Source: Neobacillus sp. FSL H8-0543 (lineage in GTDB: Bacteria > Bacillota > Bacilli > Bacillales > Cytobacillaceae). Taken from it: DNA of 64,000 nt. Shown here in pieces: positions 1 to 64,000 of the stretch. A program made the position numbers and the translations under genes. Location: positions 4,414,501 through 4,478,500 of the forward strand of contig NZ_CP151943.1 of the NCBI RefSeq assembly GCF_038592905.1. The letters are read 5' to 3'. How positions within the stretch are numbered: the stretch's first letter is position 1; every line of letters begins with the position of its first letter. A model generated the notes under the pieces. It saw only the letters and a program-made list of their open reading frames with translations, was not told the DNA's origin and did not search any database.

Positions 1-1752
1 CTCGGATTTGCTCCATTATATGAAGACCAAGAAATACAAATATCTGTCATTGATGTACCGGGACATGAGCGTTTTATTAGGCAAATGATTGCAGGTGTTG
101 CAGGGATTGACTTGGTGGTACTTGTGGTTGCTGCTGATGAAGGTGTGATGCCTCAAACCAGGGAGCATCTTGATATTCTGAAGTTTTTAGGTGTCAAAAA
201 TGGAATTATTGCGATTACAAAAATTGATCGTGTCGATGAAGACTTTACCGAACTTGTGAAAGATGAAATTTTAGAAGAGCTAACGGGGACAGTATTTGAA
301 GATTCACCTTTTGTTCTAGTTGACAGCCTTTCAAAAAAGGGGATAGAAGAAATAAAAGAATTAATTATTCAGACCCTAAGAGAGCGAGAAATGCGTGATG
401 CTAAGGGAGCATTTCGTTTGCCAATTGATCAGGTGTTTACAGTGAAAGGGCAGGGAACTGTTGTTCGTGGAACTGTTTATGAAGGTTCCGTTGAGGAAGG
501 ACAATTACTAACTATTATGCCACAAGGCTTAGAAGTAAAAGCCCGCCAAATCCAGGTGCATCATAAATCTGCACAAAAGGCCTATGCAGGACAAAGGACG
601 GCTATTAATCTTTCAAGTGTATCGAAAGAAGATCTTGAACGAGGGGATGTTCTCGTTTCATCTGAGCATTTTAATGTCACGAAAACATTGGATGTTGCGA
701 TTCATGTAGTCGATGACCTCGATCATCTTGTTAAGCAAAGGATGCCAGTCAAACTACATATTGGAACAGCGGAAGTGATGGGACGGATTGTATTCTTTGA
801 CCGTAATGAGCTTAAGGAAGAAAACGGAGAAATCCTATGTCAGCTTCGCCTAGAGGAAGAAATTCTGACGAAACGCGGAGACCGTTTTATTCTTCGCCGA
901 CCAAGCCCGCAAGAAACCATCGGTGGCGGTTGGGTGATTGACCCCCGTGGGAACAAATATCGTTTTGGTAATCAAACGATTGATGAACTGGAGAAGAAAC
1001 GAGTTGGTTCACCAAAGGAACGAATTACCGCTGCACTATATGAAGCAAAAAGCTTACCGCTTAACGAGTTAATTAAACGGACGGCTTTGGATGAACTCAC
1101 ACTAAACGAATTTTTAGAAGATAGTGAGTTTGTTTTATATAATGGAAAAGAATTTACCCTCCAAATGTTGATAAACTCGATAGAGGAAGACATCTATGAT
1201 CGACTCCATGAGTTCCATCAAGGGTATTCAATGAAAACTGGGGTCAATAAGGCTGTGCTTTTTCAAAATATGGAAAAAAGGTTCCCTAAACCACTTCTTG
1301 ATTTTGTTGTCGAAAATGGGATTTCAAATGGAGTTTTTAATCGGAAAGAACAATTTGTTTCACTTGCCAGCTTTGTCCCGCATGTACCGAAAAGCTGGCA
1401 AAAGCGAACAGAAAATATGCTGGAGGATTTGAGGAAGGATGGGCGAAAGGTTCGTTATTATAAGGAGTATTTTGCTGCATCCGGGATTCCTGATAGTTTA
1501 GAGGCTGATTTAAGGCGCTTCCTTGAAGATCAGGGGCTAGTCGTCCATTTGGATGAACAGTTTGCCTATCATGGTGAGATATTTAATGAGGCTGTTTCTA
1601 AGCTTCGCTTGGGGACAGGGGAAGAGTTTGAGGTGGGTGATGCCAAAGACATTCTTGATCTTTCACGTAAATATATGATTCCATTTTTAGAAAGATTGGA
1701 TTCAAAAGGATTGACTAAACGAGTTGAAAATAAACGAGTCTGGAAGAAATGA
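1..1752 (+). CDS. selB: Selenocysteine-specific elongation factor SelB (5' truncated)
   Basis: The frame is open from base 1, so the start lies upstream; 583 residues are visible of a family usually somewhat over 600. SelB is a GTPase that delivers selenocysteyl-tRNA to UGA codons marked by a SECIS element. Seen: the G3 motif DVPGHERF at visible residues 19-26, the G4-like TKID, EF-Tu-type beta-barrel domains (VKGQGTVVRGTV), and a long C-terminal region with the winged-helix character of the SECIS-binding part. The missing N-terminus should carry the P-loop. A hairpin terminator follows directly. selA would be expected upstream, outside the window. Family call is firm; the selenoprotein clients are not visible here. 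Confidence 0.93.
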   Translation, partial: LGFAPLYEDQEIQISVIDVPGHERFIRQMIAGVAGIDLVVLVVAADEGVMPQTREHLDILKFLGVKNGIIAITKIDRVDEDFTELVKDEILEELTGTVFEDSPFVLVDSLSKKGIEEIKELIIQTLREREMRDAKGAFRLPIDQVFTVKGQGTVVRGTVYEGSVEEGQLLTIMPQGLEVKARQIQVHHKSAQKAYAGQRTAINLSSVSKEDLERGDVLVSSEHFNVTKTLDVAIHVVDDLDHLVKQRMPVKLHIGTAEVMGRIVFFDRNELKEENGEILCQLRLEEEILTKRGDRFILRRPSPQETIGGGWVIDPRGNKYRFGNQTIDELEKKRVGSPKERITAALYEAKSLPLNELIKRTALDELTLNEFLEDSEFVLYNGKEFTLQMLINSIEEDIYDRLHEFHQGYSMKTGVNKAVLFQNMEKRFPKPLLDFVVENGISNGVFNRKEQFVSLASFVPHVPKSWQKRTENMLEDLRKDGRKVRYYKEYFAASGIPDSLEADLRRFLEDQGLVVHLDEQFAYHGEIFNEAVSKLRLGTGEEFEVGDAKDILDLSRKYMIPFLERLDSKGLTKRVENKRVWKK

Positions 1753-1776
1753 GTCAGAAGTATTGTCTGGATATTG

Positions 1777-1806
1777 AGAAGACCAAGTCGTATTGGTCTT
1801 CTTTTG
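1777..1806 (+). terminator. Rho-independent terminator after selB
   Basis: A perfect 10-bp stem (AGAAGACCAA / TTGGTCTTCT) with a 6-nt loop is followed by a T-run, 24 bases after the selB stop codon. Confidence 0.85.
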
Positions 1807-1844
1807 ATTGTTTTGAATAATAAATTAAACGTAGAGGTTTTATG

Positions 1845-1888
1845 GTGACCGCTTTATCAATTTCCAATCGAAAACGGTCACTATGAAC
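1845..1888. repeat. Lone diverged copy of the 52-bp repeat found at 47.8-48.6 kb
   Basis: GTGACCG (1845-1851) and CGGTCAC (1875-1881) are perfect inverted repeats. As in the large array, ACCGCT is followed after exactly 21 bases by CGGTCACTATGAAC. The bases between the two blocks have diverged. It lies between the convergent genes selB and the TerD-like gene. Confidence 0.6.
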
Positions 1889-1900
1889 AAATCACTAAGT

Positions 1901-1931
1901 AAAAACCCGCTATTTACTCTAGCGGGTTTTT
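1901..1931. terminator. Bidirectional terminator between selB and the TerD-like gene
   Basis: AAAAACCCGCTA and TAGCGGGTTTTT form a perfect 12-bp stem around a 7-nt loop. The T- and A-runs allow termination in either direction; it most directly serves the minus-strand gene ending at 1950. Confidence 0.88.
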
Positions 1932-1949
1932 GCAACTTAGACGATTTTC

Positions 1950-3467
1950 TTAAGAAAGGAATTCTCCAGGGTTTAAGCCAAGCTCGCGGCAAATGTCACT
2001 GACCATTTGCATTTCATTTTGATCGAAATTTCCATCCGCATAACCGATGGCGATACAATAACGCGCAACTAATCGTGCGATCTCAGGCTTTGATCTAATT
2101 TTACCAAGCGCGCGGAATGCTTCGGCTCGACCGACCATTCGGTCGATCTCAATCCTGGATACGAAATGGTTGAATCTTTGGATAACTTTATTACTGTCAA
2201 ATACCCGTAACTCTTCACTGGAATTGACAAACTCTAGCATTTTTTGACGTTCAGAAGCATCTAAGTAGCCATCAGCCATCGATACTAAAGCACAAGCGGC
2301 AACGACCGCATCTAAAACATCTTGGCTCTTGTATCGAGTAAATAGTTCTTGCGCTTTTCGTTTCTGTTGGTTTGCCCATTCGGTATAATCAGTTTGATTA
2401 GGTGACCATGAGTTTCCACAGCTGTTACACGTAAGCTTTAATTGGTTTTTTCCGATAAAACCACCAAGTAGCCCGACAGGACCAAGGATTAATCCACCAA
2501 TTGCTGCTTTCCCTAAGCCAAATCCCTTTTGTCCTGTCCTAACATTCGACGAGTTGCAGCGTGGACAGTACATTTCGTCTCCTCCGTATGTACTATTCCT
2601 GTTTGAAGATGACGGGAATGTTTGTGTTGGATATCCATATGCCGGTTGTGAACGGGATGATTCAGGCTGCAGATGGATAGGCTGAGAAGGTTGGCTATTT
2701 TGGTACGGATTTTGGTTTTGCTGGTACGGATTTTGGTTTTGCTGATATGGACTTTGGTTTTGCTGATATGGATTATTGTTAAACTGATTAGGGTTCACAT
2801 GGTTCTGTTGAAATGTATTCTGTGGTGCTTGATATTGTTGGTTGGACTGCTGAAACGGCGGTGGTGTTGGTGCCGCCGGTGCGTCATCAACGGTTACTCC
2901 GAAATTTCGGCACAGTGCAGCAAGTCCACCCTGAAAACCGCTAGCAATCGCATTGAACTTCCATTCACCGTTGTGGCGATAAAGCTCAGCAGCAACAATC
3001 GCCGTTTCTACGGTGAAATCTCTTCCAAGGTTAAACCTCATTAATTCCTCATTTGTTTGTTGATTAAAAATTCTCACATAAGAATTAGAAATTTGTCCGA
3101 AATTTTGCCCTTTCATTTGAGCATCATGAATAGTAATGGTGAAAGCAATCCTATGAATATGAGCAGGAACTCTATTTAATTCAATCTTGATTTGTTCATC
3201 ATCCTGAGCACCTGAACCATCTCTGTTATCACCACTATAATTTATTGAGCCATTTCCGCCAGAAGGATTATTATAAAAAATAAAATCCTGATCACTTTGA
3301 ACTTTACCCGTTTGTCCTAATAAAAAGGTTGAGGCATCTAAATCAAAATTGGAACCTTGATTACTAATATCCCATCCAAGTCCAACTACAACATTTTGCA
3401 GGCCAGGATAAGCCTTTGTTAAATCAACTTTTTGCCCCTTACTAAGTGTAACACCCAAAATATCCAC
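1950..3467 (-). CDS. TerD-family protein with Q/N/P-rich linker, zinc ribbon and TerB-like tail
   Basis: 505 residues. Residues 1-190 form a TerD domain (starts MDILGVTLSKGQKVDL; contains GWDISN and DLDASTFLL), a calcium-binding fold of tellurite/envelope-stress proteins. Residues about 200-295 are a low-complexity linker with several PYQQNQN-type heptads. Near residues 300-350 two CxxC-type pairs (CPRCNSSN, CNSCGNSW) flank a hydrophobic Gly-rich stretch, so the ribbon embraces a possible membrane hairpin. Residues about 375-505 resemble TerB (ADGYLDASERQKM, ADGNFDQNEM). A sigma-W-type promoter lies upstream. The exact biochemical role is not known to me; the domain order is inferred by eye. 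Confidence 0.85.
   Translation of the reverse strand: MDILGVTLSKGQKVDLTKAYPGLQNVVVGLGWDISNQGSNFDLDASTFLLGQTGKVQSDQDFIFYNNPSGGNGSINYSGDNRDGSGAQDDEQIKIELNRVPAHIHRIAFTITIHDAQMKGQNFGQISNSYVRIFNQQTNEELMRFNLGRDFTVETAIVAAELYRHNGEWKFNAIASGFQGGLAALCRNFGVTVDDAPAAPTPPPFQQSNQQYQAPQNTFQQNHVNPNQFNNNPYQQNQSPYQQNQNPYQQNQNPYQNSQPSQPIHLQPESSRSQPAYGYPTQTFPSSSNRNSTYGGDEMYCPRCNSSNVRTGQKGFGLGKAAIGGLILGPVGLLGGFIGKNQLKLTCNSCGNSWSPNQTDYTEWANQQKRKAQELFTRYKSQDVLDAVVAACALVSMADGYLDASERQKMLEFVNSSEELRVFDSNKVIQRFNHFVSRIEIDRMVGRAEAFRALGKIRSKPEIARLVARYCIAIGYADGNFDQNEMQMVSDICRELGLNPGEFLS
2690..2785. repeat. Short tandem repeat inside the TerD-like gene
   Basis: Nearly identical 21-bp units encode the PYQQNQN heptads of the linker. 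Such in-frame microrepeats can expand or contract without shifting the frame, so linker length is likely to vary between strains. Confidence 0.75.
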
Positions 3468-3567
3468 CCCTAATTTTTCTTATCGATAAGTCTATTATAA
3501 GTCTAATTATGTAAAAGATAAAAATACAAGCGGTAAAAATTAAAATTCAACATTACACACTAGTTAC

Positions 3568-3595
3568 TGTACGTAGTACTTTGGGAAAAGTTTCA
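3568..3595 (-). promoter_or_regulatory. Sigma-W-type promoter for the TerD-like gene
   Basis: On the minus strand the sequence reads TGAAAC, 16 bases, CGTACA, matching the sigma-W consensus (TGAAAC-N16-CGTA) with exact spacing. It lies about 100 bases upstream of the start at 3467. In B. subtilis terD-like genes (yce operon) belong to extracytoplasmic-stress regulons, which fits. Confidence 0.7.
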
Positions 3596-3706
3596 AAATT
3601 TTATATAAAAATTTGGAACAACGTAATCCTAATAAGGAATTGTATGGCTCTAAATTAGTTGGAATATCTATAGTAAATAAAAACGAAGGAGAAAAATCTC
3701 ATTCGT

Positions 3707-4528
3707 TTAAACATCTTCTTTTCGATATTGATGTGTTAATTGAAAAATTAACTGCTCTGAAATCGCCATATAACCTTCAGAATTGGGATGAACGCCGTCT
3801 TGCGATAGGTTGTTTAGGTTTTCACCGTTAATTACTTTTGTTGTTTCAACAACAAGAGTGGATGAATAATTGTTGGCAATCTCATAGACAAGTAAATTCC
3901 ATTTTGGCAATAATTTATCAGCTAATGGGTAAACTTGATCTGTTAAAGAAAATGGATTATATAATTCTAAAAAGACAATGGTGGCGTTAGCATTTAACAT
4001 TTTTATTCTCGATGCAATTGCATCAAGATTTGTTGAATAGTTAGCTTTCAATTGCTCAATAGATTTAAGTATGCTTTGAAAATTCCCGTCGCTGGCAACC
4101 TGGAGAATGTCGTTACCACCAACATTCATGGTTACAATATCCGACTTCTTAATTTCCTCGTCAAACTTGCCTTCTTGAACCAGCTTATTTAAATAACCAC
4201 TGGTCATTCCGTTTATGCCTTCATTTTGAATTTGTATCTCTTTATTAATTTGTTTTCCTAATTCAGTAGAAAATTGATAGACAAAGTCCTCGTTTTGTTT
4301 GGCACCGAAGCCCCTAATAATCGAATCCCCTAGAGCAAGATGATATAATTTTGTTGCTTTAGTGTGTCGGAAATAATCTATATAAGAAACATTAGCAACT
4401 CCATTTGAACTTGTTTCAACTATACTTTTTTTCATTTTATTTATTTGGTATTGTGGATAATAAAACCACGCGGATATTCCAAGGCTAATTATTAAGGTAA
4501 GAACAAATAGATATTTTATTGTTTTCAT
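3707..4528 (-). CDS. SGNH/GDSL-family hydrolase, membrane anchored or secreted
   Basis: 273 residues, with an N-terminal hydrophobic segment (residues about 5-24) that is a signal anchor or signal peptide. Block I is LALGDSIIRG with the nucleophile Ser, block III is NVGGNDI, and block V is DGVHPNSEGY with the catalytic Asp and His. These are esterase/lipase-type hydrolases acting outside the membrane; the substrate is unknown. AGGAG lies just upstream of the ATG. A second SGNH hydrolase sits at 16.3 kb. A 72-codon ORF on the other strand overlapping the 3' end is not considered real. Confidence 0.87.
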   Translation of the reverse strand: MKTIKYLFVLTLIISLGISAWFYYPQYQINKMKKSIVETSSNGVANVSYIDYFRHTKATKLYHLALGDSIIRGFGAKQNEDFVYQFSTELGKQINKEIQIQNEGINGMTSGYLNKLVQEGKFDEEIKKSDIVTMNVGGNDILQVASDGNFQSILKSIEQLKANYSTNLDAIASRIKMLNANATIVFLELYNPFSLTDQVYPLADKLLPKWNLLVYEIANNYSSTLVVETTKVINGENLNNLSQDGVHPNSEGYMAISEQLIFQLTHQYRKEDV

Positions 4529-4738
4529 ACTTCACTCCTATCTCATAATTATATCAATGAGTAAAGGAGAAATATTTAGGTGATAGTTTCCAGATAACGA
4601 GAGAATAAACCCAAGTTATTAATTAGTCGAAATTTTCCAAGATAAAAACATACAATAAATAAAAAATTAATTACCCCCGTATCTTTTTACCCTATTTAAT
4701 ACGTTTAGAGGGTAGAGAGTGCCAAAGGAGTGAATGCA

Positions 4739-5449
4739 ATGCCAACCGAGTTTAACTCGAGTAGCTTTGAATATTGTAAGCAGAAAAAAGTGAAGGATGA
4801 TCCTTTTTGGATTGAATATTTTCCAAAGCTTCAAAGATATTGTCACTTTCTTACTCAGAACAAGTGGGATGGGGACGATATTGCCCAAGAGGCGTTTCTT
4901 AAAGCCACAAGTTATTACCATCGAAATAAACTCAATGCTGCTTTAATAAATAAAATCGCTTATAACCATTGGATGGATACTCTTCGCAAAAGGAGAAATG
5001 AAACATTAGAAGGAGATCCTCAATTTAAAGCTGATAATCAACTAGATATGATTCCTGAAACGATCGATGTTTTGCTAAGGCAATTTACTCCAAAACAGGC
5101 CGTCATTTTTTTCCTAAAAGAAGGATTTCAGTATCAGACAAAAGAAATAGCAGATATGCTTAGGACAACAGAAATGGCTGTAAAGTCCAATCTGCATCGA
5201 GCAAAAAAGCGTCTTGAAAAAGAAAAACATAATGACCAGCTCACATCTGTAGAAATATTCTGGGATGAAGAGGAACGAGTACAGCTTGAAGAACTTTTTT
5301 ATGAATCATTTAAGAAGCAGGACCCATCCATTCTGATTCAATCCATACCTTCAATTAAAAGTGTGGCTGATGTTCCTCAGTTGATTGGTGGGAATATCCA
5401 ACCACTTCAATTTTACACTCCTACAGGCACTCTCTGTATGGCTGCATAG
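4739..5449 (+). CDS. RNA polymerase sigma-70 family (ECF-like) sigma factor
   Basis: 236 residues. The ATG at 4739 is preferred over GTG at 4730 because AAAGGAG ends 8 bases before it and overlaps the GTG. Region 2 is visible as DGDDIAQEAFLKA followed by INKIAYNHWMDTLRKR; region 4 (residues about 115-165) has the helix-turn-helix QTKEIADMLRTTEMAVKSNL. About 65 residues follow region 4, an extension of unknown role. No anti-sigma gene is adjacent; instead a clpP paralogue begins 30 bases downstream. The promoter it recognises cannot be read from the sequence. Confidence 0.85.
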   Translation: MPTEFNSSSFEYCKQKKVKDDPFWIEYFPKLQRYCHFLTQNKWDGDDIAQEAFLKATSYYHRNKLNAALINKIAYNHWMDTLRKRRNETLEGDPQFKADNQLDMIPETIDVLLRQFTPKQAVIFFLKEGFQYQTKEIADMLRTTEMAVKSNLHRAKKRLEKEKHNDQLTSVEIFWDEEERVQLEELFYESFKKQDPSILIQSIPSIKSVADVPQLIGGNIQPLQFYTPTGTLCMAA

Positions 5450-5479
5450 CCAATTATATGCTTTTAAGGAGGAGTTTAA

Positions 5480-6061
5480 ATGAGTACGATTCCATATGTT
5501 ATTGAACAATCTAAACGTGGTGAACGTTCCTATGATATATATTCCAGGCTGTTAAAAGATCGGATTATTATCATTGGTGATGAAATTAATGACCATGTGG
5601 CAAATAGTGTGGTGGCCCAGTTATTATTTTTAGCATCTGATGCCCCCGATAAAGATATTTCCCTCTATATAAACAGCCCTGGAGGGTCGACCTCAGCAGG
5701 ATTTGCGATTTATGATACAATGCAGTACATTAAGCCTGATGTTCGGACGATTTGTACGGGAATGGCAGCCTCATTTGGGGCGATGCTGCTGCTCGCGGGG
5801 ACAAAAGGGAAAAGGTACTCCCTACCCAATAGTGAAATTATGATCCACCAGCCACTTGGGGGTGCACGTGGTCAGGCAACAGAAATAGAAATATCTGCTC
5901 GACGTATATTAAAATTAAGAGAGCATATTAATCAAATCATAGCCGAGAAAACAGGCCAATCAGTTGAAAAGGTAGCAAAGGATACGGACCGAGATTATTT
6001 CATGAGCGCTGAAGAAGCAAAAAAATATGGAATCATTGATGAGATTCTATATCCGGAATAA
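5480..6061 (+). CDS. clpP: ATP-dependent Clp protease proteolytic subunit (probable second ClpP)
   Basis: 193 residues, full length. The catalytic triad is present: Ser98 in GMAASFG, His123 in MIHQPLGG, and Asp172 in TDRDYF. ClpP forms a tetradecameric cytosolic protease fed by Clp ATPases. AGGAGG lies upstream. No CtsR-type operator was seen in front, unlike the main clpP of B. subtilis, and it sits directly behind a sigma-factor gene. Together this suggests a specialised paralogue (ClpP2-like) rather than the housekeeping copy; that is inference, as the rest of the genome is not visible. Confidence 0.93.
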
Positions 6062-6067
6062 AAGGTA

Positions 6068-6096
6068 AAAAAAGGTTAACTCTGTTAACCTTTTTT
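6068..6096 (+). terminator. Terminator after clpP
   Basis: AAAAAAGGTTAAC / GTTAACCTTTTTT form a perfect stem around a 3-nt loop, starting a few bases after the clpP stop. Confidence 0.88.
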
Positions 6097-6098
6097 AA

Positions 6099-6127
6099 TT
6101 GACATCAAATATGGTATGTCATATAGT
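6099..6127 (+). promoter_or_regulatory. Sigma-A promoter of the marR-MMPL operon
   Basis: A perfect -35 TTGACA (6099-6104) is followed by a 17-base spacer and TATAGT (6122-6127). The -10 element lies inside the left arm of the inverted repeat annotated next. Confidence 0.8.
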
Positions 6128-6161
6128 TAAACAAGTGAATAGTTCAACAGTTTAACTATAT
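6121..6161. promoter_or_regulatory. Probable MarR operator
   Basis: Perfect 12-bp inverted repeats ATATAGTTAAAC (6121-6132) and GTTTAACTATAT (6150-6161) are separated by 17 bases. The left arm covers the -10 element, so binding would block initiation. The adjacent MarR gene is the natural candidate for autoregulation. Confidence 0.7.
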
Positions 6162-6193
6162 TTAGTAGAAATTAAAAGAGGTGGGAATGAAGC

Positions 6194-6655
6194 ATGGATA
6201 AAAAGCTTATACAGCAATTAATTGATCGCTATATATCTGTATCTTTTCAAGTACAAAAAAAGGCAGCTTCCTTAATAAAAGAGCAAATTGAGGATGATTT
6301 AACCAATGATCAGCTTTACATATTAAGATATATTCATCAATTAGGGGAGTGTACATCTTCTGTCTTGGCAGAAGCTTTTGATGTGAATAAAAGTGCAATT
6401 ACTGCAATCATCAATAGGATGGTAGACAGAGGGTTCATACAAAGGACACGTGATGAAAACGATCGTAGGGTTGTTTATTTAACATTAACGAAAAAAGGCA
6501 TTGAAATACATCATAAAACAATAGAGAAGGTGCACCATTTAGTTGCCTCAATCATCACTAGGTTTGAGGAAGATGAGATTACAAATTTTATCGAAACCTA
6601 TGAAAAATTAGATCTTATATTAGACAACAAGAAAAAGGAAGAAATGGGAGAATGA
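6194..6655 (+). CDS. MarR-family transcriptional regulator
   Basis: 153 residues with the winged helix-turn-helix layout of MarR proteins: CTSSVLAEAFDVNKSAITAIINRMVDRGFI is the HTH, followed by the wing TRDENDRRVVYLTLTKKG. It is probably a dimeric repressor released by a small ligand. It shares a transcript with the exporter starting 5 bases after its stop, and the palindrome over the promoter suggests it represses both. The inducer is unknown. Confidence 0.93.
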   Translation: MDKKLIQQLIDRYISVSFQVQKKAASLIKEQIEDDLTNDQLYILRYIHQLGECTSSVLAEAFDVNKSAITAIINRMVDRGFIQRTRDENDRRVVYLTLTKKGIEIHHKTIEKVHHLVASIITRFEEDEITNFIETYEKLDLILDNKKKEEMGE

Positions 6656-6659
6656 AAAT

Positions 6660-9600
6660 ATGAGAGCAATTTTAAAAGGTAAATGGTTTATCCTGATCGC
6701 ATGGATTGCGATTATTGCAGGCTTATTTTTTATGGCACCCAATATGGAAAACCTGGTCCGCGAAAAGGGCCAAATTAGCGTTCCAGACGGGTATTCCTCG
6801 ACGATTGCTGAAAAAATCCTCAGTGATGTTAATTCGAGTGAAAATAAAGGCAATGATCTCCAAACCGCCCTTGTTTTTCACAGCCATAAAAAACTAACAG
6901 AAGATGATTTTGCTGTTGCCCAAAAGGCAGTCAACGAATTGGAGAAAAATCAGAGTAAGCTTGGAATCACGTCTATTCTAACTCATTTTAATCAAGGTGA
7001 ATTAAAAGAACAGCTCGTTTCAGAAGATGGTAAAACGATTCTCGTTTCAGTAAATGTTACCGCCAATGGACGGGAAGGGAAAGAAATTACCGAAGATCTG
7101 TATCAAGCCATTGATCATGTCAAATTAGATCACTATTATACTGGCAGTTGGCTAATTGGTGAGGATCTTGTTACCAACTCACAAGAAGGCTTAAAGAAAA
7201 CCGAAGGAATTACCGTTGTTTTTATTTTAATCGTTTTATTGCTTGTATTTAAATCGGCTGTGGCACCAATCATTCCATTAGTTACAGTTGGATTCAGCTA
7301 CTTAGCATCCCAATCTATCGTTGCGATACTAGTTGATAAAGTGAATTTTCCTTTATCAACGTTTACTCAGATTTTCTTAGTAGCCGTCCTTTTCGGGATA
7401 GGGACAGATTACTGTATTTTACTGCTTAGCCGTTTTAAAGAGGAAATGTCAAAGACTGATAGTGTTGCAGACGCTATAATTGAAACCTACCGAAATGCTG
7501 GGAAAACGGTATTCTTCAGTGGGTTAGCGGTGATGATCGGCTTCGCTTCGATTGGCTTTTCTACCTTCGTTTTATATCAATCAGCAGCAGCAGTCGCAAT
7601 TGGTGTTGCCATCCTATTGCTAGCACTATTTACAGTCGTGCCTTTCTTTATGGCGGTTCTAGGTAAAAAACTATTTTGGCCATCAAAGGGCAAACTTGAT
7701 CATGGTGAGAGTGAAATTTGGGGGTTTGCTGGAAAATTTGCTTTAGCACGTCCATTAATTGCACTTATCATAGTCGCAGTCATCTCTGTGCCATTTTTAT
7801 TCACCTATGATGGTGACTTATCATTCAATTCGCTTGAAGAAATTAGCGATGATTTTGATTCAATCAAAGGTTTTGATATTATCTCAGAAGCGTTTGGTCC
7901 TGGTGAATCAATGCCAACAACCATTGTCATTAAAAACGATGATCAAATGAACACCTCGGAGTATATTGCGATTACAGAAAAAATTAGTCAAGAGTTAGAG
8001 AAAATAAATGGAGTTGATACCGTCCGTTCTGTAACTCGTCCGACTGGAGAGCCGATTGATGAACTATATATTTCAAATCAAGTCGGTACGCTAGAGGATG
8101 GACTTGATCAAGGTAATGATGGGATTAAACAAATTAGTGACGGTCTTACTGCCAATCAACCGAAAATGCAGCAAGCAACGGATGGAATTGGCCAATTAAT
8201 CTTTGGGACAAACGAGTTGCAAACGGGAATTGGTACGATTTCTGAAAAACTTACCAAAATCGAGGATGGGCTGGGGCAAGGTTCAGTCGGTACCACTCAG
8301 GTAAGAGAACGTTTGGAGGTCGTCAAGTCCAAATCAGCAGAGGTTTTAGCAGGAAGCAAAGCATTGCTTGCTGGTTACAATGAAGCTGCTACTGGATTAG
8401 GCACTCTTAAAGGCCATTACGAAAATGTTGCAATTGGTCTTGTTTCATTAAATGACACCTTATTAGGAACGAATCAATATTTTGATAATCTTGAAGGTGA
8501 TTATCGTGATATCGAGCAAAACCAAAACTATCAAGCAATAAAACTAACAATCCAAGGTTCCCAAGCAGGAACTGCAGAAATAGCTGAAAACTTAAAAGTA
8601 TTAAATGCCCAGCTAAAAGAGGCTCAAGAAGGTATTAATTTTGCAAATAGTAAATTCTCTGAAGCACTTGCTGGTCAGGAAGCACTTATTAAAGGAATGG
8701 GAGACCTGGTTAACGGAATCAAAAAAATTGAAGCCGGTTTATATGAAATGGAAAATGGTCAGGGACGATTAATTAATGAAGCCCTGCCGCAAGTTTCAGG
8801 TGGATTAAGTGGACTGAATGATGGTCAACAGCAGATATTTGATGGTTTTAAAGATACGGGCGACCAACTATCACAGGTTACAGATGGCTTAAATGAAATA
8901 TCTAATGGCTTAGTGTCCGCCCAAGATTACCTATCAGGTGTATCACAAATGAAGCAAATAGGTTTTTATATTCCGCAGGATGTGCTTGAAAGCAAGGACT
9001 TCGAGCAATCATTGGATGCTTACATGTCAGAGGATCGTAAAGTAATGACCATTGACGTGGTATTTGACCAAAATCCATATTCCAAAGAAGCACTTGATAG
9101 TGTTCCCGAAATTACTGCTACAGTTGAACGTGTTGTTAAGGATACAAAGCTCGAGAATGCTGACGTAGCAGTAGGTGGTGTGTCTAGTATGCATAAAGAC
9201 CTTGATACCATTTCTGAGGCTGACTATTCTCGGACAGTTGTTCTTATGCTCATCGGGATTAGTATAATATTAATCATCCTGTTTCGTTCAATCATCATGC
9301 CGCTTTACCTAATAGGTTCATTAGTCTTAACCTACTTTACATCGATGGCTATTGCGGAGGTAATCTTTGTTAATTGGTTAGGGTATTCAGGTATTAGCTG
9401 GGCGGTTCCATTCTTTGCATTTGTCATTTTAGTCGCACTTGGAATCGACTACAGCATTTTCTTGATGGATCGATTTAACGAATTCCGACATATGCCGGTT
9501 GAACAAGCGATACTCATTTCAATGAAGAAGATGGGTACAGTTATTATCTCAGCAGCCGTCATTTTAGGAGGAACATTTGCAGCGATGATGCCATCCGGTG

Positions 9601-9770
9601 TATTATCACTGCTTCAAATTGCTACCATTCTCCTAATTGGACTATCGTTGTACGCACTTGTTATCCTGCCATTGTTCGTGCCTGTTATGGTAAAAACATT
9701 CGGCGAAGCAAACTGGTGGCCGTATAGAAAAAATAAAGATAGCATAACTGATCGTTCGATTAATTTGTAA
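6660..9770 (+). CDS. MMPL/RND-family transporter
   Basis: 1036 residues. The architecture is one N-terminal TM segment, an extracytoplasmic domain, a TM cluster (residues about 180-390) with a GTDYCILLLSRF motif, a very long second extracytoplasmic region (about 390-855), and a second TM cluster with GIDYSIFLMDRFNEF. The Asp-Tyr pairs in both TM4-like segments are typical proton-relay residues. The second loop holds a run of xxxLxxG-type heptads (such as GLDQGNDGIKQI), as in YhgE/Pip-type proteins. It is likely a proton-driven exporter of a hydrophobic compound or lipid, controlled by the upstream MarR. Substrate unknown. Confidence 0.93.
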   Translation: MRAILKGKWFILIAWIAIIAGLFFMAPNMENLVREKGQISVPDGYSSTIAEKILSDVNSSENKGNDLQTALVFHSHKKLTEDDFAVAQKAVNELEKNQSKLGITSILTHFNQGELKEQLVSEDGKTILVSVNVTANGREGKEITEDLYQAIDHVKLDHYYTGSWLIGEDLVTNSQEGLKKTEGITVVFILIVLLLVFKSAVAPIIPLVTVGFSYLASQSIVAILVDKVNFPLSTFTQIFLVAVLFGIGTDYCILLLSRFKEEMSKTDSVADAIIETYRNAGKTVFFSGLAVMIGFASIGFSTFVLYQSAAAVAIGVAILLLALFTVVPFFMAVLGKKLFWPSKGKLDHGESEIWGFAGKFALARPLIALIIVAVISVPFLFTYDGDLSFNSLEEISDDFDSIKGFDIISEAFGPGESMPTTIVIKNDDQMNTSEYIAITEKISQELEKINGVDTVRSVTRPTGEPIDELYISNQVGTLEDGLDQGNDGIKQISDGLTANQPKMQQATDGIGQLIFGTNELQTGIGTISEKLTKIEDGLGQGSVGTTQVRERLEVVKSKSAEVLAGSKALLAGYNEAATGLGTLKGHYENVAIGLVSLNDTLLGTNQYFDNLEGDYRDIEQNQNYQAIKLTIQGSQAGTAEIAENLKVLNAQLKEAQEGINFANSKFSEALAGQEALIKGMGDLVNGIKKIEAGLYEMENGQGRLINEALPQVSGGLSGLNDGQQQIFDGFKDTGDQLSQVTDGLNEISNGLVSAQDYLSGVSQMKQIGFYIPQDVLESKDFEQSLDAYMSEDRKVMTIDVVFDQNPYSKEALDSVPEITATVERVVKDTKLENADVAVGGVSSMHKDLDTISEADYSRTVVLMLIGISIILIILFRSIIMPLYLIGSLVLTYFTSMAIAEVIFVNWLGYSGISWAVPFFAFVILVALGIDYSIFLMDRFNEFRHMPVEQAILISMKKMGTVIISAAVILGGTFAAMMPSGVLSLLQIATILLIGLSLYALVILPLFVPVMVKTFGEANWWPYRKNKDSITDRSINL

Positions 9771-9771
9771 C

Positions 9772-9803
9772 AAAAAACCAAGCACCCGGGTGCTTGGTTT
9801 TTT
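9772..9803. terminator. Bidirectional terminator between MMPL and cupredoxin genes
   Basis: A perfect palindrome centred on CCCGGG (AAAAAACCAAGCACCC and its complement) lies between convergent genes and ends in T-runs on both strands. Confidence 0.92.
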
Positions 9804-9805
9804 AT

Positions 9806-10690
9806 TTACTCTACTATTATTGTCCCTTTAAACATATTCATTCCACAATGGAAAGTGTATTGACCTGTTTTATCAGGTGTAAATGCTAATTTTGTTGTTC
9901 CAGCTTTAAGATTGACATCGTTTAGTCCAAAGTCTGGCATCATAAAGATGGAGAAACAGCTATTATCTCCTGGATTGGTAATTTCAAGTTCCACAGGTGC
10001 ACCCTTCTTGACTCGAATAACATTTGGACTATAGCCTGTTGGCGTAACCGTCATCTTGATTTTTGGATCAGTGTCCTTTGTGATGTCCAATTCGGTAATG
10101 CTAGCACCACTAGTTTCAGCAGGGGTCCCGGGCTGTGTTGCTTCATCCTTACCTGGAACTTTTACAAAATCACTGCTGTACAAAAATAAGAACAAGGCTA
10201 TGAGAATCAATCCGCCTGAAAATATGTTTAATGGAGAAAACTTCTCAATACTCAGAGAAAACTTCTCTTTTGTTTCTGAAAAAATAAACAAAATTACCAG
10301 CCCAAGAATAATAACAAACAAGATTAGTAATATCCCAAGCATGATAGCTGGATTTTCAAACTGAATGATGGCACCAACGAATGCACCAACAATGCCACTC
10401 AATAATCCAGATACTGACCCGCCTAGTATAGCTATTACCCCAATCGGTTGTCCAACTAAGAAACCAACAATGAAACCAACGAGCATCCCAATTCCAACAG
10501 GTAGAAAAAATTCACCCGTTTGGACGCCAATGAGATAGCCAGAAAGTAGTCCTACCATCGTCGAAATGGCCATGCTGATTATCGTTCCTGAAAAGAAGTT
10601 TAGCTTTTCTTTACCTCGGTGTAATAGGAACAGAGAATAGCCTGTTAGTAAGCTCATAATAGCTATTGCAAATATCGTTAAAATAGTCAT
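9806..10690 (-). CDS. Multi-pass membrane protein with C-terminal cupredoxin domain
   Basis: 294 residues. About six Gly-rich TM segments occupy residues 1-175 (for example GIGMLVGFIVGFLVGQPIG). After a short Pro/Thr linker, residues about 205-294 form a plastocyanin-like domain. Candidate copper ligands are in NSCFSIFMMPDF and in the C-terminal FHCGMNMFKG (His, Cys, Met). The domain would lie outside the membrane and bind copper for electron transfer or copper handling. No cytochrome oxidase or copper exporter is adjacent, so the pathway is unclear. Confidence 0.8.
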   Translation of the reverse strand: MTILTIFAIAIMSLLTGYSLFLLHRGKEKLNFFSGTIISMAISTMVGLLSGYLIGVQTGEFFLPVGIGMLVGFIVGFLVGQPIGVIAILGGSVSGLLSGIVGAFVGAIIQFENPAIMLGILLILFVIILGLVILFIFSETKEKFSLSIEKFSPLNIFSGGLILIALFLFLYSSDFVKVPGKDEATQPGTPAETSGASITELDITKDTDPKIKMTVTPTGYSPNVIRVKKGAPVELEITNPGDNSCFSIFMMPDFGLNDVNLKAGTTKLAFTPDKTGQYTFHCGMNMFKGTIIVE

Positions 10691-10802
10691 GTGAAAAAAC
10701 TCCTCTAATGTTAAATAAACAATATATCTATATTATAAATACTAAAATCGCATTCTTTAGAAAACAATAAGTAAATTCTATGAACGTTTTATAAAAATAT
10801 AA

Positions 10803-10825
10803 AAAAGACGTGTTTAACGTCTTTT
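10803..10825 (-). terminator. Terminator of the 43-residue minus-strand gene
   Basis: AAAAGACGT / ACGTCTTTT hairpin with a 5-nt loop lies just beyond the stop of the small gene at 10836, in its direction of transcription. Confidence 0.7.
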
Positions 10826-10835
10826 AAAGAAAAGA

Positions 10836-10967
10836 TTAGTCCTCGTCAGCTTTTTCAAGAGTATTTTTATAAATCCGCTTTAATGCTTCATTTTGCATTT
10901 TCATATAATCCAAAATAAATTGTTTCTCTTCTTCTTCCTTATCTAAATCATCCTTTTCCTCTTTCAT
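10836..10967 (-). CDS. Small acidic/charged protein, 43 residues
   Basis: Reads MKEEKDDLDKEEEEKQFILD and ends ...TLEKADED. AGGTGATG lies upstream of the ATG, and a terminator hairpin follows. The composition (many Glu/Lys/Asp, no Cys) suggests a single amphipathic helix. I do not recognise the family. Start, ribosome site and terminator together support a real gene despite its size. Confidence 0.6.
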   Translation of the reverse strand: MKEEKDDLDKEEEEKQFILDYMKMQNEALKRIYKNTLEKADED

Positions 10968-11097
10968 TTCATCACCTCATATACTTCTCCCTTCATTTTA
11001 ACTAATTGTGTGCGCTATATAAAGTTTATTTTTAAATAAAAAATTGACATTCACTAGCTGCCAATATATAATTTTCTAAAAATAATATTGAAACGTT

Positions 11098-11325
11098 GAC
11101 GGGGACTAGTAAAATGAAGATGTCTTACAAAGAGAGGAAACCAATGGTGGAAGGTTTCTTAAGATGGTCATTTGAACCTGCCTCACGAGTTCTGTATCGG
11201 ATCCTTTGAAGATACATGCGGATAAAATCCGTTATCCTATCGAGAGTTTAAAGCACTAGCTTTATGAATCTAGGGTGGTATCGCCAGGTCTTGGTCCCTT
11301 TTTGGGACCAAGGCCTTTTTATATT
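11098..11325 (+). ncRNA. T-box leader of the prolyl-tRNA synthetase gene
   Basis: The T-box core AGGGTGGTATCGCC is at 11272-11285, followed by a terminator (CTTGGTCCC / GGGACCAAG, 11290-11312, then T5). The TGGT of the core can pair with a tRNA 3' end ACCA, which fits tRNA-Pro. A candidate specifier CCT (Pro) is at 11177-11179 in the Stem I region. Uncharged tRNA-Pro would favour the antiterminator and raise proS expression. Confidence 0.92.
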
Positions 11326-11350
11326 CAAAAAAAAATAATGAGGTGTCAAA

Positions 11351-12781
11351 ATGGCTAAGGAATTTGTAAAAGACGTTACTAGTATGGACGAGGACTTCGC
11401 CCAGTGGTATACAGATGTTGTCACAAAAGCAGATTTGATTGATTATTCAAGTGTCCGCGGTTCGATGATAATTCGACCTTATGGTTATGCCCTTTGGGAT
11501 AATATTAAAAATGAATTAGATCGACGCATTAAAGAAACAGGGCATGAAAACGTTTATATGCCATTATTTATTCCAGAGAGCTTACTTCAAAAAGAAAAAG
11601 ACCATGTTGAGGGATTCGCACCAGAGGTAGCCTGGGTCACACATGGCGGTACAGAGGAGCTTGCAGAACGATTGGTGGTTCGTCCTACTTCGGAGGTTCT
11701 ATTTTGTGAGCACTATAAAAATATTATTCATTCCTATCGGGATTTACCAAAGCTATATAACCAATGGGCAAACGTGGTCCGCTGGGAAAAAACAACGAGG
11801 CCATTTTTAAGGACCTTAGAATTTTTATGGCAGGAAGGTCATACTGCCCATGCAAATGACGAAGAGGCTATGGAAGAAACCATTAAAATGCTAAATGTAT
11901 ATGCAGCTATTTGTGAGGAGATTCTTGCCATACCAGTTGTGAAAGGGCAAAAAACTGAAAAAGAAAAATTTGCCGGTGCAAAAGCCACTTTTACTATCGA
12001 AAGCTTAATGCATGATGGAAAAGCCTTACAATCAGGAACTTCCCATCACTTTGGTACTGGATTTGCAGAAGCATTTGGAATACAATACACCGACAAAGAA
12101 GGCAAGCTTCAATATGTCCATCAAACCTCATGGGGTTTCACAACGAGAATTATCGGGGCATTAATTATGGTGCACGGCGACGATCGCGGTCTTGTCATTC
12201 CGCCAAAGGCTGCACCAACTCAAGTGATGATTGTGCCAATTGCGCAGCATAAAGAAGGTGTTCTTGATTTTGCTTATGAATTGAAAGATTCGCTTTCAAA
12301 GGTTGTCCGAGTAGGGATTGATGCCAGCGATAAAAAACCAGGCTGGAAATTCAATGAATACGAAATGAAGGGGATTCCAGTTCGTTTAGAAGTGGGACCG
12401 AAAGATATTGAAAATAATCAAGTGGTATTGGCTAGACGTGACACAGGAGAAAAAGTTTTTGTACCACTGGATCAACTAGAAAGTAAACTTGTGGGCCTAC
12501 TTGACGAAATTCAAACCAATTTATATAACAAAGCATTAAAGCATAGAGAAAAGAGAACATCAGTAGCTCTAACTCTTGATGAGTTAAAAACTACGCTTGA
12601 GGCGAAACCAGGATTTATTAAAGCGATGTGGTGCGGTGATTTAGCCTGTGAGGAAAAAATCAAAGAGGAAACCACGGCAACCTCACGCTGCATCCCTTTT
12701 GAACAAGACCTGGTAGCTGACAAATGCGTTTGCTGTGGAAAAGCAGCTAATCAGATGGTTTTTTGGGCAAAAGCTTATTAA
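11351..12781 (+). CDS. proS: Prolyl-tRNA synthetase, short archaeal/eukaryotic-type
   Basis: 476 residues, against about 565 for the bacterial-type ProRS of B. subtilis; the editing insertion is absent. Class II motif 2 is visible as [20 protein letters not shown], with RPTSE upstream. The C-terminus has the extra Cys-containing domain ([18 protein letters not shown]) that binds zinc in this type. It charges tRNA-Pro in the cytosol. T-box control from the leader is clear. Bacillaceae with this form can also carry a long-form ProRS, so this may be a second, starvation-induced copy (inference). Confidence 0.95.
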
Positions 12782-12810
12782 AAAACGAAAACAAACTAAT
12801 TGGGATATAA

Positions 12811-12838
12811 ACAGAGCATCGGTATGTGCTCTGTTTTT
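12811..12838 (+). terminator. Terminator after proS
   Basis: ACAGAGCA / TGCTCTGT stem with an 8-nt loop, followed by T5, 30 bases after the proS stop. Confidence 0.82.
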
Positions 12839-12862
12839 CTGATTCTTTCGAATTAATTATAG

Positions 12863-12925
12863 TGTGATCTAAATCACTAACTTAGTGTGATTTATTATAT
12901 ATAATAATCACTACACGCATAGTGA
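12863..12925 (+). promoter_or_regulatory. Cluster of palindromes upstream of hmp (Fnr-like and others)
   Basis: TGTGA-N6-TCACT at 12863-12878 is close to an Fnr/Crp-type box (TGTGA-N6-TCACA). A second pair, GTGATT (12887-12892) and AATCAC (12906-12911), brackets an AT-only stretch, and CACTA/TAGTG follows at 12909-12924. Flavohemoglobin genes of Bacilli are induced by nitric oxide and low oxygen; which regulator binds which palindrome cannot be told from sequence alone. Confidence 0.55.
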
Positions 12926-12948
12926 TAACTACATAAGGAGTGATTATT

Positions 12949-14190
12949 TTGTTAGATCGAAGTACCATTGACATTATTAAATCAACAGTACCAGTATTAG
13001 AAAAATACGGTGAAACGATTACGACACGATTTTATCAGCTCATGTTTGCAAACCACCCGGAACTATTAAATATCTTTAATCACGCAAACCAAAAACAGGG
13101 CAGACAGCAAAAAGCACTTGCAGGAACGGTGTACGCTGCTGCGATGTATATCGATAATCTGGAAGCTATCCTTCCAGTGGTAAAACAAATTGCCCATAAG
13201 CATAGAAGCTTAGGCATTAAACCGGAACATTATCCAATTGTTGGTGAACATCTTCTGTTAGCGATTAAAGATGTTTTGGGCGACGCAGCTACTAATGAAA
13301 TTATTCAGGCATGGGAAAAAGCCTATAAGCTAATTGCAGATGCATTTATTGGTGTGGAAGCCCAAATGTATGAAGGGGCTGCCAATCAGCAAGGTGGATG
13401 GGATGGTTTCCGTCATTTCATTGTTGAACGTAAAGTAAATGAAAGTGACGTTATTACCTCTTTCTACTTAAAACCGGAAGATAAACAAGGAATTGCTCAA
13501 TTTCTTCCTGGCCAATATATCAGCATTAAACTTGAAATCGAGGGTGAGGAGTACACCCACATTCGCCAATATAGTCTTTCAGATGCGTCTGGGAAGGATT
13601 ATTACCGGATTAGCGTAAAGCGTGAAGCAGGTACGGAAAACCCTGACGGCATGGTATCAAATTACCTCCACAACAGTGTAAAAGAAGGAGATATACTCAA
13701 AGTGAGTGCTCCAGCCGGTGACTTTGTTTTAGATACGGAGAAAAATACGCCTGTAGTATTGTTAAGTGGTGGTGTTGGGGTTACACCGATGATGAGTATG
13801 TTAAAAACGGTGGCAGAGATTCAGCCAGAGAGAAAAGTGACCTTCATTCATGCAACAGCAAATGGAAATGTACATGCATTAAGAGATGAAGTAGAAAGAA
13901 TTTCTGAACTAGAAAATGTTAATACATTTTTCTTTTATGATTCACCTACAGAAGAAGACAGGAATAACAAACTTTTTGATGTAGAAGGCTATGTAACACG
14001 TGATTGGCTTGAAAAAAATGTCCCTTATACTGATGCAGACTTTTATTTCTGCGGTCCAGTTCCATTCATGAAAGGAATGAACCAAGCATTACTAGAATTA
14101 GGAGTTACTGCTGACAGGATTAACTTTGAGTTCTTTGGACCAAAGGGTAGTTTAGAAGTGACAGAAAAAAGTGAGCCAGTTTTAGTTTAA
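12949..14190 (+). CDS. hmp: Flavohemoglobin (nitric oxide dioxygenase)
   Basis: 413 residues starting at TTG 12949, giving an MLDRSTIDIIKSTVPVL start that matches B. subtilis Hmp; AAGGAG ends 8 bases before it. The upstream in-frame GTG overlaps that ribosome site. The globin domain (1-137) has proximal His85 in AHKHRSLG. The FAD-binding segment is RQYSLSDAS, and the NAD-binding domain begins LLSGGVGVTPMMSM. It oxidises NO to nitrate using O2 and NADH in the cytosol. Monocistronic, with a palindrome-rich promoter region and a strong terminator. Confidence 0.96.
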   Translation: MLDRSTIDIIKSTVPVLEKYGETITTRFYQLMFANHPELLNIFNHANQKQGRQQKALAGTVYAAAMYIDNLEAILPVVKQIAHKHRSLGIKPEHYPIVGEHLLLAIKDVLGDAATNEIIQAWEKAYKLIADAFIGVEAQMYEGAANQQGGWDGFRHFIVERKVNESDVITSFYLKPEDKQGIAQFLPGQYISIKLEIEGEEYTHIRQYSLSDASGKDYYRISVKREAGTENPDGMVSNYLHNSVKEGDILKVSAPAGDFVLDTEKNTPVVLLSGGVGVTPMMSMLKTVAEIQPERKVTFIHATANGNVHALRDEVERISELENVNTFFFYDSPTEEDRNNKLFDVEGYVTRDWLEKNVPYTDADFYFCGPVPFMKGMNQALLELGVTADRINFEFFGPKGSLEVTEKSEPVLV

Positions 14191-14208
14191 ATATTGCTAG
14201 ATAACTAA

Positions 14209-14243
14209 AAATAAGGTACCGAACCTAGTTCGGTACCTTATTT
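14209..14243 (+). terminator. Terminator after hmp
   Basis: AAATAAGGTACCGAAC and its perfect complement form a 16-bp stem with a 3-nt loop. The trailing T-run is short, but the A/T ends make it usable in both directions. Confidence 0.75.
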
Positions 14244-14336
14244 GCAAGAGTAGAATAAAATTCATTTACTTTGTTCCAAATTATTGAATTTTAGTATTAT
14301 TATGGTTGATAATAGAGTTTGAAGGGGGAATTTAAA

Positions 14337-15002
14337 TTGACAACCATTAATCTTATGAAAAAGACGGCTGGAGTTATTTTAGAAAAAAAGAACCTTACAA
14401 ATGTCATTGCAAGAGTAGGCTTGGTATTAGATATTTCCGGATCAATGCGTAAATTATATAAAAATGGAACGGTTCAAAAAGTGGTTGAGAGGATTCTTGC
14501 TGTTGCTAGCCAGTTTGATGATGATGGAGCCTTGGATGTTTGGGTATACGACAATGAATTTTCTCGTTTGAAATCAGTGACGGAAAGTGACTTTTTAAAT
14601 TATGTGGACGAGTACATTATGAACAACGATTTAATCCATAAATTTGGAAGAAATGATGAACCACCTGTGATGGAAGATGTTATCCAGAAATATACGGTAG
14701 AACAACCCTCCCAAGAGCCTGCTTTTATTGTTTTTATAAACGATGGAGGCTGCAAAAGAACAATTAAGAAACCAGTCGTAGCATCATCCACTAAACCAAT
14801 CTTTTGGCAGTTCGTTGGAATTGGTGATTCCAACTTTGAAGTCCTGGAAAAATTGGACACAATGGAAGGTCGGTTTATTGATAATGCGAACTTTTTCCAT
14901 ATTAAAGATATCGAAAAGACTACAGATGAAGATTTATATAATCAACTACTAGATGAATTCCCATCATGGTTGAAAGAAGCTAAGGCTAAGGGGATTTTAT
15001 AG
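14337..15002 (+). CDS. TerF-like von Willebrand factor A domain protein
   Basis: About 221 residues from TTG 14337, which has AGGGGG about 8 bases upstream; the TTG at 14319 overlaps that site. The MIDAS motif DISGSM appears near the N-terminus (LVLDISGSMRK), and INDGG and WQFVGIGDSNF are typical of the vWA/TerF family linked to Ter proteins. It would bind a divalent metal and act as a cytosolic interaction module. It may work with the TerD-like protein at 1.95 kb, but the two are not in an operon. A dispersed repeat begins directly after its stop. Confidence 0.85.
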   Translation: MTTINLMKKTAGVILEKKNLTNVIARVGLVLDISGSMRKLYKNGTVQKVVERILAVASQFDDDGALDVWVYDNEFSRLKSVTESDFLNYVDEYIMNNDLIHKFGRNDEPPVMEDVIQKYTVEQPSQEPAFIVFINDGGCKRTIKKPVVASSTKPIFWQFVGIGDSNFEVLEKLDTMEGRFIDNANFFHIKDIEKTTDEDLYNQLLDEFPSWLKEAKAKGIL

Positions 15003-15004
15003 TA

Positions 15005-15187
15005 GGCTCTGTTAATGGATACTGTTGAATTTTGAACCTGTTGATTGGAGCGAACGGTGCTTGACTCCTGCGGGATGCACGAGCTGAGTGAGACCCCGCA
15101 GGTGCGAAGCTGTAAGGAGGCTCACGGGTGAGCCCGCGGAAAGCATAGCACCTGGAGCGCAAATCAACAGCCAAGTTTAACAGAGCC
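15005..15187. repeat. Dispersed palindromic repeat, long copy 1 (MITE-like)
   Basis: The outer termini GGCTCTGTTAA (15005-15015) and TTAACAGAGCC (15177-15187) are perfect inverted repeats. Inner arms CTGTTGATT (15038-15046) and AATCAACAG (15162-15170) match those of two other copies at 21.3 and 59.6 kb. The interior is GC-rich compared with the genome and self-complementary in blocks (CCTGCGGG, CCCCGCAGG, GAGGCTCAC). No coding capacity. Confidence 0.85.
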
Positions 15188-15193
15188 TTATAG

Positions 15194-15220
15194 AAAAAAA
15201 GGACTGAGAAATCTCAGTCC
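15194..15220 (-). terminator. Terminator after the DegV gene
   Basis: GGACTGAGA / TCTCAGTCC stem, with seven A's on the plus strand giving a U-run for minus-strand transcripts, directly behind the stop at 15222. Confidence 0.85.
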
Positions 15221-15221
15221 T

Positions 15222-16070
15222 TTACTCGTTCACCCACGAAAGTCCTACTGTACCTACTCCTGTATGTACTCCCGCCACAGTAATCAGCATTAATAGTTCT
15301 GTTTCTAATCCTGGGATTGCTTCATTTACTAATTGCTCTAATTTCTTTGCTTTTTCTTCATCATGCGCATGCAAAATCGCTACTTTATTAACGGTATGAT
15401 TACCCTTGTCCTCTATTAACTTGTCTATAAGCCATGAAAAGGCCTTCTTTTCTGATCTTACTTTATCTTTTATTTTTGCTGTTCCATCTTCTATTGCTAA
15501 GATGGGCTTAATATTCAATAATGAAGCTAAAATTTTCTGTCCGCCAGTAACTCTTCCGCTCTTGTGAAGCTGGTCCAAATTGGATGGGACTAAAAATAGT
15601 TTCGTACGTTCAGTAATGGCTTCTAATTCACTTACAACCTCTATAATATCAATACCCTGTTCAACTAGTTTCAACCCTTTTTTCATCATGAAAGTAAGCG
15701 GATAAGAACCAGTTTGTGAATCCACCGCCAAAAGTTTAAATTCCGCCATTTCTGCACCCATTTTTGAAGTCTGGAAGGTACCTGACAGGATACTCGAAGC
15801 ATGGATGGCAATTCCAACATCATATTCTTCTCTTAACTTTTTATAAAGGTCAACAAAATCACCGATTGAAGGCTGTGAGGTTTGAAAGGTGCCCGTTTCA
15901 TTTTTCATTCGTTCATAAAATTCCTCTTGCGAAATATCAACCGTTTCTTTAAATGATTCCTGATTGATTACAACTTGCAACGGTATGACATGAATATTAT
16001 GTTTTTCGATAAATTCCTTGCTAAGTGAAGCGGTTGTATCTGTTATCCAAGCTATTTTTGACTGATTCAT
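15222..16070 (-). CDS. DegV-family fatty-acid-binding protein
   Basis: About 282 residues from ATG 16070 (MNQSKIAWITDTTASLS); AGGAGG lies 11 bases upstream, and it overlaps the longer alternative start. Family signatures are ITDTTASL near the N-terminus, FQTSQPSIGDF, and SGRVTGGQ in the middle. DegV/FakB-type proteins bind a fatty acid and present it to fatty-acid kinase FakA. No fakA is nearby; many Bacilli carry several DegV paralogues. Confidence 0.93.
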   Translation of the reverse strand: MNQSKIAWITDTTASLSKEFIEKHNIHVIPLQVVINQESFKETVDISQEEFYERMKNETGTFQTSQPSIGDFVDLYKKLREEYDVGIAIHASSILSGTFQTSKMGAEMAEFKLLAVDSQTGSYPLTFMMKKGLKLVEQGIDIIEVVSELEAITERTKLFLVPSNLDQLHKSGRVTGGQKILASLLNIKPILAIEDGTAKIKDKVRSEKKAFSWLIDKLIEDKGNHTVNKVAILHAHDEEKAKKLEQLVNEAIPGLETELLMLITVAGVHTGVGTVGLSWVNE

Positions 16071-16327
16071 TTCACCCATTTCCTCCTGCGGGAACATCTA
16101 ATTAGTACTATTATTTACCCAATTTATTTTGTTATGTAGTTTTGATAACTATATAACACTTTACTAGTGTGATAGTTTGCAGTCAAGAAGTTGAATATAA
16201 AAATGAAAGTAATTGTTAATATTTAATGAACTTTTCAATACCACTCGACTTTCTACTTTAGAAAGTTTGTTTTGGTGGAAATTTATGTTTAAATAAAAGG
16301 TAGAATTAGCCAGAAAGGATGAGTTTT

Positions 16328-17101
16328 TTGAATAAGAACGTCATACGGTCCGTAACCATTATTGCTACACTTTTTAGTCTCCTCTGGCTTGCAGGACTGG
16401 GTTGGGCTGTGGGTGAGTATTATGCGGGAAAACCGGACAAGATTCCCCAAAAATCAACTATTAGTAATGTGGAAAAGAATAAGGGATTATCCATTGTGAC
16501 ATTGGGTGATTCTTTAACGAGGGGAACAGGGGATGAAACGGGGAAGGGCTATGTCGGTATCCTAATGGATGAAATAAAGAAAAAATCAAAGCAAGAGGTA
16601 CAGCTAACAAACCTTGGGATTGTCGGCCAACGTTCTAATCAACTTAAAAAACAAGTTCAGCAAACGGAGGTACAAAGACAAATTCAGACAGCTGACCTTA
16701 TCCTTGTTACAATTGGCGGCAATGATTTGTTCAGAGGTGGGCAGGGCTTAGAGGATTTTAATACTGAAGAAATAGTGGAAATTGAAAAAAAATACCTAGA
16801 AAATATAACGAGTATCCTACAGCAAATACGGGGCGCTAATAATAATGCAACAGTTTTTTTAATCGGACTATATAATCCCTTTAGTGATTTAGAACAGGGG
16901 GCAGAAATGTCAAAAGTGGTCCGTCATTGGAATTATCAAAGTGCAGAAGTGAGTGCAGCATTTCCGAAAATTGTGTTTGTGCCAACCTTTGACCTTTTTG
17001 AACTGCAGGTTAATGACTATCTTTACTCGGATAAATTTCATCCCAATACGGAGGGGTATCGTTTAATTGCTGAACGAGTAGCCTCATTGCTTACATGGTA
17101 A
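16328..17101 (+). CDS. SGNH/GDSL-family hydrolase, signal-anchored
   Basis: About 257 residues. TTG 16328 is preferred because AAAGG directly abuts the ATG at 16319. An N-terminal TM segment (ATLFSLLWLAGLGWAVG) precedes the catalytic domain. Block I is VTLGDSLTRGTGD, block III is TIGGNDLF, and block V is DKFHPNTEGY. It is the same family as the gene at 3.7 kb. It starts the operon with the two ABC transporter genes (13-base gap to the next), so it may act on the transported compound; that link is inferred. Confidence 0.88.
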   Translation: MNKNVIRSVTIIATLFSLLWLAGLGWAVGEYYAGKPDKIPQKSTISNVEKNKGLSIVTLGDSLTRGTGDETGKGYVGILMDEIKKKSKQEVQLTNLGIVGQRSNQLKKQVQQTEVQRQIQTADLILVTIGGNDLFRGGQGLEDFNTEEIVEIEKKYLENITSILQQIRGANNNATVFLIGLYNPFSDLEQGAEMSKVVRHWNYQSAEVSAAFPKIVFVPTFDLFELQVNDYLYSDKFHPNTEGYRLIAERVASLLTW

Positions 17102-17114
17102 GGAGCCAAAGCGC

Positions 17115-18026
17115 ATGGAAAAAACTACTTTATCTGTACATAATTTAAGAAAGGTAATTGGAAGAAAAGAAATCATTAAGGGGATAAGCTTTGAACTAAA
17201 AGAAGGAGAAGTGTTTGGTTTTTTAGGGCCAAACGGGGCGGGAAAAACGACAACTATCCGCATGCTGGTCGGCTTGATAAAGCCCACATCGGGGACCATC
17301 CATATTGGAGGATCGAATATCGTTTCGGATTTTGAGGGAGCGATGAAGAATCTTGGCTGTATTGTTGAAAACCCAGAATTGTATCCGTACTTGTCAGGCT
17401 ACGATAATTTGCTTCATTTTTCGAGAATGTTGGAAGGTGTCGACGAGGGACGAATGAACGAAGTTACCAAACTAGTAGGGCTTACGGAGAGAATTCATGA
17501 TAAGGTAAAAACTTATTCTCTTGGAATGAGACAGCGCCTTGGTATTGCCCAAGCGCTTTTAGGTAGACCAAAGGTACTGATCCTAGATGAGCCAACAAAT
17601 GGATTGGACCCAGCTGGAATTCGCGAAATGCGGGAATTTATTCGTTTTCTCGCCTTAGATGAAGGTTTAAGTGTTCTTGTATCAAGCCACTTGCTTAGTG
17701 AAATACAATTGTTATGTGACCGAGTAGCGATTATTTCAAGAGGCGAAATTATACGAACGGATTCCGTTGATCATTTATTGTCTAACCGCGAAAGAGTCGT
17801 TTGGCGCTTTCATCCGTTTGAAGTTGGTAAGAAATTATTAAGTTCGGTAACAGCTATAGAAGAAAAAGATGACGGCGCAATTTTAACAGAATTTGATGAA
17901 GTTAAAACCCCAGAATGGAACAAACTGCTAGTGAATTCAGGTGTCTCAGTTACAGAGATGCATCGAAAGCTCCCGGTTCTCGAAGAATTATTCCTTGAAC
18001 TAACAGGGGGTGACTCAATTGAATAA
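17115..18026 (+). CDS. ABC transporter ATP-binding protein
   Basis: 303 residues. Walker A is GPNGAGKTTT, the signature is YSLGMRQRLGIAQ, and Walker B is VLILDEPTNGLDPAG, then the H-loop SSHLLSE. The C-terminal region beyond 220 resembles that of bacitracin/lantibiotic-type or ABC-2 exporters. It pairs with the ABC-2 permease downstream, overlapping it by 8 bases. Cargo unknown. Confidence 0.93.
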   Translation: MEKTTLSVHNLRKVIGRKEIIKGISFELKEGEVFGFLGPNGAGKTTTIRMLVGLIKPTSGTIHIGGSNIVSDFEGAMKNLGCIVENPELYPYLSGYDNLLHFSRMLEGVDEGRMNEVTKLVGLTERIHDKVKTYSLGMRQRLGIAQALLGRPKVLILDEPTNGLDPAGIREMREFIRFLALDEGLSVLVSSHLLSEIQLLCDRVAIISRGEIIRTDSVDHLLSNRERVVWRFHPFEVGKKLLSSVTAIEEKDDGAILTEFDEVKTPEWNKLLVNSGVSVTEMHRKLPVLEELFLELTGGDSIE

Positions 18027-18999
18027 ATTAATTGAAAATGAAATGATGAAGCTAATGGCAAAAAAACGCCTGATTATTATCGGGATTATTATTGCAGTAC
18101 TTGTCGCATTATTTACCTATGCACAATTTAAAGAAACGGAAACGCAAAGAGAGAAATTAGGAACAGACGATTGGCGAACAATGCTTCAAGGGCGAATTAT
18201 CGATCAACAAAATCGTTTAGGGAGCAGTCGAATTTCAGATGAATGGAGAAAACAGATACAAATTTCTTTGCAGCAAAACCAATATTATCTTGATCATGAT
18301 ATTAACCCGTCGGAGCCTGGTGCTCCTACATTTATGAGAATGTTTTTGGAAAATTCAATTGAAATGTTTATTCCATTAATGGTTATGGTTATTGCAAGTG
18401 ACATTGTATCTTCTGAGCATAGTCAAGGCTCTATTAAGCTACTTTTGACAAGACCTGTCAGGAGGTGGAAAGTACTTTTAAGTAAATATTTCACTCTTGG
18501 ATTAGCGGTTTCTTTGATTGTAGCAATGGCGGGGATCCTTTCCTATCTAATTTCCGGGTTAGTTTTTGGATATAAAGGATGGGGTGCTCCTGTTTTAACA
18601 GGATTTAATGTAACCGATGCTGGATTAAATACAGCAAATGTAAAGCTTATTGACCAGTGGCAGTTTTTATTAATGGATTTTGGACTAGTATGGTTTGTTG
18701 CGATTGTAGTGGGGACTTTAGCTTTTATGTTGTCAGTTTTGATCCGCAGCACGGCAGCTGGAATGGGTGTAATGTTAGCTGCATTGATCTCTGGCGCGAT
18801 ATTAAATAATATGGTCTCCTCTTGGGAGTCTGCAAAATACTTTTTTATGGTGAATTTACGTTTAACCAACTATATGACAGGTGCTCCGCCTCCCATTGAA
18901 GGGATGACACTTTCTTTTTCGATGTTGGTGCTTTTAGTCTGGTGGGCAGTGGCACTATTCGTTTCCTTTTTTGTATTTACCAGAAAAGATGTTTATTAA
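18019..18999 (+). CDS. ABC-2 type transporter permease
   Basis: About 326 residues from TTG 18019, with AGGGGG 8 bases upstream; GTG 18010 overlaps that site. TM segments are seen near residues 15-35, 115-135, 165-190, 225-250, 255-275 and 300-325, with a large extracytoplasmic loop after the first. EHSQGSIKLLLTRPVRR is a typical ABC-2 cytoplasmic motif. It forms an exporter with the preceding ATPase; translation is coupled by overlap. Confidence 0.88.
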   Translation: MNKLIENEMMKLMAKKRLIIIGIIIAVLVALFTYAQFKETETQREKLGTDDWRTMLQGRIIDQQNRLGSSRISDEWRKQIQISLQQNQYYLDHDINPSEPGAPTFMRMFLENSIEMFIPLMVMVIASDIVSSEHSQGSIKLLLTRPVRRWKVLLSKYFTLGLAVSLIVAMAGILSYLISGLVFGYKGWGAPVLTGFNVTDAGLNTANVKLIDQWQFLLMDFGLVWFVAIVVGTLAFMLSVLIRSTAAGMGVMLAALISGAILNNMVSSWESAKYFFMVNLRLTNYMTGAPPPIEGMTLSFSMLVLLVWWAVALFVSFFVFTRKDVY

Positions 19000-19007
19000 T
19001 AAAGAAA

Positions 19008-19040
19008 AACCTCCCGTCGAAAAGATGGGAGGTTATTTTG
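19008..19040 (+). terminator. Terminator of the ABC operon
   Basis: AACCTCCC / GGGAGGTT stem followed by ATTTTG, a few bases after the permease stop. Confidence 0.7.
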
Positions 19041-19145
19041 CCTTAAAATTGGGGGAAATTAAGGCGATGGTAAATAATTGGGATTATTCTAATTAAAGGG
19101 CCGTATGGGAGGGAATCCAGCAGCCCTGGGAATCACTTATTAACG

Positions 19146-20372
19146 TTATTTTTGGTTGGCAGTCATTTTCATTGGTTCTTTACTTACTCCAAAATGTTGT
19201 TTTATGATTAATGATGGTCCACCAAGGTTTAATAAGTAGCGGGCCTCAATCACTTGTTTCATAAATGCTCCAAATAATCCTGACAGCCGGAAGTTGCCAA
19301 CTTTACCTACCGCAGCAAAAAGACCAATAGAAGCAACAGATCCTTTATGGTGGTATTCAAATACTTTTAAGCTGTCACCTCTTAGTGTAGCAACAATATT
19401 TTTCGCACAAACATCTGCTTCTTGAAGAGCAACTTGTGCCGTTGGAGGAAGAGCATTTTTTTCATCCTTCATGAATAATGAACAATCTCCGATACAGAAG
19501 ATATCTTTCATACCTTTAACAAGAAGGTTTGAATCAACAGGTACTTTGCCTTTTACAATTGGTAATCCACAGTTTTGTACAATCGGATTACCCTTCACAC
19601 CACAAGACCAAATTAAAGTACGAGTTGGTAGCTCAATATTGTTTTCAAGTTTAACCATTTCTGGTGTGCACTCCAATATCTTAGTTGCCATGTGCATTTC
19701 AATATTAAATTTCTTTAATACTCCAGTAGTATATTCAATGGATTCCTTAGGGAAGAATGGAATTACGGATGCAGCAGCTTCAACTGCAACAATCCTTACT
19801 TTTTCAAATGGAACATCATATTTTTCACAAAGTTTCGGTAAACCTTCCGCTAATTCACCTAACATTTCAACTCCGGTAAAACCGCCGCCGGCAACGACGA
19901 AAGTAAGACGTGAAGGATCTTGATCTTCTTTATATAGGTTTAATTGTCTAATAATTTGATTATAAATGGCTTTTGTACTTCTAAAGCTACGAATGGCAAA
20001 GGCATGTTCCTTAATACCAGGAATACCAAAGGTTTCAATATCAAATCCTAAAGCAATCAACAAGTAATCGTATTCTACTGTTTCGCCGCCCTCGAGATGT
20101 ACTTCCTTGCTGTTGATATCAACAGATGAAACGGTACCCATTTTAAAATTCGTCTTTTCAGGATTGATAAGTTCTGGAATAGACATGGCGATTTGACGAT
20201 CGGATGCAGTACCTGCACCTGTTCTATGTAGTTGTGTTGTAATATAATGATAATCATGTTTATTAATTATTGTAACGTCAGCTTCACCAGATTTAAGTAA
20301 TTTCTCTAATTTCTTCCCTGTGATGATGCCACCGTATCCTGCGCCTAAAATAACAATCTTTGGTTTCCTCAT
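19146..20372 (-). CDS. Type II NADH:quinone oxidoreductase (NDH-2, YumB/Ndh-like)
   Basis: 408 residues. It starts MRKPKIVILGAGYGGI, with a dinucleotide-binding GxGxxG, and has a second (FVVAGGGFTGVEMLGEL) for NADH. PPTAQVALQEA and IGDCSLF are conserved FAD-contact regions. It is a peripheral membrane flavoprotein passing electrons from NADH to menaquinone without proton pumping. Two Rex-type boxes lie upstream, tying expression to the NADH/NAD+ ratio. The start resembles B. subtilis YumB more than YjlD, but orthology was not tested. Confidence 0.92.
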   Translation of the reverse strand: MRKPKIVILGAGYGGIITGKKLEKLLKSGEADVTIINKHDYHYITTQLHRTGAGTASDRQIAMSIPELINPEKTNFKMGTVSSVDINSKEVHLEGGETVEYDYLLIALGFDIETFGIPGIKEHAFAIRSFRSTKAIYNQIIRQLNLYKEDQDPSRLTFVVAGGGFTGVEMLGELAEGLPKLCEKYDVPFEKVRIVAVEAAASVIPFFPKESIEYTTGVLKKFNIEMHMATKILECTPEMVKLENNIELPTRTLIWSCGVKGNPIVQNCGLPIVKGKVPVDSNLLVKGMKDIFCIGDCSLFMKDEKNALPPTAQVALQEADVCAKNIVATLRGDSLKVFEYHHKGSVASIGLFAAVGKVGNFRLSGLFGAFMKQVIEARYLLNLGGPSLIIKQHFGVSKEPMKMTANQK

Positions 20373-20420
20373 AATAATCCTCTCCCTATTTCAAAAAATG
20401 AAATTTATCTACATTTATAA

Positions 20421-20493
20421 TGTGAAATACTTCACATACATTTCGAAAAAATATAGAGCAAAAAGCTCTCTTTCCATTGTGAAGTATTTCACA
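20421..20493 (-). promoter_or_regulatory. Two Rex operators upstream of the NDH-2 gene
   Basis: TGTGAAATACTTCACA (20421-20436) and TGTGAAGTATTTCACA (20478-20493) both match TGTGAA-N4-TTCACA perfectly. Each is palindromic and each is the reverse complement of the other. They lie 48 and 105 bases upstream of the start at 20372. B. subtilis ndh is repressed by Rex through such sites. Confidence 0.85.
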
Positions 20494-20662
20494 TATCTTC
20501 TATATTCATAGATTAATGGATTTCGGTAAAATTAACAAGTGGTTTTTTCCTATAAATATGTCGAAATGGTAAATTTTTTTAAGTAAACAGGGAATGATAA
20601 ATTCGTGCCAATTTATTACTGGTTAATTTTTCAAGAATAATTATTTGGAAAGGTGAGATGTA

Positions 20663-21211
20663 ATGAAACTAAGAAAGCTGGTATTCGCACTTGCACTGTT
20701 TCTTACTGTCCCAGGCTTTAATTCTGCTAATGCAGAGATGTCGGACAAGGTTAAGCAGGGAGAGGATAAGGAATGTGACTGTGAACAGCAGGAACACATG
20801 CAAAAGGATTGGCAGGCTAAAATAAAAGAAAGGGAAAAGAATCTCTTATCATGGGTGGACCAATATACACCGGATAAAAAGGCTGAATGGACCAAGGTGC
20901 TGGAAGAGAAAAAAGCTCTTCGTAATCAATGGTTGAGTCCTGAATTCGCAGAAAAACGCGAGAAGTGGAAGCAAGAAAAAATGTCCAAAATACAGGATCT
21001 AAAAAAGCAATTTGAAGAGGGAAAGTTAACAAAGGAAGAGTTTGTTAAACAAGCACATGGTGGGAAAGATTTCGGTCACTTTAAAACCTACCATGAATTA
21101 AATAATGCAGTAGCTGCAAAGGATAAAAAGCAAGCTGCAGCTCTTTTAAATCAATTGCTAGAACAATCCAAACAACATAACGAAAAAATGAAAGAAATGA
21201 TGAATAAGTAA
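20663..21211 (+). CDS. Secreted, highly charged protein of unknown function
   Basis: 182 residues. A signal peptide covers residues 1-24 (LVFALALFLTVPGFNSANA) with probable cleavage after ANA. The mature part is rich in Lys, Glu and Gln and predicted alpha-helical, with one CDCEQQ cluster near its N-terminus; the two Cys are the only ones. GGTGAG lies before the ATG. I do not recognise the family. Own promoter region and terminator suggest a single-gene unit. Confidence 0.8.
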   Translation: MKLRKLVFALALFLTVPGFNSANAEMSDKVKQGEDKECDCEQQEHMQKDWQAKIKEREKNLLSWVDQYTPDKKAEWTKVLEEKKALRNQWLSPEFAEKREKWKQEKMSKIQDLKKQFEEGKLTKEEFVKQAHGGKDFGHFKTYHELNNAVAAKDKKQAAALLNQLLEQSKQHNEKMKEMMNK

Positions 21212-21223
21212 CTAGTAATAAAA

Positions 21224-21254
21224 ACGTCAATTCAATAGTGATTGGCGTTTTTTG
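21224..21254 (+). terminator. Terminator after the secreted protein gene
   Basis: ACGTCAAT / ATTGGCGT stem (one G-T pair) followed by T6. Confidence 0.78.
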
Positions 21255-21282
21255 CTATTTAATACTCATAGTTAATTAAACT

Positions 21283-21329
21283 CTGTTGATTGGAGCGGAA
21301 AGCGAAGTGCCTGGAGCTCCAATCAACAG
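21283..21329. repeat. Dispersed palindromic repeat, short copy 2
   Basis: CTGTTGATTGGAGC and GCTCCAATCAACAG are perfect 14-bp inverted repeats separated by 19 bases. This is the end-to-end remnant of the element seen in long form at 15.0 and 59.6 kb; GCGAAGTGCCTGGAGC in the loop is shared with copy 3. Confidence 0.8.
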
Positions 21330-21430
21330 GCTAGTCCAATACAGATACTTTTCTAGAAGGGAATTAAATCAATTAAAAGAGTAAACCCTGGGTACAATAT
21401 AGTGTACAGAATTTCAAGGAGGTTTTTCGG

Positions 21431-21556
21431 ATGGCCAGAAGAAATCTAATGATAACAACCGTAGCTTTAGGTGCTGCGTATTTACTTAGAAATGACAAGG
21501 CACGCAGTAAATTAATTCACCAGTTTCAGTCGTTTGCAAATAAATCTAAAAGGTAA
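21431..21556 (+). CDS. Small basic protein, 41 residues
   Basis: MARRNLMITTVALGAAYLLR is the first half; the rest is basic (RSKLIHQF, NKSKR). AAGGAGG precedes the ATG by 7 bases, and a strong terminator follows. A short hydrophobic segment (about residues 7-19) suggests membrane association. The family is not recognised with certainty. Confidence 0.68.
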   Translation: MARRNLMITTVALGAAYLLRNDKARSKLIHQFQSFANKSKR

Positions 21557-21570
21557 AAACAAAAGGTAAA

Positions 21571-21600
21571 AAGCAAGATGCGATTGCATCTTGCTTTTTT
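21571..21600. terminator. Bidirectional terminator
   Basis: AAGCAAGATGC / GCATCTTGCTT perfect 11-bp stem with a GATT loop, flanked by A- and T-runs, between the small gene and the convergent M42 peptidase gene. Confidence 0.9.
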
Positions 21601-21609
21601 TCATAATGA

Positions 21610-22659
21610 TTATAAGACTAGTTTAGATTGGACGTAATAATACAAAAGTTTACCTGTATTTTCAATTGAGTCCTTATGAGTTCTCTCAAAGGCGTGTGAA
21701 GAATCGATCCCAGGGCCAATTAGTCCATGAACGATGTCATGACCAGAGCGGATTGCTGCTGATGCATCAGATCCATAGAATGGATAGATATCAAGCTTAT
21801 ATTGGATATTGTTTTCTTCAGCAAGACGAACTAACTTCTTCCGAAGTTCATAATGATAGGGACCAGTTCCGTCCTTTACACAAATCGACACGGTATACTC
21901 GTCAGTGGACTGTCCATCCCCCATAGCACCCATATCAACAGCTAAATATTCAACCGTTTCAGGAGTAATATTTGAATTTCCGCCATAACCAATCTCTTCA
22001 TTATTAGAAATTAAAAAATGTGTGGTGTAAGGCAATTCGACTTTATCGGTTTTGATCTGCTTAATTAATTGAAGTAAGATCGCAACGCTGGCTTTATCAT
22101 CTAAATGGCGTGATTTTATAAAACCGCTGGGCGTTACTTCCACCCGCGGGTCAAAGGAAACAAAATCTCCGACCTCAATACCTAATGCTTTCACATCTTC
22201 TGCATTATGTACTTTTTCATCAATTCGCACTTCCATATTTGCCTGATTACGTTCGGCTTTTCCTGCATCTTTGTATACATGGACAGAGGTTTGGTGCATA
22301 AGAATCGTACCAGTAAATTTCTTTCCACTGCTGGTTTCGATTTGACAGTACTCACCTTCAATGGAGTTGAATTTAAAGCCGCCAATTAAATCGAGCCGAA
22401 GGCGCCCGTTTGATTTAATCTCCTTAACCATCGCTCCAAGTGTATCCACATGTGCTGTCAGTAGCCGATGGTGGTTTGTATCCCTACCCTCTAACGTTGC
22501 AATTAATCCGCCTTTACGGTTTCTTCTTGTCTTCACTTGTAAATCAGCAAGAAAATTCTCTACATAAGTAATCACTTCATTTGTATTACCTGATGGACTC
22601 GGTATCGATACCAAATCCACTAGTAAATTCATCGTTTCGTCAAGATTCTTGTTAGTCAA
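21610..22659 (-). CDS. M42-family metallopeptidase (YsdC/FrvX-like aminopeptidase)
   Basis: About 349 residues from TTG 22659; AAAGGGG lies about 8 bases upstream of it, and the TTG at 22665 would be too close. Metal-ligand regions are TAHVDTLG (His, Asp), DDKAS, NNEEIGYGG (Glu pair) and AVDMGA. M42 enzymes are cytosolic dodecameric dinuclear-metal aminopeptidases trimming peptides. Length matches the family. Confidence 0.92.
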   Translation of the reverse strand: MTNKNLDETMNLLVDLVSIPSPSGNTNEVITYVENFLADLQVKTRRNRKGGLIATLEGRDTNHHRLLTAHVDTLGAMVKEIKSNGRLRLDLIGGFKFNSIEGEYCQIETSSGKKFTGTILMHQTSVHVYKDAGKAERNQANMEVRIDEKVHNAEDVKALGIEVGDFVSFDPRVEVTPSGFIKSRHLDDKASVAILLQLIKQIKTDKVELPYTTHFLISNNEEIGYGGNSNITPETVEYLAVDMGAMGDGQSTDEYTVSICVKDGTGPYHYELRKKLVRLAEENNIQYKLDIYPFYGSDASAAIRSGHDIVHGLIGPGIDSSHAFERTHKDSIENTGKLLYYYVQSKLVL

Positions 22660-22833
22660 AACCAAATCCCCTTTCTAAATAAACCATAAACTTAGTATAC
22701 AACTATTTACAAAAACCTCGTAGCAAAAAGTGTCAATTTTCTTATGGTTCCCGCATAGGCTTCTTAGTGATGATTAATTTCTTAAACAAGGAAAAAGGGA
22801 ATGAGCAATTTGCCTATTAACAGGGGGAGAAAA

Positions 22834-23145
22834 ATGACCAGAATTGAACTTTATCACGATAAGCCGAAGCCATTTTCTTGGAAGGGTCCATTTTTTTTCA
22901 TTTTAACGTGTATTATTCTAACAGTGGGACTCTTACTGTTCCGTCATTACTATCAAAGTACGATAAAAATTGAAGCACCAGCCGAAAACTTAGGGTCAAA
23001 AGTTGTTATCCATCTTCCAAATGGGCAAGAGGTCTTTACCTATGAAAATTTGATTTTTGAAAAAGACGGAAAGACCTATTATAAGGGCGAGCGAAATACA
23101 ATTGACTTAACTGGTGGATCTGTTACTTATGAAAATTGGGAATAA
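22834..23145 (+). CDS. Small membrane protein of unknown function
   Basis: 103 residues from ATG 22834, placed by AGGGGG just upstream. One TM segment (residues about 17-38, FFFILTCIILTVGLLLF) is followed by an extracytoplasmic domain of about 60 residues with beta character and YENLIFEKDGKTYYKGE. No family recognised. A terminator follows between it and the convergent corA. Confidence 0.7.
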   Translation: MTRIELYHDKPKPFSWKGPFFFILTCIILTVGLLLFRHYYQSTIKIEAPAENLGSKVVIHLPNGQEVFTYENLIFEKDGKTYYKGERNTIDLTGGSVTYENWE

Positions 23146-23148
23146 CAA

Positions 23149-23175
23149 AAAAGACTGGCAGATTTCCAGTCTTTT
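23149..23175. terminator. Bidirectional terminator
   Basis: AAAAGACTGG / CCAGTCTTTT perfect stem with a 7-nt loop between convergent genes. Confidence 0.88.
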
Positions 23176-23176
23176 C

Positions 23177-24127
23177 TCATTTAAACCAACCTTTTTTCTT
23201 AAACCACAAGGACATTCCTAACCCAACTAGTATCATAAGAAAAAGAATCATAAAATAGCCGTATTTTAAGTATAGTTCAGGCATGTTTTGAAAGTTCATT
23301 CCATAAATTCCTGCGATAAAGGTGAGGGGCATGAAGATAGTGGTTATGACCGTTAAGACCTTCATCACATGATTTGTTTGATGTGAATTTATAGAAATGT
23401 AGCTATCACGAATATCCATGGTTAATTCACGATTGGCTTCAATCATTTCTGTTAGTTTTAATAAATGGTCATGGATATCTGAATAATATTCTATTCTATC
23501 CTTTGTACCTGTTAGTCGTTGAGAATTAATAATTCTATAAACGAGATCTCTCATCGGGGTAATTGCGTGCCTTAGTGAGAGGAGGTCTTGCCTTGTATCA
23601 AACAACACCTCAAGCAATGCTTCCATTGTTCTTCGTTTTGAATTCTGGTCAATCTCATTTAATGTATCCTCCATTTGATACACGAGTGGGAAGTAGTTGT
23701 CGACCATTTTATCGAGTGCATGGTAGAAAACTAAAGGGGGATTCCACTTATCAATAGTAGTTGAGAGACTCAATCGTTTCCATACCTCATCAATCTCAAT
23801 CGAGGGTTTACTGTGGAAGGTAACAATAAACGTATCAGCTAGGAAAAAATTTATTTCTTCTCTTTGTTTGGTCATTTGATTCAGTGCCTGGGTAACAAAA
23901 AATGTATAGTCTTGATAATAGTCAAGCTTAGGACGCTGTAACGTAAAAATACAATCCTCAATCGCAAGAGGGTGGAAATCAAGTGGGTTGCTTAAGAGCT
24001 CAATTTCATTTTCAGATGGTTGATGAAAATCAATCCAGTACCAAAGATAATTGCCTTTGACTAACTCAATTAGTGGCAAGTCCTTGACCAATTGATAATG
24101 TTTATTTACTGCTATGGTTCTAATCAT
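23177..24127 (-). CDS. CorA-family magnesium/divalent cation channel
   Basis: About 316 residues from ATG 24127 (MIRTIAVNKHY), preceded by AAAGGTG. The signature IYGMNFQNMPE lies between the two C-terminal TM segments, giving the GMN selectivity motif. The N-terminal cytosolic domain carries FHPLAIED. CorA pentamers admit Mg2+ or related cations. No M-box or other leader RNA was seen upstream. Confidence 0.94.
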   Translation of the reverse strand: MIRTIAVNKHYQLVKDLPLIELVKGNYLWYWIDFHQPSENEIELLSNPLDFHPLAIEDCIFTLQRPKLDYYQDYTFFVTQALNQMTKQREEINFFLADTFIVTFHSKPSIEIDEVWKRLSLSTTIDKWNPPLVFYHALDKMVDNYFPLVYQMEDTLNEIDQNSKRRTMEALLEVLFDTRQDLLSLRHAITPMRDLVYRIINSQRLTGTKDRIEYYSDIHDHLLKLTEMIEANRELTMDIRDSYISINSHQTNHVMKVLTVITTIFMPLTFIAGIYGMNFQNMPELYLKYGYFMILFLMILVGLGMSLWFKKKGWFK

Positions 24128-24265
24128 ACTAACACCTTTTTCTTTCATTCTTTATTCCATTTTCATCATAATCATACCCTTTTAGGTGAGATTTTACAAA
24201 ATAATGTCTACAATACAAGACATTGCATGCCAGTCTGGTCTTACTAATAATAAAATTGGGTGAAT

Positions 24266-24300
24266 GAAAAATGGCATTCCTATTGTCGGAATGCCATTTC
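24266..24300 (-). terminator. Terminator of the radical SAM gene
   Basis: AAATGGCATTCC / GGAATGCCATTT perfect stem just downstream of the minus-strand stop, with an A-run on the plus strand giving U's in the transcript. Confidence 0.85.
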
Positions 24301-24307
24301 ACTCTTT

Positions 24308-25519
24308 CTATACGGTTGGTGCTTCTGCTTTCTTTCTCATTGATTGTGGAATGTATACACAGAATGGTTCGCTCTCCATATAGTCACCAGTAACCGCATA
24401 GGTTCTTGAACGGGAACCGCCGCAAATTTTATTATATTCGCAGACACCGCATTTACCTTTATAGTTATCAGGCTGGCGAAGCTCTTTAAATACTTTTGCT
24501 TCACGATAAATTTCTGCAAGTGGGGTATCGCGAATGTTACCGCCAACGATTGGAAGTAAGCCGCTTGGCATTACATCACCAATATGGTTAACAAATGCAA
24601 AGCCATTTCCATCATTAACACCCTTTGGTGCACGCTTTAACCCATCATGCATTGAAGCAAAATCTGTAGTAATGGTATCTTCATAATGAATTTCGCCTTT
24701 TTCAATGACATGATCTCGAGCTTTCTCTTGTAAAACCACACGGCGGTAATGCTGTGCTGCTGTTGTCTTGATGTCATATGGAGCAGTTTTACTTAATTGA
24801 TATAACCAACGGAAAACTTTTTCGTGCTCAGCTGGTGTAATACAAGCGTCCATTTGACCTCTTCCAGTCGGAACTAGCAAGAAAATATACCACATGACGG
24901 CACCAAGTTCTTCTACAAGCTTTGACATTTCTTCAAGGTGGTCATAATTATAACGTGAAATTACTGTATTAATTTGTAAAGGCATTCCCAATTCCTTTAA
25001 GTACTTAATTTTTTCAACTGTTACGTCGAATGAACCAGGCACTCCACGGAATTTGTCGTGAATTTCTGCTGTAGGCGCATCAAGACTTAAGCCCCAACGT
25101 GAAAGACCAACTTCCTTTGCACGTTGCATTTTTTCTTTTGTAACATTTGGAGTTGCACTAGGGGTCATGCTAACGCGCATCCCTTTTTTAACTGCATAAT
25201 CAGCAAGCTCAAAAAGGTCTTCCCTCATCATACAATCCCCGCCTGAGAAGACAAGCATCGGATTATCCATTTCATAAATTTGATCGATTAGATTAATTCC
25301 CTCTTCATGTGTTAGTTCACGAGGGTCTGGAGTTAGCTGTGCATCAGCACGGCAGTGAACGCATTTCAGTTGGCAAGCTCTAGTTACTTCCCAGATTACT
25401 ATAAAAGGGTTTACGTCATAATCAATACCCTTGCTCATTCCATGTGGGTGACCCATACTTTGTGGATGTCCCATAGCATGAGGATGTCCTTTACTTATTC
25501 CTTGCATTGTCATCACCAT
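24308..25519 (-). CDS. Radical SAM/SPASM-domain protein with His-rich N-terminus
   Basis: 403 residues. The radical SAM cluster is C49-x3-C53-x2-C56 in TRACQLKCVHC. The C-terminal SPASM-like region has CGVCEYNKICGG and a later Cys for an auxiliary FeS cluster. Residues 10-29 contain three GHP repeats rich in His and Met (GHPHAMGHPQSMGHPHGM), absent from the core fold. The protein resembles the subclass related to NirJ/AhbC-type heme-modifying and peptide-maturing enzymes, but no precursor peptide or heme gene is adjacent. The start is uncertain: several in-frame ATGs lie in the first 30 codons. Confidence 0.85.
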   Translation of the reverse strand: MVMTMQGISKGHPHAMGHPQSMGHPHGMSKGIDYDVNPFIVIWEVTRACQLKCVHCRADAQLTPDPRELTHEEGINLIDQIYEMDNPMLVFSGGDCMMREDLFELADYAVKKGMRVSMTPSATPNVTKEKMQRAKEVGLSRWGLSLDAPTAEIHDKFRGVPGSFDVTVEKIKYLKELGMPLQINTVISRYNYDHLEEMSKLVEELGAVMWYIFLLVPTGRGQMDACITPAEHEKVFRWLYQLSKTAPYDIKTTAAQHYRRVVLQEKARDHVIEKGEIHYEDTITTDFASMHDGLKRAPKGVNDGNGFAFVNHIGDVMPSGLLPIVGGNIRDTPLAEIYREAKVFKELRQPDNYKGKCGVCEYNKICGGSRSRTYAVTGDYMESEPFCVYIPQSMRKKAEAPTV

Positions 25520-25940
25520 GATTTCATTTATATTTTTAAAACTATAAAAAATGTTTCTATAGGTTTATTATAAGTTGGTCAATCGTTCGTGGATGATTTG
25601 TTTGTTACAATATTTCTACATTCGCTAGTAAGGAAACACTATCAATTCAAGATTTCCAAGGTGTTTAGATGGTAAAGTACCTGTGTTTTGGAAAATGGAA
25701 AACTCCTTATAAACATAAAAATTGGTAATTATTTAAAAATCAAAAAATTAGTAGTTTATGAAAGCAGAATGAACCTTTATACTTAAATTAGAATAATTAA
25801 CCATTTTTGAAGTTTAATATAGAATGAAAATCAGAAAATGTCATAATGTAAAAGTTAGTGTTGACAGTGTAAAAGAAGAAGGAAAACTGATGCTATCTGA
25901 TTCCCTAATCAATAAAAGGTCGAATCTTAGGAGAAAATGA
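25520..25940. other. Intergenic region without recognised gene
   Basis: An AT-rich 421-base stretch between the divergent radical SAM and TVP38 genes. It contains a possible 38-codon ORF (25824-25940) without a ribosome site. I see no clear -10/-35 pair beyond TTGACA at 25860-25865, no leader RNA and no repeat. Confidence 0.4.
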
Positions 25941-26564
25941 ATGGTAAAAAAAGTAGCAAGTCTATGTATTTTGTTTATTATTATTGCTGTTGGATATATC
26001 CAAAAGGATGAATTACTTTCTTTAGTCAATGCCGGTGGCTCTTTATCAATATTGATTAGTATGCTGCTTGTCTCCATTTGCGTATTTTTTCCTATCATTC
26101 CCTTTCCAGTGCTGGCAGGAGCGATTGGCAGCGTTTTTGGAGCAACACAAGGAATGATCGTTTCCTTAACAGGGGCTATGGTGGGAACGATGGGATTTTT
26201 CTATTTAAGCAGGTATGGATTCCGTGATTACGCACAGCAAAAATTAATGAACTATCCAAAAGTGCAGGAATATGAGGCATTTCTAAACCAAAATTCCTTT
26301 TTGGCAATTTTAACTTGCAGATTGATTCCAATTATTCCAGCACCAGTGGTTAATATTGTGTGCGGATTGAGTAAGGTGAAGGTGCATACTTTTTTTATCG
26401 CTTCCTCGATTGGCAAGATCCCAAATATCTTAATCCTTTCCTATGCAGGGGCAAGCTTTAGCAGTAATAAGCTATTTTCATTCGGCTTATATGGCGGATA
26501 TATACTCATAATTTTCTTGATTAATTTTGTCATTATGTATCGGAGAATGGCAAGGGATATCTAG
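25941..26564 (+). CDS. TVP38/TMEM64 (DedA-like, SNARE-associated) membrane protein
   Basis: 207 residues; AGGAG ends 7 bases before ATG 25941. TM segments run through most of the protein. The family motif FPVLAGAIGSVFG with GTMGFFYLSRYG is visible, and RLIPIIPAPVVNIVCGL is the second conserved re-entrant stretch. These proteins are linked to lipid scrambling or transport across the membrane. The stop lies 1 base from that of the convergent gene. Confidence 0.88.
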   Translation: MVKKVASLCILFIIIAVGYIQKDELLSLVNAGGSLSILISMLLVSICVFFPIIPFPVLAGAIGSVFGATQGMIVSLTGAMVGTMGFFYLSRYGFRDYAQQKLMNYPKVQEYEAFLNQNSFLAILTCRLIPIIPAPVVNIVCGLSKVKVHTFFIASSIGKIPNILILSYAGASFSSNKLFSFGLYGGYILIIFLINFVIMYRRMARDI

Positions 26565-26565
26565 A

Positions 26566-26916
26566 TTAAACAACCTTTTTAACTTGAAGGTCTGGTTGTT
26601 CTGCAACTGTGATAATTTCCTTAAAAAAGCTTTTTAATATCAGCCACCTAGCAGGATAAGTATAGATATAATCTTCTATAATTTGTGATGAAAAAATGAC
26701 AAAACAATCAAGTTCCTGTTTTTCCTTTTTTAAGTCATATAAAAGTGCATGCAGATTCGTATAATACTCATGTAGCTGGTATAGATTTGGTTTTGCGACT
26801 TGAATCTTATTAATTTGGTTATGCTCTAATATAGTTTGCTTTTGATATGCAATGCTTTCTTCTTTTGATAGCCCGTTTAAGCTAATTCGATCATTAATAA
26901 AATAAATTCCCTTCAT
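26566..26916 (-). CDS. Hypothetical protein, 116 residues
   Basis: GAGGTG lies before the ATG. The sequence is soluble-looking and rich in Tyr, Leu, Gln and Lys; DLKKEKQELDCFVIFSSQ may be an alpha/beta core. It has something of a recombinase-like N-terminal feel (KGIYFINDRIS... YARW), but no catalytic motif supports that. Function unknown. It overlaps nothing and is convergent with the TVP38 gene. Confidence 0.65.
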   Translation of the reverse strand: MKGIYFINDRISLNGLSKEESIAYQKQTILEHNQINKIQVAKPNLYQLHEYYTNLHALLYDLKKEKQELDCFVIFSSQIIEDYIYTYPARWLILKSFFKEIITVAEQPDLQVKKVV

Positions 26917-27026
26917 TTAGCACCTCGATTTTGGGTTATTGATACTGTTATTGACAGGGAATTTGTGAAGTATACTTCAGATGATCCATTGTTTAGGGCA
27001 AATAAATATTGGAAGGTGAGTGAAAT

Positions 27027-27470
27027 ATGTCTACATGGGAAAAAGACGGTTTTACACTAAGTACAGATAAGGAAAATCTTGATGCACACGTCATTCACAA
27101 GTTCTTGAGTATTGATTCTTACTGGGCAAAAGGAATATCGATGGAAAAAGTAGAGAAATCTATTGAAAAATCTTCTATCTGTTTTGGTATGTATGAGGGT
27201 AATCCTAAATTAGGGTACGCGAAACAGATTGGTTTTGTACGGGCAGTAACCGATTTTGTAAGGTTTGCCTGGATTATGGATGTTTTTGTTCTCCCGGAAT
27301 ATCGGGGAAGAGGTTTGTCGAAATGGATGATGGAAACGGTCACAGAGCAATCAGAGCTAAAGGATGTCCGGAAAATGATGTTATGTACCTACGATGCCCA
27401 TGGTTTATATGAACAATATGGTTTTCATGCCATAGATGACCCGGAAATTTTTATGGAAAGGAAAATATAA
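27027..27470 (+). CDS. GNAT-family N-acetyltransferase
   Basis: 147 residues. The acetyl-CoA site is MDVFVLPEYRGRGLSKWMME (R/Q-x-x-G-x-G/A motif in RGRGLS), and AWIMDVFV is the preceding strand. The C-terminus, LYEQYGFHAIDD, is the typical motif B end. It transfers an acetyl group to a small-molecule or protein amine; substrate unknown. GGAAGGTGAG upstream is a good ribosome site. Confidence 0.9.
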   Translation: MSTWEKDGFTLSTDKENLDAHVIHKFLSIDSYWAKGISMEKVEKSIEKSSICFGMYEGNPKLGYAKQIGFVRAVTDFVRFAWIMDVFVLPEYRGRGLSKWMMETVTEQSELKDVRKMMLCTYDAHGLYEQYGFHAIDDPEIFMERKI

Positions 27471-27560
27471 TAATGTGGATTCGGTAATTGGCTGCCTAGC
27501 ATAGTTTGTAGGTGGTCTATTTTTTTCTAGTAAAGTCTTATAAATAGAGAATCTTAAACA

Positions 27561-27590
27561 AAAAAATACCCGGCTAACCGCCGGGCTTTT
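27561..27590. terminator. Hairpin terminator, likely bidirectional
   Basis: CCCGGC / GCCGGG stem with a 5-nt loop, with an A7 run on the left and TTTT on the right, about 90 bases after the GNAT gene. Confidence 0.65.
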
Positions 27591-27783
27591 GAGAAATCTA
27601 TATAAATTAAGGGGGGAGAAGGAGGTTCGTTTTCTGAACCTAAAACAAGCATAACGGAAAAATATGAACAAACTATGAATGAATCTTTAATAGTTTAGGA
27701 AGTTTTGAGAGTGGGAATACTACATGGGAAAAATTTTAACAAATCTTTAAAATGGTGTACACTAGTAGAGGATTACCTTAGAT

Positions 27784-27833
27784 GTGGTGACAGGCACCAC
27801 TCGTGGACATTTGTCTTTCTGGGGTGGACAGTT
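27784..27833. repeat. 50-bp direct repeat, left copy
   Basis: Identical over 50 bases to 28191-28240. It begins with GTGGTG-ACAGG-CACCAC, a small perfect palindrome, and ends GGGGTGGACAGTT. It is in frame with, and upstream of, the YnfA-family gene. Confidence 0.92.
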
Positions 27834-27864
27834 GATGTTTGAAAATATAAAAAAGAGTGATGAG

Positions 27865-28191
27865 ATGTTTAAGTCAATTGTTTTATTTGTTTTGGCTGGT
27901 CTTGCGGAGATCGGCGGAGGATATCTAGTGTGGTTATGGCTACGGGAGGATAAGCCATTTTGGTATGGGATTATCGGGAGTTTTATACTTGTCTTTTATG
28001 GAATTATCCCAACCCTACAAAGCTTCCCCTCATTTGGCAGAGTATATGCCGCCTATGGTGGTGTGTTTATCATATTAGCAGTACTCTGGGGATGGGGAAT
28101 AGACAAAAAAGCACCGGATTTATACGATTGGCTAGGTGCAATGATATGTCTCATTGGTGTTTCCATAATGCTATGGGCGCCGCGAAGTTAG
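27865..28191 (+). CDS. YnfA/UPF0060-family membrane protein
   Basis: 108 residues from ATG 27865 (MFKSIVLFVLAGLAEIGGG), preceded by GAGTGATGAG; this gives the usual family length of about 108. Four TM segments. Conserved features are AEIGGGYLVWLWLRE and GRVYAAYGGVFI. The family is related to small multidrug-resistance transporters, but its role is not settled. The frame extends upstream through the left direct repeat to 27784, giving a longer but less likely product. Confidence 0.9.
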   Translation: MFKSIVLFVLAGLAEIGGGYLVWLWLREDKPFWYGIIGSFILVFYGIIPTLQSFPSFGRVYAAYGGVFIILAVLWGWGIDKKAPDLYDWLGAMICLIGVSIMLWAPRS

Positions 28192-28240
28192 TGGTGACAG
28201 GCACCACTCGTGGACATTTGTCTTTCTGGGGTGGACAGTT
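28191..28240. repeat. 50-bp direct repeat, right copy
   Basis: Exact copy of 27784-27833. It starts at the last base of the YnfA-family stop codon, so the gene lies neatly between the two copies. Confidence 0.92.
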
Positions 28241-28279
28241 TGAGCGCTTTTAGCAGATATATAGAAGGAGTCTTTTATA

Positions 28280-28927
28280 ATGGCAAATACACATATTTTT
28301 TCTAAGGAAGAGGAGATTGCGAATTCGATTACGCATGGGATTGGTGCGGTGTTAAGTATCGCTGCCTTAGTTATTCTCATCGTTTTTTCTGTCCTTTATG
28401 GAAATGCTTGGCATATTGTGAGTTTTACGATTTATGGTGCTTCGATGTTTATCTTATATATGTCCTCTACATTGGTTCATAGCTTTCCAGAAGGGAAAGC
28501 AAAAGACATCTTTGAAATCTTTGACCATTCCTCAATATACTTTTATATTGCTGGAACGTACACCCCATTTTTACTAGTAGTTATCAAAGGGCCATTAGGC
28601 TGGTCACTTTTTGGAATCGTTTGGGGCTTGGCGATTGCAGGTACCGTTTTTAAATGTTTTTTTGCAAAAAAGTATCTTCTCACATCTACGCTTCTCTATG
28701 TTGTTATGGGTTGGATGATTGTGTTTGCCTGGAAACCGCTAGTAAACAATCTTGCTCCTGAAGGGCTGATGTACTTAATCATCGGTGGCCTTCTTTACAC
28801 GTTTGGAGCTGTTTTCTATGTATGGCGCGGCTTTCGGTTTCACCATGCTGTTTGGCACTTATTTGTAATTGCTGGCAGTGCATCTCTTTTCTTTTGTATT
28901 TTGTTCTATGTTTTACCGATAAACTAA
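28280..28927 (+). CDS. Hemolysin III / YqfA (PAQR-like) membrane protein
   Basis: 215 residues with seven TM segments. Family motifs are EEEIANSITHGIGAVLSI (His in TM1), STLVHSF, FDHSSIYFYIAGTYTPF, and the C-terminal HHAVWHLFVIAGS. The conserved His/Asp/Ser form a probable zinc site as in PAQR hydrolases. AGAAGGAG lies before the ATG. Despite the name, a haemolytic role is doubtful in most Bacilli. Confidence 0.93.
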   Translation: MANTHIFSKEEEIANSITHGIGAVLSIAALVILIVFSVLYGNAWHIVSFTIYGASMFILYMSSTLVHSFPEGKAKDIFEIFDHSSIYFYIAGTYTPFLLVVIKGPLGWSLFGIVWGLAIAGTVFKCFFAKKYLLTSTLLYVVMGWMIVFAWKPLVNNLAPEGLMYLIIGGLLYTFGAVFYVWRGFRFHHAVWHLFVIAGSASLFFCILFYVLPIN

Positions 28928-28930
28928 GTA

Positions 28931-28961
28931 AAGAGGTTCCGCACAAAGCGGAACCTCTTAC
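28931..28961. terminator. Terminator between hemolysin III and PBP genes
   Basis: AAGAGGTTCCGC / GCGGAACCTCTT perfect 12-bp stem with a 5-nt loop, between convergent genes. Confidence 0.88.
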
Positions 28962-28962
28962 T

Positions 28963-31035
28963 TTATTTCATATTTTTTAGTTCAAAATACTTATCCATGA
29001 CCCTACGCCCAATCTTGAAGTTTGCTCCATTATCAACGGTTCCTCGGTATGCCCAAGGGACAATCAAGGCCATAGCGACTTCAGGACTTGTAGTTGGTGC
29101 GTAAGTCAATAAGGTTGAGTTCATAACGGAAGGAGGCTCCTTGCCAAATTTCCACCGATCTGGCCCATCGTAAAAGGCTTGGGCAGTACCTGTTTTTCCA
29201 GCGGGTAAGTAATTAACACCAAGAAATTGTCTATAGGCAGTACCGCCAGGTTCTTGATAGACCTTCTTAAAGCCTAATTGGACCCGTTCAATCCATTCAG
29301 GTTTTGCGTCAATCGTATTAAGGACTGTAGGCTTAATTTCTTGAAAAATTGGACCAGTTTCATCTGAAGTAACATCTGCAGGTTCACGAATTTCTTTTAC
29401 CAAATGAGCCTTCATTCGATTCCCGCCATTCGCAAGGGTAGAAGTATATTGAGCCAGCTGCATAGCAGAATAGGTATCATATTGTCCAATGACAAGATCC
29501 ATTAAATGTCCTGGAAGTTTACTTGTTCCTTTTAAGCCAATGGACTCATTTGGAAGATCAATTCCAGTTCTAGTCCCGAGGCCGAAGCTAGCAAATGAGT
29601 TCCGCACAATTTCAAAGGAATTTGGCGCCAGGTTTAGTGGTTGCATGTATTGGTAATGTGCTTTACCAATTCTAATTGCCGTGTGAAACATATAGACGTT
29701 AGAAGATTTCTTTAAGGCATCTAGATCGGTAAGTACACCTAAATAGGCATATGATTTTTTTTCGGGACTGCCTTTAACTTGTATCGGACGGTCATCAATT
29801 ATCGTTCCAGGTGAAATTGCCCCTGTTTTATAACCGGTTAATATCGTTGCCCCCTTAACGGTGGAACCAACATTATAAGTGGTAGTGATGGTTCCAAGGG
29901 CATCATCATGCATTTCTAATTTACCGGTTTTTTCATCTTTAACAATTCTTTTTCCAGCCATCGCTAACACTTCACCATTGTTAGGGTTCATTAAAACGAC
30001 ATAAGCACGATCCAGTAAATCGGTTCTAGGTAACTTTTTTAATCCCCATAGTTCTTCTTCAATAATTTTTTCAACAGCAATCTGCAGTTCCATATCCACT
30101 GTTAAAACAAGATCTTTTCCTCTTTTCCCATCGGAAACAACTTCTGTTTCAATCACATTTCCAGTTTTATCGGTAATCGTTTTTACTTTTGATTTGTGCC
30201 CATGGAGGACATCCTCATATTGTAATTCAAGTTGACTTTTACCAACGCGGTCATTGCGGTTGTAGCCTAAAGACAAAAAATGGTCAAGTCGTTCAGCAGG
30301 AAGTCCTTCATCTGATTTCGTCACATTTCCCAAGATAGATTTAAGAGTTTGATCAAATGCATAAGACCTCTCCCAATCGGTTGTTGTATCAACTCCTGGA
30401 AGGGATTGTAGGTTTTCACTAACCCTGGCATATTCCTGGTCAGTGACATTTTCATTTTTAACAATCTGTTGTGTGAATTTATAGCCGCTGTTAAACTCCT
30501 GGAAGATTGCACGTATTTCCAAATCCTCAGGTGTTAATTGCGACAAATCCTTTTCTGTAATCCGGTCTAACTTTAATTGGTATAAATCCTTGTCCGTTAA
30601 TTCTTTATCTTTGAAAAGGTCCAGTTCTGCTTTTGTGATTTTGGCATCGGCTAGCTTAGGATACTTAATCATCCAATGATCCTTTTTATCTCTACTTGTC
30701 ACTTTTTTTGTATCTTTCTCAATAAGTTTTGCTAATTTTTCAGCTGTTTCTAGCATCTCTTTTTGGTTTGCGCCCATATTCGTGTATGTAATCGCACTCT
30801 TCGGTACATTATCGACAATTACCTTGAGGTTCCGATCGAGCATTTTCCCGCGTGGGACTGGGTTTTGGATGGTAAGGTCTTCTGTTCGCTCCAATTCCCG
30901 TTTGAAATTCTCACCATAAACAATTTGAACAAAACCAAGTCGCAAGACCAAGACTGAAAATAATATAAAGATACTAAAAAATAACAGATTCAAACGAAAC
31001 GGAAAATGAGATTTTTTTTTCTTTTTTTTCTCCAA
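28963..31035 (-). CDS. Class B penicillin-binding protein (PbpA/PbpH-like transpeptidase)
   Basis: About 690 residues from TTG 31035 or GTG 31044; the first ATG-equivalent in the long frame lacks a good ribosome site. A Lys-rich N-terminus precedes one TM anchor (LNLLFFSIFILFSVLVLRLG). The dimerisation domain follows, then the transpeptidase with SxxK as STVK, SSN as SSNVYM, and KTG as KTGTAQ. It crosslinks peptidoglycan outside the membrane, probably in cell elongation. Length and order match B. subtilis PbpA/PbpH. Confidence 0.93.
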   Translation of the reverse strand: MEKKKKKKSHFPFRLNLLFFSIFILFSVLVLRLGFVQIVYGENFKRELERTEDLTIQNPVPRGKMLDRNLKVIVDNVPKSAITYTNMGANQKEMLETAEKLAKLIEKDTKKVTSRDKKDHWMIKYPKLADAKITKAELDLFKDKELTDKDLYQLKLDRITEKDLSQLTPEDLEIRAIFQEFNSGYKFTQQIVKNENVTDQEYARVSENLQSLPGVDTTTDWERSYAFDQTLKSILGNVTKSDEGLPAERLDHFLSLGYNRNDRVGKSQLELQYEDVLHGHKSKVKTITDKTGNVIETEVVSDGKRGKDLVLTVDMELQIAVEKIIEEELWGLKKLPRTDLLDRAYVVLMNPNNGEVLAMAGKRIVKDEKTGKLEMHDDALGTITTTYNVGSTVKGATILTGYKTGAISPGTIIDDRPIQVKGSPEKKSYAYLGVLTDLDALKKSSNVYMFHTAIRIGKAHYQYMQPLNLAPNSFEIVRNSFASFGLGTRTGIDLPNESIGLKGTSKLPGHLMDLVIGQYDTYSAMQLAQYTSTLANGGNRMKAHLVKEIREPADVTSDETGPIFQEIKPTVLNTIDAKPEWIERVQLGFKKVYQEPGGTAYRQFLGVNYLPAGKTGTAQAFYDGPDRWKFGKEPPSVMNSTLLTYAPTTSPEVAMALIVPWAYRGTVDNGANFKIGRRVMDKYFELKNMK

Positions 31036-31222
31036 ACTGTTCACCCGCCCTTTACATATACACAAGTTTAAACTACTTTAGTATGCCCGCGTAAATAATG
31101 ACAATTATTTATAATATTACGTATAAATTTGTAAAAATGTAAAGTATTACCTTATCAATTTTATTATATATATATTGTGACTTTTAATCTATTTTCTAAA
31201 ATGACTAGTAAGTCTTTTTTAT

Positions 31223-31250
31223 TGAAACTTTTCCATTCGTTGTTCGTATA
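31223..31250 (+). promoter_or_regulatory. Sigma-W-type promoter of the SPFH gene
   Basis: TGAAAC (31223-31228), a 16-base spacer, then CGTATA (31245-31250) match the sigma-W consensus exactly. It is 82 bases upstream of the start. In B. subtilis several SPFH/flotillin genes belong to the sigma-W regulon. Confidence 0.75.
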
Positions 31251-31331
31251 AGCAAGTGTACCTAAACAAATCGGAAAGTCTGAATCATTCTGAGTGTACT
31301 ATTCTTAAAATATTAAAGGGGGGAAATGTAT

Positions 31332-32300
31332 ATGACTACACCTTTTGAGACAAATAATAATCGTCCAACAGGTTTATCGAAGAAACAAATTATTAGTATT
31401 ATTATTGCTGTTTTTGTTGTTGCAATCCTTATTTTGGGTGTCATTACGATGACGGAGAAAATAGAACCAGGATACAAGGGAGTTGTTTATAGTTTAAACG
31501 GCGGGATAAAAGATGAAGTATTAGATCAAGGACTGCAAATCGTTATGCCATGGGAGCAAGTAACACAGTACCCAGTTTCAACAGAAACAGTATACTTAAC
31601 AAAGGGGACAGATGGCGGTTCTACAAGTGATGGTTCCTTCAATATAAATACTTATGATGGTAAGTCAGTGAACGTCGACGTCGTTTATTCTTATAAAATG
31701 GAACCAGAAAAACTTCCGCATATTTTCACTAAGTTTCGTCGGCAAACACATGAAGAAATTCAAGCAGGCTATTTAAAAACGCAAATAAAATCTGTAATGC
31801 AGGAAGTTTCGACTCTATATTCCGTATTGGGTGTATATGCTGAGAATCGGGCAGAAATAACAAAAGAAATGCAAAAGCTATTAAAGGAACGACTTGAGGT
31901 TGATGGCATCATCATTGAAAACTTCTCTCTATCAGATGTAAGGCCTGATGAGGAAACCCTCCTATCCTTACAAAAAATTGCCGATGCCCAAAACCAGCAA
32001 GAGTTTTTAAAGCGTGAGCAAAAGAATAAAGAACAAGAAGCGATTAACGCTAAAATTGAGGCGGAAGGTAAGAAGAATGTTGCGATTGTAGAGGCCGAGG
32101 CCGACGCTGAACAAACGCGTATTAGGGCAGAAGCCCAAGCAAAGGCTAACAACTTATTATCCGAATCGATGACTCCAGCGATTATCCAGGATAACTGGAT
32201 TAAACGTTGGGATGGAATCATGCCTAAAGTAAGCGGTGCAAATAATTCAATTGTTCAAATTCCAGGAGATATGTTCACAGAGGAAGAAAAGAAAGAATAA
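31332..32300 (+). CDS. SPFH/Band 7 (prohibitin-like) membrane protein
   Basis: 322 residues from ATG 31332; the ATG at 31326 is too close to AAAGGGGGG. One TM segment near the N-terminus (IISIIIAVFVVAILILGVI), then the Band 7 domain (GYKGVVYSLNGG...VYSYKMEP), then a charged coiled coil rich in Glu/Lys/Ala (residues about 220-285), typical of SPFH oligomers. It probably organises membrane microdomains under envelope stress, consistent with the sigma-W-type promoter. Confidence 0.92.
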   Translation: MTTPFETNNNRPTGLSKKQIISIIIAVFVVAILILGVITMTEKIEPGYKGVVYSLNGGIKDEVLDQGLQIVMPWEQVTQYPVSTETVYLTKGTDGGSTSDGSFNINTYDGKSVNVDVVYSYKMEPEKLPHIFTKFRRQTHEEIQAGYLKTQIKSVMQEVSTLYSVLGVYAENRAEITKEMQKLLKERLEVDGIIIENFSLSDVRPDEETLLSLQKIADAQNQQEFLKREQKNKEQEAINAKIEAEGKKNVAIVEAEADAEQTRIRAEAQAKANNLLSESMTPAIIQDNWIKRWDGIMPKVSGANNSIVQIPGDMFTEEEKKE

Positions 32301-32360
32301 AAAAAGGATTGACGTATTAACCACATTTATACTATATTATTAGTAATAAAATATTTCCTT

Positions 32361-32520
32361 TTTAAAGGGGAGTAGCTAAGACAATAAAGTCGTCATTCCG
32401 AGACATCAAAATCTCCGGCTTTATTGGCAACATTACGTTGTTAGCAAGACCTTTACTGCATACGGTAAAGGTCTTTTCTGTGTTTTTAAGACCTTTACCG
32501 TTCTGGGTAAAGGCCTTTTT
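32361..32520 (+). ncRNA. yybP-ykoY (manganese) riboswitch with two tandem terminators
   Basis: AAAGGGGAGTAGC at 32364-32376 is the conserved 5' part of yybP-ykoY RNAs. P1 can pair AAAGG with CCTTT around 32451. That 3' strand also forms terminator 1 (AAGACCTTTAC / GTAAAGGTCTT, 32446-32475, then TT), so binding and termination exclude each other. A second, nearly copied hairpin lies at 32488-32520 (ACCTTTACC / GGTAAAGG, then T5). Manganese should switch on the TerC gene downstream. Confidence 0.85.
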
Positions 32521-32572
32521 ATTTGCAGCAAGGGATATTTTAAAAAAATTCGAACTACAGGAGGATTTATTG

Positions 32573-33361
32573 ATGGACTTTTCTCTATTGCTGGAATACG
32601 GTTGGGTATTAATTGTACTAGTGGCCTTGGAAGGATTATTGGCTGCTGACAATGCATTGGTACTTGCAATTATGGTAAAACACCTGCCTGAAGAGGAACG
32701 TAAAAAGGCATTATTTTATGGATTAGCTGGTGCATTTGTGTTTCGTTTTCTTTCACTATTTGTCATTTCCTTTCTTGTCGATGTTTGGCAGGTTCAAGCG
32801 ATTGGCGCACTTTACCTGTTATTTATGGCAATCAATCATATCTTTAGAAAGGTTGTTAAGAGTAATGGGAAAGAGAAATTGGAAGACAAAACAGTCAAGA
32901 AGAGCGGATTTTGGATGACAGTATTTAAAGTGGAATTGGCTGATATCGCCTTCGCGGTTGATTCGATTCTAGCAGCAGTCGCGCTTGCCGTGGTTCTGCC
33001 GGATACACCGCTACCAAATATCGGCGGTCTTGACGGCGGTAAGTTTTTAGTTATCTTTGCTGGAGGAATAATCGGCCTTATTATTATGCGGTTCGCTGCA
33101 AATCAATTCGTAACCCTTCTTGAAAGAAGACCTGGTCTAGAAGTTGCTGCCTTTGCCATCGTTGGCTGGGTGGGTGTTAAGCTTGCTGTTTACACACTTT
33201 CCCATCCTTCACTCGCCATATTAAACCCGGAATTCGCCCACTCCACTGGATGGAAGGTTACCTTTTATCTTGTGCTAGTAGGAATAGCAGCAGCAGGCTG
33301 GTTTTTATCAAAAGATGAAGCGACAGATACAAAGAAACAAGTTGAACCTAAAGTCTCATAA
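32573..33361 (+). CDS. TerC-family membrane protein, probable manganese exporter (YkoY/MeeF-like)
   Basis: 262 residues from ATG 32573, which follows GGAGG; the frame extends upstream into the riboswitch but that part is not coding. TM segments cover most of the length. The signature residues are in LLAADNALVLAIMVKHLP and VELADIAFAVDSILAA, the paired acidic sites of TerC. The upstream manganese riboswitch and family knowledge support export of Mn2+, possibly loading it onto secreted enzymes. Confidence 0.92.
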   Translation: MDFSLLLEYGWVLIVLVALEGLLAADNALVLAIMVKHLPEEERKKALFYGLAGAFVFRFLSLFVISFLVDVWQVQAIGALYLLFMAINHIFRKVVKSNGKEKLEDKTVKKSGFWMTVFKVELADIAFAVDSILAAVALAVVLPDTPLPNIGGLDGGKFLVIFAGGIIGLIIMRFAANQFVTLLERRPGLEVAAFAIVGWVGVKLAVYTLSHPSLAILNPEFAHSTGWKVTFYLVLVGIAAAGWFLSKDEATDTKKQVEPKVS

Positions 33362-33380
33362 TGAACTAAATCGAATAATT

Positions 33381-33414
33381 AGCAGCGGCACTCTGATGAG
33401 TTGCCGCTGCTTTT
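33381..33414 (+). terminator. Terminator of the terC-like gene
   Basis: AGCAGCGGCA / TGCCGCTGCT perfect 10-bp stem followed by TTTT. Confidence 0.88.
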
Positions 33415-33464
33415 AAGTTAAAAAGACGATAATTGGGTATTATTAAAATATAAATCCGTTCTAT

Positions 33465-33501
33465 GGAGGTGTATGCCTTACAAAAGTAAGGCTATATATT
33501 G
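33465..33501 (+). promoter_or_regulatory. Ribosome site separated from its TTG start by a perfect hairpin
   Basis: GGAGGTG (33465-33471) lies 27 bases before the TTG start at 33499, too far for normal initiation. In between, GCCTTAC (33475-33481) and GTAAGGC (33486-33492) form a perfect 7-bp stem with an AAAA loop. Folding removes 18 bases and leaves an effective gap of 9. A 9-codon ORF from ATG 33473 ends with TGA overlapping the TTG, but its ATG is only 1-3 bases from the ribosome site. Confidence 0.6.
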
Positions 33502-34821
33502 ATAATTACTAATATTTTTTTAATTGTCTTATTAATTGCATTTACAGCCTTTTTCGTATCAACAGAATTTGCAATAGTAAAAGTAAGACCTTCAAGGATA
33601 GATCAATTAATATCTGAAGGTAAGAAGGGAGCACTGGCTGCAAAGCAAGTAGTTTCACACCTAGATGAATATTTATCTGCCTGCCAGCTTGGCATTACCG
33701 TCACTGCATTAGGACTTGGGTGGTTAGGAGAACCGACTGTCGAAAAATTGCTGCACCCGCTTTTTATCCACTTAAAGTTAAATGAATCAGTAACCCATAT
33801 TCTAACGTTTGGTATTGCTTTTGCAATTGTTACCTTTATACATGTTGTGATTGGTGAATTGGCACCTAAAACTGTGGCCATCCAAAAAGCAGAACAGATT
33901 ACACTTTTGTTTGCAAAACCAATTATTTGGTTTTATAAATTAATGTATCCGTTTATTTGGGTGTTAAATGGATCAGCACGTATGTTAGTAGGTATTTTTG
34001 GGTTAAAGCCAGCTTCAGAACAAGAATTAGCCCTATCAGAAGAAGAACTTCGCATCCTGCTGTCAGAAAGCTATAAAAGTGGGGAAATTAATAAAAATGA
34101 ATTAAAATATGTTAATAATATTTTTGAATTTGATGAAAGAATAGCAAAAGAAGTTATGGTTCCTAGAACGGAAATGGTTACTTTAGATATTAATGATAGT
34201 GTTGAAACGGTTAGGCAAGTCATCAAAAAAGAAAAATATACACGGTATCCTGTTGTCGATGGAAATAAAGATAATATCTTAGGAATGATAAATATTAAAG
34301 AAATTCTTACTGCCAATATTTCAAAGGAAGAGTTTCTCAAAGATACGGCATTACAACAAATTTTGAAGCCTGTTATCCGTGTAATTGAATCTATCGCAAT
34401 CCATGATTTATTAGTGAAAATGCAAAAGGAAAGGTCACATATGGCAATCTTATTAGATGAATATGGGGGAACCTCAGGTTTAGTGACGGTAGAGGATATC
34501 CTTGAGGAAATTGTCGGGGACATCCGCGATGAATTTGATACAGATGAAATAGCTGAAATACGTAAACAAAATCCAGATCACTATTTATTTCATGCAAGAG
34601 TATTAGTCGGAGAAGTCAACGATACTCTAGGTACAAATTTATCAGAAGAAGAGATTGATACAATCGGTGGCTGGTTTCTAACCCAAAACTTTGATGCAAA
34701 TGAAGGTGACTCGATTGAAGAAGATGGCTACCTCTTTACAGTGAAGGAAATTGTCGGTCATCATATCTTGCTTATCGAAGCAAAAAAGATATTACCTGAA
34801 TCAGAAATCAAATCTATATAG
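33499..34821 (+). CDS. CNNM/CBS/CorC-domain membrane protein (MpfA/YhdP-like, 'hemolysin' family)
   Basis: 440 residues. The TTG start aligns residue by residue with the N-terminus of B. subtilis YhdP ([26 protein letters not shown]). The CNNM membrane domain covers about 1-190 ([17 protein letters not shown]), followed by two CBS domains ([31 protein letters not shown]) and a C-terminal CorC_HlyC domain. These proteins mediate Mg2+ extrusion or homeostasis. The start region is unusual; see the preceding entry. Confidence 0.93.
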
Positions 34822-34917
34822 ATGCAGGAAAGTGAGATTGCGCGAAACGAAACAATGTCTATTTTTAAATAATCATGGGATAATGAATAGGAATACATAG
34901 GAATAGGAGAGACAAAT

Positions 34918-35220
34918 ATGAAAGTTAAAATTAATCGCAATGCAGCAAAAGCATTGAAAAAAATGATGGAGGGAGAAGAAGCACAGGGGAAGCTTTTCCG
35001 TGTGTACGTAACAAATATCCATGGTGACCATGCACATTATGATTTGATGCTTGATACACCAACAGAAAACGATGTAGTCGTACAATCCGACAAGGATATT
35101 GATATCATTCTTGAAAAAGATAATGAATATTTAGATGGAGTATGGATCCAATACTTCCAGGTACCGAAAGAAGAATGGCTTATTATGAATCCTTCAAAGG
35201 GTGTACATCACCACCATTAA
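34918..35220 (+). CDS. HesB/IscA-fold (YneR/YqkB-like) protein without cysteines
   Basis: 100 residues. The fold is suggested by ITRNAA-like MKVKINRNAAKALKKMM, GKLFRVYVTNIHGDHAHYDL and the DVVVQSDKDIDI segment, as in HesB-domain proteins. None of the Cys residues needed for FeS binding by IscA is present, so a scaffold role is unlikely. It ends in a natural HHHH, with another His cluster at HGDHAHYD, which might bind metal. Function not established for this subgroup. Confidence 0.75.
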   Translation: MKVKINRNAAKALKKMMEGEEAQGKLFRVYVTNIHGDHAHYDLMLDTPTENDVVVQSDKDIDIILEKDNEYLDGVWIQYFQVPKEEWLIMNPSKGVHHHH

Positions 35221-35235
35221 TCATAGTATTAAATG

Positions 35236-35268
35236 ACGTTTGGGTTTCAGAACCTGGGCGTTTTTTTT
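35236..35268 (+). terminator. Terminator after the HesB-like gene
   Basis: ACGTTTGGGTT / AACCTGGGCGT stem (with G-T pairs) followed by T8. Confidence 0.78.
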
Positions 35269-35398
35269 CAAATCATGCTAAAATTACCTATAACCGCAAA
35301 AAGGGGATATTTTTATTAAACTAATACCCATTTTTGATGAATATCTTATATAGTGTTATCCTATTTAAGTATTGTTTGAAGGGAGATTGATACTACAT

Positions 35399-36148
35399 AT
35401 GGAAAATTTCAAAAATGATGTAAAAATCAAACTAATTGCACTTGATATGGATGGGACTTTGTTAACCAATAAGCACGAGATATCTGCTGCAAACCGCCAG
35501 GCAATAAAGGAAGCCAGGGAAAAGGGAGTTATTGTTGTCCTAAGTACCGGACGTTCCATTAGGAAAGTTCGTAGACATATGGATTCACTAGAGTTGACCT
35601 CCTATTTAGTAACGGTTAATGGAAGTGAGATATGGGATGAAAACAGAGAATTAGTTGAAAGAAGTATAGTTAAGACTGATTTAATGCAATGGATGTGGAG
35701 TCTTTCCCAAGAACATAATACAGGATTTTGGGCAATAAGTACTGAAAATAATTATTACGGTGAAATGCCTGGCGATATTCACGAGCATGAATGGTTAAAG
35801 TTTGGGTTTACTATTGAAGATGATACGATAAGGGAAAAAATTTTCTTTGAACTTCAAGAAAAGGGAGAATTTGAATTAACTAATTCGACACCCAAAAATA
35901 TAGAAGTAAATCCTTCTGGCATAAATAAAGCAAAAGGACTACAAATTGTTTGTGAGCGCCTGGGAATTGAAATGAAAAATGTCATGGCAGTTGGCGACAG
36001 CCTGAATGATCTGGCTATGATTGAAGAAGCGGGCCTTGGTGTCGCTATGGAAAATGCCCAGGATATCGTCAAAAAAGCTGCGGACTGGGTTACTGCTTCC
36101 AACAATGAAGATGGTGTCGCAATTGCAATCCAGAAATGGGTACTTTAA
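35399..36148 (+). CDS. Cof-type HAD-IIB phosphatase
   Basis: About 249 residues from ATG 35399 with GAAGGGAG upstream. HAD motif I is LDMDGTLL with the nucleophile Asp, motif II is LSTGRS, motif III is the Lys in INKAKGL, and motif IV is VGDSLNDLAMIEEAG. The cap is of the IIB type. It probably dephosphorylates sugar phosphates or nucleotides such as flavin precursors; substrate unknown. Confidence 0.92.
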   Translation: MENFKNDVKIKLIALDMDGTLLTNKHEISAANRQAIKEAREKGVIVVLSTGRSIRKVRRHMDSLELTSYLVTVNGSEIWDENRELVERSIVKTDLMQWMWSLSQEHNTGFWAISTENNYYGEMPGDIHEHEWLKFGFTIEDDTIREKIFFELQEKGEFELTNSTPKNIEVNPSGINKAKGLQIVCERLGIEMKNVMAVGDSLNDLAMIEEAGLGVAMENAQDIVKKAADWVTASNNEDGVAIAIQKWVL

Positions 36149-36229
36149 TAAACAGATATCCCTTTATAATCCAAGAAAAAAAGGTAACTAATATAACAGA
36201 ATCTCTCATGATTAATACATGAGGATTGT

Positions 36230-36255
36230 GTTTAAAACTATTTCCTCTAGGGTAT
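36230..36255 (+). promoter_or_regulatory. Sigma-B-type promoter upstream of the cold-shock gene
   Basis: GTTTAA (36230-36235), a 14-base spacer and GGGTAT (36250-36255) match the general-stress sigma-B consensus. A TATAAT overlaps at 36253-36258 without a good -35, so dual use is possible. Confidence 0.55.
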
Positions 36256-36315
36256 AATAATCGGGCAAGTGAAATTGCAATTTCATGTATTAGGTACATG
36301 CTAGGAGGATTCAAA

Positions 36316-36516
36316 ATGGAAACAGGTAAAGTAAAATGGTTTAATGGTGAAAAGGGCTTTGGATTTATCGAGCGCGATGGCGGAGATGATGTATTTGTAC
36401 ATTTCTCAGCAATTCAAGGCGAAGGGTACAAAACCCTTGATGAAGGTCAAGAAGTTACGTTTGAAATCGAAAATGGTCAAAGAGGACCACAAGCGGTTAA
36501 CGTTCGTAAAGCTTAA
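36316..36516 (+). CDS. Cold-shock protein (CspA/CspB family)
   Basis: 66 residues. RNP1 is KGFGFIE and RNP2 is VFVHFSAI, in the usual [10 protein letters not shown] five-stranded OB fold. It acts as an RNA chaperone in the cytosol. AGGAGG lies 7 bases before ATG 36316. The long leader from the predicted promoter (about 60 bases) is typical of csp genes. Full length. Confidence 0.96.
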
Positions 36517-36531
36517 TTCCCTTCAAAAATC

Positions 36532-36563
36532 AAAACAGACTCCTAAACAGGGGTCTGTTTTTT
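36532..36563 (+). terminator. Terminator after the cold-shock gene
   Basis: AACAGACTCC / GGGGTCTGTT stem followed by T6. Confidence 0.82.
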
Positions 36564-36605
36564 CGTAAAAAAAGAACCCCCCTATGTGTGGGGAGCAATT
36601 CATTT

Positions 36606-36800
36606 TTAATTTTGTATTTCCTGCACTCTGCCAACTTGTCCATCCTCTAAACGGACCTTTATCCCATGAGGATGTGTTAATGAGTTAGTGAGGATATCTT
36701 TTACAATACCGCTAGTTAGTTTTCCTGTTCGCTGATCAGCTTTAAGGACAATTTTAACAGCAGATCCTGGCTTAATGTCGTTTCTATTTTTCCCGTTCAT
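36606..36800 (-). CDS. ywbE: YwbE-family protein
   Basis: 64 residues with the family pattern NDIKPGSAVKIVLKADQRTG and the end GRVQEIQN. A small, predicted beta-rich protein with a KOW-like feel; function unknown. Its ATG overlaps the stop of the preceding gene (ATGA), so the two are translationally coupled. Confidence 0.88.
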   Translation of the reverse strand: MNGKNRNDIKPGSAVKIVLKADQRTGKLTSGIVKDILTNSLTHPHGIKVRLEDGQVGRVQEIQN

Positions 36801-36994
36801 TAAACACCCATTTTTCTGCGGGAGTTGCTTACCTTTTTTGTTTGTTGGCTTCTCAATTTTTTTGTTGAATTGGAATTATTAATGTTAGAATTACCGGCAG
36901 CAGCTTTATTTTTCTTGTTCTCTAACTGTTGTTTCATCGCTTCCTGTAAGCTCATTTTCTTCTTTGGTGCTTCGTTTTGATTGTTTTCAGACAT
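36800..36994 (-). CDS. Small basic low-complexity protein, 64 residues
   Basis: Rich in Lys, Asn, Gln and Ser (MSLQEAMKQQLENKKNKAA; SNINNSNSTKK). A short amphipathic helix around residues 14-30 is followed by a disordered basic tail ending RRKMGV. GGAGGT lies before the ATG. It is coupled to ywbE by a 1-base overlap. No family recognised beyond similar small basic Bacillus proteins. Confidence 0.68.
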   Translation of the reverse strand: MSENNQNEAPKKKMSLQEAMKQQLENKKNKAAAGNSNINNSNSTKKLRSQQTKKVSNSRRKMGV

Positions 36995-37251
36995 AGATTT
37001 TACCTCCAGAGAATGTACTACTATACATACAGTATAATCTATTTTTTATCAAAAAAACAATTTATTGAAAGTAAACATGTTTTCATTTAATTTTAATTAT
37101 TCTCACAATAAATATTAAATTTAATAGAAAATATTGCTTATTATTTTACTTTCGTAAATAATTTCTCCAATAAATTTCTTCATTTAATACGTAACCTCAT
37201 CCTTACTTGCTAATACTAATAAAATAAACAAAACATATTTATAGCAGTTAA
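36995..37251. other. Intergenic region upstream of the riboflavin leader
   Basis: A very AT-rich stretch between divergent units. It should hold the promoter of the minus-strand pair, but I see no confident elements and no gene. Confidence 0.4.
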
Positions 37252-37280
37252 TTAACATTCGTGCTATCATCATGTATACT
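37252..37280 (+). promoter_or_regulatory. Promoter of the riboflavin operon
   Basis: TTAACA (37252-37257), a 17-base spacer, then TATACT (37275-37280). Transcription would start near 37287, just ahead of the FMN riboswitch. Confidence 0.65.
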
Positions 37281-37300
37281 TGTATTGACAATATATATAA

Positions 37301-37546
37301 TTCCTCGGGGTCAGGTGTAATTCCTAACCGGCGGTGATGAAGCAAGAGCTTCTTAGTCCGTGACCCGGTTAACATTTTTGTTAAACGGTGGATCTGGTGA
37401 AATTCCGGAGCCGACAGTTAAAGTCTGGATGGGAGAGGAAAAAATAGGTGTAGTTAAAGGGATAAGTCTACCCTTTTTTTACCCCTTATTTTCTTATTGC
37501 TTTTTAAAGGACCCTAAAGGTGTATTTTCACTTTAGGGTCTTTTTT
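37301..37546 (+). ncRNA. FMN riboswitch (RFN element) with terminator
   Basis: The aptamer spans 37301-37440. Recognisable parts are the GGGGTCAGGTG 5' block, CCTAACCGGCGGT, AGTCCGTGACCC, GGTGGATCTGGTGAAATTCC, and the closing GGGAGAGGAA that pairs with TTCCTC. The expression platform ends in a perfect 10-bp terminator (GACCCTAAAG / CTTTAGGGTC, 37510-37540, then T6); a smaller AAAGGG/CCCTTT hairpin lies at 37456-37476. FMN would shut off the rib operon. Confidence 0.96.
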
Positions 37547-37571
37547 ATTTTCTTTTAAGGAGTTTTTGCCA

Positions 37572-38654
37572 ATGAATGATATCTACTTTATGAATTTAGC
37601 TTTGAATCTTGCAGGAGGTACACTTGGTCAAACAGCACCTAACCCCGTTGTAGGCGCAGTAGTTGTGAAAGACAATCAGATTGTGGGTATGGGGGCGCAT
37701 CTTAAGGCAGGGGAACCCCATGCAGAGGTTCATGCAATAAGAATGGCGGGGGACAGAGCCAAAAATGCAACACTTTATGTAACACTAGAGCCATGCAGTC
37801 ATCATGGGAAAACCCCGCCCTGCGCGGATCTAGTTATTCAAACAGGGATAAAAAAGGTGTTTGTTGCAACGACTGATCCTAATCCGCAAGTAAGTGGCAT
37901 TGGAATCGAAAAAATTAAAGCTGCAGGAATTGAAGTAGAAGTAGGATTACAGCAGGAGGAAGCACGAGAGCTCAATAAAATGTTTTTTTACAATATCAGT
38001 ACAGGACTGCCGTATGTAACGTTAAAATCGGCTATCAGTATGGATGGGAAAATTGCAACTTCTACAGGTGAAAGTAAATGGATTACGGGTGAGGAAGCTA
38101 GAAATGATGTACACCAATTCCGTCACCAGCATGATGCCATTTTGGTTGGTGTAAATACAGTGTTAAAAGATAATCCCAGCTTGACAACTAGACTTGAGAA
38201 TGGCGGTAAAAACCCAATTAGAATTATTCTTGATACCCAGCTACGAACCCCCATGCATGCAATTATCGTAACAGATTTGCAAGCACCAACGTGGATTATC
38301 ACTGGTCCTGATGTTGATGGGAAACTAGAGGCTGACTTTACAGCAAAGGGAATTAAAATAATTAAAATGGCTGAGAAGAAAATTCGAATACAAGAAATGT
38401 TAAAGATAATTGGTGAAATGGGAGTAACGTCTATATATGTCGAAGGCGGTTCTGAAATCCATGGGAGTTTCTTAAAGGAACGTGCCTTCCAACAGGTTAT
38501 AACATACATTGCGCCCAAATTGATAGGCGGCAAGCTGGCGCCAACCTCCTTCGGCGGAGAAGGTATTCTAAAAATGGATGAGGTTGTGTCACTGGAAATT
38601 AAAAAAATTGATAGGGTTGGCAATGATATTCGAATCATTGCAGAACCAAATTAA
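37572..38654 (+). CDS. ribD: Bifunctional riboflavin deaminase/reductase RibD
   Basis: About 360 residues from ATG 37572; AAGGAG ends 9 bases upstream. The deaminase half has the zinc site HAEVHA and PCSHHGKTPPC. The reductase half (residues about 145-360) has TLKSAISMDGKIAT and YVEGGSEIHG. It performs the second and third committed steps from the GTP-derived pyrimidine. First gene of the operon; ribE starts 14 bases after its stop. Confidence 0.97.
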   Translation: MNDIYFMNLALNLAGGTLGQTAPNPVVGAVVVKDNQIVGMGAHLKAGEPHAEVHAIRMAGDRAKNATLYVTLEPCSHHGKTPPCADLVIQTGIKKVFVATTDPNPQVSGIGIEKIKAAGIEVEVGLQQEEARELNKMFFYNISTGLPYVTLKSAISMDGKIATSTGESKWITGEEARNDVHQFRHQHDAILVGVNTVLKDNPSLTTRLENGGKNPIRIILDTQLRTPMHAIIVTDLQAPTWIITGPDVDGKLEADFTAKGIKIIKMAEKKIRIQEMLKIIGEMGVTSIYVEGGSEIHGSFLKERAFQQVITYIAPKLIGGKLAPTSFGGEGILKMDEVVSLEIKKIDRVGNDIRIIAEPN

Positions 38655-38668
38655 GGAGTACAAACAAA

Positions 38669-39331
38669 ATGTTTACCGGAATTATCGAAGAAATTGGTAT
38701 AGTATCAACTATCCAACGTACTGGGGAATCTTTTGTTCTAACAATTGAAGCTAAGAACATTTTGAATGATGTCCATCTTGGAGATAGTATTGCTGTCAAT
38801 GGGATTTGTCTAACAGTCACCTCCTATTCTGGCAATCATTTTTCGGTAGATGTTATGCCGGAGACAATAAAAGCAACAAGTTTGAATATGGTTAGGCGTG
38901 GTTCTAAAGTAAATTTAGAACGAGCAATGGCTGCTGGCGGCCGATTCGGCGGTCATTTCGTTTCAGGCCATATCGATGGTACCGGCTTGATTATAAGTAA
39001 AAAGCAAGTAGAAAATGCTGTTTACTATGAAATTGAAGCGGCCCAGGAAACGCTTAAGTACGTTATTTTAAAGGGATCAATTGCAATTGACGGGACAAGC
39101 TTAACCGTATTTGGTGTAAGTGAAAAAAGTTTTACGATATCAATTATCCCCCATACTTTATCTGAAACCATCTTGGGGCTAAAAGGCCCTGGTGATATTG
39201 TTAATTTAGAAAGCGATATGATTGGCAAATATGTGGGCCATTTTCTAACAGGCCTCGCTGCTGGTAAAGAAAATAAAAAAGACTCAACTGGAGTCACTGC
39301 TCAATTTTTGGAGGAAAATGGATTTGCTTAG
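38669..39331 (+). CDS. ribE: Riboflavin synthase alpha subunit
   Basis: 220 residues with the duplicated beta-barrel. The N-terminal MFTGIIEEIG and repeats of the GDSIAVNGICLTV / KGSIAIDGTSLTV pattern are diagnostic. It dismutates two 6,7-dimethyl-8-ribityllumazine molecules to riboflavin. Overall length and order in the operon are as in B. subtilis. Confidence 0.97.
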   Translation: MFTGIIEEIGIVSTIQRTGESFVLTIEAKNILNDVHLGDSIAVNGICLTVTSYSGNHFSVDVMPETIKATSLNMVRRGSKVNLERAMAAGGRFGGHFVSGHIDGTGLIISKKQVENAVYYEIEAAQETLKYVILKGSIAIDGTSLTVFGVSEKSFTISIIPHTLSETILGLKGPGDIVNLESDMIGKYVGHFLTGLAAGKENKKDSTGVTAQFLEENGFA

Positions 39332-39370
39332 ATTGAAACAGATATTGGCATTTGAAAGGGGAATTGATGG

Positions 39371-40009
39371 ATGTTTAATACCGTTGAAGAGGCGTTAATT
39401 GATTTACAGAAAGGCAAGGTTGTTATCGTTTGTGATGATGAGGATAGAGAAAACGAAGGTGATTTTATAGCATTAGCTGAAAAAGCAACACCGGATGTTA
39501 TTAATTTGATGGCGACGCATGGTAGAGGTTTAATCTGTGTTCCTATTGAGGAGGAGCTCGCTCAAAAGCTAGACCTCCACCAAATGGTAGCTAATAATAC
39601 AGACACACACGGCACGGCTTTTACAGTGAGTATAGACCATAAATTTTCAACCACTGGAATTTCTGCTTTTGAGCGCTCAGCAACGGTGTTAAGTATGATT
39701 GATCCTGATTCTAAAGCATCTGATTTTAAAAGACCTGGTCACGTCTTTCCTTTGGTTGCCAAAAAAGGCGGTGTGTTAAGAAGAACTGGTCACACTGAGG
39801 CGGCAACGGATTTAGCAAAACTATGCGGGGCAGCACCTGCAGGGGTAATCTGTGAAATTATGAATACCGATGGAACAATGGCGCGAGTTCCTCAGTTACG
39901 AAAAATTGCGGATGAATTAGATGTCAAAATGATTACCATCAAAGATCTAATTGAATATCAAAAAAAGAACGACAGTTTAGAAAATCTTTCTCAAAATAAA
40001 ATACAGTAA
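39371..40009 (+). CDS. ribB: 3,4-dihydroxy-2-butanone-4-phosphate synthase, single domain (RibB)
   Basis: 212 residues. [11 protein letters not shown] is the acidic metal site, [31 protein letters not shown] and CEIMNEDGTMAR-type [14 protein letters not shown] complete the family. In most Bacilli this position holds RibBA of about 400 residues with a C-terminal GTP cyclohydrolase II. Here the protein stops 15-20 residues after the usual domain end ([11 protein letters not shown]) with an unrelated tail, and ribH follows at once. GTP cyclohydrolase II must be encoded elsewhere. Confidence 0.95.
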
Positions 40010-40028
40010 ATTAATAGGAGGATTCATC

Positions 40029-40499
40029 ATGGGAAATCTTTTTGAAGGTAATTTAGTTGGTACGGGACTAAAAGTAGGAATCGTTGTCGGACGATTTAAT
40101 GAATTTATTACAAGTAAATTATTAGGCGGTGCACAAGATGCACTTAAAAGACATGGAATAAGCGATTCTGATGTTGATATTGCCTGGGTTCCAGGAGCAT
40201 TTGAAATTCCGCTAATTGCTCAAAAAATGGCAAATAGTAAAAAATATGATGCCGTTATCACATTAGGAACGGTCATTCGCGGGTCGACTCCACATTTTGA
40301 TTATGTGTGTAATGAAGTCGCAAAAGGTGTTTCTGCATTAAATTTAAGCACTGGGATTCCAGTGATATTTGGGGTGTTAACTACTGACTCAATTGAGCAG
40401 GCAATTGAAAGGGCAGGTACAAAAGCGGGGAATAAAGGCTGGGACGCAGCTACGTCAGCAATTGAAATGGCTAACCTCTGCAGGAGTATTGATCAATAG
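40029..40499 (+). CDS. ribH: 6,7-dimethyl-8-ribityllumazine synthase
   Basis: 156 residues. [36 protein letters not shown] (with the catalytic His) and FGVLTTD are family hallmarks. It condenses the RibB product with the RibD-derived pyrimidine and forms icosahedral capsids. Last gene of the operon. AGGAGG lies before the ATG. Confidence 0.97.
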
Positions 40500-40634
40500 T
40501 TATTTTTTAAAGTGAAAAGGAAGAGGGACATACATTTATCGTATGTCTTTCTTTATGGAGAAAATCAGCCGAAAACATATACAAATTAATAGATTATTGA
40601 CTATAATAGAAGGAACATAAAAAAATAGTTCTAA

Positions 40635-40902
40635 AAAACAGGTGCTTAGTCGTTAATGACTGTAGCTTAAAAGGGAAGTTGGTAAAAAGCCAACGCGGTC
40701 CCGCCACTGTAAATGGGAGCAACCTATAAAATGTCACTGTCGTAATCGATGGGAAGACATAGGGAGCAATGACCATGAGCCAGGAAACCTGCCTGTTTTT
40801 GACACAAAAGCCTACGCGGATAGGAGAGTGTTAAGCAAAAACCGGTTGGTAACGATTTTTACTTAACGTACATAACTCCTCCTAATTAGGGGGATTTTTT
40901 TA
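40635..40902 (+). ncRNA. Cobalamin (B12) riboswitch with terminator
   Basis: P1 is formed by AAAACAGG (40635-40642) and CCTGTTTT (40792-40799). The invariant GCCACTGT lies near 40716, and GAGCCAGGAAACCTGCC at the 3' end. An intrinsic terminator follows (TCCTCCTAATTAGGGGGA, 40877-40894, then T7), preceded by a longer GTTAAG/CTTAAC hairpin (40830-40867) that may be part of the switch. B12 should turn off the uptake operon downstream. Confidence 0.96.
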
Positions 40903-40934
40903 TGTAAAAATAATGTATTGGGGAGAGACTTAGA

Positions 40935-42611
40935 ATGAAAAAGGGGAAAATAAATCTTCTGCTATCTGTAATTTTATTATTGAGTTTTGCATTCGGCGGA
41001 TTTCAGCCACAAGTAAGTGCTGCCGTACAAGAGGACAACGTGACAATTAATGTGATAAATGGGGAGACAGTTCTTGAACTGCCCGTACCTTTTAGTGAGG
41101 GTGAAAATGCTTTAGATGCTCTAATAAAAGCCGTGGATGGTGAGATTGATGTTGCTTCTTCAGATTGGGGAGCCTCTATCAATAGTATTAAAGGTTCAGA
41201 AATAAAAGAGAATCATTTTTGGGCCTTTTATGTCAATGGGATATCCTCACAGGTAAATTATGATCAATATAAAGTTCAAAATGAAGATCAACTAACATTC
41301 ACTTACATTAATTGGAACGATCCTGCTCCAAGTGTTTCTGTAAAAGTTGTAGATGAGAATAATGAAGATCTGTTAACGATAGCTTATCCTGTAAATTTTG
41401 TTGGCGAGACAACTGCTTTAAACTTATTAAAAGCTTTAGTTGGCCTGGGAAAATTAAATTACAAGACGCTATACATTAATGGTGCACCAAGTGAAGTAGA
41501 CGCTGAAAGTTATATTCTTAACAATGGGGATCAGATTACGTTCCAATATGACTCGTCGGGAGATGAAACTGAAACAGAACCTCCAGTTACTCCTATTTCA
41601 CAAGAAACACTAAAAACGGCCATTGATCAGGTAGTAGCTTATTATCAAAATCAACAAGTAGATGAATGGACACTTATAGCCCTGAAACAGGCAGGCAAGG
41701 AAATTCCTGAAAGCTACTTAAATAATTACAAGAAATTAATTAAAGAACAACAAGGGAAATTTAGAAAGATTACCGATACAGAAAGATATACCTTAGCCAT
41801 ACTTGCAGCAGGCGGAGATCCTACAAATATTGAAGGTTATAATCTGGTTGAATCCATTTATCAAGCGGATGTTACAAAGCAGGGGTTAATAGGTGTCGCT
41901 TATGCACTTTTGGCATTTGATAGCGCGAACTTTGAAATTCCTGAAACAGCTCTTTGGACGAGAGAAAAAGTCATATCTTATCTATTAGATAGACAAAACC
42001 AAGATGGCGGCTGGGCATGGGATGAAAGCACAACGAGTGACATCGACACAACGGGAATGATTGTGGCAGCTTTAGCTCCATACAAGGACCAAGCAGTTGT
42101 GAAAGAAAAAGTAGATTCTGCCGTTCTATACTTATCAGAACAATTTCAAGCTTCCAAGATTGATAATAGCTCAACAGCTGCCCAAGTAATTATCGCGCTT
42201 TCTGCTCTAGGAATTGATGCAAATAGTGCGCTATTCGCAAAAGATAACAGCAGCCTAGTTCAGTTTTTACTAACCTTCCAAAATGCTGATGGAGGCTTTG
42301 ATTGGATGGGGGGCGATGAAAGTGATTTGATGTCAACACCACAAGGTATTCAGGCTTTAGTTGCTTATCAGCTATATACACAAGGAAAGGGCTCATTGTA
42401 TAAACTGTCGTTAGCTGAACAGCAACCAGATACCGAGACTCCCGTAGATGAGACACCGGTGTTAGAACAAACACCAAACCAACCGAAAACGGAGGGACAC
42501 TTATTGCCAAATACGGCAACAAATAGCTTCAATCTCCTTTTAGCCGGTTTATTGTTGTTGATAACTGGAATGATTGTATATTACCTTAAGCAAAGCAAGA
42601 GAGAGGCTTAA
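40935..42611 (+). CDS. Sortase-anchored transcobalamin-like protein (two DUF4430 + alpha/alpha barrel)
   Basis: 558 residues. A signal peptide ends near QVSA (residue 29). Residues about 33-128 and 133-208 are two DUF4430 domains (HFWAFYVNGI; TLYINGAP). Residues about 225-480 are an alpha/alpha-barrel repeat region of the prenyltransferase/squalene-cyclase type (RQNQDGGWAWDES, FQNADGGFDW). A Pro/Thr-rich stem and the sorting signal LPNTA, a TM helix and KQSKREA end the protein. DUF4430 plus such a barrel is the domain set of animal intrinsic factor/transcobalamin, here in reversed order. First gene behind the B12 riboswitch, so probably a cell-wall-bound B12 binder (inference). Confidence 0.88.
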   Translation: MKKGKINLLLSVILLLSFAFGGFQPQVSAAVQEDNVTINVINGETVLELPVPFSEGENALDALIKAVDGEIDVASSDWGASINSIKGSEIKENHFWAFYVNGISSQVNYDQYKVQNEDQLTFTYINWNDPAPSVSVKVVDENNEDLLTIAYPVNFVGETTALNLLKALVGLGKLNYKTLYINGAPSEVDAESYILNNGDQITFQYDSSGDETETEPPVTPISQETLKTAIDQVVAYYQNQQVDEWTLIALKQAGKEIPESYLNNYKKLIKEQQGKFRKITDTERYTLAILAAGGDPTNIEGYNLVESIYQADVTKQGLIGVAYALLAFDSANFEIPETALWTREKVISYLLDRQNQDGGWAWDESTTSDIDTTGMIVAALAPYKDQAVVKEKVDSAVLYLSEQFQASKIDNSSTAAQVIIALSALGIDANSALFAKDNSSLVQFLLTFQNADGGFDWMGGDESDLMSTPQGIQALVAYQLYTQGKGSLYKLSLAEQQPDTETPVDETPVLEQTPNQPKTEGHLLPNTATNSFNLLLAGLLLLITGMIVYYLKQSKREA

Positions 42612-42661
42612 TTAATTCCACAGGTTCCCTTTTACAGAAGGGAACCAAAAGGAGGAATAGC

Positions 42662-43402
42662 ATGCAAAGAATAGTTAAATCAATTGTCTTACTTTTTGTA
42701 CTGCTGTTAACTTTTAGTTTAATTGGCTGTGGTACAGCCGAAGAGAACGCTAATGCAGGAAAAGAAGAAGAGAAGACAAGTGAAATAGTAAAAAAAGAAG
42801 AGCCTCTGGAAGTTGACAGCGAGGATAAAAAGGGTGGACAGGAGGAGACTACAGATTCTACTATTCCTTCAACACCAGAAAAAGATAGTGAACAAGTAGC
42901 GGAACAAGAAAAATCTCCGAATAGTGAAAGTTTAAACACTTCACCGGTAGAAAAAAGTTCCAGCAGTACACCCAAAAAACCTGCGGCCACACCAAGTACA
43001 CCGCCGGAAACAGGCAAAACACCGAGTACTCCACCAGTTACAAAGCCAGTTGATCCGCCAAGTACAAAACCAGAGAACCCTAAGCCTGCAGCGACTGTTA
43101 CTTTTTCGATTGTAGGACCAAACGATGTAGGAACTATTTTGTCAGGGTCAAAGATAGGCATTAAAGATGGCGATACGGCTTTCGATGTTTTAAAAAACGC
43201 TACTAAACAACATGGTATCCAAATTGAAACGCGTGGAAGCGGGGCTACAGCATACGTCGAAGGAATCGATAATTATTATGAGTTTGATTATGGTGCCAAG
43301 AGTGGCTGGGTTTTCGAATTGAATGGTGTAAGTATTTCAAAAAGTATTGGGACGATTAACGTCAAAGATGGTGATCGGATTGAATGCTACTATACCGAAT
43401 AA
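42662..43402 (+). CDS. DUF4430 lipoprotein, probable cobalamin-binding
   Basis: 246 residues. The lipobox LIGC ends the signal peptide, giving lipidation at about residue 22. A long Glu/Lys then Pro/Thr/Ser-rich linker (about 25-145) spaces the C-terminal DUF4430 domain (146-246; SGWVFELNGVSISKSIG). It is predicted to sit on the outer face of the membrane and hand B12 from the wall-anchored protein to the ECF transporter; that transfer role is inferred. GGAGG lies upstream of the ATG. Confidence 0.87.
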   Translation: MQRIVKSIVLLFVLLLTFSLIGCGTAEENANAGKEEEKTSEIVKKEEPLEVDSEDKKGGQEETTDSTIPSTPEKDSEQVAEQEKSPNSESLNTSPVEKSSSSTPKKPAATPSTPPETGKTPSTPPVTKPVDPPSTKPENPKPAATVTFSIVGPNDVGTILSGSKIGIKDGDTAFDVLKNATKQHGIQIETRGSGATAYVEGIDNYYEFDYGAKSGWVFELNGVSISKSIGTINVKDGDRIECYYTE

Positions 43403-43420
43403 TGTCTGGGGAACACAGTG

Positions 43421-44299
43421 ATGGAAAATCGTTTTGAGCGATATCATCCGTTAGTAGCTTTTCTATTTTATGCCGGCGCCTTGGCACTAATTATTCTAAT
43501 GCTTCATCCCATCTTCTTAATTATTGGATTTCTCGTTATTTTGGCTATCAACTATGTTCATGACCGTCTAGCAGGTATTCGGAGTTGGTTATTTTTATTT
43601 ATTTCAATGGGCCTATTAATCATGATTATCAATCCTCTTTTTAACGAAAGGGGAAGGCATGTATTGTTTGAGTTGGGGCAACACAGGGTGACATTAGAAG
43701 CAGTTACTTATGGTGGGATGAATGCCATATCAATCATTGGTATCATTGCCTTATTTGTCTCTTACAATGTGATTATGACACCGAATAAACTATTATATTT
43801 GTTTTCCAAATTCCTGCCGCAATTTGCTATTCTTCTGATGCTTACATTGCGTTTTATTCCGTTAATGAAGAGGAGATTAGACGAGATTTCCGTGATTCAG
43901 CAAAGTAAAGGGATATCCGTGAGTACTGGAAAATGGAAGACTAGAGCCCAAACAGGGATGCTTTATATACAAACTCTGCTGACTTATTCCTTAGAGGAAG
44001 CAATTCAAACCGCAGACTCAATGAAGGCACGAGGATATGGTCAAGGTAAACGTTCTTCATATGACTTTTTTCGTTTTCGAGGAATCGATGCGATAGCGAT
44101 CTTTTATCTGCTGGTTATTTTTGCTGGCACTTTATATGGACGATTCTCTGGCTTCGGTTATTTAACCATATATCCATTGATGGAATCATGGCAGTTGTCC
44201 TTATTGGATGCTAGCACTCTGATTTTTTACCTGTTATTTTTAAGCTTCCCATTATTCGTTGAAGTAGGTGCAATGCTAAGGTGGCGGTTATCGAATTAA
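43421..44299 (+). CDS. ecfT: Energy-coupling factor transporter transmembrane subunit EcfT
   Basis: About 292 residues, ATG 43421. Several TM segments and the EcfT coupling motif SMKARGYGQGKRSSY (Ala-Arg-Gly) in the cytoplasmic helix. It links the S component to the ATPases. It overlaps the ATPase gene by 19 bases, which points to tight co-translation. Confidence 0.92.
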   Translation: MENRFERYHPLVAFLFYAGALALIILMLHPIFLIIGFLVILAINYVHDRLAGIRSWLFLFISMGLLIMIINPLFNERGRHVLFELGQHRVTLEAVTYGGMNAISIIGIIALFVSYNVIMTPNKLLYLFSKFLPQFAILLMLTLRFIPLMKRRLDEISVIQQSKGISVSTGKWKTRAQTGMLYIQTLLTYSLEEAIQTADSMKARGYGQGKRSSYDFFRFRGIDAIAIFYLLVIFAGTLYGRFSGFGYLTIYPLMESWQLSLLDASTLIFYLLFLSFPLFVEVGAMLRWRLSN

Positions 44300-45921
44300 A
44301 CAACTTGAATTTTACTTATCCGGATTGTTCTGAACCAGCTATTCGAAACCTTTCGCTTACTATCGAAAAAGGGCAATTTGTTGTTCTTTTTGGTGCGTCA
44401 GGTTCGGGGAAGAGTACACTTCTCCGCTTATTAAAAAAAGAAATACAGCCGCATGGAGCACTAACCGGTGATATTCGGATAAATGGTTGTCCTGTTCAGG
44501 ATATGATTGGGTTATCAAAAGAGATTGGCTTCGTTTTTCAAGATCCCGAAAACCAGGTAGTTGCCGATGATGTTCTTCATGAAATCGTTTTCGGTCTAGA
44601 AAATAGTGGTCTTTCCACGAATGAAATGCGAAGCCGTGTTGCTGAAATGGTTCACTTCTTTGGTGCCGAGTCCCTGTTACACCGGAAAACACACGAACTA
44701 TCTGGCGGAAAAAAACAGCAAATTAATCTTGCTTCTGTTCTTTTAATGCAGCCTGATATTCTACTTCTAGATGAACCGACCGCCCAATTGGATCCAGTCA
44801 GTTCACGTGAATTTTTAGACATGCTTAAAAGATTGAATGAAGAATTTGGAATGACGATTATTATTGCGGAGCATCGGTTGGAGGAAGTATTCACCCTGGC
44901 AGATCAAATTGTCATGATGGAAAAAGGACAGATTTTGATTGACGGGGAACCACAGCGGGTTTTAAGACAAATTTGGGATACGCCTAATCAAGCATTTGTG
45001 CCTAGCATTCCTACGTTATTTTTTAGTATGGATGGAAACGGAAATGTCCCGTTAATGGTTAAAGAAGGAAGAAATTGGATGGAAGGACAATCTCTTCATT
45101 TTAACAAAGTTTCCAAGCAAAAAGAGGGAAACAGTAGAAGTGAATGGATTCGGGCAAAAAATATCTACTTCCGCTATGATCGGACAAATGAATTTATTTT
45201 GAAAGAACTTAACTTTTCCCTTGGCAAAGGAGAGTTTTATGCTTTGTTAGGCGGAAATGGTTCTGGAAAAACAACCTTGTTAAAGTCGATTGCGGGTTTG
45301 TTAACACCGGAGAATGGAAAAATATTTTACAATCAAAAACCATACAAGTCCTGGAAAAAAGGTGAGTTGACGAAAAAGATTGGCTATTTACCTCAAAATC
45401 CAAAGTTATTTTTCCTTCAGGATACCGTAGAAAAAGAATTACAAGCTACACTGAAGCAGTGGGGAATACCAAACGGCGGTTTAGTAGACGAGCTTTTAAG
45501 CCAACTTGGAATCTCTCATATACTAAAGAGCCATCCTTACGATTTGAGCGGTGGGGAAGTTCAAAAAGCGGCCCTTGCCTGTTTATTAGTAAGAAAACCG
45601 GAAATTCTTTTGCTTGATGAGCCGACTAAGGGACTGGATCCACTTTCAAAAGAAAATTTAGCTTTCATTCTTAGAAAGCTAAATGAAGAGGGTGTGACCA
45701 TCCTAATGTCTACACATGACGTGGAATTCGCTGCCCAACATGCAACAAAATGCGGGATGATGTTCCATGGAAGCATAACTTCAGAGGAAATACCCCAGCT
45801 ATTTTTTAAAGGAAATTTCTTTTATTCAACAATGATTCAAAGATTGTTTCGCCATATACCAGACTCCTCAATGATTACCGTAGAGGAGGTTCTCAGGCTA
45901 TGCGAGCCAGTAAAGTCTTAG
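44281..45921 (+). CDS. ecfA: Fused double ECF transporter ATPase (EcfA1-EcfA2 type)
   Basis: 546 residues, GTG start. Two complete ABC domains lie in one chain. Domain 1: Walker A GASGSGKST (38-46), signature LSGGKKQQ, Walker B LLLDEPTAQLDP. Domain 2: Walker A GGNGSGKTT (about 322-330), signature LSGGEVQKAA, Walker B LLLDEPTKGLDP. It powers B12 uptake with EcfT and the S component. The fusion replaces the two separate EcfA genes of the shared ECF module, so this operon carries a dedicated complex. Confidence 0.95.
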   Translation: MAVIELNNLNFTYPDCSEPAIRNLSLTIEKGQFVVLFGASGSGKSTLLRLLKKEIQPHGALTGDIRINGCPVQDMIGLSKEIGFVFQDPENQVVADDVLHEIVFGLENSGLSTNEMRSRVAEMVHFFGAESLLHRKTHELSGGKKQQINLASVLLMQPDILLLDEPTAQLDPVSSREFLDMLKRLNEEFGMTIIIAEHRLEEVFTLADQIVMMEKGQILIDGEPQRVLRQIWDTPNQAFVPSIPTLFFSMDGNGNVPLMVKEGRNWMEGQSLHFNKVSKQKEGNSRSEWIRAKNIYFRYDRTNEFILKELNFSLGKGEFYALLGGNGSGKTTLLKSIAGLLTPENGKIFYNQKPYKSWKKGELTKKIGYLPQNPKLFFLQDTVEKELQATLKQWGIPNGGLVDELLSQLGISHILKSHPYDLSGGEVQKAALACLLVRKPEILLLDEPTKGLDPLSKENLAFILRKLNEEGVTILMSTHDVEFAAQHATKCGMMFHGSITSEEIPQLFFKGNFFYSTMIQRLFRHIPDSSMITVEEVLRLCEPVKS

Positions 45922-46592
45922 TAACGGTTAGCCTGATTATGTTAGCAATAGGGTTTCTCGTGGTAACTTTATTGTGGGACGATCATTATTTATTGTTAAG
46001 CTTTGGGCTGATTACGGTTTCGATGCTGTTTTTTTTGTTTCGTTTTGAAAAAAGAAAAATCGAACCGCGGGAATTGGTTCTGCTTGCCGTTCTTGCGTCC
46101 ATTGCAGCGGTCGGCAGGATTCCGTTTGCTAGTATTCCTAGTGTCCAGCCAACAACCTTTGTGATTATGCTGTCTGGTTTTGTTTTTGGTGCAGAAAGCG
46201 GATTGGTTATTGGGAGCGTTGCTGCGCTGGCATCAAATATGATCCTTGGTCAAGGGCCGTGGACGCCATGGCAAATGCTTGCTTGGGGGTTAGTTGGGTT
46301 GACCGCAGGATTGCTTAGAAAAACAAAGCTAATGAAATCGGTCTGGGGAAAAGTTCTTTTTGGTATCATCTGGGGCTTTTTATTTGGCTGGATTACAAAT
46401 ATCTGGGGGTTATTATCTTTATCTCAATCGGGAACTCCGTTAAACGCTGAGACGGTATGGCTTTACTTTGCGGCAAGTGCGCTATTCGACTCCATGCACT
46501 CCGTTTCCAATGTGTTCTTCCTCTTGTTATTCGGGAACATTTGGATAAAAACTTTAACAAGATTCAAAAAAAAATATGGTTTGCTAGAATGA
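45900..46592 (+). CDS. ECF transporter S component, probably cobalamin-specific (CbrT-like)
   Basis: 230 residues with about six TM segments; LAVLASIAAVGRIPFASIPSVQPTTF and the downstream GAESGLVIGSVAALASNM are typical of the S component group found with B12 riboswitches. It overlaps the ATPase gene by 22 bases. Substrate assignment rests on the upstream B12 riboswitch and on family knowledge of the CbrT group, not on a binding residue seen here. Confidence 0.85.
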   Translation: MRASKVLVTVSLIMLAIGFLVVTLLWDDHYLLLSFGLITVSMLFFLFRFEKRKIEPRELVLLAVLASIAAVGRIPFASIPSVQPTTFVIMLSGFVFGAESGLVIGSVAALASNMILGQGPWTPWQMLAWGLVGLTAGLLRKTKLMKSVWGKVLFGIIWGFLFGWITNIWGLLSLSQSGTPLNAETVWLYFAASALFDSMHSVSNVFFLLLFGNIWIKTLTRFKKKYGLLE

Positions 46593-46615
46593 ATAGAAAG
46601 TTACCTATAATTAAG

Positions 46616-46652
46616 CACATGGCTATTGTAAGAAATAGCGATGTGTTTTTTT
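46616..46652 (+). terminator. Terminator of the B12-uptake operon
   Basis: CACATGGCTATT / AATAGCGATGTG stem (one mismatch) with a short loop, followed by T7. Confidence 0.85.
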
Positions 46653-46873
46653 GTATATACGGTCATATATCTCTCAAAGAGGAGTATTCCAAAGTTGTTA
46701 AAGGTATTATGTAACAACGATAAATAGTGAAAATTCTATTAACCTACGATATTTATTTTAGGATGCCCAAAAAACAATATTCCGAGAAGGTATTGTAACA
46801 AAATGTTCATGCCTTTTTTTCAATCACTTAGGTATTATTAATTTGTAGTAAAAAAAGAGAAAGGTAGTGGAAT

Positions 46874-47782
46874 ATGGAAGTCGTAAAACCTCGAACTGTT
46901 CCAATGGAATTGATCATTTTAAGGCGTTTAAACAACCGAATGGAATTAACATCAGAAGATAAACAGATGTATTTATACCTTGAGAAGGGCTATGAAGGGG
47001 AAGTTAAGTTTGATCTTTTGACGGATCAACTTCAGAGTGATGTGTTAATTTTAAGAGACTTGTTACTTGAGGTTAATCATACCTTGTTTCAAATCGACAC
47101 TTTAATCATCTCAGCTGATATCCTTTATCCTTGTGAAGTTAAAAATTATGAAGGGGACTATTACTATGAATCTGGCAGGCTCTACACGAAATCAGGAAGT
47201 GAAATAAAAGACCCGCTGCTGCAGTTAGAACGATGTGAATCTCTGCTCCGCCAATTTCTTCAAAAAACAGGAAACACTTTCCCACTTGAATCAAACGTTA
47301 TTTATGTCAACTCCGAGTTTACTCTCTATCAAGCACCCTTAAATAAGCCAATTATTTTTCCAACACAGCTTAACGCTTTTATGAAAAAACTGGATAAGAG
47401 TCCTCCTAAATTAACTGCCCGCCACAAAAAGCTCGCTGACACTTTATTATCAGCGCATATTTGTGAATCCCCTTATACCCGGTTACCAAAGTATGAATAT
47501 AGCAAGCAGCGCAAGGGGATTAATTGTGAAAAATGTAGCTCTTTTTCGATATCTGTGGGGGATAGGACAATAGTTTGCGACACTTGTGGTTGCACTGAAA
47601 CTATAGAATCAGCCGTGTTGCGGAGTGTGGGAGAACTGAAGCTACTTTTTCCAGATAAAAAGATTACTACTAATATTGTCCATGAGTGGTGTCAGGTGGT
47701 GGGATCGAAAAAGATGATTAGAAGGATACTGAAGAAAAATTTTAAAGCGATTGGGCGAGTAAAATATTGCTATTATGAATGA
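46874..47782 (+). CDS. NERD-domain protein with C-terminal zinc ribbon
   Basis: 302 residues. The NERD (nuclease-related) domain spans about 35-150, with the fold-typical GYEGEVKFD, IDTLIISADILYPCEVKNYEGDYYYE, and QLERCESLLRQF. Residues about 215-235 hold CEKCSSF and CDTCGC, a likely four-Cys zinc ribbon. A basic tail follows. NERD proteins are thought to act on DNA; activity unproven. The convergent repeat array begins 55 bases after the stop. Confidence 0.85.
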   Translation: MEVVKPRTVPMELIILRRLNNRMELTSEDKQMYLYLEKGYEGEVKFDLLTDQLQSDVLILRDLLLEVNHTLFQIDTLIISADILYPCEVKNYEGDYYYESGRLYTKSGSEIKDPLLQLERCESLLRQFLQKTGNTFPLESNVIYVNSEFTLYQAPLNKPIIFPTQLNAFMKKLDKSPPKLTARHKKLADTLLSAHICESPYTRLPKYEYSKQRKGINCEKCSSFSISVGDRTIVCDTCGCTETIESAVLRSVGELKLLFPDKKITTNIVHEWCQVVGSKKMIRRILKKNFKAIGRVKYCYYE

Positions 47783-47836
47783 TAATGTCCCTTTTAGTGA
47801 ATCTAAATAACAGCCTTTACTGCCTTTCGTGGAGTT

Positions 47837-48559
47837 AGGTCACTACGAACCTCTCTTAGTTACCGCTCTTGCTCCATTTTCCGTAGTTCGGTCACTACGA
47901 ACCTCACTTAGTTACCGCACCGGCTTCTTTTTCCGTAGTTCGGTAACTAAAAACTATTCTTAGATACCGCTCCAGCTTCCTTTTCCGTAGTTGGGTAACT
48001 AAGAACCTCTCATAGTTACCACTCCGGCTTACTTTTCCGTAGTTCGGTCACTAAGAGCCTTTCTTAGCTACCGCTCTCGCTTCCTCTCGTGGAGTTCGGT
48101 CACTAAGAACCTCTCATAGTTACCACTCCGGCTTCCTTTTCCGGGGTTCGGTCACTAAGAGCCTTTCTTAGCTACCGCTCTCGCTTCCTCTCGTGGAGTT
48201 CGGTCACTAAGAACCTCTCTTAGATACCGCTCCAGCTTCCTTTTCCGTAGTTGGGTAACTATGAACCTCTCATAGTTACCACTCCGGCTTCCTTTTCCGG
48301 GGTTCGGTCACTATGAACCCCTCTTAGATACCGCTCCAGCTTCCTTTTCCGTAGTTCGGTCACTAAGAACCTCCCTTAGTTCCCGCTCCGGCTTCCTTTT
48401 CCGCAGTTCGGTCACTAAGAGCCTTTCTTAGCTACCGCTCTCGCTTCCTCTCGTGGAGTTCGGTCACTATGAACCTAGTTACCGCACCGGCTTCCTTTCC
48501 CGGGTTTCGGTCGATGAAGCCCATCCTTATCGCCCGAAACCCCTTTTTCTTCCGGGCTT
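47837..48559. repeat. Array of fourteen 52-bp tandem repeats
   Basis: Unit starts are spaced exactly 52 bases from 47837 to 48461. Unit 13 has lost five bases (47 bp), and unit 14 (48508-48559) is diverged. Units at 48045, 48149 and 48409 are identical to each other. Each unit starts with a near-palindrome: GGTAACTATG / CATAGTTACC is perfect in the 48253 unit. The end of one unit and start of the next form a second possible stem (GTTACCG / CGGTAAC). 52 is not a multiple of 3, and no ORF or ribosome site is maintained. It fills the gap between convergent genes. Confidence 0.93.
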
Positions 48560-48594
48560 CGGTCGATCGGCCAACCGTAATTAAGCCACCCGAC

Positions 48595-50703
48595 CTACTC
48601 ACCCAATCCTTTTACTTTTTCCACAATGGAGTTAACAGTTTTTCCAATTGAATAGAGGACTTTATCTAAACCCTCTTTCCAAACTGGCGCTTTTTCTTTG
48701 ATGGTTTCTCCGATTTTTTCGGCATTTTCACTTAGTTCCTTGCTGATTTTCTCAGCTTGTTCTTTCATTTCTTTTCTAGTTTGCGCATCCCCATTACCCG
48801 CGATCTGGTCATTTGTTGATACAACGTTAAAGCTTTCTTTTGGTAAATGTGGTATTGACTCCTTCATCATTTCCTTGAAGAGTGGCACAATATTACGTGT
48901 ACTGCTGCTGGGTAAATAATGCTCACGGTCTATTTTGTCAAATCCAATCCAAACGGCACCAACTAAGTTAGGTGTATAACCGACCATCCATTGATCCTTA
49001 GTTCCATTAATATCTTCAAAGGGGAGCTGGGTGGTTCCTGTTTTTGCAGCAATTTGTACACCTGGTATATTTGCATTTTTTCCTGTTCCTGTCTCGACAA
49101 CATTTAGCAGCATCGCAGTCATTTCATTCGCAACGGTCCTTGTTGTAACCTTTGTTGATTTTGCTTTCCGTTCCGCGATGATATTTCCAGTGGGTCCGAC
49201 AATTTTTTGAATCAAGTGGCTGTCATTCCGTATTCCACCATTCGGAAAAGTGGTATAGGCATTGGCTAATTGCAATGGGGAAATACCTCTACTCATTCCA
49301 CCTAATGCAATCGCTAAGTTCTTATCCTCTTTTTCCACTGGAATACCGAATCGTCTTACTGAATCTAATCCCTTTTCCAGACCGATTTCATTTAGCAGCC
49401 AAACCGCTGGGATATTCAATGATTCCTCAATGGCTTTAGCCATCGAAACCTTACCTTGATAGGTTTTTAAGAAATTCTCAGGTTTGTAATTTCCAAAGGC
49501 CGTTGGCTCATCCACAAGCTCGGAAGAATAGTCATATCCTTCTTCAAGTGCTGGTGTGTAAACAGCAAGTGGCTTCATCGTTGACCCGGGCTGTGCTTTA
49601 AGTTGAGTGGCACGGTTAAAACCTCGGAAGACGTGTTCACCCCGACCGCCAACAAGTGCAAGCACTCCACCCGTTTCAGGGTCCATAAGTACAGAGCCGC
49701 TTTGTACAAGCTTGTCTCCCTTTCCTGCAGGGAATAAAGAAGGATTACTATATACTTTTTCTAGCCCTTTTTGCAGATTTTGATCCAATGCTGTATAGAT
49801 TCTATATCCTCTAGTTAAAATTTCTTCCTGTGTTAATCCATATTTAGAAATAGCTTCATTTAATACGGCATCGACATAATACGGATATTCTCGTTTGATT
49901 TCACTGCCGCTTCCTTTTTGTAATTCAATTTTTTCCTTTTTCGCCACATCATATTGTTCAGCTGTTATCATCTTGAGTTCGTTCATCTTACTCAAGACGA
50001 CATTTCTTCGATCCATCGCCAAATCGTAGTTTTTATATGGATCCAGGTAATTTGGCGACTGTAAAAGACCCGCTAGCAATGCTGCCTCACTGATAGTAAT
50101 TTCATTGATTGGTTTATTAAAATATCTTTTTGATGCATTACCAATTCCCCATGCACCACTGCCAAAATAAACCTGATTTAAGTACATTTGTAGAATTTCA
50201 TCTTTTTTATAAACCTTTTCAATCTTTACAGCTAAGAATAACTCTTCGGCTTTCCGCTTATAGGTTTGTTCAGGAGACAGAAGTGCATTCTTGGCGAGCT
50301 GCTGTGTTAGCGTACTTCCGCCGCCGGTAATCCTTCCTGCAAATATGTTGCTAAAAAATGCCCTTGTGATTCCTTTTATATCAAAGCCGCCATGATCATA
50401 AAACCGTTCATCTTCGATTGCAACCACTGCATCCGGGATATAATTAGGAATTTCCTCTATTTTTATACCTTTTGTCCGATTCGTTGCAATATTGCTAGCA
50501 ACCGATTCGTTTTTATCATAAATGACTGTTGACTGTTCTAGGCCTTTCTTCAATGACTCGACATTTGCTCGTGATGCCAGCCATCCAAAATAGACAATGG
50601 TCGTAAGAATGACAACAAGAATGATTAACAAGAAAATTTGTGTCAGATGTTTCTTTTTCCAAAAGCGAATAAACAGTTCCCAAAATTGTTTTAACTTTTC
50701 CAT
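48595..50703 (-). CDS. Class A penicillin-binding protein (PBP1A-family)
   Basis: 702 residues. A cytoplasmic basic segment and TM anchor (residues about 22-44) precede a GT51 glycosyltransferase domain with EDERFYDHGG near residues 97-106 and GGSTLTQQLAKN. The transpeptidase has SxxK as STMK (QPGSTMKPLA), SLN, and KTGTT. A C-terminal stretch of about 60 residues is rich in Lys and Glu. It polymerises and crosslinks peptidoglycan, perhaps PbpD-like. The 52-bp repeat array ends just beyond its stop. Confidence 0.94.
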   Translation of the reverse strand: MEKLKQFWELFIRFWKKKHLTQIFLLIILVVILTTIVYFGWLASRANVESLKKGLEQSTVIYDKNESVASNIATNRTKGIKIEEIPNYIPDAVVAIEDERFYDHGGFDIKGITRAFFSNIFAGRITGGGSTLTQQLAKNALLSPEQTYKRKAEELFLAVKIEKVYKKDEILQMYLNQVYFGSGAWGIGNASKRYFNKPINEITISEAALLAGLLQSPNYLDPYKNYDLAMDRRNVVLSKMNELKMITAEQYDVAKKEKIELQKGSGSEIKREYPYYVDAVLNEAISKYGLTQEEILTRGYRIYTALDQNLQKGLEKVYSNPSLFPAGKGDKLVQSGSVLMDPETGGVLALVGGRGEHVFRGFNRATQLKAQPGSTMKPLAVYTPALEEGYDYSSELVDEPTAFGNYKPENFLKTYQGKVSMAKAIEESLNIPAVWLLNEIGLEKGLDSVRRFGIPVEKEDKNLAIALGGMSRGISPLQLANAYTTFPNGGIRNDSHLIQKIVGPTGNIIAERKAKSTKVTTRTVANEMTAMLLNVVETGTGKNANIPGVQIAAKTGTTQLPFEDINGTKDQWMVGYTPNLVGAVWIGFDKIDREHYLPSSSTRNIVPLFKEMMKESIPHLPKESFNVVSTNDQIAGNGDAQTRKEMKEQAEKISKELSENAEKIGETIKEKAPVWKEGLDKVLYSIGKTVNSIVEKVKGLGE

Positions 50704-50846
50704 TATATCTCCTAACTTTCAAAAATGTTTCCGATGTATCTATTATAAATATCTTACCGATAAAAACCAATTATCATGTATAGAAGCGGACAACCATTTA
50801 TAAGTTCGAGCATATGATAATAAAAATATATGTAAGGGGTGGGAAG

Positions 50847-51113
50847 ATGATTAACTGGAAAGTACGCTTTAAAAACCGCAATTGGGTAATTGCGTTTATA
50901 TCACAGCTAATGATTGTCACACAAATGCTTTTGGCAGGATTAAATACGATGGGATTAATTGAATTTCAACTTTCAGATGCCATTCAACAATCCATTTTAA
51001 CGTTTGTTAATGCCTTGTTTATTTTACTTTCGATGATGGGTCTCGTGCAGGATCCAACAACTAAAGGTATGCGTGACAGTGAAAGGGCATTAACCTACAA
51101 AGATCCAAATTAA
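50847..51113 (+). CDS. Phage holin, phi LC3 family
   Basis: 88 residues from ATG 50847, just after GGGGTGGGAAG. MINWKVRFKNRNWVIAFISQ and the DPTTKGMRDSERALTY tail are typical of the family; two TM segments lie between. Holins form membrane lesions releasing phage endolysin, but no endolysin or other phage gene is near, so it is a lone gene possibly domesticated (for example in spore or wall functions). Confidence 0.85.
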   Translation: MINWKVRFKNRNWVIAFISQLMIVTQMLLAGLNTMGLIEFQLSDAIQQSILTFVNALFILLSMMGLVQDPTTKGMRDSERALTYKDPN

Positions 51114-51311
51114 AGGGAAAATGCTCAATTGTTTTTAGTAACGAATTCATCTGACTTTAACTGAGTTTGATAGAGTGGTATAATTACACTAAGTTTAACA
51201 AATATTGGGTATTTGACAGAGAATATAACAATATATCAAATTACACCTATTGTCATTCTCGATTATTCTTTCGAATAGGATAAATTATCCGCTGAGAAAG
51301 GGGATCTTGGA

Positions 51312-51500
51312 ATGTGGGATTGGATTTGGATTTTTGCTATTTCTTATGGATTATTTATTGTGATTGAGGAAGCAATTTATTATTTCTGGAATCGCTATGT
51401 TTTTGGACCTAAGAAAGTCTTAAGAAGAAAAAGAATTCGGAAAGTCATCCGTGGCTATTTCTTTGTTAAAAAGATTGCCGAGAGAAACTTTCAACAATAG
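51312..51500 (+). CDS. Small membrane protein, 62 residues
   Basis: One N-terminal TM segment (WIFAISYGLFIVIEEAIYYF), then a basic tail (KVLRRKRIRKVIRGYF). AAAGGGG lies upstream of the ATG and a terminator follows. Not recognised. Confidence 0.65.
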   Translation: MWDWIWIFAISYGLFIVIEEAIYYFWNRYVFGPKKVLRRKRIRKVIRGYFFVKKIAERNFQQ

Positions 51501-51510
51501 AATACTGACG

Positions 51511-51538
51511 AAAAGCTCGCTTTTTTAGCGGGCTTTTT
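51511..51538 (+). terminator. Terminator, probably bidirectional
   Basis: AAAGCTCGC / GCGGGCTTT stem flanked by A's and T5, between the small gene and a convergent gene. Confidence 0.75.
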
Positions 51539-51542
51539 CAAT

Positions 51543-51800
51543 TCAACTATTAGATTCATTTTGATTGGAGTTTTCCGTATATTTCTTTTTCACTGTAGAA
51601 TAAACGGTTTTTATTACAATATAAAAGACAAAAAGAAAGACGATTACGTATTCACCAGGCTCCATCACCTGAAACGGGTTAAGGCCTTTTTTAATAACAC
51701 CAGAAAAATTATGCCCCATTATCAAATCGATCAGAACAATCAGGGAAACCAAGGAAACGGCTAATAAAGTAGACACAATTAATATTTTCAACCACAACAC
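51543..51800 (-). CDS. Small membrane protein with two TM segments
   Basis: Up to 85 residues. Start uncertain: GTG 51800 lies inside the GAGGGTG ribosome site, and TTG 51791 has better spacing. TM segments near residues 3-27 and 50-68 enclose a short loop (GHNFSGVIKKGLNPFQVMEPG). The tail is polar (KKYTENSNQNESNS). Not recognised. Confidence 0.6.
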   Translation of the reverse strand: MLWLKILIVSTLLAVSLVSLIVLIDLIMGHNFSGVIKKGLNPFQVMEPGEYVIVFLFVFYIVIKTVYSTVKKKYTENSNQNESNS

Positions 51801-51914
51801 CCTCAGTATGGTAAGTATCTTTATTGTGCCAAGTAATAAATCTAATATACTGTTGGATAAACTACTCTCTCTTGGATATCATAACCATTATTGGAAAAAC
51901 CAATTTAATTCCTT

Positions 51915-53543
51915 GTGAGTGTGGTGATCCCAGTGTCTATATTGTCAAAGATGTTAAAGAAGAAAAAGAAGAGAAAGCCGGATAATCTTCGTCAACAACA
52001 AGATCCTGAAAAACCCGAAAACTTGCCGATACACAGGGATTACAAACAAAACATATCAAGAGTTAAGGAAGAGTTTGGCACCAGTTCGGATATTGTTATT
52101 AGGGAGATTAAAGTTAGAAAGCATTCAGGTGCAACTCTTTATGTCGATGGATTAGCGGACAGTCAAATGATCAGTGACTTCATTTTAGAAAATTCAATGG
52201 AAAGGGAAGTCGGAGCTGAACCGTTTGACTTCTTTCAGTACATGATCGAACAAACCGTTGCCATTGGAAGTATTAAAACAATAACTAATTGGAATCAAGT
52301 ATATGATTCAATACTATCGGGAGATACGGTTATCTTTTTAGATGGTTTTAATAAAGCAATAAGCTGTGAGACAAAGGGTTGGGAAAAACGTGCTGTTAGT
52401 GAACCCTCGACGCAATTAGCCATACGGGGTCCAAAGGATTCATTTACAGAAACGATCCGGACAAATACTGCTTTAATCCGAAGAAGAATAAAAAGTCCGA
52501 ATCTTTGGCTGGAGTCTATGAAAATTGGTGCGGTAACTCAAACAGATATAGGTATTATGTATATTAAAGGAATCGCAAATGAAGAAATCGTAACAGAAAT
52601 AAAAAAAAGATTAAAGCGGATAGATACAGATGGAATCCTTGAATCAGGTTATATAGAGCAATTAATTGAAGATCAAACGTGGTCAACCTTTCCCACAATC
52701 TATCATTCAGAAAGGCCAGATGTTGTAACGTCTGATCTCCTAGAGGGCAAAGTGGCCATTTTAGTGGATGGAACCCCATTTGTCCTCACAGCGCCTGCAG
52801 TGTTTATCCAGTTTTTCCATGCACCTGATGATTACTATTCCCGCTTTGATATTTCTACAAGTATTCGTTTATTAAGGATATTAGCCTTTTTCATTTCGAT
52901 TGTTGGACCAGCCGCTTATATTGCTGTTACAACCTTTCATCAAGAGATGATTCCAACAACCATGGCAATTGCCATTGCATCTCAACGGGAAAATGTACCC
53001 TTCCCAGCCTTTGTTGAAGCATTAGTTATGGAGGTTACCTTTGAGATATTAAGGGAAGCTGGATTAAGACTGCCGCGTGCAGTTGGCCAGGCTGTTTCAA
53101 TCGTTGGAGCCCTCGTTATTGGCCAAGCTGCAGTTCAGGCGGGCTTCGTTTCTCCAGTTATGGTAATCGTCGTATCAATCACAGCGATTGCAAACTTTTC
53201 CACGCCAACCTTTGCGATGGCGATTGCTGCAAGGTTAATACGCTTTATTTTCATGGGGTTGGCAACTTTTACAGGCATTTATGGAATTATGTTAGGATTA
53301 ATGTTTATGACGCTGCATTTGTGCGCATTAAGATCATTTGGAATTCCCTACATGTCTCCAATAGCACCATTAAATTTGAAAAACCAACAAGATATATTTA
53401 TTCGCTTTCCGATTTGGGCAATGAAAAATAGACCACCAATGACTGCTAAAGATAATCTCATAAGACAAGGTCAGAATCAAAAGCCAGACCCGCCTAAAGA
53501 ATCGATTTATCACAACCAGAGTCCAACAAAAGGTGATCAATGA
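51915..53543 (+). CDS. Spore germination protein, GerA family (GerKA-like subunit A)
   Basis: Up to 542 residues. The start is uncertain; GTG 51933, after GGTGAT, is plausible. A basic N-terminus (KMLKKKKKRK) precedes the cytosolic domain. Family marks are VAIGSIKTI, EPSTQLAIRGPKDSFTE and TNTALIRRRIK. About five C-terminal TM segments end in the FGIPYMSPIAPL motif. It is the nutrient-receptor A subunit in the spore inner membrane. Gene order A-C-B matches gerK. The C-terminal tail is Pro/Gln-rich. Confidence 0.94.
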   Translation: MSVVIPVSILSKMLKKKKKRKPDNLRQQQDPEKPENLPIHRDYKQNISRVKEEFGTSSDIVIREIKVRKHSGATLYVDGLADSQMISDFILENSMEREVGAEPFDFFQYMIEQTVAIGSIKTITNWNQVYDSILSGDTVIFLDGFNKAISCETKGWEKRAVSEPSTQLAIRGPKDSFTETIRTNTALIRRRIKSPNLWLESMKIGAVTQTDIGIMYIKGIANEEIVTEIKKRLKRIDTDGILESGYIEQLIEDQTWSTFPTIYHSERPDVVTSDLLEGKVAILVDGTPFVLTAPAVFIQFFHAPDDYYSRFDISTSIRLLRILAFFISIVGPAAYIAVTTFHQEMIPTTMAIAIASQRENVPFPAFVEALVMEVTFEILREAGLRLPRAVGQAVSIVGALVIGQAAVQAGFVSPVMVIVVSITAIANFSTPTFAMAIAARLIRFIFMGLATFTGIYGIMLGLMFMTLHLCALRSFGIPYMSPIAPLNLKNQQDIFIRFPIWAMKNRPPMTAKDNLIRQGQNQKPDPPKESIYHNQSPTKGDQ

Positions 53544-54745
53544 TGAAGAAAGAATTTATTGTCTTGTTTCTTTTTTCCACTCTCCTACTTAGTGGATGCT
53601 GGAATCAAAAGGAAATGACGGATATGGCGTTTGTCATGGCAATTGGGATTGACGAGGGAACGGATGATAATAGGTATGATGTTACCTTTCAAATTGTTAT
53701 CCCTGGAAATGTATCTTCAGGACAAGATGGAGGAGCTAAAGGGTTACCAATTCTTGTTTTCAAAGCACCAGGAAACACAATAACAGAGGCTGCTAGGGAA
53801 GTGACAAAATCTGTTTCACGCCAGCTTTATTATGCACATACGAACTTACTTGTGATCAATGATGTAGTGGCAAAAGAAGGGGTATACAACCTATTAGATG
53901 GATTTGATCGTGACCCGGAATTTAGAACTACCACACAGGTATTGATTTCTAGAAAAACAAAGGCAGAAGACATATTAACCACTTTATCAAATATTGATAA
54001 GCTACCAGTTGAAAGAATAACGAAACTACTTAAAGGAACAGAATCAATGTTGGGTGAAAATATTGAAGTTTCGATTGATGATTTTATAAGTGGAATTGTT
54101 AGCAGCGGCAAAGAACCTGTTGTTAGCGGCTTTAAAATTAAAGGGCATTCAGAAAAGGGGAGTTCAGCCTCAAACTTAGAATCAACTAAACCTTCTGCTT
54201 CTGTTGTTGCTGATGGACTGGCTATCTTTAAGGACGGGAAATTATCTGGATGGCTAGATCAGGACAAGGCACGAGGAGCGGTTTGGGTTATGAATAAAGC
54301 GAAAAGTACAGTTATTAATATCGATTGGAAGGAGAAGAAAGATGCGATTACCATCATTCCCATTCGCACCAAAACAGGGGTTACAGCAACAATTAAAAAT
54401 GGGAAGCCTGTTATTCGTGTGGATATAAAAGAGGAAGGAAATCTTAGTGAAGCTAATACGGCATTGGATGTAATGGATCCTAAAACCATTGAGAATATGG
54501 AGAAAAAAACAGCAGCGAAAATAAAAAATCAAGTTGAAAACGCAATTAAAGCTGCGCAAAAACAAAAAAGCGATATCTTTGGATTTGGAGAAAAAGTTCA
54601 CAGGGCAGACCCAAAGCTTTGGAAGCGTATAGAACACCAATGGGACGAGGAATTTGCAGAACTTCAAGTAGAGGTCAAGGTTGACTCCTATTACCGTCGT
54701 TCGGGTGTTCGTACTAATCCATTTTGGTCAGATTTAGATAAATAA
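53540..54745 (+). CDS. Spore germination lipoprotein, Ger(x)C family
   Basis: 401 residues; the start ATG 53540 overlaps the gerA stop (ATGA). The lipobox LLSGC is at about residues 16-20, then WNQKEMTDMAFVMAIGID, a family hallmark. EQGEGYNLLDGFDRDPEFR-type VAKEGVYNLLDGFDRDPE identifies the D1 region. It is the C subunit of a germinant receptor, lipid-anchored in the inner membrane. Confidence 0.95.
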   Translation: MMKKEFIVLFLFSTLLLSGCWNQKEMTDMAFVMAIGIDEGTDDNRYDVTFQIVIPGNVSSGQDGGAKGLPILVFKAPGNTITEAAREVTKSVSRQLYYAHTNLLVINDVVAKEGVYNLLDGFDRDPEFRTTTQVLISRKTKAEDILTTLSNIDKLPVERITKLLKGTESMLGENIEVSIDDFISGIVSSGKEPVVSGFKIKGHSEKGSSASNLESTKPSASVVADGLAIFKDGKLSGWLDQDKARGAVWVMNKAKSTVINIDWKEKKDAITIIPIRTKTGVTATIKNGKPVIRVDIKEEGNLSEANTALDVMDPKTIENMEKKTAAKIKNQVENAIKAAQKQKSDIFGFGEKVHRADPKLWKRIEHQWDEEFAELQVEVKVDSYYRRSGVRTNPFWSDLDK

Positions 54746-54775
54746 CCCTATACGTAGAAAGTGTGAAACAATGTT

Positions 54776-55876
54776 ATGGTGAAAATTAATGCATACCAAC
54801 TGTTTGTCCTAGTCGTTTTGTTTGAAATGGGTAGTGCAATCCTGGTAGGTCTTGGGATGAATGCAAAACAAGATGCCTGGATAGGAATATTAATGGGAAT
54901 GGCAGGAGGTGTGCTCCTCTTTTTGGTCTATTATCGTCTGTTTAGGTTTTATCCAGACCTTCCATTAACAGGTTATGCGCAAAAAATTCTGGGGAAGTGG
55001 ATGGGTCGTGTTTTAAGCTTCATCTATATTATCTACTTTATTTATTGCGCTGCAAGGGTTTTGAGGGACTTCGGCGAGTTGTTAACGGCGACCATTTACA
55101 CTGAAACACCACTATTTATTATTAATTCCTTAATGATTCTAACAATAATTTATGGAGTGCAAAAGGGCTTTGAAGTGATTGCCAGGACGGGGGAAATCTT
55201 CTTTATTATCGTTTATCTGCTAGCTATCGCTGGTATACTGTTAATTACTTTTTCGGGATTAGTCCATTTAGAGTACCTAAGGCCAGTGCTTGAAAATGGC
55301 TGGAAACCAATAATCAAACTAGTGCTTGGTCAGACCCTTACGTTTCCATTTGGAGAAATGCTCGTCTTTACGATGTTTCTTCCATTAATTAACGAACCGC
55401 GAAAGGTAAAAAGAGTATGTTTGTTTGGAATCATATTAAGCGGGATAAATATTGCCTTCACATCAGCGATAAATGTTGCAACTCTTGGAGGAGAACTGTT
55501 TTCACGCTCACCTTATCCATTGTTAGCCACTATCAGCAAAATTGAACTAGCAGATTTTATTGAACGGTTGGATGTCACCTTCATGCTGTATTTAGTCATT
55601 GGCTGTTTCTTTAAAATTACCTTGTATTATTATGCAGCCGTTGCTGGGGCAACAGATATCTTCGGTATTAAAGATCATCGGAAAATTGGGTTTCCAATTG
55701 GATTGATGATTTTGTTTGCATCGATAACTATTGCAGCAAATTATACAGAACATATCAGAGAAGGGTTAGAGGTGGTAACCATATATTTACATTGGCCCCT
55801 TCAAATTTTTATCCCTTGTCTATTACTTGTAATTGCTTTTTTTCGAAATAAAAAGAAAGAGATTAGCTCTCCCTAA
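54776..55876 (+). CDS. Spore germination permease, GerB family
   Basis: 366 residues with about ten TM segments and the amino-acid-permease-like N-terminus (AYQLFVLVVLFEMGSAILVG). RTGEIFFIIVYLLAIAGILL and the GEMLVFTMFLP region are typical. It is the germinant-binding B subunit. It completes the A-C-B operon. The ribosome site is weak; coupling to gerC over 30 bases is possible. Confidence 0.94.
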   Translation: MVKINAYQLFVLVVLFEMGSAILVGLGMNAKQDAWIGILMGMAGGVLLFLVYYRLFRFYPDLPLTGYAQKILGKWMGRVLSFIYIIYFIYCAARVLRDFGELLTATIYTETPLFIINSLMILTIIYGVQKGFEVIARTGEIFFIIVYLLAIAGILLITFSGLVHLEYLRPVLENGWKPIIKLVLGQTLTFPFGEMLVFTMFLPLINEPRKVKRVCLFGIILSGINIAFTSAINVATLGGELFSRSPYPLLATISKIELADFIERLDVTFMLYLVIGCFFKITLYYYAAVAGATDIFGIKDHRKIGFPIGLMILFASITIAANYTEHIREGLEVVTIYLHWPLQIFIPCLLLVIAFFRNKKKEISSP

Positions 55877-55905
55877 GATAAGCAATTATATGGGTAACCA
55901 TGAAA

Positions 55906-55938
55906 AAACTGCCTTTGCCGCTATGGCTAAGACAGTTT
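55906..55938 (-). terminator. Terminator between gerB and histidine kinase genes
   Basis: AAACTGCC...GCC / GGC...GACAGTTT stem with a 5-nt loop and an A6 run on the left, best suited to the minus-strand kinase gene. Confidence 0.65.
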
Positions 55939-55964
55939 ATTTTTCAATCGGTGCTATCTGAACT

Positions 55965-57227
55965 TTATTTGTTCGTTTGTGTTAGGGGAAAGAGAATTTG
56001 TACTGTAGTTCCTTCGTCAACTTCACTGTCAAATTGAATAGTGCCTCGGTGTGATTGGACAATTTTATAGCTGACTGTTAAACCCAAACCAGTCCCTTTT
56101 TCCTTTGAAGAATAAAAAGGCTCACCTAATCTTTCCAATCGATCCTTTGAAATTCCACAACCATTATCCTTGATAGTAATGGAAAGTTGATTGTTTTCAA
56201 CTTGGTCGACAGTAATGGTAATGGTACCCCCGCTTGTTGTCGCTTCAATTGAATTTTTAATAAGGTTAATAAACAATTGCTTCAATTGATTCGGTTCGCA
56301 TTCTAGAAATAAAATTTCCTCAGGGATATTTTCCTTTATTTGGACGTTATATAGGCTGGCTTCCACGTTTAATAATGAAACAACATCGTTTAATACTTTT
56401 TGAATGGACATTTTGGAAAATTTAATATGCTGTGGTTTGGCTAAAAGTAAAAGCTCACTAACAATGTGATTGATACGGTTCAATTCATCTAACATGATTT
56501 GATAATAAGATTGGTGTTTCGAATCCTCCCTTTGCAATAGCTGAACAAAACCCTTTAAGGAAGTTAGTGGATTTCGTATTTCATGTGCTACACTCGCAGA
56601 AAGTTCGCCGACAACAGAAAGTTTTTCTGTTTTCCGAAGACGTTCTTCCATTTCTCTTGCTTCTGTTACATCACGTCCAATAATTACTAATCCTTCTCTG
56701 CTTCCATCTTTATGAAAAAGCGGTACTTTGACAGTGTCAAAGGTTTTGAAGGTTCCATCGGGAAGCGGAAGGATTTCTTCACAGCGTGTCACCGTCCCGC
56801 TTAACCATGTTTCTTCATCAGATGTTTCGCAGAAAATAAGTTCTTTCGAGTAAAACTTTGAATACTGTGCTAGTTCAGAATCCTTTTTACCACGGTAATC
56901 TACATCTTCAAGCTGAAATAGTTTAAGGCCAAATTCATTGGCTTGAATCCAACGGCCGTCACCATCTTTAAAATTAACAAAGTCTACCATTGAGTTAATT
57001 AAGGTAGATAACCTTTTTTCTTCCTCTTTTGTCGTATCCAATTCTTCTTTATTGAGGATGAAAAAATAAAAGATTCCACCCGTCACAATAATATAAAAAA
57101 TCTCTTTCAATCGTTCAAAATAATAATCAAAAGATGATGGTATAAAATGTGTAAGTAAATAATTGCTAGCATATATCCAAATAAAACTTCCAATGAAGTA
57201 GAGGAATAAAAGTTTCGATTTCTTCAT
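55965..57227 (-). CDS. PAS-domain sensor histidine kinase (KinB/KinE-like)
   Basis: 420 residues. Two N-terminal TM segments (about 7-27 and 44-58) are followed by a PAS domain (about 70-190, NSMVDFVNFKDGDGRW). The H-box has His215 (VAHEIRNPLTSLKGF); the N-box is NLIKNSIEA, the G1 box DNGCGISKDR, and the G2 box GTGLGL. It probably phosphorylates Spo0F or another response regulator; no regulator gene is adjacent, typical of orphan sporulation kinases. Signal unknown. Confidence 0.92.
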   Translation of the reverse strand: MKKSKLLFLYFIGSFIWIYASNYLLTHFIPSSFDYYFERLKEIFYIIVTGGIFYFFILNKEELDTTKEEEKRLSTLINSMVDFVNFKDGDGRWIQANEFGLKLFQLEDVDYRGKKDSELAQYSKFYSKELIFCETSDEETWLSGTVTRCEEILPLPDGTFKTFDTVKVPLFHKDGSREGLVIIGRDVTEAREMEERLRKTEKLSVVGELSASVAHEIRNPLTSLKGFVQLLQREDSKHQSYYQIMLDELNRINHIVSELLLLAKPQHIKFSKMSIQKVLNDVVSLLNVEASLYNVQIKENIPEEILFLECEPNQLKQLFINLIKNSIEATTSGGTITITVDQVENNQLSITIKDNGCGISKDRLERLGEPFYSSKEKGTGLGLTVSYKIVQSHRGTIQFDSEVDEGTTVQILFPLTQTNK

Positions 57228-57439
57228 GTATAACTCCTGCCAGTCTGTTAGTTTTCAAAGTGTGTTAATGTAAATAATAATAAATCTCTATACTATAGTA
57301 CAAGACTTGGCGCGATATTGGAATATCGCAATACTGTAAATAGGAAAAAAAGAGTATTGTCAGAAAAAAAGAGGACATAAAGGTAAATATTTTAAAAACA
57401 TCTTGTTTAATCTGAAAGTTCAGAATAGAATAATAGTAA

Positions 57440-57459
57440 CATACCAACCGGTAGGTATG
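57440..57459. promoter_or_regulatory. TetR-type operator upstream of the acyl-CoA dehydrogenase
   Basis: CATACCAACCGGTAGGTATG is a 20-base palindrome with one mismatched pair. ATACC-N2-CCGG-N2-GGTAT is of the kind bound by TetR-family repressors, which commonly control acyl-CoA catabolic operons. No tetR gene is adjacent. Confidence 0.65.
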
Positions 57460-57536
57460 ACTCTGGTGAAACCTGCATATAATTATTTAGTGGCAAAAAG
57501 TTGACTAAAATCTTGGTAAAGAATGGAGTGATTGGT

Positions 57537-58715
57537 ATGCATTTGCGTTTAACAGACGAGCAACAAATGGTGCAAAAAACAATTAGAAGATTTGTAGAAA
57601 AAGAATTAATTCCGCTAGAAAATGAAGTCCTTAGAAATGAGAGGGAAGGAAAACCCAGTCTATCTGTTGAAAAACTAAAAGAGTTGCAGTTAAAGGCAAA
57701 GGAAGCTGGTTTCTGGGGTATCAATACACCAGAGGAGTATGGTGGGGCAGACCTTGGCCAGATGATGATGGCAATCGTATTAATGGAAGTTTCTAAAACA
57801 TTTGTGCCTTTTTCGTTTGGCGGGTCAGCAGATAATATCCTTTATTATGGTAACGAAGAGCAAAAGAGAAAATATCTGCTTCCTACCATCAATGGTGAGA
57901 AAAAGTCTTGCTTTGCAATGACCGAGCCTGGTGCTGGATCTGATACGAGAAATATTAAGATGACAGCCGTTAAAGATGGCAGTGACTGGGTATTAAATGG
58001 TGAAAAGACCTTCATCACAGGAGGAAATGAAGCAGACTTTGTCATGGCCATTGCTATTACAGATAAAGGACTTCATCAATCAACGCAAGGACGAGAAGGG
58101 GTAACCTGTTTTATTGTTGACCGGGATATGGGGTGGAAATCAGAGTATATACATACGATGGGAGAATGGGGGCCTGCCGGTTTAGTATTTGAAAATGTCC
58201 GCGTTCCAGAAGACAACATTCTTGGTGAATTGCACAAGGGTTATAATCTTGGACTGGAATGGATTGGTTTTGCAAGGTGGGTCGTTGGCGCGAGAGCTGT
58301 TGGTGCTGCTGAGCGTTTACTGCAAATGGCTGTTGATTATGCAAAGGAACGGGTTACTTTTGGAAAACCAATTGCCGAAAGACAGGCAATCCAGTGGCAA
58401 ATTGCTGATTCTGCAGTTGAGATTGAAGCAGCAAAATGGTTAGTGCTAAATGCTGCGTTTACCCTTGATAATGGAGAAGATAATCGCCACCTTGCTTCCA
58501 TGGCCAAACTATATGGGGCTAATATGGGAAATCGAGTGGTTGACCGTGTCCTCCAAATTCATGGTGGTATGGGCTATACTAGGGAATTACCAATCGAGCG
58601 CTGGTATCGTGAAGCAAGACTCTGGAGGATTTACGATGGCACAGATGAAATTCAACGGATGATTATAGCTCGAAACCTTTTAAAGGGACATGTGAAAATA
58701 GGACAATACGTTTAG
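57537..58715 (+). CDS. Acyl-CoA dehydrogenase
   Basis: 392 residues from ATG 57537 (MHLRLTDEQQ), after GGAGTG. FAD-contact regions CFAMTEPGAGSD and WVLNGEKTFITGG are seen; the C-terminal helices contain QIHGGMGYTRELPIERWYREARL and the IYDGTDEIQRMII end. It makes a 2,3-enoyl-CoA, passing electrons to ETF. It heads a catabolic cluster. Chain preference cannot be read from sequence. Confidence 0.95.
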   Translation: MHLRLTDEQQMVQKTIRRFVEKELIPLENEVLRNEREGKPSLSVEKLKELQLKAKEAGFWGINTPEEYGGADLGQMMMAIVLMEVSKTFVPFSFGGSADNILYYGNEEQKRKYLLPTINGEKKSCFAMTEPGAGSDTRNIKMTAVKDGSDWVLNGEKTFITGGNEADFVMAIAITDKGLHQSTQGREGVTCFIVDRDMGWKSEYIHTMGEWGPAGLVFENVRVPEDNILGELHKGYNLGLEWIGFARWVVGARAVGAAERLLQMAVDYAKERVTFGKPIAERQAIQWQIADSAVEIEAAKWLVLNAAFTLDNGEDNRHLASMAKLYGANMGNRVVDRVLQIHGGMGYTRELPIERWYREARLWRIYDGTDEIQRMIIARNLLKGHVKIGQYV

Positions 58716-58724
58716 TAGATATTT

Positions 58725-58738
58725 TGTAAGCGCTAACT
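58725..58738 (+). promoter_or_regulatory. Candidate CcpA (cre) site between acyl-CoA dehydrogenase and SDR
   Basis: TGTAAGCGCTAACT differs from the cre consensus TGWAANCGNTNWCA only at the last base. Position inside the cluster would allow roadblock-type repression. Confidence 0.45.
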
Positions 58739-58781
58739 ATGGATTTGATAGTTTACTAAAATTGTTCAGGAGGAATAAAAA

Positions 58782-59546
58782 ATGGCAGGCAAATTTTCGG
58801 GAAGAGTAGCATTTGTAACTGGTGGCAGTCGCGGAATAGGAAAAGGAATTGTCGAGTTGTTGGCCGAAGAAGGTGCCAAGGTCGCTTTTATCGACTTGAA
58901 TGAAGAGGCGTTAGCTGTAACAACGAGTGAATTAAAAGAAAAAGGTTATGAGGTCATTTCGAAGGTTGCTAATGTAACAAATGTTGAGCAGGTGGAAGGC
59001 GCAGTCAAAGAGGTATATGAAGCATTTGGGTCGATTGATATTCTAGTTAATAATGCGGGGGTCATTCGTGACAATTTATTATTCAAAATGACAGATTCCG
59101 ATTGGCAAACGGTAATGGATGTGCATTTAAAAGGTTCGTTTAATGCAGCCCGAGCTGTACAAAAATATATGGTTGAAAATAAATACGGCCGGATTATTAA
59201 TATCTCTTCTACTTCTGCTCTCGGTAATCGCGGCCAAGCCAATTATGCGGCGGCAAAGGCAGGATTACAAGGCTTTACAAAAACACTTGCAATTGAACTT
59301 GGCAGATATGGAATAACTGCAAATTCCGTTGCTCCTGGCTTTATTGAGACAGAAATGACGAAAGAAACAGCAGCTAGAATCGGTGTTCCTTTTGAACAGC
59401 TGATTCAAGCAAGTGTTTCGCAAATCCCAGTAGGAAGAAGCGGGAAACCTGCAGATATTGCAAATGTAGTTGCCTTTTTTGCAGACGAAAAATCGTCCTT
59501 TGTTAATGGTCAGGTTATATACGTTGCTGGAGGTCCAAAAAACTAA
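58782..59546 (+). CDS. SDR-family oxidoreductase (FabG-like 3-ketoacyl reductase/dehydrogenase)
   Basis: 254 residues. The cofactor motif is TGGSRGIGKG (TGxxxGxG), with NNAGV and the catalytic Ser/Tyr/Lys in NISST...YAAAK. AsP after beta2 (FIDLNEEA) favours NAD over NADP, which fits a degradative 3-hydroxyacyl-CoA dehydrogenase more than fatty acid synthesis. AGGAGG lies before the ATG. Confidence 0.92.
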   Translation: MAGKFSGRVAFVTGGSRGIGKGIVELLAEEGAKVAFIDLNEEALAVTTSELKEKGYEVISKVANVTNVEQVEGAVKEVYEAFGSIDILVNNAGVIRDNLLFKMTDSDWQTVMDVHLKGSFNAARAVQKYMVENKYGRIINISSTSALGNRGQANYAAAKAGLQGFTKTLAIELGRYGITANSVAPGFIETEMTKETAARIGVPFEQLIQASVSQIPVGRSGKPADIANVVAFFADEKSSFVNGQVIYVAGGPKN

Positions 59547-59577
59547 GTTTTATTAAGGACATTGTTGATAATAAACT

Positions 59578-59776
59578 CTGTTGATTGGAGCAGAAGGCAC
59601 GAAGGACTCCTCGAAAATGCTACCGCATTTCCTTCGTGCGGTGCAAATTCAAGGAAGCATAATCAATGTCCTGCGTGACTAGCAGGTCAGGGTGAGACCC
59701 CACAGGCGCTTTAGCGCCGAGGAGGCTCACCGACACGCCCGCTCAAAAGCGAAGTGCCTGGAGCGGAAATCAACAG
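59578..59776. repeat. Dispersed palindromic repeat, long copy 3
   Basis: Ends CTGTTGATT (59578-59586) and AATCAACAG (59768-59776) match the other two copies. The interior shares GAGACCCCACAGG, GAGGCTCACC and AAGCGAAGTGCCTGGAGCGG-type blocks with copies 1 and 2, plus an extra CGAAGGA / TCCTTCG hairpin. It lies inside the catabolic cluster between the SDR and MaoC genes. Confidence 0.85.
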
Positions 59777-59823
59777 CCAAGTTTATCAACTCGAAAAACT
59801 AATAAAAGTGAGGCGAAATACCA

Positions 59824-60273
59824 TTGTATAAAGATCAAATTGGCAAACAATCCACAAAAGTAAGAAACGTTGTCGAAAGAGGGGCCGTTAAGAAATTTGC
59901 TGAAGCAATTGGCGACCTTCACCCGATTTACTTTGACGAAGAAACAGGGAGATTATCAAGATACAAAAGAAATATTGCACCACCGACTTTTCCTCGTGTT
60001 TTTGACTATGGAGAGATTGAGGGCTTAAACCTGCCCCCTAAAGGCTTAATTCATGGTGAGCAAACCTATCACTATGAAAGACCATTATTGGTTGGAGAAG
60101 AAATTAATTGCTACTCTGTTGTTGAAAGTTATGTGGAGAAGAAAGGGAACCAAGGTACGATGGGAATCCTTGCTGTTCAAAGCTATGGCGAAGACTTAGA
60201 TGGCAATACGATATTCACTTCAAAGCAAACAGCCATTATTACCGAAGCTGTAAGGAAGGTGTTGACGAATTGA
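59824..60273 (+). CDS. MaoC-like dehydratase, N-terminal hot-dog type (FAS1_DH region)
   Basis: 149 residues, TTG start. AVKKFAEAIGDLHPIYFDEETG and APPTFPRVFDY belong to the HadA-like half-domain family. The hydratase catalytic motif is not complete here, as expected for the non-catalytic partner. It overlaps the next gene (TGATGA), which encodes the catalytic partner. Together they probably hydrate the enoyl-CoA. Confidence 0.88.
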   Translation: MYKDQIGKQSTKVRNVVERGAVKKFAEAIGDLHPIYFDEETGRLSRYKRNIAPPTFPRVFDYGEIEGLNLPPKGLIHGEQTYHYERPLLVGEEINCYSVVESYVEKKGNQGTMGILAVQSYGEDLDGNTIFTSKQTAIITEAVRKVLTN

Positions 60274-60671
60274 TGACGCTGGAGCAATTACAAGTAGGTG
60301 AATCACTTAATGATATCCAATTAGAGCCTGTCTCTAGGATGGACTTAATCAAATATTCAGGTGCATCAGGAGATTTTAATCCTATTCATACAATTGATGA
60401 CGAAGCAGAAAAAGCAGGATTACCTGGGATTATCGCACATGGAATGTGGACAATGGGAAATCTGGCAAAACTATTTACACCCTACTATGAAGAAGGTTTT
60501 ATAGCAGATTACTCTATCCGTTTTAGAAGTATGGTGTTTTTAAACGATGTCGTTACTTTAAAAGCAACCTTAAAGGAATCACATGGAAATAAGCTCAGAT
60601 TTAACGTCCAGGCCGTTAACCAGAATGGTGCTGATGTATTAAAGGGCGAGGTTTTGTATCACCAATATTAA
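60273..60671 (+). CDS. MaoC-like (R)-enoyl-CoA hydratase, catalytic subunit
   Basis: 132 residues from ATG 60273, overlapping the preceding stop. The catalytic hot-dog motif is YSGASGDFNPIHTIDDEAEKAG with the Asp and His; GIIAHGMWTMG follows. It forms a hetero-oligomer with the preceding protein, analogous to HadAB pairs. (R)-specific hydration is the family expectation. Confidence 0.9.
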   Translation: MTLEQLQVGESLNDIQLEPVSRMDLIKYSGASGDFNPIHTIDDEAEKAGLPGIIAHGMWTMGNLAKLFTPYYEEGFIADYSIRFRSMVFLNDVVTLKATLKESHGNKLRFNVQAVNQNGADVLKGEVLYHQY

Positions 60672-60695
60672 TATTGATCATTAAAGAAACAAAAA

Positions 60696-60735
60696 GACCT
60701 GGGCGCAAGAGTATTCTTTCTTGCGGCTGGGTTTA
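60696..60735. terminator. Hairpin between MaoC and aldolase genes
   Basis: CGCAAG / CTTGCG core with extra pairing in CCTGGG...CTGGG and weak T-run (GTTTATT). It may terminate or partly attenuate the upstream unit. Confidence 0.4.
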
Positions 60736-60784
60736 TTACTAGGATAAATATTAGTATTTTTTAAAAAGGAGGAAGCGCTCTCTA

Positions 60785-61552
60785 ATGACTACAAAAATGA
60801 CATTAAGCTTCACGCCCCCTGTATTTGCAAATGTCGAAGAAGAAAGGCTGCATTTAAAGCAAAAATTAGCTGTAGCATTTCGCTTGTTTTCCAAATTTGG
60901 GTTTGATGAAGGGGTTGCAGGCCATATCACGGCAAGGGACCCAGAGAAAAAGGATCATTTTTGGGTCAACCCATTTGGCATGCATTTTAGCCAGATAAAA
61001 GCTTCTGACTTAATCCTCTGCAACCATGAAGGTGTGGTTGTTGAAGGGAACAATCCTGTGAATCGTGCTGCTTTTGCCATTCATTCACAGGTTCATGCAG
61101 CAAGGCCAGATGTTATTGCCGCTGCTCATGCACATTCGATTTATGGAAAGTCCTGGTCTTCACTAGGTCGACTACTTGCTCCAATAACCCAAGATGCCTG
61201 TGCATTTTATAACGATCATTCGTTATTCGATGATTTTACAGGCGTGGTATTAGACATTGAGGAAGGCAAGCGGATTGGTCAAGCCCTTGGAATGCGAAAG
61301 GCCTGTATTTTACGAAATCATGGATTACTCACAGTTGGTAAATCCGTGGATGAGGCTGCCTGGTGGTTTATTACGATGGAACGGTCATGTCAAGCCCAAT
61401 TGCTCGCAGAGTCCGTAGGGAAACCAATACTAATTGATGCTGAAAATGCCCGTTCTACGTATGAAACAGTTGGTACAACCGAAGCTGGTTGGTTCCAGTT
61501 TCAACCATTATGGAATCGGATTGTAAAAGAACAACCAGACCTATTAGATTAA
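60785..61552 (+). CDS. Class II aldolase/adducin-family protein
   Basis: 255 residues. Zinc ligands are in AAHAHSIYG (His-x-His) and LRNHGLLTVG; VAGHITARDP and WVNPFGMHF are family motifs. Members act as aldolases, decarboxylases or epimerases on hydroxylated acids. AGGAGG lies 10 bases upstream of the ATG. In this cluster it may cleave a hydroxylated intermediate; substrate unknown. Confidence 0.92.
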   Translation: MTTKMTLSFTPPVFANVEEERLHLKQKLAVAFRLFSKFGFDEGVAGHITARDPEKKDHFWVNPFGMHFSQIKASDLILCNHEGVVVEGNNPVNRAAFAIHSQVHAARPDVIAAAHAHSIYGKSWSSLGRLLAPITQDACAFYNDHSLFDDFTGVVLDIEEGKRIGQALGMRKACILRNHGLLTVGKSVDEAAWWFITMERSCQAQLLAESVGKPILIDAENARSTYETVGTTEAGWFQFQPLWNRIVKEQPDLLD

Positions 61553-61620
61553 TAAACATTGTCTGAAAAGATTACAATGATCTTTTCAGCACTACATAAA
61601 TTTCACCTGGAGGATACTAA

Positions 61621-62550
61621 ATGAAGATAGGTGTAGCAGGTACAGGTGCTGTTGGTGGCTATTTTGGAGGTCTATTAAAGGAATCTGGAAATGAAGTAGT
61701 TTTTTTCGTACGAGGTGACAACCTTAAAACCTTTCATAAAAAAGGGTTAACGATTGAAAGTGAAGCAGGGAAAATTACGATAGACGGTATTTTTTCAAAC
61801 AGTTATCAGTCATTTTCAGATATAGACCTTCTGCTGTTTTGTGTGAAGTCGACAGCTACTACTGAAGTCGCCACCAACATACTCCCATACTTGAAGAAGG
61901 ATTGCTTAATTCTTACGCTCCAAAATGGTGTTGACAATGAAGAGATTCTCGCTGCGATTCTCGGTCGCCATAGAATATTATCTGCCGCTACTTACCTTCA
62001 AGCAAGTGTAGAAGACATTGGCGTGGTTAAACAAATTGGTGTTCCACCAAGGCTAGTCCTTGGTGCACTTGATCCAAGTTTAGTAGAAAAAGTAACTCAT
62101 ATTTCAACCCTATTTAATAACTCAAACATTGTAACCTTCCCATCTAGTAATATACTTGTGATTAAATGGAAAAAATTGCTCTGGAATGTCACATTTAATC
62201 CCCTAACTGCAATTATTGAATCGAATATCGGGACGATTTTTGATGATGATGCTTTAAAACCTATAGCTATTCGAATCTGTAAAGAGGCTATGGCCGTTGC
62301 CAGAAAATTAGGGTTTGAGATTGAAGAAAATTTTCACGAAACGATTATCAAACAGGGACAGTTTGCGAGAAATCATCAAACCTCCATGCTTCAGGATAAG
62401 CTGAACGGAAAAGCCATGGAGCTTGAATCAATCTGCGGATATATTGTGAAAGCAGGAAAACAAGTAAATGTCGATACACCAGTCCTTGAAACCATTTACC
62501 ATTTATTAATCTATCAGGACAAAAAAAGAACCCAAGGTGTTGAGCGATGA
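61621..62550 (+). CDS. Ketopantoate reductase-family protein (PanE/ApbA-like)
   Basis: 309 residues. The N-terminal IGVAGTGAVGGYFGG is the NADP-binding motif; LTLQNGVDNEE and KWKKLLWNVTFNPL (Lys, Asn) are the active-site regions. True PanE makes pantoate, but the family also serves 2-hydroxyacid metabolism. In a CoA-catabolism cluster the second is as likely. GGAGG lies before the ATG. Confidence 0.9.
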   Translation: MKIGVAGTGAVGGYFGGLLKESGNEVVFFVRGDNLKTFHKKGLTIESEAGKITIDGIFSNSYQSFSDIDLLLFCVKSTATTEVATNILPYLKKDCLILTLQNGVDNEEILAAILGRHRILSAATYLQASVEDIGVVKQIGVPPRLVLGALDPSLVEKVTHISTLFNNSNIVTFPSSNILVIKWKKLLWNVTFNPLTAIIESNIGTIFDDDALKPIAIRICKEAMAVARKLGFEIEENFHETIIKQGQFARNHQTSMLQDKLNGKAMELESICGYIVKAGKQVNVDTPVLETIYHLLIYQDKKRTQGVER

Positions 62551-62669
62551 ACTTTGAATTCGATAAAGACATGCCTCACAATTGGACCTTGAGTACAGCT
62601 AAAACGATTCATTATTTAGGCTCTTTTCTCAAACTTTGTTGCTTTATAGATCGGAATAATTGTATTTAA
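62547..62669 (+). CDS. Possible small or vestigial gene, 40 residues
   Basis: Starts at an ATG overlapping the preceding stop (ATGA): MNFEFDKDMPHNWTLSTAKT, ending LCCFIDRNNCI. No family recognised; the abrupt end and lack of its own ribosome site suggest a remnant of a deleted gene rather than a functional product. Confidence 0.3.
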   Translation: MNFEFDKDMPHNWTLSTAKTIHYLGSFLKLCCFIDRNNCI

Positions 62670-62824
62670 AGCTATTTTCATTTTATAAAGCTAATTTCTT
62701 TAGAGAAAAGAGCTGCAAACTATAATTGAAGTGCCAAATAGCTATTTAAACGTAAAAACCGGCTTTTGGGTTTTTACAACAATCTTTACGAAAAGAGCCA
62801 TTATACATTAAGGGGAAGATGCTT

Positions 62825-64000
62825 GTGAGCGATATTGTCATATTAAGTGCTGTACGGACACCAGTGGGGAGATATGGTGGGGCCTTAAAGGGTTTTAATT
62901 CAGGGCAGCTTGCGGAATTAGTGATTAAGGAAGCGATCAAAAGGGCTGGGATTACAGCTGGTCAAGTAGATGAAGTGATTTTAGGGGAAGTCAGACAATC
63001 CACACAATCATCCAATGTTGCTCGTGTGGCGGCATTAATGGCAGGTGTACCTGAGACAGCACCTGCGTTCACTGTCAACAGACTGTGCGCATCAGGGTTG
63101 CAAGCTGTTGCCTCTGGAGCCCAGCAAATTATTAGCAGGCAGTCAAATATAGTCGTTGCCGGGGGAACAGAAAGCATGAGCAATGCCCCTATATATTTAC
63201 GAAACTCACGTTTTGGCGGGGATAATCTGAAGCTTGTCGATTCCAACACTGAAGTTGGGCAGCAGCCGCAAGGGGGTTATGGAAGTCAGCTCGGTATGGG
63301 GATCACGGCCGAAAATGTTGCTGAAAGGTATGGGATTTCACGTGAAGATCAAGATATTTTTGCCCTGGAAAGTCAGCGTTGTGCTGCTAGGGCAATTGAA
63401 AATAAACGCTTTGCTGATGAAATTGTCCCGATTGAAGTAAAAGAGAAACGGAGTTCATTTCTTTTTACAGAAGATGAACATCCAAGACCCGAAACAACGA
63501 TCGCTGGCCTATCTAAACTTCGCCCCGTTTTTAAAGATAACGGCACCGTAACAGCCGGAAATGCCTGTGGACGAAATGATGGAGCGGCTGCTATCGTGTT
63601 AACTTCTGCTAGCCATGCTAATGAATTAGGAATAAGACCGATGGCGAGAATCGTGGATTGGGCAGCAGTTGGAGTATCACCAGAAGTGATGGGGATCGGT
63701 CCTGTTCCTGCGGTGAAAAAGTTACTTGAGCGAACAGATCTTACACTCGATGACATTGATTTATTTGAATTAAATGAAGCGTTTGCTTCGCAGGCACTTG
63801 CGGTAATTCGTGAATTAAATCTAGATAGTGAAAAGGTTAATGTCAACGGGGGTGCCATCGCACTTGGACATCCCCTGGGAGCAACAGGGGCAAAAATCTT
63901 AACAACATTAATCTATGAACTAGCCCGGCGACAGAAAACAAGGGGGATTGCCACCCTTTGTGTTGGTGGAGGCCAGGGAATGGCCATAATGGTTGAGAGA
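62825..64000 (+). CDS. Acetyl-CoA acetyltransferase / thiolase (3' end beyond window)
   Basis: 392 residues visible from GTG 62825 ([19 protein letters not shown]), which has AAGGGG 9 bases upstream; ATG 62819 is too close. The nucleophile is Cys88 in [26 protein letters not shown] carries the catalytic His, and [10 protein letters not shown] the second Cys. No stop occurs before base 64000, but only the last few codons can be missing. It cleaves 3-ketoacyl-CoA, completing beta-oxidation-like steps of the cluster. Confidence 0.95.

Follow-up and report, generated by a model that had tools for sequence, protein, structure and literature searches.

The operon that begins with a cobalamin riboswitch in the window (the whole stretch of DNA analyzed here, 64,000 nucleotides long) very probably serves to capture vitamin B12 (cobalamin), or a close corrinoid, for an importer of the ECF-CbrT type, as judged from its sequence (Table 1). 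It is a well-supported member of a kind of system predicted by Burroughs et al. in 2007 (PMC1796856); that paper proposes SLBB–toroid fusions in either domain order (in Bacillus the toroid lies at the C-terminal end), and predicts a Gram-positive anchor, an operon with CbiO and CbiQ, a paired SLBB protein, a role in B12 scavenging, and transfer to animals. The first-pass annotation, whose interpretation is supported, had called the system little-described; its architecture, anchor, operon and role were all predicted in that paper. Among the titles and opening lines of abstracts listed for the open-licence literature, none points to an experiment on the binding of B12 to a bacterial DUF4430 protein, although other work may exist. 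Additions to the 2007 prediction are the links to a riboswitch and to CbrT, the apparent replacement of BtuC, and loci at which the two halves are divided between anchors. The riboswitch, CbrT and BtuC points count as such because these words, along with BtuF and energy-coupling, are absent from the main text of that paper by word search; no mention of alpha and beta halves divided between wall and membrane anchors was seen in the parts of it available to us.

Table 1. Features of the B12 operon, in window coordinates.
Feature	Position	Strand	Evidence
Cobalamin riboswitch aptamer, RF00174	40623..40810	+	120 bits, E 1.6e-29
Terminator-like hairpin, then seven T	40877..40894	+	Pattern scan
Predicted wall-anchored protein, beta-beta-alpha, 558 aa, ATG start	40935..42611	+	ORF, Pfam, NCBIfam, AlphaFold2
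Probable signal peptide, about residues 1-29	40935..41021	+	Model helix 3-20; hydrophobic stretch, AxA-like end
First DUF4430 / SLBB beta-grasp, residues 35-128, complete	41037..41318	+	Pfam, Foldseek, hhalign
Second DUF4430, residues 133-208, shortened	41331..41558	+	Pfam, alignment
Alpha/alpha toroid, residues 218-490	41586..42404	+	
LPNTA sortase motif, residues 524-528	42504..42518	+	NF058670 46.1 bits, cut-off 32
Lipoprotein, Cys23 lipobox, C-terminal DUF4430	42662..43402	+	DUF4430 62.6 bits
EcfT, CbiQ family	43418..44299	+	PF02361 49.9 bits
EcfA, fused double ATPase	44281..45921	+	TIGR04520 378 bits, two stretches
ECF S component, CbrT-like (vitamin B12)	45900..46592	+	PDB sequence match 6fnp_A

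In agreement with the first-pass annotation, the gene for the wall protein is the first open reading frame behind the riboswitch, on the same strand, and precedes a DUF4430 lipoprotein gene and a complete ECF transporter, with EcfT, a double EcfA and an S component all recognized from the open reading frames, Pfam and NCBIfam. The beta-beta-alpha order proposed for the wall protein is borne out by Pfam and by an AlphaFold2 model (pLDDT 85.1, pTM 0.56, with domain placement unreliable in the models), and so is its sorting signal, as LPNTATN matches the LPXTATN-type model NF058670 above its cut-off; the window's genome has two sortases. The signal peptide was called by reading the sequence together with the model helix. 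Of the two DUF4430 domains that had been claimed, both appear as stretches in Pfam (57.7 bits), and with the one in the lipoprotein they make up the only three matches to this family across the whole genome. Only the first is complete, carrying an FWAFY motif at residues 95–99, whereas the second lacks, just before residue 175, a segment of some 22 residues that includes the WAFY strand. This segment, 18–23 residues long and mostly 22, is kept in the second DUF4430 of 54 of the 64 aligned sequences, the remaining 10 consisting of five with a shortened second domain (the window protein included) and five without one. Because the second domain is shortened or absent in some members, the conserved minimum in this set is one complete DUF4430 and one toroid. 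The claimed alpha/alpha-barrel region likewise stands as a toroid fold, although neither Pfam nor hhalign identifies it by sequence as the alpha domain of transcobalamin, and all toroid family models score below their Pfam cut-offs on this protein (Prenyltrans 25.3 vs 26.5 bits, SQHop_N 21.1 vs 26.2 and SQHop_C 18 vs 26.1).

Comparison of the predicted structure with transcobalamin, the check proposed alongside the initial claim, came out in its favor: the best Foldseek match of the first DUF4430 is the transcobalamin beta domain (5no0, TM 0.79 by target), and the toroid matches by fold. For the beta-grasp domain, the HMM search gave E 9.6e-5 for transcobalamin-1 and only 0.49 for transcobalamin-2, and hhalign gave 95.8% against the human transcobalamin beta domain; by these comparisons and the Foldseek match, the first DUF4430 is clearly homologous to the latter. 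The toroid of the window protein resembles the transcobalamin alpha domain in fold rather than in sequence. Cobalamin_bind (PF01122) is not among the Pfam matches of the window protein at E ≤ 1, and among the 64 aligned sequences it gives weak matches to 7, the best at E 0.0034. Alpha-domain homology at the sequence level was sought for the window protein with Pfam and hhalign and not found, appearing only in a rumen relative (locus L134), which passes the eukaryotic Cobalamin_bind cut-off (27.8 vs 25 bits) and whose gene adjoins those for EcfT, EcfA and a CbrT-like S component. At the ligand site, conservation of the barrel-mouth residues is mild (19 of 273 shifts). In human transcobalamin, we take the contact residues to be Gln86, Thr134, Tyr137, His173, Asp176 and Asn224, positions that were confirmed in its sequence.

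Like the animal carriers transcobalamin, haptocorrin and intrinsic factor, the window protein combines one alpha/alpha toroid with a beta-grasp domain belonging to their family, but it differs from them in its beta-beta-alpha rather than alpha-beta order, its shortened second beta domain, its wall anchor signal, and a toroid that is alike in fold only. By analogy with the animal carriers, cobalamin would be held between the two domains. The closest counterpart to a complete animal carrier is found at a clostridial locus (L127), where a protein with alpha-then-beta order is encoded in an operon composed like that of the window, and where the 15 best Foldseek matches in the PDB are animal B12 carriers, aligned over 416–453 columns with E 3.4e-10 to 2.3e-8, the next match following at E 2.4e-5. 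The DUF4430 of this protein lies below the Pfam cut-off (17.1 vs 23.8 bits) and was called from a custom HMM (19 bits) and fold matches, and VIA-align places its toroid, taken alone, nearer to terpene cyclases than to the animal carriers.

The lipoprotein, whose lipobox cysteine was read from the sequence, carries a low-complexity tether of about 120 residues ahead of its single C-terminal DUF4430, and gave no meaningful match among PDB sequences. B12 binding by such a beta-only protein is plausible, because the isolated human beta domain is bound to cyanocobalamin according to the title of PDB entry 5np4. We note that a stand-alone gut-bacterial domain labelled as a putative metal binding protein (RUMGNA_00854, PDB 3u7z) also resembles the first DUF4430 (TM 0.78 by target, E 0.01), making it a candidate B12-binding domain.

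The S component has a single match among PDB sequences at E ≤ 10, namely 6fnp_A (E 1.9e-13). PDB 6FNP is the ECF-CbrT complex of Lactobacillus delbrueckii, and CbrT transports both cobalamin and cobinamide, according to the original report (PMC5997447). The S component of the window is thus homologous to a proven B12 transporter, and transport of cobalamin or cobinamide by the operon is predicted. Beyond this homology the two systems differ: according to the same report, CbrT of L. delbrueckii uses a single ECF module in common with other S components (group II), whereas the operon of the window has its own EcfT, a fused double EcfA and dedicated extracellular capture proteins.

Between the aptamer and the wall-protein gene, the hairpin with its run of T (Table 1) is the probable expression platform of the riboswitch; the fold of the surrounding stretch (40811–40912) has z = -1.97, with 7 of 200 shuffles folding equally well. 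Directly upstream of the B12 locus lie an FMN riboswitch and genes that read as riboflavin synthesis genes (37297–40499), and a riboflavin-type neighbor recurs in some relatives (FMN riboswitch at 2 of 28 loci, lumazine synthase match at 8 of 28). Between the wall-protein and lipoprotein genes, an inverted repeat (GGTTCCC...GGGAACC, 42623–42646) is possibly an mRNA stability or processing element.

Of the 151 family genomes, 30 gave a strong match covering the toroid, each with a best E of at most 3.4e-37; the genome ranking next stood at E 9.3e-10, and the weaker rows listed lay mostly on the sorting signal. Excluding the window's own genome and one fragmented assembly (G059), we examined 28 of these 30 loci. 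Each of the 28 has a cobalamin riboswitch ahead of the operon and in its orientation, scoring 49 bits at L056 and at least 96 bits at the other 27. All 28 also have a wall-type protein inside the B12 operon, and 27 keep the wall protein, lipoprotein, EcfT, EcfA and S component together; of the four genes that accompany the wall-type protein, L056 retains those for the lipoprotein and S component. Given the riboswitch in 28 of 28 loci and the whole gene set in 27, the association of these domains with the operon is not due to chance. In the wider set of 60 loci, the riboswitch scan covered 27, namely 24 distant loci and L100, L105 and L106; the last three all have the riboswitch, as do 14 of the 24 distant loci (RF00174, same strand), 12 of the 24 having all three ECF genes near a toroid protein.

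Other relatives fuse several toroids and DUF4430 domains into a single chain, as at L131, where one protein combines two toroids, three DUF4430 and three S-layer domains. Six clostridial loci (L117, L118, L121, L124, L128 and L130) encode very long proteins of about 1300–2600 residues, some clipped by the end of the locus, with up to four or five toroid matches per chain and with several such genes sometimes in tandem; among these six, the examined stretch contains a B12 riboswitch at L118 and L130 only. Weak toroid matches also lie near cobalamin riboswitches in Chloroploca and Thermoleophilia assemblies (L136, 5789–13661, and L137, 6308–8726). At the former locus, ECF genes, among them one for a CbrT-like S component, are weakly matched as well, so the link between toroid and B12 riboswitch may reach beyond the Bacillota.

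The strongest functional evidence comes from the distribution of BtuC, on which the case for replacement is built. Using the BtuC-like protein of the window's genome as the query (E ≤ 1e-60), we obtained a match in 126 of the 151 family genomes. The operon is present in 23 of the 25 genomes without BtuC and in 7 of the 126 with it (Fisher 6e-19, a value that, like the one below, overstates independence, the genomes being related); a further 119 have BtuC and no operon, and the two with neither are incomplete assemblies (G084, 81% complete, and G136, 66%). Within the window's genus, 6 genomes have the operon without BtuC, 2 have both, 20 have BtuC only, and none lacks both (p 7e-5), and in a second genus (g20) BtuC is absent from 2 of 2 operon genomes vs 0 of 3 others. 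Furthermore, CbiD is absent from 21 of the 23 genomes with the operon and without BtuC, all 23 of which keep proteins with B12-binding domains, and in four of them a search around the second B12 riboswitch gave no match to BtuF or BtuC. These 23 genomes look as if they need B12 and have the operon as their sole importer of the two tested, and it is therefore here that the functional evidence is strongest. Taken together, the distribution suggests that the operon stands in for the BtuFCD importer in many relatives. Across all genomes, CbiD is found in 4 of the 30 with the operon vs 39 of the 121 others (p 0.04), a weak anti-correlation on which this conclusion does not rest. In two of the BtuC-less operon genomes, a second B12 riboswitch precedes genes that, from reading their translations, resemble nrdE, nrdF and nrdI of class Ib ribonucleotide reductase (L138, 2135–5979; L139, 1784–5584).

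The window's genome is itself among the seven that have both the operon and BtuC. Its second cobalamin riboswitch (G000:C1:5060827-5061028) lies in a locus (L069, 4137–13419; G000:C1:5057000-5071000) where it is followed by genes that read as btuF, btuC and a btuD-like ATPase with a C-terminal extension, together with corrinoid salvage-like genes that read as cobA, cobQ, cbiB and others, all of these names having been assigned by reading the translations.

This genome raises the question of whether the substrate of the operon is, in place of whole cobalamin, only a precursor or fragment of a corrinoid (cobinamide or alpha-ribazole, for example), with surface proteins tuned accordingly. With salvage-like genes behind the second riboswitch and no CbiD, its owner could use such precursors; the separate BtuFCD-like importer leaves room for a second specificity, and CbrT itself also accepts cobinamide. 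We nevertheless consider this rather unlikely, since 21 of the 151 genomes have the operon with neither BtuC nor CbiD and yet contain proteins with B12-binding domains, which suggests import of whole cobamides, and since no S component in the PDB other than CbrT is matched by that of the operon. An improbable further reading is that the wall protein is structural or adhesive, or binds another soluble ligand, and that B12 is handled by the lipoprotein and ECF genes only. Toroid relatives do occur with dockerin, SLH and cell-wall-binding domains in many proteins, according to Pfam, and the authors of PMC1796856 accept that SLBB domains may have other ligands; the constant position of a wall-type protein inside the B12 operon of the family argues against it, as do the clear homology of the first DUF4430 to the transcobalamin beta domain and the match of the L127 protein to full-length animal carriers.

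It would be more surprising still if the toroid were an enzyme, related to class II terpene cyclases or prenyltransferases and acting on a wall or lipid substrate, and we give this very little credence. Its best matches by sequence and by VIA-align are indeed squalene-hopene cyclase and drimenyl diphosphate synthase, and SDIDTT at residues 368–373 is near the acidic motif of the cyclases; however, the corresponding motif of 7xq4 is SDVDDT, and human transcobalamin has a similar SVDTA. We set the enzymatic reading aside on these grounds, on the scores of all three toroid models under their Pfam cut-offs, on the operon context, and on the secretion and anchor signals, which would place the protein remote from isoprenoid substrates.

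We thus return to capture of B12 or a close corrinoid for the ECF-CbrT importer, which may proceed as follows. At low B12, the riboswitch would permit transcription, as its RNA family and the terminator suggest, and the product of the first gene would be fixed to the wall by a sortase acting on its sorting signal. Fold and homology indicate that its first DUF4430 and toroid could hold the corrinoid between them, in the manner of transcobalamin, after which the DUF4430 lipoprotein, on its long flexible tether, might, at the membrane, either receive the vitamin or close around it. Import of the corrinoid, as expected of a CbrT homologue, would then fall to the CbrT-like S component and the EcfT and double EcfA encoded alongside it. 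In many relatives such a system would replace BtuFCD, while the window's genome has both.

Some relatives carry the two halves on separate chains. At L054, in the window's genus, a wall-anchored protein bears the toroid but no DUF4430 according to Pfam, and is accompanied by a separate DUF4430 protein. At L056 one protein has only the toroid and another only DUF4430, the latter with a hydrophobic stretch at its N terminus; an S component is present there too, with no match to EcfT or EcfA within the examined stretch. The split and multi-domain forms in relatives suggest an ability of toroid and DUF4430 to act in trans; this is consistent with a relay but no proof of one. Tentatively, and at somewhat less than even odds, the transcobalamin halves may cooperate in trans across the envelope of the Gram-positive cell: the wall toroid would offer the corrinoid, and the membrane-tethered DUF4430 would clamp it and dock on the CbrT-like S component, swinging the corrinoid down and so doing the job of BtuF, to which it is unrelated. 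L054 and L056 would then be stripped-down forms of this machinery, and the window, L127 and animal proteins fused forms. If this is true, the operon would be a stand-alone replacement for BtuFCD.

Among described systems, the operon is closest to the SLBB transcobalamin-like clade, with which, according to PMC1796856, it shares the signal peptide, anchor, SLBB–toroid fusion, second SLBB paralogue and CbiO/CbiQ neighbors. That clade is also said there to have hosts that usually lack key corrin synthesis genes, and the window's genome is without CbiD, the one such gene examined. BtuG of Bacteroides likewise catches B12 at the cell surface on behalf of an importer, but it has a beta-propeller fold, sits on a Gram-negative surface and works with BtuB (PMC6977713). 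B12 capture outside the thick Gram-positive wall is poorly known, and it would be unusual for an ECF transporter to have extracellular proteins of its own devoted to capture. The 2007 proposal that animal B12 carriers derive from such bacteria is made testable by the Foldseek matches of the clostridial L127 protein.
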